Part shown: one piece after another, positions 1-64,000 of the stretch
How positions within the stretch are numbered: the stretch's first letter is position 1
Layout of the letters: the number at the start of each line of letters is the position of its first letter
Assembly (NCBI RefSeq): GCF_025961475.1
Contig: NZ_JAOQNS010000003.1
Span: 258,501-322,500, forward strand
Reading direction: 5' to 3'
DNA: 64,000 nt
Origin: Rhodobium gokarnense
GTDB taxonomy: Bacteria; Pseudomonadota; Alphaproteobacteria; Rhizobiales; Rhodobiaceae
Position numbers and translations under genes: made by a program
The notes under the pieces: model-generated
What the model was told of the DNA's origin: nothing
Seen by the model: the letters and a program-made list of their open reading frames with translations, nothing else
Database searches by the model: none

Positions 1-1
1 G

Positions 2-88
2 CTATTGCTGAAGGCTCTGAAGGGCGCCAAGCCGCAACTGGCGCCGCCGGCGAAACAGACGCTGGATCTCAAGGCCGAGAAAAATTAG
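2..88 (+). CDS. C-terminal tail of a gene that begins before the window
   Basis: An open frame enters from the left edge and ends at a TAG at 86-88, giving 28 residues that are rich in Lys, Pro and Ala. Such a basic, proline-containing tail carries no recognisable domain, so no product can be named. It converges with the leftward M24 gene that ends at 103, leaving only 14 bases between them. The frame could also be chance, because so little of it is visible. Confidence 0.4.
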   Translation, partial: LLLKALKGAKPQLAPPAKQTLDLKAEKN

Positions 89-102
89 CCGGCAAAAATT
101 CC

Positions 103-1317
103 TCAAACCACCGTCGGCCCGGCCGGCGTCTTCGTCAGCACCTCCGCGCCGTTCGGCCCGAGCAGCACCGTGTTCGAAACGAAGAAATTGCCGCGGCCGG
201 TTTCCGTGAACCAGGACATGGCGTGGAAGGTCATGCCTTCCTGAATTTCCAGATCGGAATCGTGCCGGAGACCGGTGACCTTGTTGCCGCCGGTCCAGGA
301 CGGCGGAAAGCCGATGCCGACGAGGTAACCGCAATGGTGGCGCCGGTAGTGGGGCATGCCGGCATCGTCGACGACCTTTTGCCATGCGTCGTAGACGTCG
401 CGGGCGCGAACGCCCGGCTTCAAGGCCGCCAGGATCGCATCGAACGCCTCCTTGGAGACCTCGGCCATCTCGGCGTCCTCATCCGGAATGCTGCCGATAT
501 TGACGAGCCGGCCCTGGGGCGCGTTGTAGCGGGCAACGCAGCCGGCGACTTCCAGGAACACGCGCTCGCCCTTGCGATAGATGCCGTCACCCCAGGAAGT
601 GTGCTCCTCGGCCATCCGCGCCTCCGGCCGGATGAACGGGCCGAAGCCCGGCGGCGTACCGCCCGCGCGAGTCATCGCGGCGATGCACTCCGCCGCCACG
701 TCCGCCTCGGCTGCGCCGTCATGGATGGCGGCAACGGCAGCGGCCGTACCGGCGTCCGAGGCGACGGCCGCCCGGCGCATGATCTCCTGCTCTTCGGGTG
801 ACTTCACGAGGCGCAGCTCGTCGGCCATGCCGGTGATGTCGGTCCATACGGCGTGCTCGACATTTTCCCGGAGCGCCGCGCCGAAGCCGTAGGAGTGTCC
901 CGACGACCAGGTCTCCACACCGATCCTGCGGGTAAAGCCCGGCAGCGCGTCGATCACCTGCTCGGTCTCGACCAAGGCCTGCTGCTGCCGCGTCTTGGCG
1001 GTGGAGCGGGCGCGCAGGTGCCGGACCGCCATGTCGGCCGCCGTCTCGCTGTCGCTGTGGCCTTCGAAGAGGGCATTGCGCACCTGGTGCTCGACGGTCA
1101 CCCGCTCCATGGCCCGCGTCACCAGCGTCATGTCGCCCTCAAGGGGAACGATCAGGAGGTGCGGCGCGAAATAGCCCCAATGGTCGAGGCCGGTGAGATA
1201 GAAGATGTTCTCAGGCGTCGACAGGAGGGCAAGGTCGATGTCGCGCTCGGCCATCCTGGCGCGAAGGCGCTTCAGCCGAGCCTCCAGTTCCTGATCAGAA
1301 AACGGGTTTGCGTACAT
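103..1317 (-). CDS. M24 family hydrolase, second EutD/DoeA-like protein
   Basis: A 404-residue protein with the creatinase-type N-terminal domain (about 10-160) and the pita-bread M24 domain (about 170-395). The Asp, Asp, His, Glu, Glu metal ligands of true M24 peptidases are not apparent at the usual places. Instead it has the segment FLEVAGC..RYNAP around Glu256, which matches FFEIAGC..RYHAP in the ectoine hydrolase homologue at 7424-8620. It is therefore a paralogue of EutD, a family in which a Glu opens a ring through a covalent intermediate rather than a metal-dependent aminopeptidase. It is the last gene of the leftward operon and overlaps the nitrilase gene by 23 bases. The substrate is inferred only from context and may be a hydroxylated or otherwise altered ectoine. 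Confidence 0.85.
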   Translation of the reverse strand: MYANPFSDQELEARLKRLRARMAERDIDLALLSTPENIFYLTGLDHWGYFAPHLLIVPLEGDMTLVTRAMERVTVEHQVRNALFEGHSDSETAADMAVRHLRARSTAKTRQQQALVETEQVIDALPGFTRRIGVETWSSGHSYGFGAALRENVEHAVWTDITGMADELRLVKSPEEQEIMRRAAVASDAGTAAAVAAIHDGAAEADVAAECIAAMTRAGGTPPGFGPFIRPEARMAEEHTSWGDGIYRKGERVFLEVAGCVARYNAPQGRLVNIGSIPDEDAEMAEVSKEAFDAILAALKPGVRARDVYDAWQKVVDDAGMPHYRRHHCGYLVGIGFPPSWTGGNKVTGLRHDSDLEIQEGMTFHAMSWFTETGRGNFFVSNTVLLGPNGAEVLTKTPAGPTVV

Positions 1318-2110
1318 TGGCGGCCTCGTGTTTGCGGGAAGCGGAAAGCTCCAGCCCGGAAACGTCCTTCAGATACGGGAGCCGCTCCTGGGCGGCCCTG
1401 ACCCGCTCGGCATCGAACTCGGCGACGATCAGCTCCTCGCCGCTGCCGGCAACGGCCGGCTCCGTGCCGTCCGGCGCGACGATGCGGCTGCCGCCGTAGT
1501 AGCAAAAGCCGTTCTCCGTGCCGCCGTGATTGGCGTAGGCGAGGTAGATGCCGTTCTCGAACGCCCGGGTCGGGATCATCTTCGTCGCCACCACCTCCCA
1601 GCTATCGACCAGCGCCGTCGGCGCCAGCACCAGTTGGGCGCCGGCCTCAGCCGCGGCGCGGACGGTCTCGGGAAATTCGACCTCGTAGCAGATGAGAAGC
1701 GCCACCCGGACGCCTCTATAGGTGAAGGCCGTCGGCCGCTTGCCGGTGGTGAAATAAGCCGTCTCAAAACTGTTTGGGGAGTTCGCCTGCTTGCGATGGT
1801 TGGCGATGAGCACACCCTCCGGCGAGACGGCGGCGGCCGCGTTGTAGAGCTCGCCGTCCAGCTTTTCCGGGTAGCCATAGACGATCAGCGAGCCGGTTTT
1901 GCCAGCAAGCTTGGCCACCTCGTCGAAGAATGGCCCCTCGACCGGCTCGGCGAGCCGGATGAGGTCGTCGCCGATATTGTAGCCGGACGAAAAAAGCTCC
2001 GGGCAGACGACGATGTCGGGACCTTCATCGCCGAGCGCCTCGGCAAGGCATGTCAGCCGCTCCTCCTGGGAGCGCCCGCCCGCCGCGCATTGGTAGACGC
2101 CGATCCTCAT
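1295..2110 (-). CDS. Carbon-nitrogen hydrolase (nitrilase superfamily amidase)
   Basis: A 271-residue protein with the Glu-Lys-Cys triad of the nitrilase superfamily: Glu38 in VVCPELF, Lys107 in ANHRKQAN and Cys141 in LLICYEVEFPE. The family hydrolyses amides, carbamoyl groups or nitriles. The ATG at 2110 is used because MRIGVYQC is the normal first strand of the fold, although the frame is open further upstream. It overlaps the eutC-like gene by 4 bases (ATGA), so translation is probably coupled. A nitrilase is not part of the classical ectoine pathway. In this operon it may remove an amide or N-acyl group from an intermediate, which is inference. Confidence 0.9.
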   Translation of the reverse strand: MRIGVYQCAAGGRSQEERLTCLAEALGDEGPDIVVCPELFSSGYNIGDDLIRLAEPVEGPFFDEVAKLAGKTGSLIVYGYPEKLDGELYNAAAAVSPEGVLIANHRKQANSPNSFETAYFTTGKRPTAFTYRGVRVALLICYEVEFPETVRAAAEAGAQLVLAPTALVDSWEVVATKMIPTRAFENGIYLAYANHGGTENGFCYYGGSRIVAPDGTEPAVAGSGEELIVAEFDAERVRAAQERLPYLKDVSGLELSASRKHEAANVRKPVF

Positions 2111-3099
2111 GCCGATATCGCCGTGCCGATGGAAGACGTTAACGCGACCGCCCGGGCATGCGTGGCGATCGCCGTATCCTGCGCACCGGTGCCGGTGAGA
2201 TCGCAGATGGTGACGTCCGAGGGACTTTTGCGCGCGATTACCTCGCCGGTAACGACCGCGCCGAGTTCGGCCGGCATTGGACCGGTCCAGAGCCCGGCGG
2301 TAATCGCGGACCGCAATTCGCCGAGCGCCTCGCACTGGCTGACCCGGTCGCAGATATAGGCGTCGGCGGCAATGAGCGCCCTCGGGTCGATCTCGTTCTT
2401 CTCGCCCTGGTCGGAGCCCATGGCGGTGATGTGAAGGCCGGGATGCAGCCAGTCGGCGGACAGGATCGGCTCCTTCGCCGGCGTCGTCGTGACGACGAGC
2501 TGGCTGTCCGCAACGAGCTTGGCCGGATCGTCGACGCCAAGAACCTCAATGCCGAGATCGGCGGCGATGTCCGCCGCGCAGTCCGCCGCCTTGACGGGAT
2601 CGCGGCCCCAGACCAGCACGCGGCTGAACGGCCGCACCAGCCGCGCCGCCTTGATCTGCAGCCGCGCCTGAACGCCCGTGCCGAGAACGCCGGCCGTCGT
2701 CACCTCTTCCGGCGCCATATGCCGTGCGGCCACGGCGCCGGCCGCGGCCGTACGCACATCCGTCAGATAGCCATTGTCGAGGAACAGCGCCTCGACGAGC
2801 CCGGTCCTGGCCGAGAACAGGATCATCAGCCCGTTGAGGCTCGGCAGCCCGAGGGACGGGTTGTCGAAGAAGCCGGGGCTGACCTTGATCGCGAAACCGT
2901 CGAAGCCGGGAATATAGGCGGTCTTGACGTCGACCTCGCCATTCGCCTCCGGGATCGCCATGGAAAGGATCGGCGGCATCACGACGGAGCCGCTGGCGAG
3001 CGCCGCGAACGCTTTCTCGACCACGTCGATGGCGGTTAGGTCGAGCTTAACCGCCTCCCTCAGTTCCGCCTCGGTGACGACGAGGATGTCACGCGCCAT
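2107..3099 (-). CDS. eutC: EutC-type ornithine cyclodeaminase family protein
   Basis: A 330-residue member of the ornithine cyclodeaminase/mu-crystallin family. The NAD-binding Rossmann loop GVLGTGVQAR lies at about 137-146, with the conserved LTDVRTAAAGAVAA segment just before it and Lys72 in the substrate region. From remembered family sequences, the run VSPGFFDNPSLGLPSLNG and the ending DLTGTGAQDTAIAT are typical of EutC, the ectoine/hydroxyectoine utilisation branch, rather than of true ornithine cyclodeaminase. It overlaps the eutB-like gene by 11 bases, the usual EutB-EutC pairing. In characterised systems EutABC convert hydroxyectoine towards ectoine. EutA is not seen here, so the exact reaction is open. 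Confidence 0.85.
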   Translation of the reverse strand: MARDILVVTEAELREAVKLDLTAIDVVEKAFAALASGSVVMPPILSMAIPEANGEVDVKTAYIPGFDGFAIKVSPGFFDNPSLGLPSLNGLMILFSARTGLVEALFLDNGYLTDVRTAAAGAVAARHMAPEEVTTAGVLGTGVQARLQIKAARLVRPFSRVLVWGRDPVKAADCAADIAADLGIEVLGVDDPAKLVADSQLVVTTTPAKEPILSADWLHPGLHITAMGSDQGEKNEIDPRALIAADAYICDRVSQCEALGELRSAITAGLWTGPMPAELGAVVTGEVIARKSPSDVTICDLTGTGAQDTAIATHARAVALTSSIGTAISA

Positions 3100-4096
3100 A
3101 GGGCATCCCCTTGATGGTGAGATCGCCGAGCATCACGTCCGCCCCAGTGATCACTTGCGTGAAGACCTGCATGTCGACATTCCGTCCGGTAATCACGGTG
3201 GCGGCCGGTCCTTCCGGCTTCGGCAGCTTGCCGGCCTGAAGCGCGGCGATGCCGACGACGCAGGCGCCCTCCGCCACCAGCCGGTCCTCGTAATAGAGCG
3301 TCTGCATGGCCCGGTAGATTTCCTCTTCCGTGACCAGCACCACCTCGTCGAGGAGGTCGCGGCAGAGCGCAAATGACAGCCGGTTCTGAAGCCCGATGCC
3401 GCCGCCGAGGGAATCGGCAAGGCTCTCCACCTCTTCGACCTCCACCGGGTGGCCGGCCTTGATGGACGCATGCATTGCCGCGCCCCGGTCCATGGATATC
3501 CCGATCACGCGCGCCTTCGGATTGGCGGCCTTCACCGCCAGCGCGATGCCGCCGGCAAGCCCGCCGCCGGAGAGCGGCACCAGCACCATGTCAAGATCCG
3601 GCCGGTCCTCCATCAGTTCCAGCCCGATGGTGCCCTGGCCGGCGATCACCAGCGGATCGTCGAAGGGCGAGATCTCCGTCAGCCCCTCCTCGGCGCAGAG
3701 CCGAAGGCTTTCCTCCAAGGCATCGTCCTGGCTCGCACCGACGATGCGCACCTCCGCGCCGAGCGCCCGGATGCCATCGACCTTCGTTTGCGGCACCAGC
3801 GAAGACATGCAGATGACGGCTCTTAGCCCCCGCGCCCGCGCCGCATAGGCAACACCGCGGCCATGATTGCCGGTGGAGCAGCAGGTGACACCGGCAACGT
3901 CGCCCGGCAGCGAGAAGACGGCATTGACCGCGCCGCGCAGCTTGAAGGCACCGATCGGCTGGGTGTTTTCCAGCTTGAGGAGGAAGTCGTGGCCGCAAAG
4001 GCCGGAAAGATGCGGCGAGGGAACCAGCGGCGTGCGGATGACGGTTCCGGAGATCCTCTTTCTTGCGGCGAGGATGTCCGCAAGGCTGACGCTCAT
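3089..4096 (-). CDS. eutB: EutB-type threonine dehydratase-like PLP enzyme
   Basis: A 335-residue fold-type II PLP enzyme. The PLP-binding lysine is Lys52 in GAFKLRGA, the STGNHGR segment follows, and the glycine loop SGGGLAGGIA binds the cofactor phosphate. The signature DSLGGGIGLQNR with RDLLDEVVLV is typical of EutB of ectoine utilisation operons and separates it from biosynthetic threonine deaminase (IlvA), which also has an ACT-like regulatory domain absent here. The start ATG overlaps the end of the ABC ATPase gene by 4 bases. The known role of the family is dehydration or deamination of a beta-hydroxy amino acid, and the hydroxyectoine route is the likely context. Confidence 0.88.
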   Translation of the reverse strand: MSVSLADILAARKRISGTVIRTPLVPSPHLSGLCGHDFLLKLENTQPIGAFKLRGAVNAVFSLPGDVAGVTCCSTGNHGRGVAYAARARGLRAVICMSSLVPQTKVDGIRALGAEVRIVGASQDDALEESLRLCAEEGLTEISPFDDPLVIAGQGTIGLELMEDRPDLDMVLVPLSGGGLAGGIALAVKAANPKARVIGISMDRGAAMHASIKAGHPVEVEEVESLADSLGGGIGLQNRLSFALCRDLLDEVVLVTEEEIYRAMQTLYYEDRLVAEGACVVGIAALQAGKLPKPEGPAATVITGRNVDMQVFTQVITGADVMLGDLTIKGMPYGA

Positions 4097-4911
4097 CCCG
4101 CCTCCATGACCGCGGAGAGGAATTGCTGGGTGCGTTCCTTCTGCGGATTGCCGAATAGCTCGTCGGGGCTGCCCTGCTCCTCGATCTTACCGCCGAAGAA
4201 GAAGCAAACCCGGTCGGAGATTTCCTTCGCAAACCCCATCTGGTGGGTCACCATCAGCATCGTCAGGTTATGCTTGTCGACCAGTTCGCGGATGACGTTT
4301 GTCACCTCGCCGATGACCTCCGGGTCGAGCGCAGAGGTCACCTCGTCGAACAGCATCACCTTCGGCCGCATGGCCAGCGCCCGGGCGATCGCCACGCGCT
4401 GCTGCTGGCCGCCGGAAAGCCGCGACGGGTGCTGGTCGACCTTGTCTTCCAGCCCCACCATCTGAAGGAGTTCCAGCGAGCGCTCGCGCGCCTCCTTCTT
4501 GGAAAGCCCGAGCACGTGGACCGGCGCCTCCATGCAGTTTTCCAGCGCCGTCATGTGCGGGAACAGGTTGAAGTGCTGGAAGCACATGCCGATGTCGGCG
4601 CGCATCTTGCGCAGATATTTCTCCGAGGCCGGCACCAGCACGCCGCCCTTTTCCATGTGGGTGAGCGGCTTGCCGTCCACATAGATGACGCCGCCATTGA
4701 TCGTCTCCAGCGTCATCAGCATGCGCAGCACCGTCGTCTTGCCGGAGCCGGACGGGCCGATGACGGAGACCATTTCGCCGGCGGCGACGTCGAGGTCGAG
4801 CGAATCGAGCACGACCAGCGCCCCGTAGCTCTTGGTGACGTTCATGAACCGGACCATCGGGACATCGTCCCCTTCCAGCCGGAGGGGATAGGCGGACATG
4901 TCTTCTGACAT
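4093..4911 (-). CDS. ehuA: ABC transporter ATP-binding protein, ectoine/polar amino acid type
   Basis: A 272-residue ATPase that powers uptake through the two permeases encoded just upstream. Walker A is GPSGSGKTT, the signature is LSGGQQQRVAIARAL, and Walker B is VMLFDEVTSALDPE, followed by the H-loop VTHQMGFA. The GlnQ/HisP class couples to family 3 binding proteins. The gene overlaps the ehuD-like permease gene by a single base and the eutB-like gene by 4 bases, so transporter and enzymes form one tightly packed operon. The ehuA name rests on its place next to EutB and EutC; another polar amino acid could be the true substrate. Confidence 0.87.
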   Translation of the reverse strand: MSEDMSAYPLRLEGDDVPMVRFMNVTKSYGALVVLDSLDLDVAAGEMVSVIGPSGSGKTTVLRMLMTLETINGGVIYVDGKPLTHMEKGGVLVPASEKYLRKMRADIGMCFQHFNLFPHMTALENCMEAPVHVLGLSKKEARERSLELLQMVGLEDKVDQHPSRLSGGQQQRVAIARALAMRPKVMLFDEVTSALDPEVIGEVTNVIRELVDKHNLTMLMVTHQMGFAKEISDRVCFFFGGKIEEQGSPDELFGNPQKERTQQFLSAVMEAG

Positions 4912-5582
4912 CAGATCAACCCGAGTTTCTTGCGCACCCAGGCCTCAAAGACCCGGATCAGGGCAGCGGTTGGCAGCGAGATGAGGAGGAAGATGACGCC
5001 GACCAGCGTGTAGGGCTCCAGGAAGCGGTAGCTCTCTGAGCCGATGGCGTTGGCCGTATGCATGAGTTCCGCAACGCCGATGACGGACAGCATCGGCGTG
5101 TCCTTGAAGATGCCGACGAGGTAATTGCCCATGCCGGCGAGCGAGGGCGGCAGTGCCTGCGGAATGATGATGCGGAAATAGGTTCGCGCGGTGCTGAAAT
5201 TGAGCGCCCGCGCCGCCTCCCACTGGCCCTTCGGCACGCTCTCCAGCCCGCCGCGATAGACCTCGGAGAGATAGGACGCGTAGTGCAGGCCGATGGCGAT
5301 CATGCCGCTCGTCCAGGGCGACAGCCGGATGCCGAATTGCGGGCCGACGTAATAGACGAAGAAGATCTGCAGCACGAGCGGCGTGGAGCGGATGAACTCC
5401 ACCACCTCGCGCACGCCGCGGGTCAGCACCCTGGAGGGCGTGCGCTGGGCGAGCGCCAGCGCGAGCCCGAGGACGACCGCTATGGCATAGCCGAGGCCGG
5501 CGGCGAGCAGCGTGTTGAGGGTCGCCAGCAAGAGCCGCGGCAGGATCTCGAAGGTGAAGTCCCAGCGCCAGTCGAAACCCAT
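4911..5582 (-). CDS. ehuD: ABC transporter permease, HisM/EhuD type
   Basis: A 223-residue inner membrane permease with about five membrane segments. It has the EAA loop EVYRGGLESVPKGQWEAARAL at mid-length that docks on the ATPase, and the REVVEFIRSTPLVLQ segment typical of the HisM/GlnP family. It lies 3 bases after the companion permease gene and touches the ATPase gene. The two permeases probably form a heterodimer that receives substrate from the binding protein encoded at 6366-7211. Confidence 0.87.
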   Translation of the reverse strand: MGFDWRWDFTFEILPRLLLATLNTLLAAGLGYAIAVVLGLALALAQRTPSRVLTRGVREVVEFIRSTPLVLQIFFVYYVGPQFGIRLSPWTSGMIAIGLHYASYLSEVYRGGLESVPKGQWEAARALNFSTARTYFRIIIPQALPPSLAGMGNYLVGIFKDTPMLSVIGVAELMHTANAIGSESYRFLEPYTLVGVIFLLISLPTAALIRVFEAWVRKKLGLI

Positions 5583-5585
5583 GCC

Positions 5586-6251
5586 TCAGGCCCTCCCCAG
5601 CTTGCGCGCCATGAACCGCTCCAGCCAGCGCATGAACGGCGTGATCGCGAACCGGGCCATCACGTAATAGATGATGAGCGCCGTCCCGAAGGCCTGGATG
5701 GACAGGAACGTGGTGCTGTTGATCTGCTTGGCCTCGAACATCAGGTCGGAGACCGAGATCAGCGAGACCAGCGCCGTTCCCTTCAAAAGCTCGATCAGGA
5801 GGTTGCCCCAGGGCGGCAGCATGTTGAGCAGGGCCTGCGGGAAGATAATCCGCACCATCCGCTTGGTCGGCGACATGTTGAGGGCGAGCGCCGCTTCCCA
5901 CTGTCCGCGCGGAACCGACAGGATGCCGCCGCGCACCAGCTCCGCGCCGTAAGCCCCGAGATTCATGCCGACGGCGACGAAGCCGGCGGTGAATTTCTCA
6001 AGCGTGATGCCGAACAGCGGCAGCACGAAGAAGATCCAGTAAAGCTGGACCAAGAGCGACGTGCCGCGGAAGATCTCGATATAGACGGTGGCGAAACCGC
6101 GGATGAGCGGATTCTTCGACATCCGCATCAGCCCGGCGACGAAGGCGATGACGATCGCCAGCACGGCGGCGAGGATCGTCTGCAGCGCGGTGATGATGGT
6201 GCCGTCGACGAAGCGCGGACCGTATTCTGCGAGATACTCGAAATAGCTCAT
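5586..6251 (-). CDS. ehuC: ABC transporter permease, HisQ/EhuC type
   Basis: A 221-residue inner membrane permease of the same family as its neighbour. Its EAA loop contains ELVRGGILSVPRGQWEAALAL and its first half has EIFRGTSLLVQLYWIFF. The gene follows the binding protein gene after 114 bases and precedes the second permease by 3 bases. Two unequal permeases with one ATPase and one family 3 binding protein is the arrangement of the EhuABCD ectoine importer. Confidence 0.87.
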   Translation of the reverse strand: MSYFEYLAEYGPRFVDGTIITALQTILAAVLAIVIAFVAGLMRMSKNPLIRGFATVYIEIFRGTSLLVQLYWIFFVLPLFGITLEKFTAGFVAVGMNLGAYGAELVRGGILSVPRGQWEAALALNMSPTKRMVRIIFPQALLNMLPPWGNLLIELLKGTALVSLISVSDLMFEAKQINSTTFLSIQAFGTALIIYYVMARFAITPFMRWLERFMARKLGRA

Positions 6252-6365
6252 GGCCGCCTATCCGAGTGGAATGAACCGGGAAGTCGCACCGGCGCCTGCC
6301 GGCACGGCGGACGGGCGGCGCGCCTTCAGCGGCCACCCATCCCGTTCGGTATTCGCGATCTCGGA

Positions 6366-7211
6366 TCAGCGGTTGTTGCAGACCCACTCTGTGGTCTTGT
6401 CGCCCGGAAGCTGGGACTCCGTGTAGCCGTACTCGGCCACGTCCTTCATCATCTGCTCCGAGCCGAGATATTTGGCCTCGGCCTCGTTGAACTTCTCAAG
6501 GAAGTCCTTGTCGGCGTCGCGGAAGCCGATGCCGACCCAGTTGAGGGTCCAGTCCGGCAGAGCGGACGGATCGGTGACCTCGATGTCGTCGGCTTCCTTG
6601 GCAAGGTTCAGCGCCGTGAAGTAGGTGACGCCGCCGGCATCGGCCCGGCCCGCGCGGACCGCGGCGAGGATCTCGGTCGGCCCCGGAACGGCCATGACGT
6701 TGGCATCCGGAACGCCTTCCTTCTTGGCGGCCTCGATGGAGTTGTAGCCGGCGCCGGTGACGAAGACGGCGTCCTTCTCCTTGATGTCCTGGTAGTTGCT
6801 GATGCCCTTCGGATTGCCCTTCGGCACGATGAAGGCATCGCCGAACTTGCCCATCGGATCGGAGAACGCGATGTTCTCGCAGCGGCTCTTCAGGATGTAC
6901 ATGCCGCCGGTGATGACGTCGAAGCGGTTGGCCTTCAGGCCCGGGATCAGGCCGCCCCATTCGGTGACGACCGGCTCGATGTTCTCATAGCCCATGGTCT
7001 TCAGGACACCGATGGTGAAGGCGTTGGCGAAGCCCAGCGGCTTGTTGTTCTCGCCCGGATAGGCCCAGGGAATCTCGTTGGCGAAACCGAGACGGATCGT
7101 CTCGCCGGCCTCGATCCGGTCCATCAGCGGACCGGCCTTGGCCGGTACGGTCGCGAAGGCGGCGACGGCCATGGATGCTGCGGCGATACCTTTCAGGAAG
7201 ATGCTCTTCAT
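6366..7211 (-). CDS. ehuB: Family 3 substrate-binding protein, EhuB type
   Basis: A 281-residue periplasmic binding protein, first gene of the leftward operon. It starts with a Sec signal peptide (residues 1 to about 26, ending VPAKA before GPLMDRIEAGE). The mature part has the bilobal family 3 pattern, including IRLGFANEIPWAYPGE near the N-terminus and DVITGGMYI in the middle, which matches ectoine-binding EhuB from memory. It is transcribed away from the eutD-like gene at 7424. Ligand identity is inferred from the EutB, EutC and EutD neighbours. Confidence 0.88.
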   Translation of the reverse strand: MKSIFLKGIAAASMAVAAFATVPAKAGPLMDRIEAGETIRLGFANEIPWAYPGENNKPLGFANAFTIGVLKTMGYENIEPVVTEWGGLIPGLKANRFDVITGGMYILKSRCENIAFSDPMGKFGDAFIVPKGNPKGISNYQDIKEKDAVFVTGAGYNSIEAAKKEGVPDANVMAVPGPTEILAAVRAGRADAGGVTYFTALNLAKEADDIEVTDPSALPDWTLNWVGIGFRDADKDFLEKFNEAEAKYLGSEQMMKDVAEYGYTESQLPGDKTTEWVCNNR

Positions 7212-7263
7212 CTGGTGCTCCGTTTCCCTCTGTTTGATATGCGTAATGTTCTGGATGGGTTTG

Positions 7264-7379
7264 TTGTGTACAGCATGACCTCCCAGAACAAGGAGTCAAC
7301 GGGGCGAGCTTGATTTTCTTCACGGAAATCGGCCGGATTGTATTTTTCGCTATTCACCGGGGCAGCCGGCTGTGTACAA
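7264..7379. promoter_or_regulatory. Two TTGTGTACA-type boxes in the divergent promoter region
   Basis: The 212-base gap between the binding protein gene and the eutD-like gene carries TTGTGTACAG at 7264-7273 and CTGTGTACAA at 7370-7379. Each is one base away from the palindrome TTGTGTACAA, and the two are 106 bases apart, about ten helical turns. FCD-type GntR regulators bind short palindromes of this kind, and such a regulator is encoded at 9789-10562, so it is the likely ligand-responsive repressor of both operons. No direct evidence of binding exists. Confidence 0.5.
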
Positions 7380-7423
7380 ATCGGGCAGTCGCTTGTCTCT
7401 TGTGCAGTGCAAGGAAACCGCCG

Positions 7424-8620
7424 ATGCCGGCCTCCCAGCTCCCCTTCTCGTCATCCGAATACCAGCGGCGCCTCAACAAGGTGCGCAGCGCCATGGCCGC
7501 CGCCGACATCGACGTCCTGTTCGTCGAGGACCCCTCCAACATGGCCTGGCTGACCGGCTATGACGGCTGGTCCTTCTACGTCCACCAGGGCGTCCTGGTG
7601 TTCCATGACGAGGACCCGGTCTGGTGGGGCCGCAACCAGGACGCCAACGGTGCGGTCCGCACCTGCTGGATGACGGACGACCGGGTCGCGCGCTATCCCG
7701 ACCACTACGTCCAGTCGGTGCATTGCCACCCGATGGAGACCCTTGCCGCGCTCATCCGCGAGCGCGGCTATGCGACCAAGCGCCTCGGCCTTGAGCTTGA
7801 GAACTATTACTTTTCGGCCAAGGCTTACCTGGTGCTGCAATCGGAACTGCCGGATGCCGACCTCGTCGACGCCACCGCCCTCGTCAACTGGCAACGCGCT
7901 GTGAAGTCCGACGAAGAGATCGTCTTCATGCGCCGCGCCGCGCGCATTTCGGAGCGCATCGTCGACGGCATCCTGGAGCGCATCGAGCCGGGCATGAAGA
8001 AGAACGACATGGTCGCGCAGATCCACGCCGACGCCGTGCGCGGCATGGACGACGGCACCGGCGACCTGTGGGGCGACTACCCGGCCATCGTGCCGCTGCT
8101 GCCGAGCGGGTCGGACGCCGCGGCGCCGCACCTGACCTGGGACGGCCGCACCTTCGAGACCGGCACCGCCACCTTCTTCGAGATCGCCGGCTGCTACCGG
8201 CGCTACCACGCCCCGTTCTGCCGCACGGTCTTCCTCGGCACCCCGCCGCAATACATGAAAGACGCCGAAGCTGCCCTCGTCGAGGGCCTCAGCGCAGGCC
8301 TTGAGGCCGCCCGGCCCGGCAACACCGCCGCCGACATCGCCCGCGCCCTCGGCGCCCCGCTCGCCCGCGCCGGCATCGACCGCGCCGCCCGCGCCGGCTA
8401 CCCGATCGGCCTCTCCTACCCGCCCGACTGGGGCGAGCGCACCATTTCCATCCGCGTCGAGGACGACACCGTGCTGGAGCCGGGCATGACCTTCCACTTC
8501 ATGCCGGGCCTGTGGATGAACGACTGGGGGCTGGAAATCACCGAAAGCATCCTGATCAGGCCGGACGGCCCGGCCGAGTGCCTCTGCAACCGGCCGCGCG
8601 AGCTCTTCGTGAAGAACTGA
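7424..8620 (+). CDS. eutD: Ectoine hydrolase (EutD/DoeA), M24 family
   Basis: A 398-residue protein. EutD opens the ectoine pyrimidine ring to give N-alpha-acetyl-diaminobutyrate. Family hallmarks are NMAWLTGYDGWSFYVHQ near residues 39-55, DATALVNWQRAVKS at about 149-162, and FFEIAGCYRRYHAPF with Glu253 as the expected nucleophile. The metal-binding residues of M24 peptidases are missing, as in known EutD. The ATG at 7424 is chosen because AAGGA lies about ten bases upstream and the protein then begins at the usual place, although the frame is open from 7310. It leads the rightward operon with the M20 deacylase and the regulator. Confidence 0.9.
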   Translation: MPASQLPFSSSEYQRRLNKVRSAMAAADIDVLFVEDPSNMAWLTGYDGWSFYVHQGVLVFHDEDPVWWGRNQDANGAVRTCWMTDDRVARYPDHYVQSVHCHPMETLAALIRERGYATKRLGLELENYYFSAKAYLVLQSELPDADLVDATALVNWQRAVKSDEEIVFMRRAARISERIVDGILERIEPGMKKNDMVAQIHADAVRGMDDGTGDLWGDYPAIVPLLPSGSDAAAPHLTWDGRTFETGTATFFEIAGCYRRYHAPFCRTVFLGTPPQYMKDAEAALVEGLSAGLEAARPGNTAADIARALGAPLARAGIDRAARAGYPIGLSYPPDWGERTISIRVEDDTVLEPGMTFHFMPGLWMNDWGLEITESILIRPDGPAECLCNRPRELFVKN

Positions 8621-8627
8621 ACCCGCA

Positions 8628-9788
8628 ATGACCCTGATCGACGACACGCGCGACATCCTTCGCGACCTCATCGCCTTTCCGACCGTCTCCGCCGACAGCA
8701 ATCTGGAGCTCATCGCCTATGCCGCCGACCATCTCGGCGCGCTCGGCGCCCGCACCTCGGTGATCCTCGACGAGACCGGCCACAAGGCCAACCTGATCGC
8801 CAGCCTCGGCCCGGAAGAGGACGGCGGCATCGCGCTCTCCGGCCACTCCGACGTGGTCCCCGTCGCCGATCAGGACTGGTCGTCGGACCCGTTCGAATTG
8901 CGCGAGGAGAACGGCCGCCTCTATGGCCGCGGCACCTGCGACATGAAGGGGTTCATTGCCGCGTCCCTCGCCGTCGCCCCACTGTTTGCCGAGCGTCCAC
9001 TCTCCCGCCCGCTCCATTTCATCTTCACCTATGACGAGGAGGTCGGCTGCCTCGGCGCCCGGCATCTGGTCGACGAGATGGGGCGCATGGACACAAAACC
9101 ATCCGTCGTCATCATCGGCGAGCCGACGGAAATGCGCATCGTCGAGGGCCACAAGGGCTGCTGCGAATACACCACCACCTTCACCGGGCTGGAAGGCCAC
9201 GGCTCCATGCCCGACCATGGCGTCAACGCTGTGGAATACGCCGTGCGCTACGTCGCCAAGCTGATGGAACTGCGCGAGGACATGAAGTGCTGGGCGCCCG
9301 CCGGCAGCCGCTTCGATCCGCCCTGGACCAGCCTGCAGGTCGGCCGCATCGCCGGCGGCGTCGCCCACAACGTCATTCCCGGCCTTTGCACGGTCGACTG
9401 GGAGATGCGGCCGGTGCGCGCCGAGGACCGCGTCCGTCTGCGCGCCGCCATCGACGCCTATGTCAGCGACACCCTGTTGCCGGACATGCGCGCCGTCTCG
9501 CCGGAGGCCGACATCCTCACCCACGTCATCGGCGAGGTTGTCGGCCTGGAGCCCGCAGACGACAACGAGGCGCTGCGCATCGTCTCCGAACTGACCGGGT
9601 CGAACGAGGCCGACGTCATCGCCTTCGGCACGGAAGCCGGCCTCTTCCAGGAGCTCGGCATGTCCGCCGTCGTCTGCGGCCCGGGTTCGGTAGAGCAGGC
9701 CCACAAGCCCGACGAATTCGTCACCCTCGATCAGCTCGAAAGCTGCCTTGCCATGCTAAGAGGACTGGAAGAAAGGCTGATCGCGTAA
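8628..9788 (+). CDS. M20 family deacylase, ArgE-like
   Basis: A 386-residue zinc hydrolase of the ArgE/DapE/CPG2 family. Metal-site residues are visible: His73 and Asp75 in SGHSDVVPV, Asp105 in GRGTCDMKGF, and Glu137-Glu138 in TYDEEVGC. The family removes N-acyl groups from amino acids such as N-acetylornithine. It starts 7 bases after eutD. In known ectoine pathways the product of EutD is deacetylated by EutE/DoeB, an M14-type enzyme that is absent here, so this unrelated enzyme may do that step. A biosynthetic ArgE role is less likely given its place between eutD and a regulator. Confidence 0.9.
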   Translation: MTLIDDTRDILRDLIAFPTVSADSNLELIAYAADHLGALGARTSVILDETGHKANLIASLGPEEDGGIALSGHSDVVPVADQDWSSDPFELREENGRLYGRGTCDMKGFIAASLAVAPLFAERPLSRPLHFIFTYDEEVGCLGARHLVDEMGRMDTKPSVVIIGEPTEMRIVEGHKGCCEYTTTFTGLEGHGSMPDHGVNAVEYAVRYVAKLMELREDMKCWAPAGSRFDPPWTSLQVGRIAGGVAHNVIPGLCTVDWEMRPVRAEDRVRLRAAIDAYVSDTLLPDMRAVSPEADILTHVIGEVVGLEPADDNEALRIVSELTGSNEADVIAFGTEAGLFQELGMSAVVCGPGSVEQAHKPDEFVTLDQLESCLAMLRGLEERLIA

Positions 9789-10562
9789 ATGACGAACGAG
9801 GACGACCACGACCGGGTCACAGACGACATCGCGCCGGGCGTGCCGGCAAGAGAGTCGGCTCCCGCCGACGTGCCGCCGGAGATCCGACCCGCCGGCGGCG
9901 CCCGCGAGCGCTTCGAGCGGCTCCACATCGAACTGCGCAACCGCATCTGCCTGCTCGACTATCCGCCCGGCACCAGGCTGCGCGAGGCGGACCTTGCGCG
10001 GGAGTTCGGCATCAGCCGCACGCCGCTGCGCCGTGTGCTCGGCTGGCTGGAGGCGGAAGGCCTCCTACGGTCGGTGCAGAGCGTCGGCACCCTCGTCACC
10101 GATGTCGACGTGGAGGAATTGCAGCAGGTCTACCAGTTGCGCATGGAGCTGGCCGAAATGGTCGGCCACCTCTCGCCGGTGTCGCCGAGCGCGGAGACCG
10201 TACAATTGTTCCGCGACCTGAAGGCCCGGAGCTGCGCCCTCGTCGACGATCCGAGGCCCCGCGCGTTTGCCGAAATCAACATGGATTTCTTCCATGCCCT
10301 GATGCGGCTGACGGCGAGCGAGCCGTTGCGGGAAATTTCCGAACGCCTCTACTACCAGACCTCCCGCATCTGGCTGCGCTCCATCTCGCAGATGGACCTC
10401 GTCGAAGAAGTCGAGATCTTCGCCCGCGAAGTCGCCGACATCTGCGCGGCCGTCGAGATCGGCGACCTCTCCGCCGCCGGCCACATCCGCCGCTCGCATA
10501 TTTCCATGAGTTTTACGAGGGTAAGGCGACAGAAGGTGGCGCGGGAGAGAAACGCGGGGTAG
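9789..10562 (+). CDS. GntR family regulator with FCD ligand domain
   Basis: A 257-residue DNA-binding protein. After a variable 35-residue N-terminus comes the winged helix (about 40-110) with READLAREFGISRTPLRRVLGWLEAEGLL, then an all-helical FCD domain with the family motif pattern EINMDFFHALMRL. It begins directly after the stop of the deacylase gene with no gap. It probably senses a pathway intermediate and controls both operons through the boxes at 7264-7379. Known ectoine regulators of the EnuR type are MocR proteins with an aminotransferase domain, so this is a different solution. Confidence 0.9.
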   Translation: MTNEDDHDRVTDDIAPGVPARESAPADVPPEIRPAGGARERFERLHIELRNRICLLDYPPGTRLREADLAREFGISRTPLRRVLGWLEAEGLLRSVQSVGTLVTDVDVEELQQVYQLRMELAEMVGHLSPVSPSAETVQLFRDLKARSCALVDDPRPRAFAEINMDFFHALMRLTASEPLREISERLYYQTSRIWLRSISQMDLVEEVEIFAREVADICAAVEIGDLSAAGHIRRSHISMSFTRVRRQKVARERNAG

Positions 10563-10619
10563 CGTCAGCCGATCAGAACCGTTTCGGTAGCCCGCCTGGT
10601 TGAGGACGGCATTGGCCGT

Positions 10620-10712
10620 ATGACGAAGCCCCAGGCTTCGCAAGGCCGACCGGCCGCCGGCGCCAATGCGCCGCCCGTCGGAGCCGTGAGCGCAGCGAAC
10701 TGGCGTGAGACA
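10620..10712. repeat. Intergenic repeat family 3, copy A
   Basis: The 17-base core AGGCTTCGCAAGGCCGA at 10633-10649 occurs identically at 22372-22388 and 22964-22980. Around it are the shared pieces GGCCGCCGGCGCC...TGCGCCGCCC and, further on, GAGCGCAGCGAACT. It fills the gap between the GntR gene and the tRNA-Lys gene. The element is not coding as far as I can see. Confidence 0.65.
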
Positions 10713-10727
10713 AAAAAGAGAGAGGAT

Positions 10728-10803
<76 letters not shown>

Positions 10804-10886
10804 TGAATGTCAGGAATGCGGCCACCAATCGCGCCGCACCGGCGCTTTATAGGGACGATCATTTCGTTTGGCAACCGTTTCCGGCT

Positions 10887-11390
10887 ATGGATTTTGCGGC
10901 TAACACTGTCGCCATGTCCGCGCTGATGGTTCCGCCCGATCTTCACCGCCTGCTCGCCCGCGCCGGGCTCGGCGCACGGGTCGTTCGCGGCGCGGAAGGC
11001 GGCGGCGGAGAGCTCCAATTGCCCCGCGCACCCGGCGCCTATGTGCTGGTTCTCGGTCTTGCCGAACCGGCCGCCCTTCCCGCCCGCTTCGGCGAGGCGA
11101 TGCTCCCCCCCGGCTGGTATCTCTATTGCGGCAGCGCCCGCGGCCCCGGCGGCATCGCGGCACGGCTCGGCCGGCACCTGCGCCGCGAGAAAAAAAACCG
11201 GTGGCACATCGACGCCCTCACGATCGCCGCCGGAACCATCGAGGCCGCCGCCGTGCCGGACGGCGACGAGTGCGCCCTCGTCTCGAAGCTTTCGGCGTTC
11301 CGCAACATCGACGTGCCGGTTCCGGGCTTCGGCAGCACCGACTGCCGGAGATGTGCAAGCCATCTCTTGCGCTGGAGGAGCACGATATAA
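10887..11390 (+). CDS. DUF123 GIY-YIG nuclease-like protein
   Basis: A protein of up to 167 residues with the DUF123/GIY-YIG fold. GAYVLVLGL stands for the GIY strand and GWYLYCGSARG for the YIG strand, followed by the conserved Arg-rich helix RLGRHLRREKKNRWHIDAL and a Glu in the ECALVSKL helix. The family is found alone or fused to endonuclease III, and its job is unknown, probably DNA-related. The start is uncertain: ATG codons at 10887, 10914 and 10926 are in frame and none has a convincing ribosome site. It converges with leuA across a shared terminator. Confidence 0.82.
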   Translation: MDFAANTVAMSALMVPPDLHRLLARAGLGARVVRGAEGGGGELQLPRAPGAYVLVLGLAEPAALPARFGEAMLPPGWYLYCGSARGPGGIAARLGRHLRREKKNRWHIDALTIAAGTIEAAAVPDGDECALVSKLSAFRNIDVPVPGFGSTDCRRCASHLLRWRSTI

Positions 11391-11420
11391 AAAAAGCCGG
11401 CCCGGAGTGTCCGGACCGGC
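11388..11420 (-). terminator. Terminator between leuA and the DUF123 gene
   Basis: The hairpin GCCGGCCCGGA/TCCGGACCGGC (11396-11420, loop GTG, one mismatch) has a run of A on its left side that reads as a U-run on the minus strand. It is therefore a good intrinsic terminator for leuA, and it also closes the rightward DUF123 gene, though with only a short T-run in that direction. Confidence 0.75.
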
Positions 11421-11450
11421 CTTTGATCGTCACCGTAAAGACGGAGCCCC

Positions 11451-13019
<1,569 letters not shown>

Positions 13020-13559
13020 CGGAGCGGGTCCTTTCTCGTCTTCTCCGGCGGCGCAAGGCGCTCATGGCCGGACTTATCTCAAAACGCTGTGAGGAAACTT
13101 CGGTCTTTGCGCTTATCCCCTAAGTGCCCGCCCTGTTACGGGGCTGCCGACGCTCAGGGGCAGATAAGGAGGAGAAGCGAGCCGGCGAGCGGAAGGGTTC
13201 CGCGCCGGGGCGCGGCGATCGCGAAAATCTCGGTATGCCGAGCGGCGATCATCAAATGGTCCTTCGTCTTCCGTCTGGTCGGCGTTGCGACAAATAGCCC
13301 TTGCGGGAGAGCTTGGCCGACGCCGGTTACCGGGTCGTTAACACGTCTTTATCCGAAATCGCGGCCGGATTGCAAGAGAGGATCACCGCCAAGCATGCTT
13401 ATGAGGTCCGGTCGGCGTCGTCAGGTGTCGCAAGCCCGCCCGCAAATCCGACATAGTCGATTTGCACAGACCGGCGTCGAAGCACGTCGGCGCCGATGCG
13501 CCGTGGCCTGCGTGGCGTCTGAACGCAAACCAACATGGGCTCTTCGAAAAAGAACCCGA
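13020..13559. other. 540-base gap between phzF-like gene and leuA
   Basis: This stretch lies upstream of leuA. I see its ribosome site near 13029-13035 but no leader peptide with leucine codons on the minus strand, no clear terminator hairpin with a U-run, and no convincing gene. Short frames here look like chance. A leuA promoter must lie within it but I could not place it. Confidence 0.5.
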
Positions 13560-14468
13560 TCAAACCTCCAGAGTTCCCCGCGCGACGATCACCGCCTTGC
13601 CGCCGATGCGTTCGGCCTTCAGCGCGCCCTTGGCGATGTCGATCTCCAGATCGATCCGCGACGGCCGGCCCATCTCGTAGCCCTGCTCCACGCGGATCAG
13701 GTGGGTGCCCTCGGTCAGCCCGTCGAACGCCTTGACGACGCCGGCAAAGGCGGCAACGGCCGAGCCGGTCGCCGGGTCCTCGCGGATGCCGAAGATCGGC
13801 CCGAACATGCGCGCATGGAACGAATAGTCGTGGTGCAGCGTCTCCCGGCAATAGAGGAAGGCGTTGCTGTGCTGCTCGGTGCCGAAACCGGACGGCCAGG
13901 CGCGGTTGACCGCATGGGCCCGGGCGATGGCGTCGAGCCCGGAGACCGGCACGAAGGTATAGGGCACGCCGGCATCGAACATGCTCGGCTTGTGATTTTC
14001 GAAGCCGATCTCGCGCGGCTCCAGCGACAGGGCGGCGGCGATCAGCTCCTTTTCCCGCGCCTCGCCGCAGGGCTTGGCCAGCTTCGGCACGTCGAACTCC
14101 GCATAGCCGGGCTTGCCGCGGCGCACCCGGACGCCGCAGCGCACGGGGCCGACCGTTTCCTCCAGCACCACCATGGCCTCCACGTCGCCATTGCCGCCGA
14201 ACCGGTCGGTGGCGAGGAGCACCGCCGTGCCGACGGTGGGGTGGCCGGCAAAGGGCAGTTCCTGGGCCGGGGTGAAGATGCGGACCTTCGCCGAGGCGGC
14301 CGGGTTTTCCGGCGGCAGAACGAAGACGGTCTCCGACAGGTTGAACTCGCGCGCGATCGCCTGCATGCGGTCGTCCTCAAGCCCCTCGGCGTCCAGCACC
14401 ACGGCCAGCGGATTGCCGGCAAGCGGCGTGTCGGTAAAAACGTCGAGGACGGCATAGGCGCGCGGCAT
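13560..14468 (-). CDS. PhzF family isomerase-like protein
   Basis: A 302-residue member of the PhzF/diaminopimelate epimerase-fold family. Visible marks are DVFTDTPLAGNPLAVVLDA at the N-terminus, the putative catalytic Glu46 in NLSETVFVLPP, ELPFAGHPTVGTA, and the second-half glycine motif EDPATGSAVAAF. PhzF itself isomerises a phenazine precursor, but most homologues have unknown substrates, and no phenazine genes are nearby. It stands alone between leuA and a membrane protein gene. Confidence 0.92.
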   Translation of the reverse strand: MPRAYAVLDVFTDTPLAGNPLAVVLDAEGLEDDRMQAIAREFNLSETVFVLPPENPAASAKVRIFTPAQELPFAGHPTVGTAVLLATDRFGGNGDVEAMVVLEETVGPVRCGVRVRRGKPGYAEFDVPKLAKPCGEAREKELIAAALSLEPREIGFENHKPSMFDAGVPYTFVPVSGLDAIARAHAVNRAWPSGFGTEQHSNAFLYCRETLHHDYSFHARMFGPIFGIREDPATGSAVAAFAGVVKAFDGLTEGTHLIRVEQGYEMGRPSRIDLEIDIAKGALKAERIGGKAVIVARGTLEV

Positions 14469-14592
14469 GGGAACTCCGGACAGGGATCGGTCAATCCGAC
14501 GACCATTAGCCGATTACCCCCCATTTGCAACCGCGCCGGCTGCGCCGTGGGGGCGCAGACGGGAGAAATCCCGCGCCTTGGCAAACGAACTC

Positions 14593-15360
14593 CTATTTCA
14601 CGTAGAAGGTCGGCTGGTCCGCGTTGGCGTCCTTGCTTACCCTCGCCTTGACCGCATCGGCATTGATCCGGAAGCGCGTCTTGCCGGGCTGCGCGATCGA
14701 CCGCACTTCTTCCACGAGTCCCATGGACACCAACTCCGCGAGTGCTTCGCCGGCCTTTTCCGGCACCACGTTCTCATTGGTCGCGAGCGCTTCGACGGCC
14801 CCGCGGGTGCGCGGCTGATCGAGCAGGCTGTGAAAAACGACCCCCTCTGCACCCGAAAACGTCACGGTGCCGGCGGGCGGTTCGGCGACCTTTGGGATCT
14901 CGCCAGCCGCCGCCCGGTTCTGCAGCTCGTTGTCGAGTTCCTTGACCTCCGACTGCAGCGATTCCAGCAGGCGGCGGCTGAGGCTGGCAAAGAACGCCCG
15001 GTAGCTGGCGCCGACGACGACGCAGAAGGCAACGAGCAGCATCAGCGACGGCAGGAAGCTCCGGCACAGATTTACGCCGTTGACGACCTCGCAGTCGTTC
15101 GAGGAAATCGGCTGGAAGACGTTGGAGATCAGGGATTCCTGGACGCCCATGGACGCAACGCTCAGGAACACCGGCACGACGAAGGCCGAAGCGATGCCTG
15201 CGGTGATGGATTCCTTCACCGTGACGATGGGCGCCGCCGGTGGGTCCGGATCGTCCACCGGCGCGAACCGCGCCAGGATCGAACTCACATAGCCGCCGAG
15301 CGCACCACCCGCGACCATCGCCGTCACCGCGACGACCTGGTTCCATCCGAATACATCGGC
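14593..15360 (-). CDS. Membrane protein with three helices and a C-terminal winged-helix-like domain
   Basis: A protein of about 255 residues. Three membrane helices are visible: near 5-30 (VVAVTAMVAGGALGGYVSS), about 50-75 (GIASAFVVPVFLSVASMG) and about 100-122 (LPSLMLLVAFCVVVGAS). A coiled coil (SLQSEVKELDNELQ) and then a winged-helix-like C-terminus (about 165-245) follow. The first part resembles small membrane proteins annotated as YEATS-associated, which is from memory and unsure. ATG at 15360 is chosen because GGGGA lies eight bases upstream; ATG 15390 and TTG 15402 are also in frame. The role is unknown; a membrane-linked sensing role is possible. Confidence 0.7.
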   Translation of the reverse strand, partial: ADVFGWNQVVAVTAMVAGGALGGYVSSILARFAPVDDPDPPAAPIVTVKESITAGIASAFVVPVFLSVASMGVQESLISNVFQPISSNDCEVVNGVNLCRSFLPSLMLLVAFCVVVGASYRAFFASLSRRLLESLQSEVKELDNELQNRAAAGEIPKVAEPPAGTVTFSGAEGVVFHSLLDQPRTRGAVEALATNENVVPEKAGEALAELVSMGLVEEVRSIAQPGKTRFRINADAVKARVSKDANADQPTFYVK

Positions 15361-15448
15361 CATGATGGCAATCCCCGTTGGAACGACCATCGCATGATAC
15401 AACCGGAAATATAGACAGGAAAGTCGTCAGGCAGTCCCGGCAAATGCC

Positions 15449-16504
15449 TCACGCCATCGACAGCGTCACCGCCATCGGGCAGTGGTCGCTCGCCTTCGGC
15501 CGCGCCCAGCCGGTGCGCGGATAGCGCGCAATGCCGTCGGTGCCGGGCACCCGGAACGGCATGCCGGAACGCACGATCTCAGGCTTGGCGTCCGGATTGG
15601 CCGCCGCCAGCGCCGGCGAGACGAGGATGTAGTCGAGCTGGGTGCGGTGGTTGTCCTTGGGATAATAGTGCGTCCAGCGCTCGCCGGGTTGTAGCCGCTC
15701 GATCAGGTTGACGGAGAAGCCGCCGTTCAGCAGCGGGTCGACGCCGGTCGGCGAGACCTTGTTGCCTTCCTTGTAGACGTGGTCGTTGAGGTCGCCGCAG
15801 ATGACCCAGTTGGCCCGTGCCGCGCCGTCCTTGCCGAACCGGTCCTCGATGATGCGCCGCACCGCCGTCGCCTCGGCCCAGCGGATCGGCATGGTGATGT
15901 CGCGCGGATCGTTGGTGCCGTAGGGAATGCCCGGCTCGCGCCGGAACCCCATCGACTTGAAATGGCAGACATAGATGGTCAGCGGCCGGCCGTCGACGCG
16001 GGTGTCGAGCTCCAGGCAGTCGCGGCGGAACACCCGGTCCGACCGGTTGATGCCGGCAAGGTTGAGGTCGTGGTCGTAGACGCCGAGGTCGTCGAAGGTC
16101 AGGCCCGCATGGCTGCGCGCCATGATCGGGTAGTCGCGCTTGGCAAGCGCGGCGACGTCGATGCCGCGGGCGTCGTTGCCCTCGATCAGCCGCTTCCAGG
16201 GATAGTCGAGATTGGCGAGGTGGTGCAGGTAGAACTTTTCGAAGTCCCTCAGCACCTTCAGCGACTCCACCTCCTGCAGGCAGACGATATCGGCGTGCGT
16301 ATCGCGAATGGCGAGCGCCGTCGACTGGCGGGCGTCGTCGGTCATCACCACCCGGCGCGCCATTTCCAGGTCGATGAAGGTCTGCTTGTCGGGGATTTCC
16401 AGCAGGTTGAGCGCGCCCTCCCGGCGCAGCGCGTCGAGTTCCTGCTCGAAACTGAACCGCGACAGGAGGTTTTCCACGTTGAAGGTGGCAATGCGAACCG
16501 GCAT
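15449..16504 (-). CDS. Endonuclease/exonuclease/phosphatase family protein
   Basis: A 351-residue metal-dependent phosphodiesterase-fold protein. Conserved pieces in order are ATFNVENLL near residue 6 (Asn), CLQEVES (metal-binding Glu), WVICGDLNDHV (Asp and Asn), and the terminal KASDHCPMAVTL (Asp-His pair). The family includes exonuclease III, DNase I-like nucleases and phospholipid phosphatases, so the substrate cannot be given. The lack of a signal peptide points to the cytoplasm. GGAGGG precedes the ATG well. Confidence 0.9.
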   Translation of the reverse strand: MPVRIATFNVENLLSRFSFEQELDALRREGALNLLEIPDKQTFIDLEMARRVVMTDDARQSTALAIRDTHADIVCLQEVESLKVLRDFEKFYLHHLANLDYPWKRLIEGNDARGIDVAALAKRDYPIMARSHAGLTFDDLGVYDHDLNLAGINRSDRVFRRDCLELDTRVDGRPLTIYVCHFKSMGFRREPGIPYGTNDPRDITMPIRWAEATAVRRIIEDRFGKDGAARANWVICGDLNDHVYKEGNKVSPTGVDPLLNGGFSVNLIERLQPGERWTHYYPKDNHRTQLDYILVSPALAAANPDAKPEIVRSGMPFRVPGTDGIARYPRTGWARPKASDHCPMAVTLSMA

Positions 16505-16587
16505 GAGAACCCTCCACGATATCTGACGGCGCTGCGCCTGCCTCTCATGGCGGCCGGCCCGCCGTCAACCGTCGAAGGGGTCTTCGC

Positions 16588-18142
<1,555 letters not shown>

Positions 18143-18829
18143 TCAGTCGGGCTCCGGCGCGCTGCCGGCCTCCCGGGTGGCGGTATCGGCCCCGAAGAGC
18201 CGGAAGAAATGGTCGACGGCGACCTCCGCAAGAGCGGCGAAATCGCGTTCGGAGGGCCGCGGTGCGGCGCCGAGCAGCATGCGGGTATGGGTGTCGCCGA
18301 TGATGAGGCCATAAAGGGTGCGGTAGGCGGTCTCCACGTCGGTATAGACGAGGTGGCCGCGTCGGCGCCCGGTCTCCAGCACGGCATGGGCGCGGCGCTC
18401 GATGCGGCCACGGCCGTGTTCCAGCAGCAGATGGCCGAGCCGGGCGTCGTCCCGGTTGGCCTGGCCGATGGCCAGCCGGTTGAGCGCGAGCGAGGCATCG
18501 CCGGCAAGCACCGTCAAGAGGTCGGTGCCGAAGAGGACAAGCCGCTCGCGCACGGTCTCCCGCCCGCCGATGACCTCATCGGGGAAACGGACCTTGCGCG
18601 CCTGGAACGAGACGACGGCGGCAAGCAAGCCATCCCGGTCGCCGAACCAGCGGTAGAGGCTTTCCTTGGAGCAGTTGGCGGCGCGCGCGATGCCGGCCGT
18701 CGTCAGCGCCCGCTCGCCGCCCTCGACGAGCAACTGCAGGGCGCTTTCCAGCACGGCGTTCTGCCGCTCGCTGAAATCCACCTGATCGATCTGCTTCCCT
18801 GCCGCCGGCGCCTTCGCATTCAGTCTCAT
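18143..18829 (-). CDS. TetR family transcriptional regulator
   Basis: A 228-residue regulator with an N-terminal helix-turn-helix (about 22-68), where TTAGIARAANCSKESLYRWFGDRDGLLAAVV is the recognition region, followed by a helical ligand domain of the TetR_C type. The likely operator and promoter lie at 19059-19094, leaving an untranslated leader of roughly 230 bases, which is long. It lies upstream of ilvC on the same strand, but ilvC control by it is not shown. The regulated target is unknown. Confidence 0.9.
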   Translation of the reverse strand: MRLNAKAPAAGKQIDQVDFSERQNAVLESALQLLVEGGERALTTAGIARAANCSKESLYRWFGDRDGLLAAVVSFQARKVRFPDEVIGGRETVRERLVLFGTDLLTVLAGDASLALNRLAIGQANRDDARLGHLLLEHGRGRIERRAHAVLETGRRRGHLVYTDVETAYRTLYGLIIGDTHTRMLLGAAPRPSERDFAALAEVAVDHFFRLFGADTATREAGSAPEPD

Positions 18830-19058
18830 TGGCCCGACCGCGCAATCCGCGGCGGCCCGCCGCGCGGACGTGCAACTCTAGCCGCGCTTAGCTGCTCCAC
18901 GAAATCTCCCACAGCCGACCACACTCTGACCACTCGCGGCCTCGCCCACACCATCACGACGTCCCCCGCCATCTCAGAGGCCCAGGACGCACGCAAGGCA
19001 TCCGCCCGAGATCCCCGGATACACAAGATCGAGCCGTTGCCGCCCCGGCCAACCGAAC

Positions 19059-19094
19059 CGTACGGTACCGTACGCATACGCAGCTCAATGTCAA
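19059..19094 (-). promoter_or_regulatory. Promoter overlapped by a 16-base palindrome, upstream of tetR
   Basis: On the minus strand TTGACA (19094-19089) and TACGGT (19072-19067) are spaced by 16 bases. The perfect palindrome CGTACGGTACCGTACG (19059-19074) covers the -10 box. A palindrome of this size on a promoter is typical of TetR-type autoregulation. The A+T-rich insertion begins right next to it on the other side. Confidence 0.55.
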
Positions 19095-19170
19095 GCGATG
19101 AGTCCCTTTCGCCGGGAGGAACGCCGCTACCTGCGAAAGAATATCGCAATCCGCGAGCGCCAATTTAGAA

Positions 19171-19200
19171 TTGCATACTCGTTCGCTACAAATGTATGTT
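19171..19200 (+). promoter_or_regulatory. Candidate promoter of the SIR2-TPR gene
   Basis: TTGCAT (19171-19176) and TATGTT (19195-19200) are 18 bases apart, 36 bases before the start codon. An overlapping pair, TTTAGA and TACAAA with a 17-base spacer (19164-19192), is equally possible. The region is A+T rich, so chance matches are easy and this is only a proposal. Confidence 0.35.
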
Positions 19201-19235
19201 TCCGACAACAATCTAGAAGCGATGGGGCAGTGGGG

Positions 19236-20873
19236 ATGTCAAAACACATTGAAGAAGCGGTAGCTTGGTCAGTTGAACGCTTGTCCGCCGCGAAAAAAAA
19301 TAGGGGAACAGCCGGCAATTTACTGATTGGAGCTGGATGCTCGATCTCCTGCGGCATTCCATCTGCGGATGGCATTATAGAGTTAATCGCGAAGAGGTAT
19401 CCCAGCTCATACTCCAACATTTCGGATGAAGACAAGAAAGATTATCGTAAGATCATAAATTTGATACCGACATCAGAACGCCGAGATTTGATAATTGACA
19501 TTACGAGCAACAAGAAACTTACGTGGGGATATATTGCCTTAGCAAGAATTATGGAAGCAGGTTATATAAGTAAGGTTCTCAATTTGAATTTTGACCTTCA
19601 GCTACAGAGAGCGTGTAGTTTAATTGGCTTCCATCCAGCCATTTATGATTTTTCAAATGCTGGATTTAAGGATTTCGATTTAATCGCCAATCCATCTATA
19701 GTTCATCTCCATGGACAGAGCTATGGACTGGTCCAAATGAGTGACGAACAACAGACTAACGCGCATATGAGGCGACTCCGCCCGCTAATGACAAATGCAA
19801 TTAATACAGCTCCTCTTGCAGTTATTGGCTATAGTGGAGAATCTGACCAATTATTCAAGATTATGGAAAAAGAGTTTAGAGGTCGAGAGTCCCTCACATG
19901 GCTAGGATACGAATTATCTCCTAAGCCTCATTTGGATAAATTACTTTCAAAACCGCATACAAAATTTTTCGGTAATGTAGAATTTGACTCTTACATGGTG
20001 AACCTAGCTAGAGGGTTGGAGTGCTGGCCACCACGGATTCTGTCAGAACCGTTGGAATTAATCTCCGATTGGATTGGCGACATTGCCGCTTTCCGTCCAT
20101 CAAACGATGAAGAAAAAATCAATATCAGCTATTTTGTCAAGAAAAAAATTGATTATATTTCAAGAAATTGGAAGAATAGACATAAAGACATACCTGAGTT
20201 TGAATATTATATGATTTCTCTTGAGTTCGAAAAGGCAATAGCACTATATGAAAGCAGTGAAAACAGATCTAAAATCGAAAGGTCAAAATACCATAAGGAA
20301 TTATTGTCATGGGCTTACTCCGAAATGAGTTATAAATTGTGGAACACGGTGCATCATAAACAAAATAACGGAAAAGATTCTGATAATATACTTAACATGG
20401 CTCTCGAATACATTGATTTAGCGCTGAAATTCAATTCGAGTTATTCAAATATAAACAATAAGCTCAATATATACATTATAAAATATTTAGAAGATAAAAA
20501 AGCTAGCTCTTTGGAGAAAGCTATCAGCTATTTCAAAGCGTCAAGATCACGAGTTGAAACGTCGAAATTTTTATACAATGGTATTGTTGCCTATATTGAA
20601 TTATATAAAATCTCAGGAAACAAGGAAATTATTCACGAAACAAGGAATATTTGGAAAAAGCTCAGGGAAATGGATAAAACCAGGCCATACAACTATATTT
20701 GCTTCTGCTCTATTTCCGGGAATTTTCAAGAGTGTAAGAAACTGCTTTCAGAGGGCTTTGAGACCGGCACGCTTCCAAGTATCAGCTATATGATGCAGGA
20801 TGATGATCTTAAACCTATCGTAGACAAAACTTGGTTTAAAAAAATGATTTCCAAGTACGAGAAGGTTATCTAA
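19236..20873 (+). CDS. SIR2-domain protein with C-terminal TPR-like repeats, candidate anti-phage NADase
   Basis: A 545-residue protein. The N-terminal SIR2 domain (about 25-260) has LLIGAGCSISCGIPSADG (glycine-rich NAD loop, 29-46), LNLNFD with Asn118 and Asp120, VHLHG with His159 as the expected catalytic residue, and VIGYSGESD. The C-terminal half (about 290-545) is helical, TPR-like, and ends in DDDLKPIVDKTWFKKMI, a pattern seen at the end of TPR groups. Bacterial SIR2 proteins of this layout deplete NAD on phage infection in several defence systems. Codon use is strongly A+T rich, unlike both neighbours, so it was acquired by transfer. The ATG at 19236 follows a weak GGGG site. No partner gene is present on either side. 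Confidence 0.85.
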   Translation: MSKHIEEAVAWSVERLSAAKKNRGTAGNLLIGAGCSISCGIPSADGIIELIAKRYPSSYSNISDEDKKDYRKIINLIPTSERRDLIIDITSNKKLTWGYIALARIMEAGYISKVLNLNFDLQLQRACSLIGFHPAIYDFSNAGFKDFDLIANPSIVHLHGQSYGLVQMSDEQQTNAHMRRLRPLMTNAINTAPLAVIGYSGESDQLFKIMEKEFRGRESLTWLGYELSPKPHLDKLLSKPHTKFFGNVEFDSYMVNLARGLECWPPRILSEPLELISDWIGDIAAFRPSNDEEKINISYFVKKKIDYISRNWKNRHKDIPEFEYYMISLEFEKAIALYESSENRSKIERSKYHKELLSWAYSEMSYKLWNTVHHKQNNGKDSDNILNMALEYIDLALKFNSSYSNINNKLNIYIIKYLEDKKASSLEKAISYFKASRSRVETSKFLYNGIVAYIELYKISGNKEIIHETRNIWKKLREMDKTRPYNYICFCSISGNFQECKKLLSEGFETGTLPSISYMMQDDDLKPIVDKTWFKKMISKYEKVI

Positions 20874-21262
20874 TTTACGAATTCGCTGAGCAAGAAAACA
20901 CAGATAAAAAAGCACGAACGAAGACGCACTTAGCATTCCAAATGGCAAGAAACGACTTGGCTCATAAATGAATTTATAAGTAATTCATGAAAATCCATCT
21001 CAAAAAACGCGAGCTAATTGCCTGCCATAAGAGAGTTGTCTGACGCAGGCACAGCCGACTGGCCAGGCGGCCAGCAGCGATTGCCCGCAACGCTGCAGCC
21101 GCCGGAACGAGTCAGAAATCAATCGATTTGACGGCGCAGATTCGCTAAGATCGGTGCATGCCCCATCTGCTGTCGGCTGTAAGGACGCGGCTTCGCTCCG
21201 TTACACGCTGGCGCGCGATTCGATTTCGCAATCTCCCAAGCACGCAACCAGTAGAGGTCACC
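20874..21262. other. 389-base gap, right end of the A+T-rich insertion and fba leader
   Basis: The first 140 bases keep the A+T-rich character of the SIR2 gene. They contain the inverted repeat ATGAATT/AATTCAT (20968-20988), a weak hairpin without a T-run that may end the SIR2 transcript. From about 21010 the sequence is G+C-rich again. AGAGG at 21253-21257 is the ribosome site of the aldolase gene. No direct repeats or integrase traces bordering the insertion could be seen. Confidence 0.5.
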
Positions 21263-22156
21263 GTGAGCATCAACACAGACCAGATTAACAAGATTCGCAC
21301 CGAGAACGGTTTCATCGCTGCGCTCGACCAGAGCGGCGGCAGCACGCCGAAGGCGCTCGCCGCCTATGGCGTCAATGCCGACGCCTACAGCAACGATGCG
21401 GAAATGTTCGACCTCGTCCACGAGATGCGCACCCGGATCATGACCAGCCCGGCCTTCACCGGCGACCGGCTGATCGGCGCAATCCTGTTCGAGATGACCA
21501 TGGACCGCGAAGTCGAAGGCAAGGGCACCGCCGACTACCTCTGGGACGTCAAGAACGTCGTTCCGTTCCTCAAGGTCGACAAGGGCCTTGCCGACGAGAA
21601 GGACGGCGCCCAGGTGATGAAGCCGATGCCGGACCTTGCCGACCTCCTGGTCCGCGCCAAGGCCAAGAACGTCTTCGGCACCAAGATGCGCTCCGTCATC
21701 AAGACGTCTAACCCGACCGGCGTCGACGCCGTCGTCGACCAGCAGTTCGAGATCGGCAACCAGATCGTCGCTGCGGACCTCGTGCCGATCATCGAGCCGG
21801 AAGTCGACATCAAGAGCCCGGACAAGTCCGGCGCCGAAGAGTTGCTCCTCAAGGCCCTGATGAAGCACCTCGACCAGCTCGGCGAGGGCAAGCTCGTCAT
21901 GCTGAAGCTGACGCTGCCGGAGGTCGACAACTTCTACAAGCCCTGCATCGACCATCCGAACGTCCTGAAGGTCGTGGCGCTCTCCGGCGGCTATTCCCGC
22001 GAGGAAGCCAACCAGCGCCTCGCCCGCCAGAACGGCATGGTCGCCAGCTTCTCGCGCGCCCTGAGCGAGGGCCTCTCGGCCCAGCAGAGCGACGAGGAAT
22101 TCAACAAGACGCTCGATGCCGCCATCGAGAGCATCTACCAGGCCTCGCGCACGTAA
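21263..22156 (+). CDS. fba: Fructose-bisphosphate aldolase class I
   Basis: A 297-residue Schiff-base aldolase that splits fructose 1,6-bisphosphate in glycolysis or forms it in gluconeogenesis. The N-terminus has [17 protein letters not shown], then [18 protein letters not shown] and [10 protein letters not shown], and VMLKLTLP holds the expected Schiff-base lysine. [14 protein letters not shown] forms the phosphate site. GTG at 21263 is the start because the protein then begins like its family and AGAGG lies six bases upstream; the frame is open further up. A strong terminator follows. It lies directly after the SIR2 insertion. Confidence 0.95.
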
Positions 22157-22179
22157 ATCGCGGCGCGGTCAGACAAGAG

Positions 22180-22212
22180 GGCCTTCGGCGCGCCGCGCCG
22201 GAGGCCTTTTTT
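22180..22212 (+). terminator. Intrinsic terminator of fba
   Basis: An 11-base stem, GGCCTTCGGCG (22180-22190) with CGCCGGAGGCC (22196-22206, one G-T pair), has a five-base loop and is followed by six T. It starts 24 bases after the fba stop codon. Confidence 0.88.
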
Positions 22213-22244
22213 GTGCCTGCGTTCAATCGATTCACAAGCACTTC

Positions 22245-22338
22245 CGTCATCGCGAGGAGCCGAAGGCGACGCGGCGATCCAGGGCCGCTTGCTCGGAGCA
22301 GTTGGCCCCTGGATTGCTTCGCTCCGCTCGCAATGACG
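22245..22338. repeat. Intergenic repeat family 1, full copy
   Basis: The element begins CGTCATCGCGAGGAGC and ends GCTCCGCTCGCAATGACG, an imperfect inverted repeat. Inside it a second inverted pair, GCGATCCAGG and CCTGGATTGC, can fold. The same design occurs at 61809-61911 and as two half-copies at 56659-56760. Elements with CGTCATTGCGAG ends are widespread in bacterial intergenic regions. It lies between fba and a small secreted protein gene. Confidence 0.8.
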
Positions 22339-22370
22339 TTCGAATGCGATGCTGGAGATACCGAAGTCAC

Positions 22371-22408
22371 AAGGCTTCGCAAGGCCGACTGATCGCCGGG
22401 CGCAATCG
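22371..22408. repeat. Intergenic repeat family 3, copy B
   Basis: A short copy with the 17-base core at 22372-22388, followed by GATCGCCGGGCGCAATCGCC, a diverged form of the GCCGCCGGCGCC part. It ends just before the stop codon of the secreted PEBP-like gene. Copy C lies on the other side of that gene in the same orientation. Confidence 0.6.
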
Positions 22409-22410
22409 CC

Positions 22411-22800
22411 CTACGGAAACGCGCGCCGGGCCTTTGCTCGGCCGAGCACCTTGTTTCCGGCGCCGAGCGCCTCGACGGTGAACTGGTAGGTGTGCCGGCT
22501 CGGCGGGCACGGTCCCTTGTAGCGGAACGCGCCGTAGGGAATGTTCCGCTTGCCACGCCAGGTGACGGTGCCGCCGCCATGGGGATAGTTCGGCGCGTTG
22601 AGGTCGACCATCCGAAACCGGAGCTTCTTTGTTCCCTTGGGCACCTTGCCAACCCGCATCGGCGGCGACTTGGAATCGAAACATTTTTTGGTCGGCCCCC
22701 AGGAAAAGCCGAGGCTCATCGCCGATGCCGGGCCACTGATCACGGATGCGGCAAGAAGCGCCCCGAGAAAAAGCGCACACAAGATTCCCCGAATGGCCAT
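22411..22800 (-). CDS. Small secreted PEBP/YbhB-like protein
   Basis: A 129-residue protein with a signal peptide (1 to about 27, ending SGPASA). The mature part follows the phosphatidylethanolamine-binding (YbhB/YbcL, RKIP) pattern: RFRMVDLNAPNYPHGGGTV for the D..AP..HG strand, NIPYGAFRYKGPCPPSRHTY for the YGxxxYxGPxPP loop, then FTVEAL. Family members bind small anions or phospholipid heads, and bacterial ones have no firm role. This one is shorter than usual and exported. GGGAGG precedes the ATG. It is bracketed by two copies of repeat family 3. Confidence 0.75.
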   Translation of the reverse strand: MAIRGILCALFLGALLAASVISGPASAMSLGFSWGPTKKCFDSKSPPMRVGKVPKGTKKLRFRMVDLNAPNYPHGGGTVTWRGKRNIPYGAFRYKGPCPPSRHTYQFTVEALGAGNKVLGRAKARRAFP

Positions 22801-22914
22801 GGATTTCCTCCCCGTTGAAATGACCGTTTTTCGAAACGACAAAACGGTATCTAATTTCCGCAAATCGGGGAAGGCAGCCGCCCTGACGTCACGCCAATGT
22901 GTAGGCGCGGCCCC

Positions 22915-23043
22915 GGACGCCACGAGCGCAACGAACTCAAGTGACCGAGCATTCGAAGCCGCAAGGCTTCGCAAGGCCGAATGGCCGCCGGCGCCTATGC
23001 GCCGCCCCCGCGGAGGCACGCGCGGAGCGCGTCTGCCGTGAGC
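22915..23043. repeat. Intergenic repeat family 3, copy C
   Basis: The longest copy. CACGAGCGCAACGAACT comes first, then the 17-base core at 22964-22980, then GGCCGCCGGCGCCTATGCGCCGCCC and GCACGCGCGGAGCGCGTCTGC, which holds further short inverted pairs. It fills the gap between two leftward genes and may act in RNA processing or termination between them. Confidence 0.65.
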
Positions 23044-23056
23044 GAAAATACCCCCC

Positions 23057-23545
23057 CTACTCCGGCGGCGGTCGGTGGTAGCCGGGGCCGATGGTGAGCG
23101 GCTTTTTCGGCATCACCTCTTCGCCGATATTGGAGGAAAAGCTGCGCTGATAGCGTGCCATTTCCGTGCCGTCGTCGCGGTCGAGGAGGCGGATCGTGAC
23201 GTCGTAGGGCTTGCCCTTTTCCACCCCGTGGACGGCCGGCGAGCGCACCATGACGGTGGGCACGCGGCTGCCGATCCGCTGGGCGACGACGATGGGATCG
23301 CCGCCGGCCGGGTCCTCGAAGGTCGCCTCGATGACGGTGCCGACCGAGATCGGCCGCATGATGCGGGCGGTGAAGCCGTAGAACATCTCCGCGACGCGGT
23401 AGTTGAAGATGAAGCCGCCGCCCTGGATCTGGAGATACGGCCGGGCGTTGGGGTCCGGCCGGTTGGCGATCACGACGACGCCGGCAACGACCATGAACAG
23501 CGCGACGAACGCAGCGGAAATGACAAGCGTGCGGTTGCTGGGCAT
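23057..23545 (-). CDS. Membrane-anchored periplasmic protein of unknown function
   Basis: A 162-residue protein with one N-terminal membrane helix (about 8-28, VISAAFVALFMVVAGVVVIA) and a beta-rich outer part (about 35-150), probably facing the periplasm. I recognise no catalytic motif. A Pro-rich end (GPGYHRPPPE) closes it. AAGGGAG lies at a good distance before the ATG. Neighbours (pdxJ and the PEBP-like gene) give no hint of its job. Confidence 0.8.
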   Translation of the reverse strand: MPSNRTLVISAAFVALFMVVAGVVVIANRPDPNARPYLQIQGGGFIFNYRVAEMFYGFTARIMRPISVGTVIEATFEDPAGGDPIVVAQRIGSRVPTVMVRSPAVHGVEKGKPYDVTIRLLDRDDGTEMARYQRSFSSNIGEEVMPKKPLTIGPGYHRPPPE

Positions 23546-23627
23546 GACGCTCCCTTTCGGTTGAGGAGAACGTCAGTCTACGCCAACCACCACGCGGTGC
23601 AATATTGTCTGTATACGATTACCGGCC

Positions 23628-24374
23628 TCAGACCGGGTTGCCCGCCGCCTGACGGTAGAGCCGCACGGTCTCGGCCATGCCGAAGATCAGCGCATCGGCC
23701 GTGATGCCATGGCCGATGGAGACCTCCGCGACATAGGGCACGCGGCCGATGAGCTGCGGCAGGTTGAAGAGGGTGAGGTCGTGGCCGGCATTGATGCCAA
23801 GGCCCGCCGCCTTTGCCGCCTCGGCCGTGTCCGAGATCGCCGCCAGCATTTTCGCCGCGCCCGCCGGATCGTCATAGGTCGCGCCATAGGGCCCGGTATA
23901 GATCTCCACCCGGTCGGCCCCGACTTCGGCAGCCAAGGACGGCTGGGCCGGATCGTCCGGATCGACGAACAGGGAAACCCGCATGCCGCCGGCCTTCAGC
24001 CGCGCGATCACGTCGGTCAGGAACGCCCGGTTTGCAGCAACGTCCCAGCCATGGTCGGAGGTCGACTGCGAGGGATCATCCGGCACCAGCGTCACCTGGT
24101 CGGGCCTCGCCGCTTCCACGATCGCCAGGAACTCCTCGGCCGGATAGCCCTCGATGTTGAACTCCGCGCCCGGGAATTCGGCAACGAGCGCGGCAAGTTC
24201 CGGCACGTCGGAGCGGCGGATGTGGCGCTCGTCCGGACGCGGATGGCAGGTCAGCCCGTGTGCGCCGGCTTCCAGCGCGATGCGGCCGATGCCGGTAACG
24301 CTCGGCCAGGGCAGGTCGCGCCGGTTGCGGAGCTGGGCGACGGCATTGAGATTGACGGAAAGACGGGTCGGCAT
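23628..24374 (-). CDS. pdxJ: Pyridoxine 5'-phosphate synthase
   Basis: A 248-residue TIM-barrel enzyme that condenses 1-deoxyxylulose 5-phosphate with 3-amino-2-oxopropyl phosphate, the last ring-forming step of vitamin B6 synthesis. Motifs in order are [30 protein letters not shown] (phosphate and active-site residues), [31 protein letters not shown] and [12 protein letters not shown]. The ATG at 24374 matches the usual family start, though the frame is open far upstream. It stands alone with no partner pdx gene in view. Confidence 0.97.
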
Positions 24375-24505
24375 GGGAGTGTACCAGTGGGCGTGTCGTT
24401 GGGGCGCGCAAGCGCGAAAAGCCGCTGATAGCATGCCGGCAAAGCCGTTGCGAGCCGAATCCCCGCATGGCCGGTCTGCACGGGACCTATCGGGCGGGCA
24501 CGGGC

Positions 24506-25630
24506 CTACCTGACGATGGTGATGCGTTCCGCGGCGCGGGTGATCGCCGTATAGAGCCAGCGTTCCCGATGCTCCTTGAAGGCGAAGCTCTCGTCGAACA
24601 GCATCACCTCGTCCCATTGCGAACCCTGCGCCTTGTGGGTGGTGAGCGCATAGCCGTAGTCGAACTCGTCGAACTTGCGCCGCACCGTCCAGGGAATCTC
24701 GCCCTCGCCCTCGAAGGCGGCCTGTGCCACCTTGACCTTGACCGACGGACCGTAGGGCCCCTCGTCCTCGGCCTTGACGACCATGGCGAGCGAGGGCCCG
24801 AGCAGGGTCTTGCGCTTCGAGGCCGCCACATGGGTGACCTGCCAGAGGCTGCCGTTGAGGAGGCCCTTCTGGGCGTTGTTCCTGAGGCACACCAGCTTGT
24901 CGCCGGCCGCCGGCAGCGAGCCGGCAAAGCCCTTCAGCTCGCGAAGCCGCTGATTGTAGCGCCGCCGCGTGCGGTTGAGCCCGACCAGCACCTGGTCGGC
25001 GGCCAGCACCTTGTCGGTCTCCACGTCACTCTTGGAAATCACCGCGCTGTCGCCATAGCTGCCGCAATCGAGGGTCTGGCCGAGCCGCACGTCCATGGCG
25101 AGCGCGATGATCGGATTGTCCCGCGCCTGCCGGTGCACCTCGGTGAGCAGCGCATCGGGTTCCGCCTCGGTGAAGAAGCCGCCGCCGGAGATCGGCGGCA
25201 ACTGGCCCGGATCGCCAAGGACGAGGACGGGCGTTCCGAAGGAGAGGAGATCGCGGCCGAGTTCCTCGTCGACCATGGAGCATTCGTCGACGATGACGAG
25301 GCTCGCCTTGGCGACCGGGCTGTTGCGCGACAGGGAAAACAGCGGCGAGACCTCGCCGGTCTCCTCCGAGGCCTCCTCGCCGCGCGGCCGGTAGATCAGG
25401 GAATGGAGGGTCCGCGCATTCTCCGCCCCGCGCGAGCGCATCACCTGCGCCGCCTTGCCGGTAAAGGCCGCGAACAGCACCTCCCCGTCGACGGATTCGG
25501 CAAAGTGGCGGGCGAGCGTCGTCTTGCCGGTGCCGGCATAGCCGAACAGGCGAAAGATCTGCCTGTCGGGCCTCTTCAGCCAACCCGACACGGCCTTCAG
25601 CGCGGCATCCTGTTCGGCGGACCATTTCAT
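24506..25630 (-). CDS. RecD-like ATP-dependent DNA helicase, superfamily 1
   Basis: A 374-residue helicase. Motif I (Walker A) is [13 protein letters not shown] at about 30-42, motif II is [11 protein letters not shown], motif III is [11 protein letters not shown], and the C-terminal UvrD-like part carries [19 protein letters not shown] and [11 protein letters not shown]. This is the short RecD2-like/Dda-like form without the RecBCD-linked N-terminal domain, and alphaproteobacteria lack RecBCD. A role in fork processing or repair is likely, but its substrate is unknown. Confidence 0.92.
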
Positions 25631-25706
25631 GGGGTGAGGTAAACCCTAGCCGCCGGCGAGTCGCAAGAGAAACGGTCGCCGGACGGCAAACTCAGGGGCG
25701 CCCGCC

Positions 25707-26198
25707 TCACTCCGCACCGGCGGAGCCGCCGAACGGCGGCCAGGGTCGCTCGGACTCCCAGAAGCAGTCCATCTTCAGGTTGAGCTGGTCCTTTTCCGCA
25801 TTCCGCCCGAAGCTGAAACGAAGCGTTTCCGTCTTCGACACCTTCGCACAGCCGACACCGGTGCCATCGTGGAAGACAAAAAAGAGCCTTGCCCGGCGCC
25901 CCGACCGGCACCGCAGTTCCGCCGTCCCCGACACCCGCTGGTATTTGTAGGTGCCGGTGCAAAGGTCGAAGAAGGACGACATCAGTCGGACCCGGCCCCG
26001 GCGCCCGCGGCTGTCGCGCGCAACGCCGCGAAAGATCTCGCCGGTTTCCATGATCTTTCCGTAGACCGGCTTCTCAAGGCTGGGCCGGCTTGGCGTACGC
26101 TCCACGCTCACCGCCAGTGCGGATGAGATCAAATGCGGGCCAAACGCAAGGCCGAGCGCGGCAAGCATGAGCAACCGAACCCCCTTGCCGCCAGCCAT
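25707..26198 (-). CDS. Secreted protein of unknown function
   Basis: A 163-residue protein with a signal peptide (up to about residue 29, ending SSALA). The mature part is basic and beta-rich with four Cys (in FFDLCTG, ELRCRSG, GVGCAKV and KMDCFWE) that could form two disulfides in the periplasm. No known domain is recognised. It lies upstream of the helicase gene on the same strand, 76 bases away. Confidence 0.75.
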   Translation of the reverse strand: MAGGKGVRLLMLAALGLAFGPHLISSALAVSVERTPSRPSLEKPVYGKIMETGEIFRGVARDSRGRRGRVRLMSSFFDLCTGTYKYQRVSGTAELRCRSGRRARLFFVFHDGTGVGCAKVSKTETLRFSFGRNAEKDQLNLKMDCFWESERPWPPFGGSAGAE

Positions 26199-26375
26199 CG
26201 CTCTTCCCCCTCAACCCGGAAACGTACCGGCCCGCCCCATGGGAGAGCCTGTCGCGCGCCAGCGCGACACGTCCTTAAGGTTGCAGGATAGCGACGAATG
26301 CCGCGTCGTTCGAGGTCAGCCGACTGATTCAGGGCAAGGGGCGCCGAGGTGTCGCACCGCGCGACCGTCCGCCGG

Positions 26376-26924
26376 CTACAGCGCCTCCTGGCCGCGCTGC
26401 ATGGCGGCGACGCCCGTGCGGGCCACTTCGACCATGCCGAGATTCTGCATGATGTCGAGGAACTCGCCGACCTTGTAGCTGGTGCCGGTGACCTGGAACA
26501 CGAAGTGCTCCGTCGTCGCGTCGATCACCTTGGCCTCGTAGATCTCGGCGAGCCTGAGCGCCTCGACCCGGTTGTCGCCGCGCCCGACGACCTTGACCAG
26601 GGCCAGCTCGCGCTCCAGCGGACGGCCGGTGTCGGTCAGGTCGGTGACCCGGTGCACCGGCACCATGCGGCCGAGCTGGTTCTTGATCTGGTCGAGGATC
26701 ATCGGCTTGCCGGTGGTGACGATGGTGATCCGCGACAGGTGCTTCTGGTGCTCGGTTTCCGTCACCGTCAGCGATTCGATGTTGTAGCCGCGGCCGGAGA
26801 ACAGCCCGACCACGCGGGCAAGGACGCCCGGTTCGTTGTCGACAAGCACCGATAGGGTGTGGGTGACAGGCTCTTCGGAGGACGAGGCGAAGAAATAGGC
26901 GGAGCCGGCGGATTGTGCGTTCAT
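26376..26924 (-). CDS. ilvN: Acetolactate synthase small (regulatory) subunit
   Basis: A 182-residue regulatory subunit that binds the large subunit encoded just upstream and confers valine feedback. The ACT domain begins HTLSVLVDNEPGVLARVVGLFSGRGYNIESL (about 22-52), and the C-terminal half has the IlvH-type fold (AKVIDATTEHFVFQVTG). The ATG at 26924 is selected because homologues start shortly before the ACT domain. A 97-base gap separates it from ilvI. Also named ilvH. Confidence 0.96.
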   Translation of the reverse strand: MNAQSAGSAYFFASSSEEPVTHTLSVLVDNEPGVLARVVGLFSGRGYNIESLTVTETEHQKHLSRITIVTTGKPMILDQIKNQLGRMVPVHRVTDLTDTGRPLERELALVKVVGRGDNRVEALRLAEIYEAKVIDATTEHFVFQVTGTSYKVGEFLDIMQNLGMVEVARTGVAAMQRGQEAL

Positions 26925-27021
26925 GGCGTATCTCTTTTCGAAAACGGGTCGGCAGGGCGAGGCCCGGGGATGAGATGGCGAGGCCTGGGACCGCTTTCCG
27001 CGCTCCCCGGCCGAACGGCCG

Positions 27022-28809
27022 TTAGACCAGCATCTTGCCCTCTTCGCCGATGGCGTTCGCGACCTCCTCGTCGGTGACGTTTTCACCAAGGAGCATGTTG
27101 TTGTGCGCTTCGCCCGAGGGGATCATCGGGAAGCAGTTCTCCACATTGACGACCTGGCAGTCGAAGATCACCGGCCGCCTGGTGTCGATCATCTCGTCGA
27201 TCTTGTCGTCGAGTTCGGCCGGGGTCTTGGCGCGCAGGCCGACGCCGCCATAGGCCTCCGCCAGCTTCACGAAATCGGGCTGCGACTCCACATAGGAATG
27301 GGACAGCCGGTTGCCGTGCAGCAATTGCTGCCACTGGCGCACCATGCCCATATATTTGTTGTTGAGGATGAAGATCTTGATCGGCAGGTCGTGCTGCACT
27401 GCCGTGGAAAACTCCTGGATCGTCATCAGCACCGAGGCATCGCCGGCAATGTCGATGACGAGCGAATCCCGGTGCGCGACCTGGATGCCGACCGCCGCCG
27501 GCAGGCCGTAGCCCATAGTGCCGAGGCCGCCCGACGTCATCCAACGGTTCGGCTCGTCGAAGCCGTAGAACTGGGCCGCCCACATCTGGTGCTGGCCGAC
27601 CTCGGTGGAGATGTAGGTGTCCTTGCCCTTGGTCGCCTGATAGAGCCGCTGGATGGCGTATTGCGGCATGATCACGTCGTTGTTGGCCCGGTAGTTGAGG
27701 CAGCGCTTGGCGCGCCAGCCCTCGATCTCCTTCCACCACGAGGCCAGCGCCTTCTTGTCGACCTGCTTGGATTCGGACCGCCACAGCCGCACCATGTCCT
27801 CCAGCACGTGGCCGATGTCGCCGACGATCGGAATGTCCACATGGACGTTCTTGTTGATCGAGGACGGATCGATGTCGATGTGGATCTTCTTGGAATGGGG
27901 CGAGAAGGCATCGAGCCGGCCGGTGATGCGGTCGTCGAAGCGGGCGCCGACGCAGATCATCACGTCGCAGTCGTGCATGGCGTTGTTGGCCTCGAACGTG
28001 CCGTGCATGCCCAGCATGCCGAGCCAGTTCTTGCCGGAGGCCGGATAGGCGCCGAGGCCCATCAGCGTGGAGGTGATCGGATAGCCGGTCAGTTCGACCA
28101 GATCGCGCAGGAGCTGGCTCGCCGCCCGGCCGGAATTGACGACGCCGCCGCCGGTATAGAACACCGGCTTCTTGGCGCCGGCGATCAGGTCGACCGCCTC
28201 GCGGATCGCCGCCGGATCGCCCTTCAACTGCGGCCGGTAGCCCCTATAGGAGCTGGCGATGTCGCCATTGGTGCGCTTTTTCGGCGGCTGATAGGTGCCC
28301 GTGGCGAACTGCACGTCCTTGGGGATGTCGACCACGACCGGACCCGGCCGGCCGGTCGTTGCGACGACGAAGGCCTCGTGCAGGATGCGGGCGAGGTCGT
28401 TCACGTCGCGGACGAGCCAGTTGTACTTGGTGCAGGGCCGGGTGATGCCGACGGTATCGCACTCCTGGAACGCGTCAGAGCCGATCAGGCTGGTCGGCAC
28501 CTGGCCGGTGATGCACACGAGCGGGATGGAATCCATCAGCGCGTCGGTCAGCGGCGTCACCATGTTGGTGGCGGCGGGACCGGAGGTCACGAGCGCAACG
28601 CCGCACTTTCCGGTCGAGCGCGCATAGCCCTCCGCGGCATGGCCGGCGCCCTGCTCGTGCCGAACGAGGATATGCTCGACCTTTTCCTGCTGGAAAAGCT
28701 CGTCATAGATCGGCAGAACGGCGCCCCCGGGATAGCCGAAAATGTGCTCGACGCCCTGATCGATCAAGGCTTGGATGACCATCTCGGCTCCGGTCATTTC
28801 CCGTGTCAT
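27022..28809 (-). CDS. ilvI: Acetolactate synthase large (catalytic) subunit
   Basis: A 595-residue ThDP enzyme that makes 2-acetolactate and 2-aceto-2-hydroxybutyrate for valine, leucine and isoleucine. The N-terminal domain has MTGAEMVIQALIDQGVEHIFGYPGG and the activating Glu in LVRHEQGAGHAAEGYAR. The central domain binds FAD, and the C-terminal ThDP motif runs from IDIAGDASVLM to ILNNKYMGMVRQWQQ. It precedes the regulatory subunit gene. Transcription is probably controlled by the leader peptide and attenuator at 28887-28991. Also called ilvB. Confidence 0.97.
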   Translation of the reverse strand: MTREMTGAEMVIQALIDQGVEHIFGYPGGAVLPIYDELFQQEKVEHILVRHEQGAGHAAEGYARSTGKCGVALVTSGPAATNMVTPLTDALMDSIPLVCITGQVPTSLIGSDAFQECDTVGITRPCTKYNWLVRDVNDLARILHEAFVVATTGRPGPVVVDIPKDVQFATGTYQPPKKRTNGDIASSYRGYRPQLKGDPAAIREAVDLIAGAKKPVFYTGGGVVNSGRAASQLLRDLVELTGYPITSTLMGLGAYPASGKNWLGMLGMHGTFEANNAMHDCDVMICVGARFDDRITGRLDAFSPHSKKIHIDIDPSSINKNVHVDIPIVGDIGHVLEDMVRLWRSESKQVDKKALASWWKEIEGWRAKRCLNYRANNDVIMPQYAIQRLYQATKGKDTYISTEVGQHQMWAAQFYGFDEPNRWMTSGGLGTMGYGLPAAVGIQVAHRDSLVIDIAGDASVLMTIQEFSTAVQHDLPIKIFILNNKYMGMVRQWQQLLHGNRLSHSYVESQPDFVKLAEAYGGVGLRAKTPAELDDKIDEMIDTRRPVIFDCQVVNVENCFPMIPSGEAHNNMLLGENVTDEEVANAIGEEGKMLV

Positions 28810-28886
28810 GGCATGAGGTCCCTTGTGTGTCTTCGTGTGACTGGTCGGTCTTTTGGCTGGTTGTCGGTCTTTTTTGATCCGGAAAC

Positions 28887-28912
28887 AAAAAAGGGGCCCG
28901 AAATCGGCCCCT
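28887..28912 (-). terminator. Attenuator terminator of the ilvI-ilvN operon
   Basis: On the minus strand AGGGGCC and GGCCCCT (28912-28906 and 28898-28892) form a 7-base stem with a short loop, followed directly by a run of six U. It lies 26 bases after the leader peptide stop codon and 78 bases before ilvI. GCGCGC just before it can pair with GCGCGC inside the leader coding region, giving an alternative fold that depends on where the ribosome stops. Confidence 0.78.
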
Positions 28913-28937
28913 GCGCGCGCTCACCCGTTCCTGGCGG

Positions 28938-28991
28938 TCAAATGACCGTCCCGGTGGCGCGCTCCCTTACTACGAGAATGATCATGCGCAT
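28938..28991 (-). CDS. ilvI leader peptide (branched-chain attenuation)
   Basis: A 17-residue frame, MRMIILVVRERATGTVI, has six branched-chain codons, five of them in a row (Ile, Ile, Leu, Val, Val) near the start and a final Val-Ile pair. It is followed by a terminator-like hairpin ahead of ilvI. This is the classic design in which shortage of charged Ile, Leu or Val tRNA stalls the ribosome and lets transcription continue. Attenuation of this kind is known for ilv operons of alphaproteobacteria. The stop codon lies within a small hairpin (GGTCA/TGACC). Confidence 0.8.
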   Translation of the reverse strand: MRMIILVVRERATGTVI

Positions 28992-29164
28992 GGTTTGCGC
29001 TCTCCCGAATTCCAAATCGCTGCGGACTTTATGTCCGGCGGCATTGAGGGTCAAGGCCGAAGTACCGGGCAAGACTGGATGAAACGTCGCAAGGGCCAAG
29101 GTCAGGCAAAATAGACGCCTGGTCGAACCTGAACGACGCCATCGCTGATCGCCAGCCCGAACCG

Positions 29165-30070
29165 TCAGACCTCCCGCCAGTCCCAATCGCCCATCTGACC
29201 GCGAAACCAGGTGAGCTGGCGCTTGGCGTAGCGGCGGGTCTCCACGACGGAGCGGGAAATCGCCGCTTCGAGATCGCAGGCGCCGGAAAGGTGGGCGGCG
29301 AGCGGACGGACCCCGATCGCCTTCATCGCCGGCAGTTGCGGATCGAGATTGCGGGCGGTGAGCGCGGCGACCTCATCGAGCGCACCGGCCTCCGCCATCT
29401 GCCGGAACCGTGCCTCGATGCGCCGGTGCAGTTCGGGTCGCTCCGGCGACAGCACGATCCGCTCCGCATCCTCCGGGTCGATCAGTGGCCGGCTCGCCTC
29501 TTCATGGAAGGCGGCGAGCGACTTGCCGGTGGCGGTGACGACTTCAAGCGCCCTTGCGATCCGCTGCGCGTCGCCCGGGTTGAGCCGTTCGGCCATTTCC
29601 GGGTCGAGCTGGGCGAGCTTGGCGTGGAGCGCCTCGGATGGCTCCGCCGCCGCCATGTCGCGCCAGTAGATGCGCACATTCTCCGGGATCGGCGGGATCT
29701 CCGTCAGCCCCTCCGTCAGCGCCTTGAAATAGAGCCCGGTGCCGCCGACGAGGATCGGCAGGCGGCGCGCGAGGGCCGCCTCGTCCAGCACGTTCTTGAC
29801 GTCGTCCAGCCAGCGGCCGACGGAATAGGGCTCTGAGGCATCCACATGGCCGTAGAGCCGGTGCGGCACACGCGCGGTCTCGTCCTCGTCCGGGCGCGCC
29901 GTCAGGATCCGAAGATCGCGATAGACCTGCATGGAATCGGCGTTGATGATGACGCCGTTATCGGCTTCGGCCAGGCTGAGCGCCAGAGCCGACTTGCCGC
30001 TCGCGGTCGGTCCTGCGATAAGGACCGCGCTCTTCCCGTTCTCCCGACGCCGGACCGTCTCAGTGCCCAT
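29165..30070 (-). CDS. miaA: tRNA dimethylallyltransferase
   Basis: A protein of about 301 residues that adds a dimethylallyl group to A37 of tRNAs that read codons starting with U. The P-loop AGPTASGKSALA lies near residue 19, then NADSMQVYRDL, LVGGTGLYFKAL and DAQRIARALEV. ETRRYAKRQLTWFRGQ near the C-terminus contacts tRNA. The ATG at 30070 (or 30085) lies across from the GTG start of serB on the other strand, so the two coding regions overlap by at least 8 bases head to head. Confidence 0.95.
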   Translation of the reverse strand: MGTETVRRRENGKSAVLIAGPTASGKSALALSLAEADNGVIINADSMQVYRDLRILTARPDEDETARVPHRLYGHVDASEPYSVGRWLDDVKNVLDEAALARRLPILVGGTGLYFKALTEGLTEIPPIPENVRIYWRDMAAAEPSEALHAKLAQLDPEMAERLNPGDAQRIARALEVVTATGKSLAAFHEEASRPLIDPEDAERIVLSPERPELHRRIEARFRQMAEAGALDEVAALTARNLDPQLPAMKAIGVRPLAAHLSGACDLEAAISRSVVETRRYAKRQLTWFRGQMGDWDWREV

Positions 30071-30950
30071 CGTCGCCACACTCATCGCCAATCCGGCGCG
30101 CCCGGAACTGAGCGACGCCCTTGCCGAGACCGCCCGCCGCGCCGTCGGCGGCGGCGCACCGGACTGGCTGGCGCCAGGCATCGCCTGCGATATCGCGCTT
30201 GGTGCCGATGCGGATCGCACCACCGTTCGCAGCACAATCGTCGAGGCCCTTGCCGGCGCCCCCGTAGACCTTGCGGTCGTCGACACGCTCGACCGCCGCA
30301 AAAAACTGTTCCTTGCCGACATGGACTCCACCATGATCGAGCAGGAATGCATCGACGAACTCGCCGCGGAAGTGAAGCTGAAAGACAAGGTCGCCGCGAT
30401 CACCGAGGCGGCGATGCGCGGCGAGCTCGATTTCGCCGGCGCCTTGAGGGAGCGGGTCGCGCTCCTGAAGGGCCTCGACACCACCCTCTTCAAGCGCATC
30501 ATCGTGGAGCGCATCAGCCTGACGCCCGGCGCGCGGACCCTCGTGCGCACGATGCGCGCGAACGGCGTTCACTGCGCCCTCGTCTCCGGCGGCTTCACGG
30601 TATTTACGCAGGAGATCGCCCGCATCGTCGGCTTCAACGAGCACCACGCCAACCGCCTCGTCGTCGACGGCGGCCGGCTGAGCGGCCATGTGGTGGAGCC
30701 GATTCTCGGCGCCGAAGCCAAGCTCAATCGGCTGCGCGCCCTGCGCGACCGTCTCGGCCTGCTGCCGCGCCAGACGCTGGCCGTCGGCGACGGCGCCAAC
30801 GATCTGATGATGGTGGAGGAGGCCGGGCTGGGCGTTGCCTACCACGCCAAGCCGACGCTCGCCGAGGCGGCGGACATCCGCATCGACCATGGCGACCTGA
30901 CCGCCCTGCTTTATGCCCAGGGCTACCGGCAGAGCGAATTCACCCATTAG
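30063..30950 (+). CDS. serB: Phosphoserine phosphatase
   Basis: A 295-residue HAD-family phosphatase that releases serine from phosphoserine. The nucleophile motif is FLADMDSTMIEQECIDELA with Asp86 and Asp88. CALVSGGFTVFTQEIA and LAVGDGANDLMMVEEAGLGVAY complete the HAD motifs, after an N-terminal ACT-like region. GTG at 30063 is taken as the start because VPIVATLIANPA is how rhizobial homologues begin. No ATG in frame fits. It is divergent from miaA and convergent with degP. Confidence 0.94.
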   Translation: MPIVATLIANPARPELSDALAETARRAVGGGAPDWLAPGIACDIALGADADRTTVRSTIVEALAGAPVDLAVVDTLDRRKKLFLADMDSTMIEQECIDELAAEVKLKDKVAAITEAAMRGELDFAGALRERVALLKGLDTTLFKRIIVERISLTPGARTLVRTMRANGVHCALVSGGFTVFTQEIARIVGFNEHHANRLVVDGGRLSGHVVEPILGAEAKLNRLRALRDRLGLLPRQTLAVGDGANDLMMVEEAGLGVAYHAKPTLAEAADIRIDHGDLTALLYAQGYRQSEFTH

Positions 30951-30968
30951 GCAGTATCGAGGCTTGGC

Positions 30969-30988
30969 GCCGGCCCTATTGGGCCGGC
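30969..30988. terminator. Symmetric hairpin at the serB/degP junction
   Basis: GCCGGCCC (30969-30976), the loop TATT and GGGCCGGC (30981-30988) form a perfect 8-base hairpin that overlaps the degP stop codon. No T-run follows on either side, so it is at best a weak bidirectional terminator or a 3' end stabiliser for the two convergent genes. Confidence 0.4.
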
Positions 30989-32562
30989 TCCTTGTCCTCC
31001 TCCGGCTCGGCGATCTCGTCGAACCGCACGGCGACGAAGCGCAGTTCGCCCGTACCGTTGGATAAGAGCAGCAGCACCGAGCGCCTGCCGTCGTCGGCGA
31101 GGTCCTTGATCCGCCCCTCCACGTCGGCCGGCGTCGCGACGGCCTCCTGGGCGACCTCGACGATGACGTCGCCGGCCTGGACCCGCTTCTCCGCCGCCGG
31201 GCTCGCCGGATCGACCTCGGTGACGACGACGCCGGTGACGCTGTCGTCGATCTTGAACTGGGCCCTGAGGGCCGGATCGAGTTCAGCCAGCACCATGCCG
31301 AGCGCCTCGCCGGTCTGGGCGGCTTCCGGCTCCTGCTCTTCCTCGACCTGCTCGTCTTCCTTGTTGCCGTTCTCGAAGTCCTCGAGCCGGCCGAGGGTGA
31401 TCGCAAGCGTCATTTCCTTGCCCTTGCGCAGGACCCTGACCGCGACCTCCTTGCTGATCTCGGTCTCCGCGACCATGCGCGGCAGCTCGCGCATGGAGTC
31501 CACCTTGCGGCCGTCGAACTCCAGGATCAGGTCGCCCGGCTGGATGCCGCCCTTGGCGGCCGGACCGTCCGGGGTAACGCCCGCGACCAGCGCACCATAG
31601 GCTTCGTCGAGGCCGAGGCTGTCGGCGATGTCGTCGTTGACCTGCTGGATGCGCACGCCGAGCCAGCCACGCCGGGTCTCGCCATACTCGCGGAGCTGGT
31701 TGATGACCTTCGTGGCGATCTGCGAGGGGATGGCGAAACCGATGCCGATGGAGCCGCCCGACGGCGAGATGATCGCCGTGTTGATGCCGACGACCTCGCC
31801 ATACATGTTGAACAGCGGACCGCCGGAATTGCCGCGGTTGATGGCCGCGTCGGTCTGGATGTAGTCGTCATAGGGACCGGAGCGGATGTCGCGGTTGCGG
31901 GCCGAGACGATGCCGACGGTGACCGTGCCGCCGAGATTGAACGGGTTGCCGATCGCCATCACCCAGTCGCCGACCCGGATCTTCTGGCTGTCGCCGAACT
32001 TCACCGCCTTCAGCGGCTTGACCGGCTTGACCTTGAGCACGGCGAGGTCGGTCTTGGAATCGGTGCCGAGCAGTTCCGCCGTCAGCTTGGTGCCGTCATT
32101 GAAGTTGATGACGATCTCGTCGGCCTTGTCGATGACGTGGTTGTTGGTGACGATGATGCCGTTCTTGCCGTCGACGACGAAGCCGGAGCCGAGCGACTGC
32201 ACCCGCCGGGGCACGCCGCCATTGGGCTGGTTGCGCCGGCCGCGCCGGTTGAAGAAGTCCTCGAAGAACTCCTGGAACGGCGAGCCCTCGGGCAGCTTCG
32301 GCGGCTTCACCGAGCGCTGGTCGGCGACGATCTGCGTCGTCGAGACGTTGACCACCGCATCGAGCAGCCGTTCGGCGAGGTCCGCGACCGAGTCCGGGCC
32401 GTGACGCATCGGCATTGCCGGCCGGGCGGCCTCGGCAGAGGCATCCGGCTCCGCGACCGCCGATTGGGCCATGGCCGCGCCGGCACCGCCGGTCGCCAGG
32501 AGCGCGGCGACGACGGCCGTGCGGACCGCCTTGCCGGCAACGTCAATGCTGATCAATCCCAT
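30976..32562 (-). CDS. degP: Do-family serine endoprotease (DegP/HtrA)
   Basis: A 528-residue periplasmic protease and chaperone that degrades misfolded envelope proteins. A signal peptide ends near residue 32 (GAAMAQ). The catalytic triad is His142 in VTNNHVID, Asp172 in SKTDLAVLKV and Ser246 in INRGNSGGPL. Two PDZ domains follow (about 310-400 and 430-515), separated by an acidic Glu-rich linker. The gene is the last of a leftward run hflK, hflC, DUF2065, degP, all linked to membrane protein quality control. The name could equally be degQ. Confidence 0.95.
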   Translation of the reverse strand: MGLISIDVAGKAVRTAVVAALLATGGAGAAMAQSAVAEPDASAEAARPAMPMRHGPDSVADLAERLLDAVVNVSTTQIVADQRSVKPPKLPEGSPFQEFFEDFFNRRGRRNQPNGGVPRRVQSLGSGFVVDGKNGIIVTNNHVIDKADEIVINFNDGTKLTAELLGTDSKTDLAVLKVKPVKPLKAVKFGDSQKIRVGDWVMAIGNPFNLGGTVTVGIVSARNRDIRSGPYDDYIQTDAAINRGNSGGPLFNMYGEVVGINTAIISPSGGSIGIGFAIPSQIATKVINQLREYGETRRGWLGVRIQQVNDDIADSLGLDEAYGALVAGVTPDGPAAKGGIQPGDLILEFDGRKVDSMRELPRMVAETEISKEVAVRVLRKGKEMTLAITLGRLEDFENGNKEDEQVEEEQEPEAAQTGEALGMVLAELDPALRAQFKIDDSVTGVVVTEVDPASPAAEKRVQAGDVIVEVAQEAVATPADVEGRIKDLADDGRRSVLLLLSNGTGELRFVAVRFDEIAEPEEDKEPAQ

Positions 32563-32592
32563 CGCTTTTCTTTCCCTTGAGAAGGTGTTCCA

Positions 32593-32778
32593 TCAACCGC
32601 GCACCAGCCAGACGACGACGAGGCCGGCGGCGATCGCGATGATCCCGCCGGTCCTCAATGTCTGCTCCGGAACGTCCTGCATCTGACGCATCAGCTCTTT
32701 CAGCGTGCCGGGCGCGAGGGCATAGAACGTCCCCTCGATCGCCAGCACCAGTCCGAGCGCAACGAAGAGGTCGCTCAT
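32593..32778 (-). CDS. DUF2065 small membrane protein (YjeT-like)
   Basis: A 61-residue protein with two membrane helices: LFVALGLVLAIEGTFYAL at the start and IIAIAAGLVVVWLVRG at the end. DUF2065 proteins are typically encoded after hflC, as here, and their function is unknown. Its ATG overlaps the hflC stop by 4 bases, so it is translated with hflC. The conserved place suggests a link with the HflKC complex. Confidence 0.92.
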   Translation of the reverse strand: MSDLFVALGLVLAIEGTFYALAPGTLKELMRQMQDVPEQTLRTGGIIAIAAGLVVVWLVRG

Positions 32779-33800
32779 TGCGCCGGCTGGGCGGCGCCGG
32801 TGTCCTCACTGGCATCCGCCGGAGCCGAAGCCGGGGTCGCCGGCGTCTCGGCGGCATCGCCCGTGGCGGCAGCGTCGGCCGGAGCCTCCGCACCGCTGTC
32901 GCTCGCCGACGGATCGACACGATAGCCGCCCGTCTCGCCCGGATCGCGGAAGAAGCGGAAGAACTCGCTGTCCGGCGACAGCACCATAGTGGTGCCGGAT
33001 TCCTCGATCGCGGTCTCGTAGGCCTTCATGGAGCGGTAGAAGGCGAAGAACTCCGGATCGCGCTGGAAGGCCTCGGCGAAGATGCGGTTGCGATCGCCCT
33101 CGCCCTCACCGCGCAGGATCTCCGAGATCCGGTTGGCCTCGGCGACCAGCACCACCGCCTTGCGGTCGGCCTCGGCGCGGATGCGCTGGGCTTCCTGGCG
33201 ACCATTGGCGCGGATCTGCGCGGCCCGGGCAAGACGTTCCGCCTTCATGCGCTCAAAGGTCTGCTGGCTGACTTCCGGAAGGAGGTCGGTGCGACGAATG
33301 CGCACATCGACGATATCGATGCCGAGGCTGGACGCATCGGGCCGGATCTGGTCGCGCACGTCGCGCATCATTTCCGCCCGCTGCGCCGACAGGGCGTCCT
33401 CGAAGCTCCTGAGGCCGTAGACCCGGCGCAGGGCCGCGTTGAGGCGGGTGATCAGTCGTTGCTCGACCAGCGCCAGGCTACCGGAGACGCTCTCGCGGAA
33501 CCTGCGCGGATCGATGATCTTGAACACCAGGAACGCATCGACGACGTAGCGCTTGCCGTCGCTGACCTGGACGTTGATGTTTTCCAGGTCCATGCGCAGC
33601 AGCCGGTTCTCGATGATCTGCACCTGCTCGAAGAAGTTGGTCGGCACCTTGAAATAGATGCCGGGCTCCGTGATCACGGTGCGGATCTGGCCGAGGCGGA
33701 CGACGATCGCCTGCTCGCGCGCGTTAACGACGAAGATCGACGAATAGACGAGCAGCGCGAGGACGGCGATGCCGCCGAGGATGATCGGAAGCTTCTTCAT
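32775..33800 (-). CDS. hflC: HflC, membrane protease modulator
   Basis: A 341-residue SPFH/Band 7 protein with one N-terminal membrane helix (LPIILGGIAVLALLVYSSIFVV). It forms a cage with HflK around the FtsH protease and tunes degradation of membrane proteins. The SPFH domain (about 25-200) has ERLARAAQIRANGRQEAQRIRAEADRKA as the long helix. The C-terminal 50 residues are low in complexity, rich in Ala, Asp and Pro. It starts 2 bases after hflK. Confidence 0.95.
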   Translation of the reverse strand: MKKLPIILGGIAVLALLVYSSIFVVNAREQAIVVRLGQIRTVITEPGIYFKVPTNFFEQVQIIENRLLRMDLENINVQVSDGKRYVVDAFLVFKIIDPRRFRESVSGSLALVEQRLITRLNAALRRVYGLRSFEDALSAQRAEMMRDVRDQIRPDASSLGIDIVDVRIRRTDLLPEVSQQTFERMKAERLARAAQIRANGRQEAQRIRAEADRKAVVLVAEANRISEILRGEGEGDRNRIFAEAFQRDPEFFAFYRSMKAYETAIEESGTTMVLSPDSEFFRFFRDPGETGGYRVDPSASDSGAEAPADAAATGDAAETPATPASAPADASEDTGAAQPAQ

Positions 33801-33802
33801 GG

Positions 33803-34918
33803 TCAGTTGCTCCCCTGGCGCGCGCCGTCACGGCGGTTACGGTCGAGTTCGGTCAGCGGCAGATAGGGCACGACCCCCGAACCGGCCTTGTCCTCGACGA
33901 TGACCTTGTTCGACGACTTCAGAACCCGCTCCATGGTTTCCAGATAAAGGCGCCGCTTGGTGACGTCCTTTGCCTTGTCGTATTCGTTGTAGACGGAGAC
34001 GAAGCGCTGGGCCTCACCTTCGGCCTCCTTGGTCACCCGGTCCTTGTAGCCCTTGGCTTCCTCCTGGATCTGGGCGGCCTGGCCGCGCGCCTCGCCGAGG
34101 CGCTGGTTGGCGTAGGCGTCGGCCTCGCGCTTGAAGCGGTCCTCGTCCTGCTCGGCGCGCTGCACCTCCTCGAAGGCGTCGGCGACTTCGGCCGGCGGGT
34201 CGGCGGCCTCCAGCTTGATGCCGGAGATGTCGACGCCGGCGCCGTAATCGTCGAGCGAGGTCTGCATCTGGGCGCGCACCGCATCTTCGATGCCCTGACG
34301 GTCCTTACGGAACACGTCCTCGGCCGGCCGCCGGCCGACCACCTCGCGCATGGCGCTTTCGGCGATGCTGCGGATGAGGCTGTGCGGGTCGCGCACATTG
34401 AATAGGTACTTGCCCGGATCGGCGACCTTCCACAGCACCGAGAACTCGACATTGACGATGTTCTGGTCGCCGGAAAGCATCAGGCTCGACGAGGTGCTGC
34501 CGCGCTCGCGGCCGCGTCCGACGCCGATCTCTTCCTTGTTCTCGATGATCTTGACGATCTCGACGGTCTCGACCGGCCACCAGTGGAAATGGATGCCCTG
34601 CTGGTTGAATTCCTGCTTCGGCTTGCCGAACACCAGTTCGACGCCGAGTTCGTCCGGCTGCACGGTGTAGATCGACTGGAACAACCAGATCGCCACCGCC
34701 GCAACGGCAATCAGCCCGGCGATCAGCGGCGTCGAGCCGCCACCCGGCAGCGACGATTTCAGCTTTTCCTGCGTCCGGCGCAGCAGTTCCTCAAGGTCGG
34801 GCGGCTGTCCGCCGCCACCGCCGCCGCCGCGCTGCGGTCCGCTGCCCCACGGGCCGCCGCCACCGCCGGACCCCCAGGGGCCGTTGCCGCCTCCGCCGCT
34901 CTGGTTACTCCAAGGCAT
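33803..34918 (-). CDS. hflK: HflK, membrane protease modulator
   Basis: A 371-residue SPFH protein, the partner of HflC. The first 55 residues are Gly-, Asn- and Pro-rich (NQSGGGGNGPWGSGGGGG) and disordered, then a membrane helix follows (TPLIAGLIAVAAVAIWLFQ, about 63-82) and the SPFH domain. VQPDELGVELVFGKP marks the start of that domain. It begins the hflK-hflC-DUF2065-degP run and lies 239 bases after folA. Confidence 0.95.
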   Translation of the reverse strand: MPWSNQSGGGGNGPWGSGGGGGPWGSGPQRGGGGGGGQPPDLEELLRRTQEKLKSSLPGGGSTPLIAGLIAVAAVAIWLFQSIYTVQPDELGVELVFGKPKQEFNQQGIHFHWWPVETVEIVKIIENKEEIGVGRGRERGSTSSSLMLSGDQNIVNVEFSVLWKVADPGKYLFNVRDPHSLIRSIAESAMREVVGRRPAEDVFRKDRQGIEDAVRAQMQTSLDDYGAGVDISGIKLEAADPPAEVADAFEEVQRAEQDEDRFKREADAYANQRLGEARGQAAQIQEEAKGYKDRVTKEAEGEAQRFVSVYNEYDKAKDVTKRRLYLETMERVLKSSNKVIVEDKAGSGVVPYLPLTELDRNRRDGARQGSN

Positions 34919-35157
34919 TTATCTGTGTCTCCGAAATCATTCGCCGGCGGCCAGCCTTGCCGTCGGCACAGGTATGGGTTTGGCGCGGGTTATAGGCGAT
35001 GCCACCCGGCGTTTCAACGAACGGTCCCCAACCGACCGGCCGTGTCGCGCACGACGTTCCTGCTGGAAAAACCAAAAGGTTCCCGACAAGTGGGGCGGCG
35101 GAACCGTAACGTCAACGGGGCGTTCCGCGTTTTCGGCCCCTGTGCGCCGCCGGCCGG

Positions 35158-35691
35158 TTACTCCTCGGCCGCCTGGTCGGTTTTGATCCGGTCGTAAATG
35201 GCAAAGGAGGTCCCGGTGCTGTCGTCGACGCCGCGGATCATCGGCTCGCGCGTCAGGCACGACCAGACCTCAGGGTCGATCTCCGGAAAATAGGTGTCGC
35301 CCGCCGGCGTCCCGGCCACATGGGTGACATAGAGCCGCTCCGCCCGGTCCATCAGACGCTCGTAGAGGCTTGCGCCGCCGATCACCATCACCTCTTCGGC
35401 GTCCGCCTTGCCGGCCGCTTCCTCGGCAACGTCCATCGCCTCGACCACCGAATGAACGATCCGGATGCCCTCGGCGTGGAAGTCGTCGGAATTGGTCAGC
35501 ACGATGTTGGTGCGGCCGGGAAGCGGCTTGCCGATGGACTCGTAGGTCTTGCGGCCCATCAGGATCGGCTTTCCCATGGTCAGTTCCTTGAACCGCCTGA
35601 GGTCGCTCGGCAGCCGCCAGGGCATGCCGCCGCCGCTGCCGATGACGTTGTTTTCCGCCACTGCAGCGACCAGACAAATACGCAATCCCAT
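35158..35691 (-). CDS. folA: Dihydrofolate reductase
   Basis: A 177-residue enzyme that reduces dihydrofolate with NADPH. Active-site region GGMPWRLPSDLRRFKELT, then KPILMGRKTYESIGKPLPGR and the NADPH loop VMVIGGASLYERLM are all standard. A second start, TTG at 35694, lies directly before the ATG. It shares a pathway with thyA, which lies 440 bases upstream on the same strand and makes the dihydrofolate that FolA recycles. A small DUF1328 gene stands between them on the other strand. Confidence 0.96.
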   Translation of the reverse strand: MGLRICLVAAVAENNVIGSGGGMPWRLPSDLRRFKELTMGKPILMGRKTYESIGKPLPGRTNIVLTNSDDFHAEGIRIVHSVVEAMDVAEEAAGKADAEEVMVIGGASLYERLMDRAERLYVTHVAGTPAGDTYFPEIDPEVWSCLTREPMIRGVDDSTGTSFAIYDRIKTDQAAEE

Positions 35692-35823
35692 CAATCGTCA
35701 CTCCCTGAAACCGTCGGCCGATCGCACCGGCTGCGGGAACCATCTACCGGTCGCCACCGTTGAGCATGGCGAAACGCCGGCGCGCCAGCGTCCTGGAGCG
35801 CACCCGTTGCAAGGAGCCGACCA

Positions 35824-35982
35824 ATGATCAAATGGATTCTTATTCTGCTCGTCATCGCCGCCGTGGCGGGCCTTCTGGGGTTCAACACCATCTCCGGCGT
35901 CGCCGCGACCGGCGCCCGCCTCTTGATCGGCATCGTGCTGATCCTGTTCCTGCTGGTTCTGTTCGGCCTCGTCGTCGTATAG
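35824..35982 (+). CDS. DUF1328 small membrane protein (YtjA-like)
   Basis: A 52-residue protein of the DUF1328 family with two membrane helices: IKWILILLVIAAVAGLLGF and then LIGIVLILFLLVLFGLVVV, with the GV...GA spacing of the family between them. AAGGAG lies seven bases before the ATG. It is a single rightward gene between folA and thyA. Function is unknown; the family is common in proteobacteria and often linked to stress. Confidence 0.85.
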   Translation: MIKWILILLVIAAVAGLLGFNTISGVAATGARLLIGIVLILFLLVLFGLVVV

Positions 35983-36130
35983 CCCCGGGCCACTCCGTCC
36001 CGACGCGTCGTCGGGCACCCTTCGCGTCCGTCGCCGGCTGCGCATCCCCCCCGCCGCAGCCACCAGAACCTGGCGGCGGACGCGATCCCCTTCGAGTCCT
36101 GCGGAAAGATCCCCGCCTTCGGATCGGCCC

Positions 36131-36925
36131 TCAAACCGCGACCGCCGCCTTGATGTGCGGGTGCGGGTCGTAGCCGGTGAGCTGGAAATCGTCATAGACG
36201 AAGTCGAAGATCGAGCCGACCTCAGGATTGAGCGCCATCTGCGGCAGCGGGCGCGGCGCGCGGGAAAGCTGTAGCCGCGCCTGGTCGAAATGATTGGAAT
36301 AGAGGTGCGCGTCGCCGAAGCTGTGGACGAAGTCGCCGGGCTTCAGGCCGCTCACCTGCGCCATCATCAATGTCAGCAGCGCGTAGGACGCGATGTTGAA
36401 CGGCACGCCGAGGAAGACATCGGCGGACCGCTGGTAGAGCTGGCAGGAGAGCTTTCCGTCGGCGACATAGAACTGGAACAGGCAGTGGCACGGCGGCAGC
36501 GCCATGCGCTCGATGTCCGCCGGGTTCCAGGCCGTGACGATCAGCCGGCGCGAATCCGGATTGCGCCGGATTTCCTTGGCGACCCAGGCGATCTGGTCGA
36601 TGGTGCGTCCGTCCGGCGCCGCCCAGCTCCGCCACTGCCGGCCATAGACCGGGCCGAGATCGCCGTTCTCGTCGGCCCACTCGTCCCAGATCGACACCCC
36701 GGCCGCGTTCAGATAGGCGATGTTGGTGTCGCCGGCGAGGAACCACAAAAGCTCGTGGATGATCGATTTCAGATGCAGCTTCTTGGTGGTGACGAGCGGA
36801 AAGCCGTCGGCGAGGTCGAAGCGCATCTGGTGGCCGAACACCGAGCGCGTGCCGGTGCCGGTCCGGTCGGCCTTGTCGACCCCGTCGTCCAATATGCGCT
36901 GCAACAGATCGAGATAGGCCCGCAC
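36131..36925 (-). CDS. thyA: Thymidylate synthase
   Basis: A 264-residue enzyme that makes dTMP from dUMP with methylene-tetrahydrofolate. The catalytic Cys is in [14 protein letters not shown], preceded by [14 protein letters not shown] and followed by [20 protein letters not shown], and [13 protein letters not shown] is near residue 55. Length is exactly that of the usual short form. The start is GTG at 36925 with GGAGGA upstream. It precedes folA on the same strand and lies next to ssrA. Confidence 0.97.
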
Positions 36926-37024
36926 CCGTGTCCTCCGGCGATTCGCGTGGGAGAGATAGCATCACCCTTGCGCGCGCCGGCGCAAGTCACATCGCAAAAG
37001 GATGAGGGACCGCAGCGCATCCCT

Positions 37025-37053
37025 TTGCATGTCGGACCGGTTTTTCCTATATT
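37025..37053 (+). promoter_or_regulatory. Promoter of the tmRNA gene
   Basis: TTGCAT (37025-37030) and TATATT (37048-37053) are 17 bases apart, a close match to the housekeeping sigma consensus. They lie about 30 bases before the acceptor half of the permuted tmRNA. A strong promoter is expected for this abundant RNA. Confidence 0.7.
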
Positions 37054-37084
37054 GGGGGAGCCGGTTCGCCGGCTATGGCGATAA

Positions 37085-37410
37085 ATGACCGTCGCAATAA
37101 ACCTATCGGACCCGGGGGCGGTACCCGGCGCCTCCACCACAGCCCAAAGGCCATGCGAAAGCGGGAACTTTGGGTTGCGGCGGGGGCGAAATAGGATCGA
37201 CGAGGGTGTAAAGGGCGCGTTTTCGCTCGGCATGGTTCCGCCGTTATCGGGCCATCTCAATAGTTGCAAACGACAACTATGCTGAGGCTCGTCTCGCTGC
37301 GTAACGCAGTGCGATAACCTCTTTTGAAGCCCTGGCCGTTAGCCCGGTCAGGCGGGGTTCGGGAGCACCTGGCAACAGAAGCTCCCACTTTCCCGGACCC
37401 GACCTGTCGC
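37085..37410 (+). ncRNA. ssrA: tmRNA, circularly permuted two-piece form
   Basis: The acceptor half comes first: a T-arm with CCGGG/CCCGG and the end CGCCTCC-A-CCA at 37128-37139. The coding half starts at about 37182 with GGGGGCGAAATAGGATCGAC; its first seven bases pair with CGCCTCC, including the G-U pair that marks a tRNA-Ala-like acceptor. The tag frame GCA...TAA at 37266-37304 reads ANDNYAEARLAA. Hairpins typical of pseudoknot regions follow (for example GGGAGC/GCTCCC). The 3' end is estimated. The intervening loop 37140-37181 is removed on processing. It rescues stalled ribosomes. Confidence 0.94.
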
Positions 37411-37548
37411 CCGCGCCGCGTCTGTGGCGGCCCTTCGACGCAAACTCCGGCGTTGATTTTGTCTGGGATTCTCTGCCGTTTGGGTCCATTGTTAAGAAAG
37501 GTCGATTCCCGATCGACGGACACTCTCCAGCCGAATGCGCGAAACACG

Positions 37549-38214
37549 ATGGCCGAAGACCTGATCCGCTATGACATTCTTGTGCAGGAGGCCCTGAGGG
37601 GCATCGTCCGCAAGGTCCTGCACGAGGTCGCCCGCACCGGGCTGCCGGGCGATCACCATTTCTATATCTCGTTCGAGACCTCCGCCCCCGGCGTCCGGGT
37701 CTCCAACCGCATCCGCAGCAAATACCCCAAGGACATGACCATCGTCCTGCAGCACCAGTTCTGGGATCTGGTGGTGACCGAGACGACCTTCGAGATCGGC
37801 CTGTCCTTCGGCGGCGTGCCGGAACACCTGCACATCCCCTTCAAGGCCGTGAAGGGCTTCTTCGACCCCCACGTCCAGTTCAACCTGCAATTCGAGCCCT
37901 ACCGGCCGGATGAGGACGAGGCCGACGGCCAGGAAGGCGAGGGCGAGACCGCGCCGCTGATGCGCGCCGTGGAGGAAAACGAGACCGCGGCCGACACCAT
38001 GGAGGCGACCGTCAGGGCGCTTGCCGAAAGCGGCAACGACGACGCCTCCGCGGCCGAGCCGGAAAAGGCCGGGGACGAGGCTGCCAGGAACGACAAGTCC
38101 GAGGCATCCGGCAAGTCAGAGACAGAAGACGGGGACAAGGACGGCGACGACGGCGAGGAAAAGCCGGCCGGCGCCGACGTCGTCTCCCTCGATGCCTTCC
38201 GCAAGAAATCCTGA
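37549..38214 (+). CDS. sspB: SspB-alpha, ClpXP adaptor for ssrA-tagged proteins
   Basis: A 221-residue protein. The folded part (1 to about 125) has the SspB pattern: IRYDILVQEALRGIVRKVL, then FYISFETSAPGVRVSNRI, then MTIVLQHQFWDL. SspB binds the ssrA tag and delivers the substrate to ClpXP. A long acidic, disordered linker (about 125-205, rich in Glu, Asp and Ala) leads to the conserved end VVSLDAFRKKS that docks on ClpX. It follows the tmRNA gene by about 140 bases, so tag and adaptor are neighbours. The ATG at 37549 is favoured by homology. Confidence 0.92.
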   Translation: MAEDLIRYDILVQEALRGIVRKVLHEVARTGLPGDHHFYISFETSAPGVRVSNRIRSKYPKDMTIVLQHQFWDLVVTETTFEIGLSFGGVPEHLHIPFKAVKGFFDPHVQFNLQFEPYRPDEDEADGQEGEGETAPLMRAVEENETAADTMEATVRALAESGNDDASAAEPEKAGDEAARNDKSEASGKSETEDGDKDGDDGEEKPAGADVVSLDAFRKKS

Positions 38215-38227
38215 CCGGAGACCGGCC

Positions 38228-38437
38228 ATGGGCGACGTCATCAACTTCCGCCAGGCCCGCAAAAAACACGACCGCGCCGCCAAGGAGCGCACGGCCGAGG
38301 AGAACCGCACCCGATTCGGCCGCACAAAGGGCGAAAAGGCCGCCGAGGACCAGCGCCGCGACGCCGAGATCCGCCATATCGACGGCCATCGCCTCGGCGA
38401 TGCCGGACCCGACGGCGAGGACGACAAGGCCGGCTAG
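38228..38437 (+). CDS. DUF4169 family small protein
   Basis: A 69-residue, highly charged protein that begins MGDVINFRQARKKHDR and continues with many Lys, Arg, Glu and Asp residues, as in the DUF4169 family of alphaproteobacteria. It is probably mostly helical or disordered. It starts 13 bases after sspB on the same strand, so both are likely co-transcribed, together with the ribbon-helix-helix gene downstream. No function is known. Confidence 0.85.
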   Translation: MGDVINFRQARKKHDRAAKERTAEENRTRFGRTKGEKAAEDQRRDAEIRHIDGHRLGDAGPDGEDDKAG

Positions 38438-38570
38438 CCACGGCTTTTTATGTAGCCGCCGAAACCTTTCATTGACGACGCGACGCGATTTTCCGCTGAT
38501 TGCGACACCCCCGTCCCGCGAAATTCCACGTTGCCTTTTTCTTGGCGATTTTCGTCGGGATACTGCTCCC

Positions 38571-38801
38571 ATGCAGAAACGGTCACTCACCATCAACGGC
38601 CACCGGACCAGCCTGGCGTTGGAATCGGAATTCTGGGACGCCCTTGGCGACATGGCCCGGCAGAAGAACGTCTCGCTGTCGCGGCTGATCGCGGACATCG
38701 ATGCCACCGGCGCCCATCCGAACCTCGCCTCGGCGGTCCGTTGTGCCGTTCTGGAATATTACCGCGGCCACGGTATCGGCGCGCTCAACGCCGCCGAATA
38801 G
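38571..38801 (+). CDS. Ribbon-helix-helix domain protein
   Basis: A 76-residue protein with a ribbon-helix-helix fold: KRSLTINGHRTSLALESEFW forms the strand and first helix and KNVSLSRLIADIDATG the second helix. It belongs to the small alphaproteobacterial RHH group often encoded after sspB and DUF4169. It likely binds DNA as a dimer; the target is unknown. A 133-base gap separates it from the DUF4169 gene. Confidence 0.87.
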   Translation: MQKRSLTINGHRTSLALESEFWDALGDMARQKNVSLSRLIADIDATGAHPNLASAVRCAVLEYYRGHGIGALNAAE

Positions 38802-38903
38802 CCGGTCCGCGCGGGGGCCGCTCCGGCCGCCCGACGACGCGCCCCTGCGGCCACCTCGCCGCGGGCACCGGGACTGCAAACTCCCGAAAATCCGCTTTGA
38901 GAC

Positions 38904-41900
38904 TCAATTCGCCGGCAGCAATTGCAGCGGCTGGCCCGTTGCCGGCGCATCGAACGGCGTCGGCGAGCGCGCATCGAAGGATTGCGATGCCCCCGGGAAG
39001 TCGGACGGACCGCCTGCGCCCGGCGGCGGCGGCACGTCGATGCCTTGCGGCAGCGGCGCGAGCCCGCCGCCGGTCGGGCGCGAGTCCCGGATGGCATCGC
39101 GCACCTGATCGTCGAGCGTGCGCGGCCGCAGCAGATCCCGGTTCTCCCGGCTGAAGCGCTCGCGGGCGCGCCGTTCGCGCTCCCGTTCCTCCCGGCGCGC
39201 GGCCTCCTCGGCTTCGCGCTGCCGGCGGGCCTCTTCCTCGGCCGCCTTCTGCCGTGCCGCCTCCTCGCGGCGGGCCTTCTCCTCGCGCTGGCGCCGCAGC
39301 TCCCGCGTCAGCCGCTGCCGCTCCAGGATCTCCGCCTGAAGCGCCTCGACCTTGTCGACCTCCTCCTCGTAAGCGCGAAGGGTGAGGTAGGACATCAGCG
39401 GCGCGATGTCGACCGAAAGGGCCGGATCGGCGCGCCTGCCGCGGAACGCCAGAAGCGCTTGCGGCTCGGCCGCGGAGACGGCGTCGTCCGGCGGCCGGAA
39501 TCCGAACGTCCAGTCGCTCTCGAAGGCATTGTCGGAAAGATTGAGCGAGGCCGAGCCGAGCGCCTTCAGCGGCGGCGCTTCGAAAGACACGTTGCGTGCC
39601 CGGACTGTGCCGGAAGCGATCCCGAGCACCGCCTCGATGCGCTGAAACGGCACCTGGCCGGCAAAGAACGCCTCGGTGAAGGCCGCCTTGATCGCCTCGT
39701 CCTCCAGCGCCAGCCCGCCGTCGACCGCTTCGACGACCCTGTCGAAGGCCTTGGCGTTGATGCCGGAAATACGCCCGTCGCGCAGCGTCAGCGTGCCGCC
39801 GCCGGTGAGCGCGGAGACCATGGACGCGATCGAGCGGCCGGTGGCGTTGACGTCGGTGGCAAGGTCGAACCGCCCGGTGGCGAGCGACTGACCGTCCACC
39901 TGCCAGGCGATTTTTTCCACATCCCCGCCGGTGACCTTGAAGGTCGCGGCAAGCACCGCCTCTCCGGCGTCCGAGCGCTTGACCTGCAACGCGGCCTCCG
40001 CCTTGCCGCCGAGCATTGAACCGCCAACCTTGTCGAGCGCCATGCCGTTCGGCGTCAGGTCGATACGGAAGGAGGCATCCTCCAGCGCCGTCCTGTCGGT
40101 AAGCCAGAAGCGACTCGCCGTGACCTTGACGTCGGCGGAGACGAAGCCGAGGAGCGGCGCGCCGAAGGGCGCCGTCGGCCAGCGGTTCGACGCATCGCCG
40201 GAAAGGTCCTGCATGGCCCAGCTATCGGCGCCGAAGGCAAGCTCGGTGAGGAACCGGAGGTCGACCGCATCGAGCGCGAGCTCGCCGTCGAGCCGCGGCA
40301 CCTGGCCGCCGAAATCCGCCGTGCCCGACCCGGCGATGCCGATATCGGCGATGCGGCCGGCGATACCGTTGACGCGCGCATCCGCGCCGCTGCCGACGAT
40401 CTCGGCCGAAAGCCGCGCCGGGACGGTGCCGGCCGTGACCGGCAGCACCCTTCCGGTCAGCAGCGCCAGCGGCGACAGGTCGTCGCTCTGCAGTTCGCCG
40501 GAAAGGTCGTAGGAGAGCCCGCCCCCTTGCGGGAATTTCGCCGTCCCGGAAACCCGGAGCGTGGCGTCGGCGACGGTCGCCGAGCCGGTAACGTCGAGCC
40601 CCGTCCCGGGCGTGCCGGCAGACTTCAGCGTGATCCGGCCGGCCGGAATGTCGGTAAGCGGCAGCACCTCGAAACCGAGCTGGCCAAGGAGCCGGCCGCT
40701 GTCGGGTCCGGACAGCGCGGCATCGAACGAGGTCTTCGCGGCGCGCCACTTGTCGACGCGGCCGTCGAAGGTGCCGGCGACATGCAGTTCCGAGCCGCCG
40801 ACATCGCCGCTGACATTGAGGGTCACGGTGCTGACGTCGTCGACGGCGCGCCCGGAGAGCTTGCCCTGGACAATCGCCGGCCCGAGCAGGCCGGAAGCTG
40901 CCGTCAGCCGCCGGGCGAGGTCGGAATCCGGATAAAGGTCGATAATGAGATTGGCGAGGCCGTCGAGCTTGTCCGCCGTCAGCGCCAGTTCGATGTCACC
41001 GTCCGGCGTCGTCAGCGCCTGTTTGATGGTGCCGTCGGCAACGACCCGCGCGCCGGCAAGATCGGCCAGGATCATCCGGTCGATGCGCAGCGTGTCGCCG
41101 GAGAAGTTGACGACGGCCTCGACGCCGCTCGCCTCCACATCGTCGGAGATCAGCGTGCCGACCCGGACCCTGACGTCGATATCGGTGATGCCGTCGCCGG
41201 TCCCCTCGCCATCTGCCTTTGCGTTGCCGCCATAACCGGCAAGCGCCAGCCGCGTTGCCGCGCCGAGCTGGGCGAGTTCGAACCGGTCGGCATTGAGGTC
41301 GAGCACGAAGGCGGCGTTGGCGCCGCTGCGCGCCGGGCGCCAGGAGATGCTGCCGGTGCCGAGCGACAGTTCGGTCTTCAGCCGCATGCCGGTGAGCGCG
41401 ATGCCGGTCCCGCCGATGGTCAGCCGGCCGCGCACGTCGAGCGGGTCGAGCCGCGCCCCGGCGAGCGAGCCGCCGCCGCGCCACCAGTTGGCGAGCGCCG
41501 CCGGCTGCTCCACGGAAAGCCTCAGGTCGCCTTCGAAGCGGCTCCTCTCGCCAAGGCCGATCTCGCCGTCGAGGCCGATCCGCGTGCGCCCCGGCAACTG
41601 GCCGTCGAGCTCGGAGATGTACCAGCCGTCGGTCGTCGGCGTCGCATCGAAGCGGAGCTGCTGGATGGCGCCGCCGGCAACGACGACGCCCGGCAGGTCG
41701 ACGGAGATGCGCCCGCCGATCGGCGGCCGCGGCAGGGCGGAAAGGCTGTCGAAGAAGGCGCCAAGGGTCGCCACCGCACCGCCCGAATGCAGCGTTCCGG
41801 CCGGCGTACCGGGCTCGGCGAGCATGCGGTCGAGGTCGATCTGCTGGGCCTTAACCTCCAGATCGAAGCGCGGCTCCGGTCCCGCTTCCAGCCGGCCGCC

Positions 41901-42812
41901 GCCGGTCAGGTTGAAGCGCCGGTCTTCAGAGCCGTAGGTGAGTTCGTAGTCCTCCACCGAGAGCGCGTCGCCGGAAAGGTCGAACCGGCCCGCGACCCGC
42001 CAGGGCGTTCCGGGCGGCACGGCCACGTCGAACGCCTCGTCGCTCGCCCCGTCCTCGGCCGTGCGCGGCTGCAGCCGCTCGATCTGGAAATCGCCGGCAT
42101 AGCGCGGCATCAGGTCCTTGGCCGAGACAAGGCCGTCGAGCCGGACCTCCACCGGGCGCTCGGTCGGATTGATCTGCGCCTTGACGCGGATCGCCCCATC
42201 GGGCCGGAGCGTGCCGCTCGCCAGCTTCACCCGGTGCCTCTGGCCGCCGACAGTGACCGCTCCCTCGGCCCGGAACGGCCCGACCAGCGCCCGCGCGGAC
42301 ACCGAAAGGTCGACGTCGGAAAGGCGGTAGACCTTTGCCGAGCGGGCATCGGAGATCTGCACCGCGCCGTTGACCACCTCGACCTCTTCGAAAGCGACGG
42401 CCGCCGGATCGAAACCGGAGAGCCGGGTCGCCTTGCCGTCCTCGCCGAGCGCCGTGAGCTGCCCGTTGTCGTCGACGGCAAGCCGCACGTCCGGCCGCTC
42501 CAGGGTCATGTCGATGACCTTGACCTCGCCCTTCAGGAGCGGCGCCAGCTCGACGCGGGCGGAGAACCGCGAGACGATCATCAGCGGGTTTTCGGCATCG
42601 CCGATGCGCATGTCGGTGAAGGTGATCGACGGCGTCGGCAGCAGGTAGGCGTCGGCATCGCCGAGGATCTTCACCTGGCGCCCGATAAGCTGCTCGGCGT
42701 GGCGCTCGAAGACGTCGCGATAGGCCGTCCAGTCGATGAACAGCGGCCCGATCAGCGCTGCGACGAGGACGGCGATGATCGCCAGGCCGACGGTGATGTA
42801 GACGGAATTCAG
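38904..42812 (-). CDS. AsmA-family giant envelope protein, apparent CTG start
   Basis: A protein of about 1302 residues. The N-terminal membrane helix (YITVGLAIIAVLVAALIGPLF, residues 5-25) leads into FIDWTAYRDVFERHAEQLIGR, the AsmA N-terminal signature, then about 1000 residues of repeated beta-strand pattern and a C-terminal Arg/Glu-rich coiled coil (about 1165-1225) and a Pro-rich end. AsmA-like proteins span the periplasm and help move lipids to the outer membrane. The frame runs back to a stop codon TGA five codons before CTG at 42812, with no ATG, GTG or TTG before the helix. GGAG lies eight bases before the CTG. The first ordinary start (GTG, 42674) would lose the membrane anchor. Confidence 0.85.
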   Translation of the reverse strand: MNSVYITVGLAIIAVLVAALIGPLFIDWTAYRDVFERHAEQLIGRQVKILGDADAYLLPTPSITFTDMRIGDAENPLMIVSRFSARVELAPLLKGEVKVIDMTLERPDVRLAVDDNGQLTALGEDGKATRLSGFDPAAVAFEEVEVVNGAVQISDARSAKVYRLSDVDLSVSARALVGPFRAEGAVTVGGQRHRVKLASGTLRPDGAIRVKAQINPTERPVEVRLDGLVSAKDLMPRYAGDFQIERLQPRTAEDGASDEAFDVAVPPGTPWRVAGRFDLSGDALSVEDYELTYGSEDRRFNLTGGGRLEAGPEPRFDLEVKAQQIDLDRMLAEPGTPAGTLHSGGAVATLGAFFDSLSALPRPPIGGRISVDLPGVVVAGGAIQQLRFDATPTTDGWYISELDGQLPGRTRIGLDGEIGLGERSRFEGDLRLSVEQPAALANWWRGGGSLAGARLDPLDVRGRLTIGGTGIALTGMRLKTELSLGTGSISWRPARSGANAAFVLDLNADRFELAQLGAATRLALAGYGGNAKADGEGTGDGITDIDVRVRVGTLISDDVEASGVEAVVNFSGDTLRIDRMILADLAGARVVADGTIKQALTTPDGDIELALTADKLDGLANLIIDLYPDSDLARRLTAASGLLGPAIVQGKLSGRAVDDVSTVTLNVSGDVGGSELHVAGTFDGRVDKWRAAKTSFDAALSGPDSGRLLGQLGFEVLPLTDIPAGRITLKSAGTPGTGLDVTGSATVADATLRVSGTAKFPQGGGLSYDLSGELQSDDLSPLALLTGRVLPVTAGTVPARLSAEIVGSGADARVNGIAGRIADIGIAGSGTADFGGQVPRLDGELALDAVDLRFLTELAFGADSWAMQDLSGDASNRWPTAPFGAPLLGFVSADVKVTASRFWLTDRTALEDASFRIDLTPNGMALDKVGGSMLGGKAEAALQVKRSDAGEAVLAATFKVTGGDVEKIAWQVDGQSLATGRFDLATDVNATGRSIASMVSALTGGGTLTLRDGRISGINAKAFDRVVEAVDGGLALEDEAIKAAFTEAFFAGQVPFQRIEAVLGIASGTVRARNVSFEAPPLKALGSASLNLSDNAFESDWTFGFRPPDDAVSAAEPQALLAFRGRRADPALSVDIAPLMSYLTLRAYEEEVDKVEALQAEILERQRLTRELRRQREEKARREEAARQKAAEEEARRQREAEEAARREERERERRARERFSRENRDLLRPRTLDDQVRDAIRDSRPTGGGLAPLPQGIDVPPPPGAGGPSDFPGASQSFDARSPTPFDAPATGQPLQLLPAN

Positions 42813-42885
42813 AGCCGGTCTCCGTCAGGGTCAGGTGTCAGATGTCGGGGCGAAAGGACGCAAAGGGTTGGTCTCCTGCCGGCGC

Positions 42886-44298
42886 TCAGCCGTCAAGGGT
42901 GAAGATCTTGCCGGGGTTCATGATGTTCTTGGGGTCGATGGCGCGCTTGAGGGTGCGCATGATGTCGAGCGCCGGTCCGTGCTCGCGGGCCATGTATTTC
43001 ATCTTGCCCTGGCCGATGCCGTGCTCGCCGGTGCAGGTGCCGCCCATCTCGATGGCGCGCCAGTTGAGTCGCTCGATGAAGCCGTCCGTCGCCGCCATCT
43101 CGTCCGGATTGTCCGGATCGAACAGCACCAGCACATGGAAATTGCCGTCGCCCACATGGCCGACCATGGTCGCGGTGAAGCCGTTCTCCTCGATGTCGGC
43201 GCGCGTCGCCATGACGCATTCGGCAAGCCGCGAGATCGGCACGCAGACGTCGGTGGAAACGCCCTTGGCCGCCGGCTTCAGCCTGAGCGAGGCCCAGTAG
43301 GCCTCGTGCCGCGCCTTCCACAGCCGCGAGCGGTCCTCCGTCTTGGTCGCCCAGTCGAACGGCCCGCCGCCGAACTCTTCCGCGATCTCGCCGAAGCGGT
43401 CGGCCTGTTCGGCAACGCCGGCCTCCGTGCCGTGAAACTCCAGGAAGAGGGTCGGCATCTCGGCGAGATCCAGCTTGGAATAGGCGTTGCAGGCGCGCAC
43501 CTGGTGCTCGTCGAGGAACTCGATCCGCGCCACGGGGAGCCCGGACTGGATGGTCATGATGACGGCGTTGCAGGCCGATTCCACATCCGGGAACGGGCAG
43601 ACACCGGCCGAGACCGCCTCCGGAATGCCGGAAAGCTTCAGCGTCACCTCAGCGATGACGGCGAGCGTTCCCTCCGAGCCGACAAGGAGCCGGGTAAGGT
43701 CGTAGCCGGCCGAGGACTTGCGCGCCCGCGAGCCCGTCTTGACGATGCTCCCGTCCGGCATCACCGCGGTCAGCGCCAGCACGTTGTCCTTCATGGTGCC
43801 GTAACGCACGGCGTTGGTGCCCGAGGCCCGGGTCGCGGCCATCCCGCCAAGGCTGGCGTCGGCCCCCGGATCGATCGGGAAGAACAGGCCCTGGTCGCGC
43901 AGATGCTCGTTGAGCTGCATGCGCGTGACGCCCGCCTCCACCGTGCAGTCGAGGTCCTCGGCATTGACGGCGACGATCTTGTTCATGCCCGACAGGTCGA
44001 TGGAGATGCCGCCGGCGGGCGCATTGAGGTGGCCTTCCAGCGATGTGCCCGTGCCGAACGGAATCACCGGCACGCCGAATTCGGCGCACGTTCGCACGAT
44101 GTCGGCGACCTCCTCGGTCGAGGAGGCGAACACCACCGCATCGGGCGGCTGGTTGGTGAGATAAGTGGTGGTGTGGCCGTGCTGTTCGCGGATCGCTTCG
44201 CCGGTGGCACAGCGCGTGCCGAATCGCTCCGTGAGGCGCGCGACCGCCGTCTCGATTGCCGCGTCGTCGCGCGCAACCAGCATCGCGGATGTCGCCAT
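42886..44298 (-). CDS. FAD-linked oxidase, D-lactate dehydrogenase (cytochrome) type
   Basis: A 470-residue flavoprotein of the FAD_binding_4 family. The FAD site has VIPFGTGTSLEGHLNAPAGG near residue 76, and ASLGGMAATRASGTNAVRYG follows. The C-terminal FAD-oxidase domain has NFHVLVLFDPDNPDE and ends with GEHGIGQGKMKYM. This pattern fits D-lactate dehydrogenase or a glycolate oxidase GlcD-like protein; the single-gene setting without glcEF favours D-lactate. It lies 73 bases from the AsmA gene on the same strand. Confidence 0.92.
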   Translation of the reverse strand: MATSAMLVARDDAAIETAVARLTERFGTRCATGEAIREQHGHTTTYLTNQPPDAVVFASSTEEVADIVRTCAEFGVPVIPFGTGTSLEGHLNAPAGGISIDLSGMNKIVAVNAEDLDCTVEAGVTRMQLNEHLRDQGLFFPIDPGADASLGGMAATRASGTNAVRYGTMKDNVLALTAVMPDGSIVKTGSRARKSSAGYDLTRLLVGSEGTLAVIAEVTLKLSGIPEAVSAGVCPFPDVESACNAVIMTIQSGLPVARIEFLDEHQVRACNAYSKLDLAEMPTLFLEFHGTEAGVAEQADRFGEIAEEFGGGPFDWATKTEDRSRLWKARHEAYWASLRLKPAAKGVSTDVCVPISRLAECVMATRADIEENGFTATMVGHVGDGNFHVLVLFDPDNPDEMAATDGFIERLNWRAIEMGGTCTGEHGIGQGKMKYMAREHGPALDIMRTLKRAIDPKNIMNPGKIFTLDG

Positions 44299-44486
44299 CG
44301 GCCTGTCTCCCTGAGGTACCGTGTCAGATGCGGGCGCCGGGTCCCGATTCCCCTTGCCGAGTCATTGTGCGACCGCGCCATTGTGTGCAACTTATCAAAA
44401 AACCCTGAATGACGGCAAAGGCTTCATGTGGGGCCGCACGGAGCGGGCCGCCGTCCCCTTTGAAAGCGTCGCCAAGGAGGCTCTCC

Positions 44487-45014
44487 ATGTCCGGCACCCC
44501 CGCCCTTTCGAGCGGCGCAGACACGGCGCCGTTCCGGTCTTCCCGGAAGACGGTGCTGCCGGAATGGATCGATTACAACGGCCATCTCAACATGGCCTAT
44601 TACAACGTCCTTTTCGATACCGCGATCGACGAATTCTTCCTCGCCGCCGGCCTCGGCCCCGACTATGTGGCGAGCGAGAACGCCTCCTTCTTCACCGTCG
44701 AGGCCCATATCTGCTACGTCCGCGAGCTCGCCGAAGGCGCGCCGGTCCATGTGGAGAGCCGCATCCTCGACGTCGACGACAAGCGCCTGCATTCCTGGCA
44801 GGAGCTCTACCACGCCGAGGAAGGCTTCCTGTCGGCGACGTCGGAACAGATGTTCCTCCATGTCGACATGGAGAGCCGGCGCACCGCGCCCTGGCCGGCG
44901 CCGATTCGCGAACGGCTCGACGCCCTCCAGGGTGCGGCGACGAAGCTCGGCCGGCCCGAGCGCGCCGGCCGCGCCATCCGCATCGCCCGCAAGGCCAGCG
45001 AACAAAGCGCCTGA
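44487..45014 (+). CDS. Hot-dog fold acyl-CoA thioesterase
   Basis: A 175-residue protein with the 4-hydroxybenzoyl-CoA thioesterase-like pattern: VLPEWIDYNGHLNMAYYNVLFDTAIDEFF contains the YNGH(L/M) motif with the catalytic Asp region, then HICYVRELAEGAPVHVESRI. The family hydrolyses short or aromatic acyl-CoA. AAGGAGG lies six bases before ATG 44487. It is followed after 18 bases by the CLC channel gene, and the two are probably co-transcribed without an obvious shared role. Confidence 0.88.
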   Translation: MSGTPALSSGADTAPFRSSRKTVLPEWIDYNGHLNMAYYNVLFDTAIDEFFLAAGLGPDYVASENASFFTVEAHICYVRELAEGAPVHVESRILDVDDKRLHSWQELYHAEEGFLSATSEQMFLHVDMESRRTAPWPAPIRERLDALQGAATKLGRPERAGRAIRIARKASEQSA

Positions 45015-45032
45015 GCGGCGGTGGCGAGGATC

Positions 45033-46670
45033 ATGTTCTGGCAAAATTTCAAACTGCTGCCGACCACCGCCGTGAAGTGGATGCAGCCGAACGTCCGGCT
45101 GTTCCTGACCACCCGCCAGCCGACCATCTGGCTGCTTGCGATCATCATCGGTGTCTGCGTGTCAGCCGCGGCGATCGTCTTTCGCGTCGGCATCGGCGCC
45201 GTGCAGTGGGTCTGGCTCGGCACCATGAGCGAACAGGTCGCCGAAGCGACCGCGGCAGCTCCCTGGTACGTCATCGTGCTGACGCCCGCCGTCGGCGGCC
45301 TTCTCGTCGGGCTCTATCTGGAGCATGTGCATCCCGGCCGCCGCGCCGGCGGCGTCGCCGACGTCATCGAGGCCCGCGCCAATGGCGGACGCGGCCTCAA
45401 ATTCTGGCCCGGCATCTCGTCGGCGGCCGTCACCGTGTTCTCCCTCGGCGTCGGCGGCAGCGCCGGCCGCGAGGGCCCGGTGGTGCATCTCGGCGCCACC
45501 CTCGGCGCCGCCATCTGCCAGGCGTTCCGGCTGCCCGATTCGGCGCGCCGGGTGATGCTCGCCTGCGGCGTCGCCAGCGCCGTCTCGGCCTCGTTCAACG
45601 CGCCGATCGCCGGCGCCCTGTTCGCCCATGAGGTGATCCTCGGCCACTATGCCCTCTCGGCTTTCGTGCCGATCGTCATTTCCTCCGTGCTCGGCACGAT
45701 GCTGTCGCGCCTGTGGTTCGGTGGCGCCGCCGCCTTCGCCATCCCAGATTACCAGATCACCTCCTACTGGGAGCTGCCGGCCTTTGCGCTGCTCGGCCTC
45801 ACCTGCGCCCTCGTCGCGGTCCTCTTCCAGTTCGCGCTGATCGGCACCGACTGGGTCGAGCGCAACATGCCGCTGCGCTTCTGGATGCGGCCGATGGCCG
45901 GCGGCCTTGCGGTCGGCCTCATCGCCCTCGTCTTCCCGCAGGTCCTTGGCGTCGGCTACCACGCCACCGACATGGCGCTGAAGACCGAGCTGCCGCTGAC
46001 GCTGCTGATCTCGCTGCTCATCGCCAAGACCGCGGCGACGGCGATCACGCTGGCCTCGCGCTTCGGCGGCGGCATCTTCTCGCCGACGCTCTATATCGGC
46101 GCCATGACCGGCGGCGCCTTCGGCATCATCGCCGCCAGAGCCTTTCCCGAACTCGCCTCCAGCGAGGGCCTTTATGCCATCCTCGGCATGGGCGCGGTCG
46201 CTGCCGCCACCCTCGGCGCGCCGATCTCCACGGCAATGATCGTCTTCGAGCTGACCGGCGGCTACGCCCTGTCCATCGCCCTCCTCATCACCGTGTCGAT
46301 CGCCACCGGCATCACCCAGGCGATCCACGGCCGCTCCTATTTCCACTGGCAACTGGAAATGCGCGGCATCGTCCTGCAGGAGGGCGCCCACAAATGGCTG
46401 GTCAAGCGCGTCCACGTCTCCGACTTCATGGAACGGCTGAAGGAGGACGAGGAGGTGCCGGAGTTCAGGCCGGAGGAGGGCGAGGCGTATCTGAGGCCCG
46501 CCGACACCCTTGAAACGGCCCTGCGCGCCTTCGATGCCAGCGGCCGGTCGAGCCTTTACGTGGTCGACCGGCGCGACCCGACCAGGGTCATCGGCCGCGC
46601 CTGGCACATCAGGGCGCTGCGCTATTTCAACTCCGCCCTCATCGAGGCCAATGTCGAGGAGCACCGGTAA
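45033..46670 (+). CDS. CLC family chloride channel/transporter
   Basis: A protein of about 545 residues with 10 or more membrane segments. The selectivity and gating loop GSAGREGPVVHLGA holds the gating Glu in GREGP, and FGGGIFSPTLYIGAMTG is the second filter loop. GAAFN-like SASFNAPIAGALFA is also typical. The C-terminal cytoplasmic region (about 450-545) resembles one weak CBS domain. The ATG at 45033 has GCGAGG upstream; GTG 45021 is an alternative. It moves chloride (or fluoride) across the inner membrane. Confidence 0.93.
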   Translation: MFWQNFKLLPTTAVKWMQPNVRLFLTTRQPTIWLLAIIIGVCVSAAAIVFRVGIGAVQWVWLGTMSEQVAEATAAAPWYVIVLTPAVGGLLVGLYLEHVHPGRRAGGVADVIEARANGGRGLKFWPGISSAAVTVFSLGVGGSAGREGPVVHLGATLGAAICQAFRLPDSARRVMLACGVASAVSASFNAPIAGALFAHEVILGHYALSAFVPIVISSVLGTMLSRLWFGGAAAFAIPDYQITSYWELPAFALLGLTCALVAVLFQFALIGTDWVERNMPLRFWMRPMAGGLAVGLIALVFPQVLGVGYHATDMALKTELPLTLLISLLIAKTAATAITLASRFGGGIFSPTLYIGAMTGGAFGIIAARAFPELASSEGLYAILGMGAVAAATLGAPISTAMIVFELTGGYALSIALLITVSIATGITQAIHGRSYFHWQLEMRGIVLQEGAHKWLVKRVHVSDFMERLKEDEEVPEFRPEEGEAYLRPADTLETALRAFDASGRSSLYVVDRRDPTRVIGRAWHIRALRYFNSALIEANVEEHR

Positions 46671-46697
46671 TCGAAGCCGGCGCCCCCGAGGCCTCCC

Positions 46698-47330
46698 TCA
46701 CTCCGCCGCGGCGGCAGTCTCCGCGCGCTTTTCGGCGAGCGCCTGGGTGACGATCTGCCAGGAGGAGGAGAGGAACAGCGCCGCCATCGCCGCGGCGACG
46801 ACGAGGTCCGGCCAGCCGGTGCCGGTCGCCCACACGGCGCCGGCCGCCAGCATCACCGCCACATTGCCGATCGCATCGTTGCGCGAGCACAGCCAGACGG
46901 AGCGCACATTGGCATCGCCGTCCTTGTAGCGCATCAAAAGCAGCACGCTGGCGAGGTTGGCGGCGAGCGCCATCACGCCGACAACGCCCATCACCTCGGC
47001 CTCCGGCACGCCCACGAAGACGACCCGGTAGACCGTCATGCCGAGCACGAAGAGGCCCATCAGCGACAGGCTGACGCCCTTGGCGAGCGCGGCATTGGTG
47101 CGCCAGGTGACGGACGCACCGATCACCGCCAGCGACAGCCCGTAGGTCAAGGCGTCGCCGAGGAAATCGAGCGCGTCGGCCTGCAGCGCCTGGGAGCGCG
47201 CCATCTGGCCGGCGGTCATTTCCACGAAAAACATGCCGGCATTGAGCGCGATCACGGCCCAGAGCCGGCGCTTGTAGTCAGCCGACATTCCGTCGAAGGA
47301 TGCATGCGAGTGGGAGCAACAGGAACCCAT
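46698..47330 (-). CDS. Cation diffusion facilitator-like metal transporter, short form
   Basis: A 210-residue membrane protein with about six helices. It has a metal-binding N-terminus MGSCCSHSHASF. TM2 carries SQALQADALDFLGDAL, where the usual H of the CDF motif DxxxH is Asp or Leu, and TM5 has CSRNDAIGNVAV with Asp and Asn. It lacks the large C-terminal cytoplasmic domain of typical CDF proteins. It is divergent from a MerR regulator, and a 19-base-spacer promoter lies between them, so it is probably induced by a heavy metal and exports it. Specificity is unknown. Confidence 0.87.
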   Translation of the reverse strand: MGSCCSHSHASFDGMSADYKRRLWAVIALNAGMFFVEMTAGQMARSQALQADALDFLGDALTYGLSLAVIGASVTWRTNAALAKGVSLSLMGLFVLGMTVYRVVFVGVPEAEVMGVVGVMALAANLASVLLLMRYKDGDANVRSVWLCSRNDAIGNVAVMLAAGAVWATGTGWPDLVVAAAMAALFLSSSWQIVTQALAEKRAETAAAAE

Positions 47331-47361
47331 GGTCCGACCTCTTTACTTCGGTTCGGACCAC

Positions 47362-47392
47362 TACATAATATCTCTAGTCACTAGAGGTTCAA
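47362..47392 (-). promoter_or_regulatory. MerR-type promoter/operator of the metal transporter
   Basis: On the minus strand TTGAAC (47392-47387) and TATGTA (47367-47362) are 19 bases apart, too far for normal activity. In between lies the perfect dyad CTCTAG TGA CTAGAG (47386-47372). The extended spacer with a central dyad is the hallmark of MerR-family promoters, in which the metal-bound regulator twists DNA to activate. It reads toward the CDF-like gene. Confidence 0.8.
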
Positions 47393-47405
47393 GGGGAGAT
47401 TGCAC

Positions 47406-47819
47406 ATGCTTTCTATTGGCGAACTGTCGCAGCGCACCGAGGTCAAGGTGCCGACCATCCGCTATTACGAGGAGATCGGCCTGCTGCCGCCGGCCGAGCG
47501 CTCCCGAGGCAACCAGCGCCGCTACGGCAGGGCGGCCCTGGAACGCCTCGCCTTCATCCGCCATGCCCGCGACCTCGGCCTCTCCCTCGACGCCATCCGC
47601 GAGCTTCTGACCCTCAGCCAGCAGCCCGAGATGCCCTGCGACGAAGCCCACCGCATCGCCGGCGCCCATCTGGAGCACATCCGCGCCCGCATCGCCCAGT
47701 TGAAGCGCCTGGAGGCGGAACTGACCCGCATCGTCACCACCTGCCACGCCGACCAGATCGGCGACTGCCACATCATCCATGCCCTTGCCGAAACGACCGG
47801 TTTTGCCGAGCCGCTTTAG
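47406..47819 (+). CDS. MerR family metal-responsive regulator
   Basis: A 137-residue protein. The winged helix-turn-helix (1-70) contains MLSIGELSQRTEVKVPTIRYYEEIGLLPP and RRYGRAALERLAFIRHARDLG. A dimer helix follows, with Cys in MPCDEAH (about 80) and C-terminal TTCHADQIGDCHIIH (about 115-129) that could bind a metal such as Zn, Cd or Pb. AAGGGGAG precedes ATG 47406. It should control the divergent transporter through the operator between them. Confidence 0.92.
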   Translation: MLSIGELSQRTEVKVPTIRYYEEIGLLPPAERSRGNQRRYGRAALERLAFIRHARDLGLSLDAIRELLTLSQQPEMPCDEAHRIAGAHLEHIRARIAQLKRLEAELTRIVTTCHADQIGDCHIIHALAETTGFAEPL

Positions 47820-47990
47820 GTAAAAGTGCAGATATTGCTCTTGCTGCACTGTATACTGTGCATTAAAACTTTGAGGAGACCATTGAATACGGTTTATTTC
47901 ACTTACGATTAGTAATTTAAAAAGGTTGCAGCAAGTAAATTCCCGGACAAGAAGGCCTCGCATCGGTCTTTTTGGGGAAGGGATTCGGCA

Positions 47991-50030
47991 ATGAGACTGA
48001 CAATAGCGCGCAAGATGGCCTTCGTTTTCGCGGGGCTTCTGCTCCTTGTGATCGTCACCGGCATGGTCGGCTATCGGGCGACCGAGATCGTCGGCAATGA
48101 CGGCGTCGAAGCCGGCGTCAAGCTGGCGCCGCTCGGCGATGCGGCCATGGAAATCAAACTGACCGCCACCCAGGCCCATCTCCTGTTCGAGGAGATCATG
48201 GCCGGCGATGAGGGCGAGAGCATCGACGAGGTCTGGAAGCTGCTGGGCGAGACCGCGTTCTACGTAAAAGCCATCCTGGAGGGCGGCAAGAACGACGAGG
48301 GGACATTCCACCCGACGGAGTCGGATGTCGTGCGCGAGAAAATCGGCAAGGTCCACAAGGATCTCGAAATCTTCGTTGCCGCCGCCAAGGAGCGCTACGC
48401 CTCCCGCGCCCTTGCGCAAGGGTCCGGAACGAAGTCAGACGAGACCTACGATACGCTTTCCGCCGACCTGACCGATAGGATCGGCGCCCTCGGCGACCGA
48501 CCGGCGCTTGCCGGCGACGCCGACGCCCAGCGCCGGGTTGGCGCGGCCCGTTTCCATCTCGCCGAGGCCCATTGGCGGATCGCCGAAATTCTCGGCGGCG
48601 ACGACGATGAGGATTTCGGCAAGGTGACCGGGAACCTCGATGCCGCAAAGCAGCAGGTCGCCGGCCTTGCCACGGCCCCGTCCGCCGACATTGCGGCCAT
48701 CACCGAGGATATCGACCGGTTGATCGCGGTCGCCGAAGAGCGCCACACAAAGACCAATATGGTCGGCAAGGCCGGTTCGGCTTCCGACGAAGCCTTCGAC
48801 CAGACCTATGAAGCGCTGATGGAGGATGCCGACGCGGCCGAGACCGTCATCCACGAGCACATCGACGTCCGGATGCAGAACCTGAAGGACGAGACCGCTG
48901 TCGCGGGCCTGGTCATGGCGGCCATCGCCGTTGTCACCATCATCTTCGGCGTGCTGGCATATCTCTTCGTCGCCCGCGCCCTCGCCCGTCGCCTTTCCAG
49001 GCTCGGTGCGGTGACCAAGGAACTCGCCAAGGGCAATGCCGATGCCGACGTGCCCGACTGGACGCTGCACGACGAGGTCGGCGACCTCACCGCCTCGGTC
49101 CGCGTATTCAAGCAAAACCTCATCGAGCGCAAGCGCCTGGAGAGCCAGCAGACGGCCATGCGCGAAAAGGCCGAAGAGGAAAAGCGCGAGGCGATGTCCG
49201 AGCTCGCCGACGACTTCGAACGCAATATCGGCTCGATCGCCGACGCCGTCTCGTCCGCCGTCGCCGACCTGCAGGAAGCCTCGCGCACCATGAACGCCTC
49301 CAGCGAGCAGACCTCCGACCGGGCGTCCTCCGTCTCGCGCATGTCCGAGGACACCAACAGCAATGTCCAGTCGGTCGCCTCGGCCACCGAGGAACTGGCC
49401 TCCTCCGTCCAGGAGGTCGGCCGTCAGGTCGCCCAGTCCTCGGAAATGTCGAACCGTGCAGTCAGCGAGGCCCAGGCCACCGTCGACCGGGTTAATGCCC
49501 TGTCCAATGCCGCCAACCGAATCGGCGACATCATCACCCTGATCCAGGACATTGCCGAACAGACCAATCTCCTTGCCCTCAACGCCACCATCGAGGCCGC
49601 CCGCGCCGGCGAGGCCGGCAGGGGCTTTGCGGTCGTCGCCTCGGAGGTCAAGACGCTCGCCGAGCAGACCGCCAAGGCGACAACGGAGATCTCCGAGCAG
49701 ATCGGCGAGATCCAGTCGACCACGTCACAGTCGTCCGAGGCCATCGGCACCATCTCCGACACCATCACCAGCCTGAACGAAATCGCCTCGGCAATCTCCG
49801 CCGCCGTCGACGAGCAGTCCGCCGCGACCCAGGAGATCGCCCGCAGCGTCAGCCAGGCCGCCGAGGGCACGAATGCGGTGACCGGCTCCATTTCCGACAT
49901 TCGCGGCATGGCGGCGGAGACGTCAGCGTCCTCCGGCGGCGTCCAGGCATCTGCCGAGGCCCTCGGCCAGCAGGCCGACCGGCTGCGCACGGAAATGACG
50001 ACCTTCCTGAAGCAGGTGCGCAGCGCCTGA
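47991..50030 (+). CDS. Methyl-accepting chemotaxis protein
   Basis: A 679-residue chemoreceptor. TM1 is at about 9-30 ([20 protein letters not shown]) and a long helical periplasmic sensor follows (about 31-300). TM2 is at about 305-325, then a HAMP domain ([13 protein letters not shown] to VFKQN) and the signalling domain. The hairpin tip is [34 protein letters not shown]. The sensor ligand is unknown; the four-helix-like region with Gly-Asp-rich loops is not the common PAS or Cache type. The preceding 170 bases are A+T-rich and probably hold its promoter. Confidence 0.94.
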
Positions 50031-50051
50031 GCCGGCGCAACCGAGGCCGGC

Positions 50052-51092
50052 CTAGCGCTTCACCGGGTCCATGGGTTTCATGGGCCCGGCCGGCTGCAGC
50101 GGCGTCTTCTTGCCGCCGAGCCTTTCCCTGAGATCGAGCCAGTTGACGTACCAGGCGACCTTGCGGTTGGACATCATCGGCAGCCGCGCCACATCGAGGC
50201 CGGTCAGCGGCGCGAACGGGCTGCCGCGCAGCGAGCCGTAGATACCGAAGCGCACCGTCGGCTTGGTGCTGACGGCGCGGGCGTGGAAGCCGTGGGTGTC
50301 GGCGACGACGAAGCTGTTGGCCGGCACGGCGACGGAGACCGGCGCCGGAAAGCCCATCTCCTCAAGGTCCTCCAGGGTCGCCCGGAACGAGCCCCGGGCA
50401 TGGTAGACGACCGGATCGGCGTGCGCCGTCAGGCTCTTCTTGTATTCCCAGGCGATCCGTCCCGGCGTCATCCGGTGCGAGCCGGGCACGTAGGTGTAGG
50501 GCCCCTCGTCCTCGGCGATGTCGTGCATGAAGAACCAGCACTTGGCCGTCGGCTGGAAGGTATCCGAATGAACCGCCGTCTGCGGGTCCTGGTCGCCGCG
50601 GGTGGGATCGGTGAGGACGATGTGCAGGAACAGGATCGGCTCGGCGTTGAACGAGGCCATGTAGCGCAGCAGGCCCTGGAACAGCGGCCCGGTTACCAGC
50701 TCGCGCGTCACCGGCAGGCGCTCCAGCAGCGCGCGGTCGAGCGGCACGAAGCGGGTGACGGTGGCGCCCTGGCGCATTTCCCGCGCCTCGAAGGTGCCCT
50801 CGACCAGTTCCTCGCGCAGCTTGGCGAAATCGCCGTCGGAAAGGACGTTCTTCTTGACGACGAAGCCGTCGCGCGCGAATGCCTCGCGGTCCTCCGGCGT
50901 TGCCAGATGGCGCATCTGCGCCCGCCGCCAGTCGGCCATCCGCTCCGCGGCGCGGATGCGCGCCACGTGGAGGCCGCGCTTGTTGAGCGCCGGGCTGCCG
51001 ATGATCGGATTGGCCTGGAACGACTTGGCGCCGGTAGCAAGCTCTGCGGCCCACAGCGGCGCCTTCAGGTAGGACAGTGCGGATCTCGACAT
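50052..51092 (-). CDS. Phytanoyl-CoA dioxygenase (PhyH) family protein
   Basis: A 346-residue Fe(II)/2-oxoglutarate oxygenase of the PhyH family. The start DGFVVKKNVLS (about 85-95) is typical. The iron ligands appear as His and Asp in TAVHSDTFQPTAK and a later His in GFHARAVSTKPTVRFGIY, with Arg for 2-oxoglutarate. GGAGG lies five bases before ATG 51092 (GTG 51098 is also possible). The substrate is unknown. No ectoine hydroxylase signature is visible. Confidence 0.88.
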   Translation of the reverse strand: MSRSALSYLKAPLWAAELATGAKSFQANPIIGSPALNKRGLHVARIRAAERMADWRRAQMRHLATPEDREAFARDGFVVKKNVLSDGDFAKLREELVEGTFEAREMRQGATVTRFVPLDRALLERLPVTRELVTGPLFQGLLRYMASFNAEPILFLHIVLTDPTRGDQDPQTAVHSDTFQPTAKCWFFMHDIAEDEGPYTYVPGSHRMTPGRIAWEYKKSLTAHADPVVYHARGSFRATLEDLEEMGFPAPVSVAVPANSFVVADTHGFHARAVSTKPTVRFGIYGSLRGSPFAPLTGLDVARLPMMSNRKVAWYVNWLDLRERLGGKKTPLQPAGPMKPMDPVKR

Positions 51093-51214
51093 CGACACCT
51101 CCGCCCGGAGCCGCCGCGCGTCGGCCCGTCAGATCTCCGGATAAAACGAATATCCCCCGTCGGTATTTCTATCCTGCCTTGAGAACGGCGGCAAGAAAAC
51201 CGCCAGAGACCGGA

Positions 51215-51880
51215 TCAAAGCGCATCCCCGGCAGGGCTCGGCACGGCGCCGAGGCGCCGGCGGTCGACCAGCGTGATGCGGCCGCGTTCCGTCTTCACCA
51301 GCCCCTGTTCGGCGAACTGCGCCATCAGCCGGCCGATCACCTCGCGCGTCGTGCCGATTTCCGCGGCAAGCTCCTGCTGGGTGTTCCGGACCGTGCCGTC
51401 GGCCGCCGCCTTCAGGATGAGGTAGCCGGAAAGCCGCTGGGCGACGGTCTGGGTGGTGTGCCGTTCCAGTTCGGTCATGATGCCGAAGACGGCGGAGGAC
51501 AGCGCCCGCACGGTCAGGTCCTGGACCGGTGCCTCGCCGGCGAACAGAACGCGATAGGTGCTGCCCGGCACGATGCCGATCGTGGTGTCGGCCGCCGCCT
51601 CCACGAAGGCCGGATAGAGCACGTCGTTGAAGAGCGCGTTGAGTGCGAGGACGCATGTCTCGCCGGGTTCGATCCGGTAGAGCGTTGCCTGCTTGCCGCT
51701 TGCGCCGACCGTGAACACCCGCAACGCGCCGTCGAGCACGAAATAGGCGCCGGAGACGGCATCGCCCCGGTCGATCACCCGGCTCCCCCTGGCAAAGGAC
51801 TTGCGCACGAGACGCTCGGCTAGGAGCGCCCGCCCCCCTTCGCTCATGCGCTCCACGAACCGCATCGCGTCCTCGCCCAT
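51215..51880 (-). CDS. Crp/Fnr family transcriptional regulator
   Basis: A 221-residue regulator with an N-terminal cyclic-nucleotide-binding-like domain (about 25-125) that holds SRVIDRGDAVSGAYFVLDGALRVF, a dimer helix, and a C-terminal winged helix with ELAAEIGTTREVIGRLMAQFAEQGLV. An FNR-type cluster of N-terminal Cys is not seen, so it is not an oxygen sensor of that kind. The DUF4142 gene lies 89 bases upstream on the same strand, but their link is not clear. Confidence 0.92.
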   Translation of the reverse strand: MGEDAMRFVERMSEGGRALLAERLVRKSFARGSRVIDRGDAVSGAYFVLDGALRVFTVGASGKQATLYRIEPGETCVLALNALFNDVLYPAFVEAAADTTIGIVPGSTYRVLFAGEAPVQDLTVRALSSAVFGIMTELERHTTQTVAQRLSGYLILKAAADGTVRNTQQELAAEIGTTREVIGRLMAQFAEQGLVKTERGRITLVDRRRLGAVPSPAGDAL

Positions 51881-51969
51881 TGGCCAACGCCCCCGACCGG
51901 CGCCGGCCCGTTACCGGCGCTCCGGCTGAGGGAGCGCCAATTCCGGGCCCGCGTCAATGCGGTGAGCGG

Positions 51970-52503
51970 TCAGTAGCCGACGCCCATCGCGTCGGCCGCC
52001 TGCCTGGTGGCGGCGAGGTGATGCTTGAACCCGGGCAGCACCTTTTCCACCAGCGCCTTGAAGTCCGCGTCCTCGATCGCCGGCAACAGCGTCGTCTCGA
52101 TCGCCTCGATGACGGCGGTGTGGTAGGCGATTTCGTAGCGCAGATAGGCCTCGTCGAATTCCCGGCCGGACAGCTTGTCGAGCTTTTCCAGCGCCGCGGC
52201 CTGGGCGGCCCAGGACCCGTCGCCGTCCGGCGGCGTTCCGAGGACGCCCATCTTGGCGGCGACGTCGCGGCCCATTCTCTGTACGGCGCTGTGGTCGGTC
52301 ACGACCATCTTCGCCAGCGCCCGCACTTCCTCGCTCTCGCCCTTCTTCCAGCCGAGCCGGCCGGTGGCGATGTCGGCCATGTTGGCCTGGTCGAAAATGG
52401 CGAAGATCGTCTCGTCGTCGAGGTCGCCGGCAACCGCCGGCGTGGCGCGGACGGCAACAAGGGCCAGCATCAGGCAAAGCCCGGTCTTGAAAAGGGCGTT
52501 CAT
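51970..52503 (-). CDS. DUF4142 secreted protein
   Basis: A 177-residue protein with a signal peptide (about 1-25, ending TPAVA) and a helical DUF4142 domain. VVTDHSAVQRMGRDVAAKMGV and YEIAYHTAVIEAIETTLLPAI are the two helices with conserved His residues that may bind a metal, as in ferritin-like proteins. The function of the family is unknown; exported homologues appear in stress-related settings. Confidence 0.85.
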   Translation of the reverse strand: MNALFKTGLCLMLALVAVRATPAVAGDLDDETIFAIFDQANMADIATGRLGWKKGESEEVRALAKMVVTDHSAVQRMGRDVAAKMGVLGTPPDGDGSWAAQAAALEKLDKLSGREFDEAYLRYEIAYHTAVIEAIETTLLPAIEDADFKALVEKVLPGFKHHLAATRQAADAMGVGY

Positions 52504-52613
52504 TGGTCTCTCCTTCCCGTTTCGTGTTCCTGGAAGGGACCCTAGGCAGACCGCTGCCGGCGCTCTGTAGCCGAAGCTACAAAGCCGAGCGTTTTTCGAA
52601 AAGATCGGATGCG

Positions 52614-54434
52614 TCAGCCGGCGATCGGCCGCGTTGCCTTTTCCAGCCAGCGATAGGTGCCGTTGTCGACCTGCGGGCCGATCTCGGTGAAGACGAGGGC
52701 ATGGTAGGTGTCGAGCCAGCCGCGCTCCTCCGCCGTCAGCATTTCGGCGACGATCAGGTGCCGGTCGATCGGTGCCAGCGTCAGCGTCTCCATGGCATGC
52801 ATCGCCCGCTCGCCGTCCGGCACCGCGCAAGGGTCCGTGACGAGTTCCAGGTTCTCGATGCGGATGCCGAAATGGCCGGCCTTGTAGTAGCCCGGCTCGT
52901 TGGAGACGATCATACCGGCTTCCAGCGGCACCGTGCCGGCCTTGGAGATGCGCTGCGGTCCCTCGTGGACGGAGAGATAGGCGCCGACGCCGTGGCCGGT
53001 GCCGTGGTCGAAATCGAGCCCGGCCTTCCACAGCGCCATCCGCGCCAGAGCGTCGAGCTGCGCGCCGGAGGTGTTCTTCGGGAATTTCGCCGTCGAAATG
53101 GCGATATGGCCCTTGAGGACGCGGGTGAAGCGGTCGCGCATTTCCGCGCTCGGCTCGCCGACCGCAATGGTGCGGGTGACGTCCGTGGTGCCGTCCAGAT
53201 ACTGGCCGCCGGAATCGATCAGGTAGAGCATGCCCGGCTCGATCCGGAGATTGCTGGAATAGCTGACCCGGTAATGCGGGATCGCCGCGTGCGGACCGGC
53301 GGCGGAAATGGAATCGAAGGAGAGATCCTTCAGCATGCCGGAGGCCGCGCGGAACTCTTCGAGCTTCTTGGCCGCCGCGATCTCGGTGAGCTCGCCGCCC
53401 GGCGCGGTCCTGTCGAACCAGGCGAGGAATTTTGCGAGCGCGACGCCGTCGCGGGCATGGGCGGCGCGGGCGCCGTCGATCTCCGCGGCGTTCTTGGTCG
53501 CCTTCGGCAGCAGCACCGGATCGGCGCCTTCGACAACCGTGCCGCCGGCCGCCTCGATGCGCCGCGGGATCGCCGCCCCGGCAATGTTCGGGTCGACCAG
53601 CACGCGGGCCTTCGCCGCGCCGAGCGCATCGAGCCCGGCAAGGAGCGCATCGGGCTCGGAAATCTCGGCAAGGCCGGAAAGTGCATCGCGCACGGCATTG
53701 GAGAGCTTGCGGCCGTCGACGAAGAGCTGCGGTTTTGCCTCCCGGTTGAGGATCGCAAAGCTCGTCACCAGCGGCACATGGGTAACGTCGGAGCCGCGGA
53801 TGTTGAACAGCCAGCAGATCGATTCCGGCGTCGTCAGCACCGCCGCATCGGCTTTCTTCTCGCCAAGGACGCCATTGATCCGGGCGATCTTGTCGCTCGC
53901 CTCCTCGCCGGCATAGTCGATCGGGTGGAGATGCACGGGGCCGAGTGGCGGCGCCGGCCGGTCGTCCCAGGTGGCGTCGAGCGGATTGGTCTCGCAGGGC
54001 ACGAACTCAGCGCCCGCCTCCGCGCACAGCGCCTCGTATTTGCGGACCTCGCCAAGCGGATGCAGCATCGGGTCGTAGCCGATGCGCATGCCCTCACTTA
54101 GCCGTTCCTTCAGCCAGTCGCGCGGCATCTGGTCGGCCATGTGGATGGCCTGGAATGTGTCGGCATCGACCTGCTCGACCACCTGCACGGTGTAGCGGCC
54201 GTCGACGAACACCGCCGCCTCATTGGCCAGCACGACGGCAAGGCCGGCGGACCCGGTAAAGCCGGAGATGTAGCTGAGGCGTTCGGCATTGGGCGGCACA
54301 TACTCGCCCTGGTGCTCGTCGGCGCGCGGCACGAGGAACCCGTCGAGCGAGCGCTGCGCCATCTCCTCGCGCAGGCGCTGTATACGCGGCAGCGCCGCGG
54401 CGGGGTCGGCAATGTCATCAAAGGACTGGTACAT
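52614..54434 (-). CDS. pepP: Xaa-Pro aminopeptidase (aminopeptidase P, long form)
   Basis: A 606-residue M24B enzyme that releases N-terminal residues linked to proline. It has two N-terminal creatinase-like domains (about 10-300) and the catalytic M24 domain. The metal ligands are complete: Asp in YLIDSGGQYLDGTTDVTRT, His in DFDHGTGHGVGAYL, and Glu in IVSNEPGYYK and GIRIENLELV. This contrasts with the metal-free M24 proteins at the left end of the window. ATG 54434 is chosen because the protein then starts like its family. Confidence 0.94.
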   Translation of the reverse strand: MYQSFDDIADPAAALPRIQRLREEMAQRSLDGFLVPRADEHQGEYVPPNAERLSYISGFTGSAGLAVVLANEAAVFVDGRYTVQVVEQVDADTFQAIHMADQMPRDWLKERLSEGMRIGYDPMLHPLGEVRKYEALCAEAGAEFVPCETNPLDATWDDRPAPPLGPVHLHPIDYAGEEASDKIARINGVLGEKKADAAVLTTPESICWLFNIRGSDVTHVPLVTSFAILNREAKPQLFVDGRKLSNAVRDALSGLAEISEPDALLAGLDALGAAKARVLVDPNIAGAAIPRRIEAAGGTVVEGADPVLLPKATKNAAEIDGARAAHARDGVALAKFLAWFDRTAPGGELTEIAAAKKLEEFRAASGMLKDLSFDSISAAGPHAAIPHYRVSYSSNLRIEPGMLYLIDSGGQYLDGTTDVTRTIAVGEPSAEMRDRFTRVLKGHIAISTAKFPKNTSGAQLDALARMALWKAGLDFDHGTGHGVGAYLSVHEGPQRISKAGTVPLEAGMIVSNEPGYYKAGHFGIRIENLELVTDPCAVPDGERAMHAMETLTLAPIDRHLIVAEMLTAEERGWLDTYHALVFTEIGPQVDNGTYRWLEKATRPIAG

Positions 54435-54682
54435 CCGCGTTCCATACGATGGGATTTCCCGCCCTGCAACGGTGGAGTGGCATCTGCTCAGCAAATCGGC
54501 ATTAAGCATCAAAAACCGGCGGTTTCCGCACATCAATTATGCTGCACCGCGAAAAAGGCCGTTCGCACCTGCGAAAAACGCAAGTCTGGCATTCCGTTCC
54601 GGGGATACCGAATATCAATTTCGTTCTTATACTTATTTGCGTCTAGGGATGATCGCCCGCCACGATAAAAGGATATCGTATC

Positions 54683-54907
54683 ATGGCGACTGCAATAGCA
54701 TCCACGGCAGAACTTACGACCAAAGTAACCACGTCCACCTCCTCCGCTTTGCGGCGGATGCTTGACAAGGTGACCAAGGGTCGCGAGCTTCAGGCCAAGA
54801 AATACGTCAACGGCTATCTGTTGACCCTCGACGACGACACGCTCGCCGAGCTGGGTTACGACCGCAAGAAGATCGAGGCTGAAGGGGCCAATCCCTTCCC
54901 GTACTGA
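54683..54907 (+). CDS. DUF1127-like small protein
   Basis: A 74-residue protein ending in a helix pair, LTLDDDTLAELGYDRKKIEAEG, which resembles the DUF1127 motif (YjiS-like) of many alphaproteobacterial small proteins. The N-terminus is Ser/Thr-rich. Such proteins bind RNA or affect phosphate and carbon metabolism in some species. AAAAGGA lies upstream of the ATG and a strong terminator follows, so it is a single-gene unit. Confidence 0.82.
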   Translation: MATAIASTAELTTKVTTSTSSALRRMLDKVTKGRELQAKKYVNGYLLTLDDDTLAELGYDRKKIEAEGANPFPY

Positions 54908-54982
54908 TCCGGGCGAACCCGCCAACTTTACAAGAAATCGAACCGACCGGCTCGGGGGTACGCCCCCGACCCCGGTACGGAT

Positions 54983-55021
54983 GGGACACCGCCGCCGAAG
55001 CGTTCCGGCGGTCCCGTTTTT
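54983..55021 (+). terminator. Terminator of the DUF1127-like gene
   Basis: GGGACACCGCCG and CGGCGGTCCC pair around a GC-rich loop and are followed by five T at 55017-55021. The T-run merges with the stop codon of prmA on the other strand, so it may serve both convergent genes. Confidence 0.82.
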
Positions 55022-55881
55022 CACCCGAACCTCAGTATAAGTGTCGCCCAGCCGTCGCGGCGGATCTCGGCGATGCGCGAAAACCCTGCGGCCCGGTAGG
55101 TCGCATGGATGCGGCGCACGTCGCCAAGCTGCAGGCCCGACAGGATGAGGTCGCCGCCGGGCGACATCGCGCGCGCGATGTCGAAGGCGAGCGCCCTCAG
55201 CGGCCGGGCGAGGATGTTCGCGACGATAAGGTCGAACGGAGCCGCGCCGGCGATCGCCCGGTGCTGCATGCCGCCGGCAACCACCGTCGTCACAAACGCC
55301 GAAACCCCGTTGAGGCGGGCATTGCCCCGCGCCACCCGCACGGCGAGCGGATCGATATCGCTGGCCAGCACCTTTCCCCGCAGCACCCTGGCAAGGCCGA
55401 TGGCGAGCACGCCGGAGCCGCAGCCGAGGTCGAGCGGATGTTTGTAGGCCCGCTTCCTGGTCAGCCGGTCGATGGCGGAAAGGCAGCCCCAGGTGGTCGC
55501 GTGGTGGCCCGTGCCGAAGGCCTGGCCGGCCTCGATCTCGATACCGACGGCGTTGGCCGGCACGGCCGCCCGCTCATGGGCGCCGTGCACCACGAACCGG
55601 CCGGCCGTCACCGCGGTCAGCCCCTCAAGGCTCTTGGCCACCCAATCGATATCGGGCAGCGCCATGACCTCGAACGAGGCCTCAAGGCCCGTCATGTCGC
55701 GCGCATAGGCGTCGAGCGTGGCCGCGTCCGGTGCCTCGTCGAACAGCACCTCGCAGAACCAGCGGGTCTCGCTTTCCTCAAGGGCGGCGGACGCCAGCGC
55801 GCCGCTGGTCTCGTCCTCCATGAAGATCGCGGACAGCATCCGCGCTTCCGGCTCGCTGAGATAGGCAACCGCCCGGAACAT
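55021..55881 (-). CDS. prmA: Ribosomal protein L11 methyltransferase
   Basis: A 286-residue SAM-dependent enzyme that trimethylates ribosomal protein L11. The N-terminal domain is followed by GQAFGTGHHATTWGCLSAIDRL, the SAM motif LDLGCGSGVLAIGLA, LASDIDPLAVRVA and the post-motif VANILARPLR. The order of these pieces matches PrmA. The ATG at 55881 gives the usual N-terminus, though the frame is open upstream. It lies convergent to the DUF1127-like gene. Confidence 0.95.
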   Translation of the reverse strand: MFRAVAYLSEPEARMLSAIFMEDETSGALASAALEESETRWFCEVLFDEAPDAATLDAYARDMTGLEASFEVMALPDIDWVAKSLEGLTAVTAGRFVVHGAHERAAVPANAVGIEIEAGQAFGTGHHATTWGCLSAIDRLTRKRAYKHPLDLGCGSGVLAIGLARVLRGKVLASDIDPLAVRVARGNARLNGVSAFVTTVVAGGMQHRAIAGAAPFDLIVANILARPLRALAFDIARAMSPGGDLILSGLQLGDVRRIHATYRAAGFSRIAEIRRDGWATLILRFG

Positions 55882-56097
55882 CCCTCGCCTCCGAATGTCT
55901 CTGTCGCGACGACGGTCGCGGCCGGCGGACCATAATGGGTTTTGTCGTCCGGAAGAATCGTTTTTGCGGGTTTGCCGCGCCAAGGGGATGCCGCGCCAAG
56001 GGGATCCCGCGAATGCAACGGCATGATTTAACAATATCTCAAATATATAATTTCACAGTGCAAGCATAATGGATCGCAAAGCCCAGGACAGTTTGGC

Positions 56098-56622
56098 ATG
56101 GCCAACAAGATTGAGACCATAGACGAAGAAATATTCTTCGCAGACGATGATATCATTGTATCCAAGACCGACCTGAAGGGCCGGATCACCTACGCCAATC
56201 GCGTCTTTCTGAATGTTGCCGGCTATTCGGAGAAGGAACTCATCGGCCAGCCGCACAACATCATCCGCCATCCGGACATGCCGCGCGCCGTCTTCAAGCT
56301 GCTCTGGGACACCATCGCCGACGGCCGGGAGATTTTCGGCTACGTCAAGAACATGGCCCGGGACGGCCGCTACTACTGGGTGTTCGCCCACGCCACCCCG
56401 TCCTTCGATGCCAGCGGCAACATCGTCGGCTACCACTCCAACCGAAGGGTGCCGGACCGCGACATCCTGACAAACACGATCGAGCCGCTCTATGCCGAGC
56501 TGCTCGCCAAGGAGAAGGCGGAAAAGAACCGGAAAGAGGGCCTTGCCCGCTCCACCGCGGCCATCGACGATCTGCTCAGGTCCGTGTCGAAGGAATATGA
56601 CGAGTTCGTTCTGACGTTGTGA
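56098..56622 (+). CDS. Aer-like PAS domain protein without an output domain
   Basis: A 174-residue protein. The PAS domain (about 15-125) closely follows the Aer pattern: SKTDLKGRITYANRVFLNVAGYSEKELIGQPHNIIRHPDMP, then YYWVFAHATPSFD, in a fold that binds FAD in Aer. A charged helix (about 130-174) follows, but no HAMP or chemoreceptor signalling domain. It may bind a partner such as a chemoreceptor in trans. The preceding 216 bases are A+T-rich and likely hold its promoter. Confidence 0.87.
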   Translation: MANKIETIDEEIFFADDDIIVSKTDLKGRITYANRVFLNVAGYSEKELIGQPHNIIRHPDMPRAVFKLLWDTIADGREIFGYVKNMARDGRYYWVFAHATPSFDASGNIVGYHSNRRVPDRDILTNTIEPLYAELLAKEKAEKNRKEGLARSTAAIDDLLRSVSKEYDEFVLTL

Positions 56623-56658
56623 GGCGGCTATTGCGGTTGGCACGTGTCGAGGCCGTTT

Positions 56659-56760
56659 ATGGATTGCCGCGTCGGCCTGTCGGCCTCCTCGCAATGACTC
56701 TGAAACTATTGATGAATCAGCAATAGACCGTCATTGCGAGCGCAGCGAAGCAATCCAGGG
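56659..56760. repeat. Intergenic repeat family 1, two half-copies
   Basis: GGATTGCCGCGTCGG...CCTCCTCGCAATGAC (56661-56698) is the right half of family 1. After 30 unrelated bases CGTCATTGCGAGCGCAGCGAAGCAATCCAGGG (56729-56760) is the left half. The two halves look outward from each other, unlike the intact copies at 22245 and 61809, so the element may have been broken by insertion or loss. Confidence 0.65.
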
Positions 56761-56803
56761 CGACCAGCTCGGCGCGGATTTCCATACGCCCAGCTTCCAT
56801 TTC

Positions 56804-56974
56804 CGTCATCCCGGCCGGAACGAAGCGGAGAGGCGGGATCCATTGCCCGCCGCAACATTGTAGCCCGCATCGGCCCTTCACACGGCCGATCTCCGGACCA
56901 CGCCCTCGTCCTACCATCGACCGGCATACCGTGCCGAGAGGGGCAATAGGCCCCGGATCAAGTCCGGGGTGACG
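56804..56974. repeat. Intergenic repeat family 2
   Basis: It begins CGTCATCCCGGCCGGAACGAAGC and ends CCCCGGATCAAGTCCGGGGTGACG. The ends are an inverted pair CGTCA/TGACG, and the right end has a strong internal hairpin CCCCGGA/TCCGGGG. Together with the broken family 1 copy it fills almost all of the 410-base gap between the PAS gene and uvrD. This is a widespread bacterial intergenic pattern. Confidence 0.7.
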
Positions 56975-57032
56975 GCGGTGCTCTTGGCGAGCGGTCCAGA
57001 AGACCGCTAGCGGGACCACCGCAGCACCGTCC

Positions 57033-59363
57033 TCAATGCCGCTCCACGAACGAATCCAGCACCCTTTTTCGCCCGGCCTTTTCGAAATCGATGGTCAGCT
57101 TGTTGCCGTCGATCTGGGAAATCGCGCCATAGCCGAATTTCATATGGAAGACCCGCTCACCGACCGAGAAAAGGCTCTCGGTCGCCGTGACGCTCTTGGC
57201 GACCAGTTCGCCCTCGATCATCGGTGCCCGGCCCTGGGGCGGACGTTGCGGGCGGCCGGATTTCTGCGCCCGTTGCCAGCCGGGGGTCGTATAGCTGCTT
57301 GACGAGAACGCCTCGGCCTTGTCGAAGCGGCTGGCGCCGTAGGGCCGGCCGCCATAGCCGCCATAGTTTGTGTTCTGCTCGACGACGTCGACATGCTCTG
57401 CCGGCAGCTCGTCGAGGAACCGCGAGGGCACCGAGGACTGCCACATGCCGTGGATGCGCCGGTTGGAGGCAAAGAACACGTGGACGCGGTCCCGCGCCCG
57501 CGTCAGGCCCACATAGGCAAGGCGCCGCTCCTCTTCGAGCCCCGAGCGCCCACCCTCGTCGAGGGCGCGCTGGTGCGGGAACAGGCCCTCCTCCCAGCCG
57601 GGCAGGAACACGGTGTCGAATTCCAGGCCCTTGGCCGAATGCAGCGTCATCAGATTGACGGCATCGGCGCCGTCGGCCCGGTCCGCGTCCATCACCAGCG
57701 AGACGTGCTCCAGGAACCCTTGCAGGGTGTCGAACTCCTCCATGGAGCGGATGAGTTCCTTCAGGTTCTCCAGCCGCCCCGGCGCGTCCGGCGAACGGTC
57801 GTTCTGCCACATCTCCGTGTAGCCGGACTCATCGAGGATCATCTCGGCAAGCTCGGTGTGCGGCAGGGTCTCGATGAGATCGCGCCAGCGGGAAAAGGAT
57901 TTCAGGACGCCGGCAAGCGAGTTGCGCGCCTGCGGCCGCATCTCCTCGGTCTGGACGAGGTCGCTCGCCGCCTGCATCAGCGGGATGTTGCGCGCCCGCG
58001 CCTGCTCGTGGACCAGCTTCAGGGTGACCTCGCCGAGGCCCCTCTTCGGCTTGTTGACGATGCGCTCGAACGCCAAATCGTCGGCCGGCTGCAGCGTGGC
58101 GCGGAAATAGGCGAGCGCGTCGCGGATCTCCATGCGCTCGTAAAAGCGCGGGCCGCCGATCACCCGGTAGGGCAGGCCGAGGGTCACGAACCGGTCCTCG
58201 AACTCGCGCATCTGGAACGATGCGCGAACGAGGATCGCCATCTGGTCGAGCGAATGGCCCTTGCCCTGCAGCGCCTCGATCTCGTCGCCGATCTGGCGCG
58301 CCTCCTCCTCCGAATCCCAGGACGCCCGCACCGCGACCCGGTCGGCGTCCGGGTCGTCGGCTTCGGTGAACAGCGTCTTGCCGAGCCGCCCGTCATTATG
58401 GGCGATGAGGTGGGAGGCCGCACCCAGAATATGCGCGGTGGAGCGGTAGTTGCGCTCCAGCCGGATCACGGTCGCGCCCGGAAAGTCGTGCTCGAAGCGC
58501 AGGATGTTGTCGACCTCCGCCCCGCGCCAGCCATAGATCGACTGGTCGTCGTCGCCGACGCAGCAAAGGTTCGGATTGTTCTGGGCGAGGAGCCTCAGGA
58601 ACAGATACTGGGCGACGTTGGTGTCCTGATACTCGTCGACCAGCATGAACCGGAACCGGCCCTGGAAGTCAGCCAAGACGTCGTGGTTCTTCCGGAACAG
58701 CTTGATGACGTGGCAGAGGAGATCGCCGAAGTCGCAGGCGTTCAGCGTCTTCAGCCGCTCCTGGTAGGCCGCATAGAGGATACGCCCGCGACCATTGCCG
58801 AAGGTGCGGCCCTCGCCCTCGGAAAGGTCCTCCGGCATAAGCCCGCGATTCTTCCAGTGGTCGATTCGTCCGGCGAACTGGCGCGCCGGCCAGCGCTTGT
58901 CGTCGAGGCCGTCGGCCTGGATCACCTGCTTGATGAGGCGGATCTGGTCGTCGGTGTCGAGGATGGTGAAGTCCGAGCGCAGGTCGACCAGCTCGGCGTG
59001 GCGCCTCAGGATCTTGGTGCCGATGGCGTGGAACGTGCCGAGCCAGGGCATGCCCTCCACCGAGCCGCCGACCAGCCGGCCGATCCGCTCGCGCATTTCC
59101 CGCGCCGCCTTGTTGGTGAAGGTGACGGCAAGGATCTGGCTCGGCCAGGCCCGCCCGCTCGCAAGAATGTGAGCGATGCGCGTCGTCAGCACCCGCGTCT
59201 TGCCGGTGCCGGCGCCGGCAAGCACCAGCACAGGGCCGTCGAGGGCTTCGACGGCTGCCCGCTGCTCCGGGTTGAGGTCGGCAAGGTACTCCGGCCAGCC
59301 CCCGCGGGCGGAAAGCGCCCGCGCGGCAATGCCGCCGGCGACCGGTTCGCTGGCGCCGGCCAT
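57033..59363 (-). CDS. uvrD: UvrD/PcrA-family DNA helicase II
   Basis: A 776-residue superfamily 1A helicase that unwinds DNA in excision and mismatch repair. Walker A is LAGAGTGKTRVLTTRIA at about 48-64; VDEYQDTN, GDDDQSIYGWRGA, RLERNYRS, MTLHSAKGLEFDTVFLPGWE and YVGLTRARDRV complete the SF1 motifs in order. The C-terminal ~100 residues hold the Tudor-like end (RVFHMKFGYGAISQIDGNKL). ATG 59363 is chosen for its GGAGGG and family start. A possible SOS box lies at 59471-59485. Confidence 0.95.
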   Translation of the reverse strand: MAGASEPVAGGIAARALSARGGWPEYLADLNPEQRAAVEALDGPVLVLAGAGTGKTRVLTTRIAHILASGRAWPSQILAVTFTNKAAREMRERIGRLVGGSVEGMPWLGTFHAIGTKILRRHAELVDLRSDFTILDTDDQIRLIKQVIQADGLDDKRWPARQFAGRIDHWKNRGLMPEDLSEGEGRTFGNGRGRILYAAYQERLKTLNACDFGDLLCHVIKLFRKNHDVLADFQGRFRFMLVDEYQDTNVAQYLFLRLLAQNNPNLCCVGDDDQSIYGWRGAEVDNILRFEHDFPGATVIRLERNYRSTAHILGAASHLIAHNDGRLGKTLFTEADDPDADRVAVRASWDSEEEARQIGDEIEALQGKGHSLDQMAILVRASFQMREFEDRFVTLGLPYRVIGGPRFYERMEIRDALAYFRATLQPADDLAFERIVNKPKRGLGEVTLKLVHEQARARNIPLMQAASDLVQTEEMRPQARNSLAGVLKSFSRWRDLIETLPHTELAEMILDESGYTEMWQNDRSPDAPGRLENLKELIRSMEEFDTLQGFLEHVSLVMDADRADGADAVNLMTLHSAKGLEFDTVFLPGWEEGLFPHQRALDEGGRSGLEEERRLAYVGLTRARDRVHVFFASNRRIHGMWQSSVPSRFLDELPAEHVDVVEQNTNYGGYGGRPYGASRFDKAEAFSSSSYTTPGWQRAQKSGRPQRPPQGRAPMIEGELVAKSVTATESLFSVGERVFHMKFGYGAISQIDGNKLTIDFEKAGRKRVLDSFVERH

Positions 59364-59470
59364 CAGCGGGCCCTCCGGCGAAGGTCGGGGCGCTGTGCGT
59401 GCTGGTATCTGGAATCTCTGGTCATCTGATTCGGAACTATAGCGCGTCCGTGCGGCAACAAAAGGATTCG

Positions 59471-59485
59471 GAACGAAATGTAAAC
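59471..59485 (-). promoter_or_regulatory. Possible LexA (SOS) box upstream of uvrD
   Basis: The sequence GAACGAAATGTAAAC, read on the other strand as GTTTACATTTCGTTC, matches the alphaproteobacterial LexA site GTTC-N7-GTTC at seven of eight positions. It lies about 110 bases before the uvrD start. One mismatch and the short motif make this tentative. Confidence 0.35.
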
Positions 59486-59603
59486 ATCTCAAGGGACGAA
59501 GGCCGCCGACACGGCCTCGCCCGGCGGCGCACCCGGCAGGCGTAAGGATGTGCCCGCCTTTACCATTGGCTTTGCAATGTTATATGGCTGGGGAACTCCA
59601 GCC

Positions 59604-60614
59604 ATGACTGCCAACGGTGCGATAATGACGAAGCCTGAACTGCGGCTGAAAAGCGGCGAAGCCACCAGCGAGCCGGACGTGTTGCCGCTGTCCGCCTTCA
59701 AGGAGGCGCCGAAGATCATCGTCATCGACGTCACCAATTCGTGCAATCTGCGCTGTCCGGTCTGTCCGGTGACGATCGCCATGACCCGCCGCCGCGGCAT
59801 GATGACGATGGAGACCTTCGAGCGCATCATCGGCGATTTCGAGGGCGCGGCGGAAAAGCCGGAGATCTTCTTCAACTTTTCCGGCGAGCCGACGCTGAAC
59901 CCGATCCTGCCGCGCCTCGTCGCGCGCGCCTCCGGCGCCGGCCACAAGACGTTCCTGTCCACCAACTGCACCAAGCTGTCGGAGCGGCTCGCCGAGGAGC
60001 TGATCGGCGCCGGCCTCTCCCGCGTCTATCTGTGCATGGACGGCTTCGACAAGGAGGCCCAGGAAGCCTACCGGGTGCGGTCGAACTTCGACCAGGTCAA
60101 GCGCAACATCGAGATGTTCATGCGCACCCGCGCCCATCTCGGCGCCGAAAACCCCTTGTGCATTCTGCAGACACTTCTGACCGCCTATTCGGAGCACCAG
60201 GTCGACGACATCACCGCCTGGGCAAAGGAGATCGGCATCGACCGCATCCGCTTCAAGACCTTTTCCTCCGGCACTTACACCAGTGAGGAGGAAAAGCGGA
60301 CGGCCGAGCGGTTCATCCCGAAATCGCCGGAACTGCGCCGCAACGTCGCCAACACCGTCTCCCCGCTCTGCGACGAGCCGGTGGCCGCCACCCTCGTCTT
60401 CTGGGACGGCTCCCTCGGCCTTTGCTGCATCGACTACGACCAGAAGGTCGCGATGCCCAACATCAAGGACGGCGGTTTTCTGGCCGCCTACCGCTCCGAC
60501 GAAGCCGCGAAAGCCCGCCGCGATGGCTACCTGAAAAAGCACGAAATCTGCGCCAACTGCTCCTATTCCAACGCGGAAAACATGGGCTACAAGGTCGACC
60601 TCACCAAGAAATGA
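59604..60614 (+). CDS. Radical SAM/SPASM family enzyme of unknown target
   Basis: A protein of about 336 residues. The [4Fe-4S]/SAM motif is SCNLRCPVCPV with Cys47, Cys51 and Cys54. FFNFSGEPTLNPIL and LSTNCTKLSERLAEELI are typical of the radical SAM barrel. The C-terminal part has Cys in VSPLCDEPV, GLCCIDYDQK and KKHEICANCSYSN, a SPASM-type auxiliary cluster pattern. SPASM enzymes often modify peptides or cofactors, but no precursor peptide gene is evident next to it. ATG 59604 or 59625 may be the start. Confidence 0.87.
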   Translation: MTANGAIMTKPELRLKSGEATSEPDVLPLSAFKEAPKIIVIDVTNSCNLRCPVCPVTIAMTRRRGMMTMETFERIIGDFEGAAEKPEIFFNFSGEPTLNPILPRLVARASGAGHKTFLSTNCTKLSERLAEELIGAGLSRVYLCMDGFDKEAQEAYRVRSNFDQVKRNIEMFMRTRAHLGAENPLCILQTLLTAYSEHQVDDITAWAKEIGIDRIRFKTFSSGTYTSEEEKRTAERFIPKSPELRRNVANTVSPLCDEPVAATLVFWDGSLGLCCIDYDQKVAMPNIKDGGFLAAYRSDEAAKARRDGYLKKHEICANCSYSNAENMGYKVDLTKK

Positions 60615-60722
60615 TGCGTGCCGGCCCTCGCCGGCGGACGGCTTGGCGCAAATCCCCTTCCCATTCGCGGCCGCCCTGTCATCCTGCCCGGGCAAAAGAA
60701 CGCCGGGGGAGGAAAGCCAGCC

Positions 60723-61268
60723 ATGAGAGTCTTCGTCTTTTTCGCCGCCGTCGCGACGGTCCTGATGCTGCACGCGCCGGCCCGCGCCGACGACGCGGCG
60801 CCGGCGACGCTCACCGTCATCGGTAAGGTCGGCACCAGCAACCGACCGGGGTTCGATCCGTTTCGCGACGCCTTCTTCAAGTTCCACGGCAAGGAGTTCG
60901 AAAAGGCCTTCGCCTTCGACCGGGCGGCCCTGAAGGCCCTGCCGCAGCGGACCGTCACCGCCAAGGCCGCGCCCTGGCCAAAACCCGTGACCGCATCCGG
61001 GCCGCCCTTGAAGGACGTGCTTGACGCCGCCGGCGTCGCCGACGACGCCACGGTCACGCTCTTTGCCCTCGACGGCTACGGCGTCACGCTCAGCCCCGCC
61101 GACCGTGCGGCCAGGGACTGGGTGCTGGCGATCGAGATGGACGGCACGCCGCTCGCCATCGGCGGCCGAGGCCCGGCCTGGCTGCTCTACGACACCGGCG
61201 ACGGCACGGCCTCCGAAGACGCCGAGGCGAAATGGGTCTGGTCGGTGTTCGTCATCGCGGCCGAGTAA
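60723..61268 (+). CDS. Exported oxidoreductase molybdopterin-binding domain protein
   Basis: A 181-residue protein with a signal peptide (1 to about 22, ending ARADD). The rest resembles a minimal sulfite oxidase-like molybdopterin-binding domain: TLTVIGKVG near the start, GPPLKDVLDAAGV, GYGVTLSPADRAARDWVLAIEMDG and GPAWLLYDTG. The invariant molybdenum-ligating Cys of sulfite oxidase is not seen in the shortened sequence, so it may not be an active enzyme. It follows the radical SAM gene by 108 bases. GGGAGGAAAG precedes the ATG. Confidence 0.78.
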   Translation: MRVFVFFAAVATVLMLHAPARADDAAPATLTVIGKVGTSNRPGFDPFRDAFFKFHGKEFEKAFAFDRAALKALPQRTVTAKAAPWPKPVTASGPPLKDVLDAAGVADDATVTLFALDGYGVTLSPADRAARDWVLAIEMDGTPLAIGGRGPAWLLYDTGDGTASEDAEAKWVWSVFVIAAE

Positions 61269-61282
61269 GAACAGCAGGCACG

Positions 61283-61774
61283 ATGGCGTCCAGAATCCGC
61301 GATATCGCAACCGCCGACGCCGATATACACGCGGCGTTGCTCGCCCTCAACAACGACCACAGCCGCGAAACCTCGTTGCTGACGGCAGCCGCATGGCACG
61401 ACCTCGTCTCCGACGCGTTCCTTGCGGGCTACATTCCGCCGTCATCGGGCTTCCTGATCGCGTTCGACGAGCGGGCCGGCTACGAGAACCCGAACTTTGC
61501 CTGGTTCGCCGACCGGTTTCCGCGCTTCGTCTATGTCGACCGGATCGTCGTTTCCGCCGGGCAGAAGGGCCGGGCCCTCGGCCGCCAGATGTATGAGGAA
61601 CTCTTTCGAAGAGCGCGCACCGCAGATCGCACCGTGATCGGCTGTGAGGTCAATCTCGAACCGCCGAATCCCGGCTCCGCCGCCTTCCACGCGAAACTGG
61701 GCTTCGAGGAGGCGGGGCAGGCACATCTCTCCAACCGCGGCAAGACCGTGCGCTATCTTGTCAGGCGGCTTTAG
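61283..61774 (+). CDS. GNAT family N-acetyltransferase
   Basis: A 163-residue protein with the GNAT fold. The central strand and loop are YVDRIVVSAGQKGRALGRQMYEELF (acetyl-CoA loop Q..GRALG), then CEVNLEPPNPGSAAFHAKLGFEEAG. It is close to the small-molecule-acetylating branch with an extended N-terminus. It starts 14 bases after the preceding gene and is likely co-transcribed with it. The substrate is unknown. Confidence 0.87.
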   Translation: MASRIRDIATADADIHAALLALNNDHSRETSLLTAAAWHDLVSDAFLAGYIPPSSGFLIAFDERAGYENPNFAWFADRFPRFVYVDRIVVSAGQKGRALGRQMYEELFRRARTADRTVIGCEVNLEPPNPGSAAFHAKLGFEEAGQAHLSNRGKTVRYLVRRL

Positions 61775-61808
61775 GGCGCCAAACGCACAAGCAATATTAT
61801 CCGAAATA

Positions 61809-61911
61809 CGTCATTGCGAGTGAGCGAAGCGAACGCGGCAATCCAGAAAGCCGCGCACTCCGAGCAAGCGGCATTGGATCGCCGCGTCGCCTACGGCTCC
61901 TCGCGATGACG
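61809..61911. repeat. Intergenic repeat family 1, full copy
   Basis: CGTCATTGCGAGTGAGCGAAGC at the left and GGCTCCTCGCGATGACG at the right form the inverted ends. The inner part contains GCGGCAATCCAG and TTGGATCGCCGC, again complementary. It lies between the GNAT gene and ligA. Both outer and inner stems match the copy at 22245-22338. Confidence 0.8.
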
Positions 61912-61937
61912 GATACTCAATCCCACGAAAGCACCTC

Positions 61938-64000
<2,063 letters not shown>

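Follow-up and report, generated by a model that had tools for sequence, protein, structure and literature searches.

The window, by which we mean the whole 64,000-nucleotide stretch of Rhodobium gokarnense DNA analysed here, carries an A+T-rich gene that probably encodes a horizontally acquired, single-protein anti-phage receptor acting by NADase abortive infection. The gene (19236-20873, plus strand, as are all its parts given below) runs from an ATG start to a TAA stop without an internal stop, and its 545-aa product joins an N-terminal SIR2 domain to a C-terminal helical half. The observations behind this reading are a foreign single gene, intact predicted catalytic residues, phage-borne relatives, no conserved partner, and C-terminal halves that are exchangeable in the relatives. 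Because the closest relatives travel in phages and exchange their putative sensor halves, the protein is probably a self-contained infection alarm which sacrifices the infected cell. It is a variant of the defence sirtuins, not a categorically new system, and a DSR2-like way of working is a separate matter from membership in DSR. Points against the receptor reading include the deviating residues Y99 and N116 of the window protein, and the Acinetobacter members located at stable household sites.

The G+C content of the gene is 37.4% against 66% in its flanks; apart from it, the next-lowest 1.6-kb stretch in the window has 60.6%. An open frame of this length would arise by chance at such composition with a probability of about 2e-18. 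The gene stands alone between a TetR gene (18143-18829, minus strand) and the fructose-bisphosphate aldolase gene fba (plus strand, from 21158 or a later start to 22156), just as the sequence-only reading had placed it. The wider neighbourhood is mostly household (ilvC for ketol-acid reductoisomerase and genes of GNAT, exo/endonuclease-phosphatase family, PEBP and helicase proteins), and the host genome has only this one SIR2-TPR copy.

In the nearest available congener, G060, homology (about 93-95% identity) ends at 18812 and restarts at 21112, leaving 18813-21111 without homology to the matching site. In its place the congener, whose fba is 97% identical, carries 475 bp of unrelated sequence without a SIR2-TPR gene. 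Since the gene has 37.4% G+C and is absent from this site, it is foreign or at least variable. Judged by the comparison with G060, the earlier idea of a one-gene insertion is mostly right, but the borders are not clean and bear no marks: flanking repeats, tRNA and integrase were not found there, and transposon or integron borders were rejected on this ground. No phage genes flank the window copy, and promoter and terminator scans gave no more hits than shuffled sequences did. The left part of the variable segment contains, upstream of the TetR gene, the palindrome CCGTACGG (19050-19075), probably the TetR operator; a similar palindrome is present at the matching place in G060. Elsewhere in the window, the product of a minus-strand gene (14593-15402) has a YLATT three-transmembrane domain, of a kind linked to prokaryotic conflict systems.

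The SIR2 domain comprises residues 1-263 (19236-20024) according to the PADLOC SIR2-pAgo models and the AF2 model. Its motifs are the nucleotide-binding loop GAGCS (residues 32-36, 19329-19343), the NFD motif N118-F119-D120 with the predicted catalytic Asn (19587-19595), the HGQ motif H159-G160-Q161 with the predicted catalytic His (19710-19718), and GYSGE (residues 198-202, 19827-19841). Invariant across an alignment of 23 family members are the loop except C35 (that is, G32, A33, G34 and S36), N118, F119, D120, L158-Q161, G198-G201 (GYSG), D204 and W222. The glycine loop, Asn118, Asp120 and His159, described earlier as kept, are indeed in place and conserved in the relatives. The PADLOC SIR2-Argonaute models cover residues 58-259 with E down to 2e-15, the Pfam SIR2_2 match is below threshold, and a PDB search with the protein as a single sequence gave no match.

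Structure prediction, which had been proposed as a check, returned a SIR2 fold in the AF2 model (pLDDT 83). Among solved structures, ranked by VIA re-ranking of Foldseek hits, the SIR2 part of the model scores best with SPARSA (Z 24.2), followed by BcThsA (21.5), KomC (20.1), SIR2-HerA (19.5) and DSR2 (19.0); canonical deacetylases and sirtuins rank lower (17.4 and less). The predicted fold is nearest to antiphage NADases, and the protein is predicted to have catalytic Asn, Asp and His in a SIR2 fold, as expected of a defence sirtuin. It seems unlikely that the protein is immune but that its SIR2 domain, without depleting NAD+, produces a signal or acts on a target by ADP-ribosylation or deacylation. 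SIR2 domains are also known to deacylate and to ADP-ribosylate, and CobB-type models match 20-22 of the 23 members weakly, but the solved SIR2 domains nearest to the model are NADase effectors, ahead of the canonical deacetylases.

The C-terminal helical-repeat half, the putative sensor (residues 297-545, 20124-20870), is entirely helical both in the full-length model and when modelled alone. With only about 34 residues between it and the SIR2 domain, a STAND NTPase would not fit. A TPR_END-like segment (residues 485-538, 20688-20849) scores 16.9 bits with NF047558 against a curated cut-off of 32; its motif is aligned in the relatives, and the model matches 17 of the 23 family members. The relatives carry canonical TPRs, and their profile matches consensus TPR proteins at E 2e-74. 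Foldseek with the window half alone gave no significant match, only helical repeats, and no tandem repeat was found within the gene, whose repeats are degenerate. It is mainly the relatives, together with the weak TPR_END match, that suggest TPRs in the window protein. Of the earlier description of a TPR-like half with a TPR-end motif, the helical character stands and the motif is common in relatives, but the protein's own match stays below the cut-off.

How does this protein compare with known systems? SLOG, STAND, HerA and Argonaute are all absent from the protein and its locus, and the statement that it is not recognisably one of the named systems holds. SPARSA (SIR2-APAZ) has the closest SIR2 domain both in profile (E 2e-15) and in structure (Z 24.2). 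It has APAZ and an adjacent short Argonaute, whereas the PADLOC match of the window protein stops at residue 259 and does not extend to APAZ, its C-terminal half consists of helical repeats, and no Argonaute gene is its neighbour. Thoeris ThsA, SIR2-HerA (Nezha) and Kongming KomC have the SIR2 fold in common with it (Z 18-21.5). ThsA has SLOG and a neighbouring TIR gene, ThsB, in contrast to the all-helical C-terminal half and the absence of a TIR gene among the neighbours here. ThsA works with ThsB, and KomC with other Kom proteins. The SIR2 protein of Nezha works with HerA (PMC11559045). None of the genes for ThsB, HerA or other Kom proteins lies near the window gene.

DSR2 is one protein that couples an N-terminal SIR2 NADase to a helical C-terminal part, by which it binds a phage protein (PMC10981675, PMC11087589). 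The window protein is likewise a single protein with a helical part after its SIR2 domain, in 545 aa against about 1000 aa, but the two align reliably only in the SIR2 domain. The PADLOC Dsr models gave no match to it at E up to 5 (five of 23 relatives match Dsr1 weakly), and by sequence models it is not recognisably a DSR. Avs5 also joins a SIR2 effector to a C-terminal sensing part and hydrolyses NAD+ on sensing a phage protein (PMC12931631); it has a STAND NTPase between SIR2 and repeats, where the window protein has about 34 residues. In P4 satellites, the single-gene TIR-STAND-TPR system places an NAD-type effector and a TPR sensor on a mobile element (PMC9122126). This system resembles the predicted effector-sensor layout of the window protein, and differs in having TIR in place of SIR2 and a STAND NTPase between them. 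All 23 aligned members match one of the two models of the PADLOC candidate PDC-S65, the window protein at E 1.6e-5 and over residues 99-259 only. The matches with coordinates are all within the SIR2 part, and judged by these models PDC-S65 overlaps the family at least there. In the literature searched we found no published description of PDC-S65 and none of a STAND-free SIR2-TPR single-gene system; the search was limited in scope and this absence is weak evidence.

By analogy with DSR2 (PMC10981675, PMC11087589) and with Avs5 (PMC12931631), the SIR2 domain would be a latent NAD+ hydrolase that the C-terminal half keeps inactive. A phage product, a protein, bound by this half would be the trigger; binding would lead to assembly and to activation by oligomerisation as in ThsA, DSR2 and Avs5, whereupon the assembled SIR2 domains would destroy NAD+ and the infection would abort. 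NADase activity, oligomerisation, the phage-protein trigger, protection and the abortive outcome are all inferred.

A scan of 84,980 species genomes yielded 27 SIR2-TPR loci, in Acinetobacter, Psychrobacter, Gynuella, Azospirillum, Thiosymbion, Planctomycetota, Acidobacteriota, Actinomycetota, Armatimonadota and Rhodothermota. The family was delimited by a SIR2 domain with NFD...LHGQ...GYSGxxD...W and a C-terminal TPR array ending in TPR_END; the window protein fits in domain order and motifs, its own repeats being degenerate, and is likewise encoded by a single gene without partner. Intact members range from 514 to 1141 aa, mainly through repeat number. In L066, one gene (9134-10861) has 13 near-identical 132-bp repeats (44-aa TPRs), the result of a recent repeat expansion. 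The gene has lower G+C than its flanks in 16 of 19 tested loci (sign test p 0.004; the loci are not all independent). Tree analysis put the window protein together with the Moraxellaceae/Gynuella/P2-like-phage clade (99/97) and not with the Azospirillum copies of the same class, a placement which is unsure because the branch is long.

The usual setting is a single unit adjoining household genes: mnmG in seven Acinetobacter records, and elsewhere genes that resemble rho, purA, guaA, pyrB and nadB (these names, like mnmG and the glyQ mentioned below, are by-eye sequence judgements without a family search). The protein had been supposed to work without partners, and a consistent essential partner, which would speak against this, was looked for among 185 neighbours of 29 loci; none was common to different genera. 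The families matched between genera were regulators and transporters alone, and their distances from the gene varied; a partner gene was rejected. Only about 6 of 99 Acinetobacter genomes have the mnmG-site copy, one of them in disrupted form, and in L112-L114 and L120 (compared with L098) there is no SIR2-TPR gene and the flanking genes are directly joined. At the mnmG site of L111, a gene for a 586-aa Sel1-repeat protein (3218-4981) with a very weak PtuA match replaces SIR2-TPR and is possibly another sensor-type cargo gene. In L097 (1-19901; G742, Acinetobacter) the mnmG-site gene is split by an insertion of about 15 kb, with two copies of the same transposase pair at its ends and kinase-like, MFS transporter and TetR genes inside.

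Alleles at the two fixed Acinetobacter sites differ mainly in their C-terminal halves. At the glyQ site of six genomes (L091-L096), SIR2 halves are 80-97% identical and C-terminal halves 24-79%, several pairs of the latter being at the level of shuffled sequences (maximum 29%). For example, L091 and L093 are 91% identical in the SIR2 half and 30% in the C-terminal half. In this subfamily YLNGQ (LNGQ) replaces LHGQ, with Asn for the predicted catalytic His; PaAvs5-1 has the same His-to-Asn change in the HG motif (NG variant) and is functional with it (PMC12931631). The mnmG-site pair L045 and L046 has 97% identity in the SIR2 half and 51% in the C-terminal half. Their DNA is 84-100% identical over flank and SIR2 part, drops to 46-56% over gene positions 1050-1650, and is back at 90-100% in the flank downstream. 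This contrast recurs in the phage set L127-L131 (80-98% against 41-87%). Repeats generally evolve faster than catalytic domains, and this accounts for part of the contrast but not for the sharp borders. Because the SIR2 part is kept, the C-terminal half diverges and the DNA boundaries are sharp, the Acinetobacter alleles are read from sequence as a fixed effector with an exchangeable sensor, an arrangement found in relatives of the window protein only; L091-L096 may be called a natural sensor-swap series.

The closest relative found, L121 on an IMG/VR contig, has 556 aa and is 38% identical over residues 8-534, about the whole length (N-terminal part 47%, C-terminal part 28%). Its gene has 43% G+C in 56% surroundings and follows an endolysin gene close to the edge of the contig. 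It is accessory to a prophage with a contractile tail and adjoins the lysis genes; the contig also encodes the large terminase, portal, head-maturation protease, tail sheath, tape-measure and baseplate proteins. In the P2-like phage L070 the order is integrase, HEPN_Apea, SIR2-TPR and CI repressors, and the interval from integrase to repressor is likely a defence cargo site. The adjoining gene there (1210-2727) codes for an ApeA-type HEPN protein. L122 has a replication-initiation gene on one side and endolysin/terminase genes on the other, and L127-L131 are among phage genes of low-G+C hosts, L130 adjoining HNH and terminase genes. L125 and L126 are viral by IMG/VR calls, with no clear phage gene in the portion inspected. 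More distant SIR2 cousins adjoin integrases in PM2-like and 186-like Vibrio phages, and a Haloferax pleolipovirus encodes a distant SIR2 protein with TPRs a few genes from its integrase. Searches for close homologues of the window protein in plasmids or annotated phages gave SIR2-domain cousins only.

The phage cargo positions and the exchangeable halves of relatives support the defence interpretation first made from the sequence. A non-immune stress or regulatory TPR protein, carried by phages for other reasons such as lysogenic conversion, is quite improbable; TPRs are general adaptors and several copies sit at stable chromosomal sites, but the patchy distribution, the places as cargo in phages unrelated to each other and the exchange of C-terminal halves between alleles count against it. 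The other 22 members of the alignment carry His at position 99 and Thr at position 116. Since L121 also has Tyr99 and lacks Thr116 (it has Ser there), Y99 and N116 look like traits of the window protein's branch rather than decay. Least probable is a decaying relic with lost function, to which these two deviations and the degenerate repeats without a remaining tandem array would point, but the 545-codon frame is intact, the catalytic residues are kept, and L121 has Y99 at nearly the same length.

Beyond the anti-phage receptor reading of the window gene, we tentatively suggest that SIR2-TPR proteins could be widespread, partnerless, STAND-free innate immune receptors with NLR-like logic, in which one SIR2 frame is combined with exchangeable or repeat-expanded helical sensors. 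Temperate phages of several kinds would carry them and they would also be kept at fixed chromosomal sites, with the window gene as a diverged branch shared with a contractile-tailed prophage. If true, this would be a minimal one-gene immune receptor, effector and sensor fused, without NTPase switch, partner or second messenger. With the mnmG and glyQ allelic series of Acinetobacter, sensor specificity could then be tested by exchanging C-terminal halves on a shared SIR2 frame, which bears on the triggering of defence sirtuins and on the evolution of their recognition range.

Some other loci deserve mention. In G118, of the same order as the host, a SIR2-TPR relative with an internal stop adjoins transposase genes (L036, 7780-9615). 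Downstream of SIR2-TPR, L065 has a match to the PADLOC candidate PDC-S11 (2522-3481, E 3e-87) and L058 one to PDC-M54A (8637-13301, E 2e-11). In G597, an A+T-rich element (L035, 4538-11326) carries an integrase gene, a distant SIR2-TPR relative of 690 aa and a PDC-S05-like gene.
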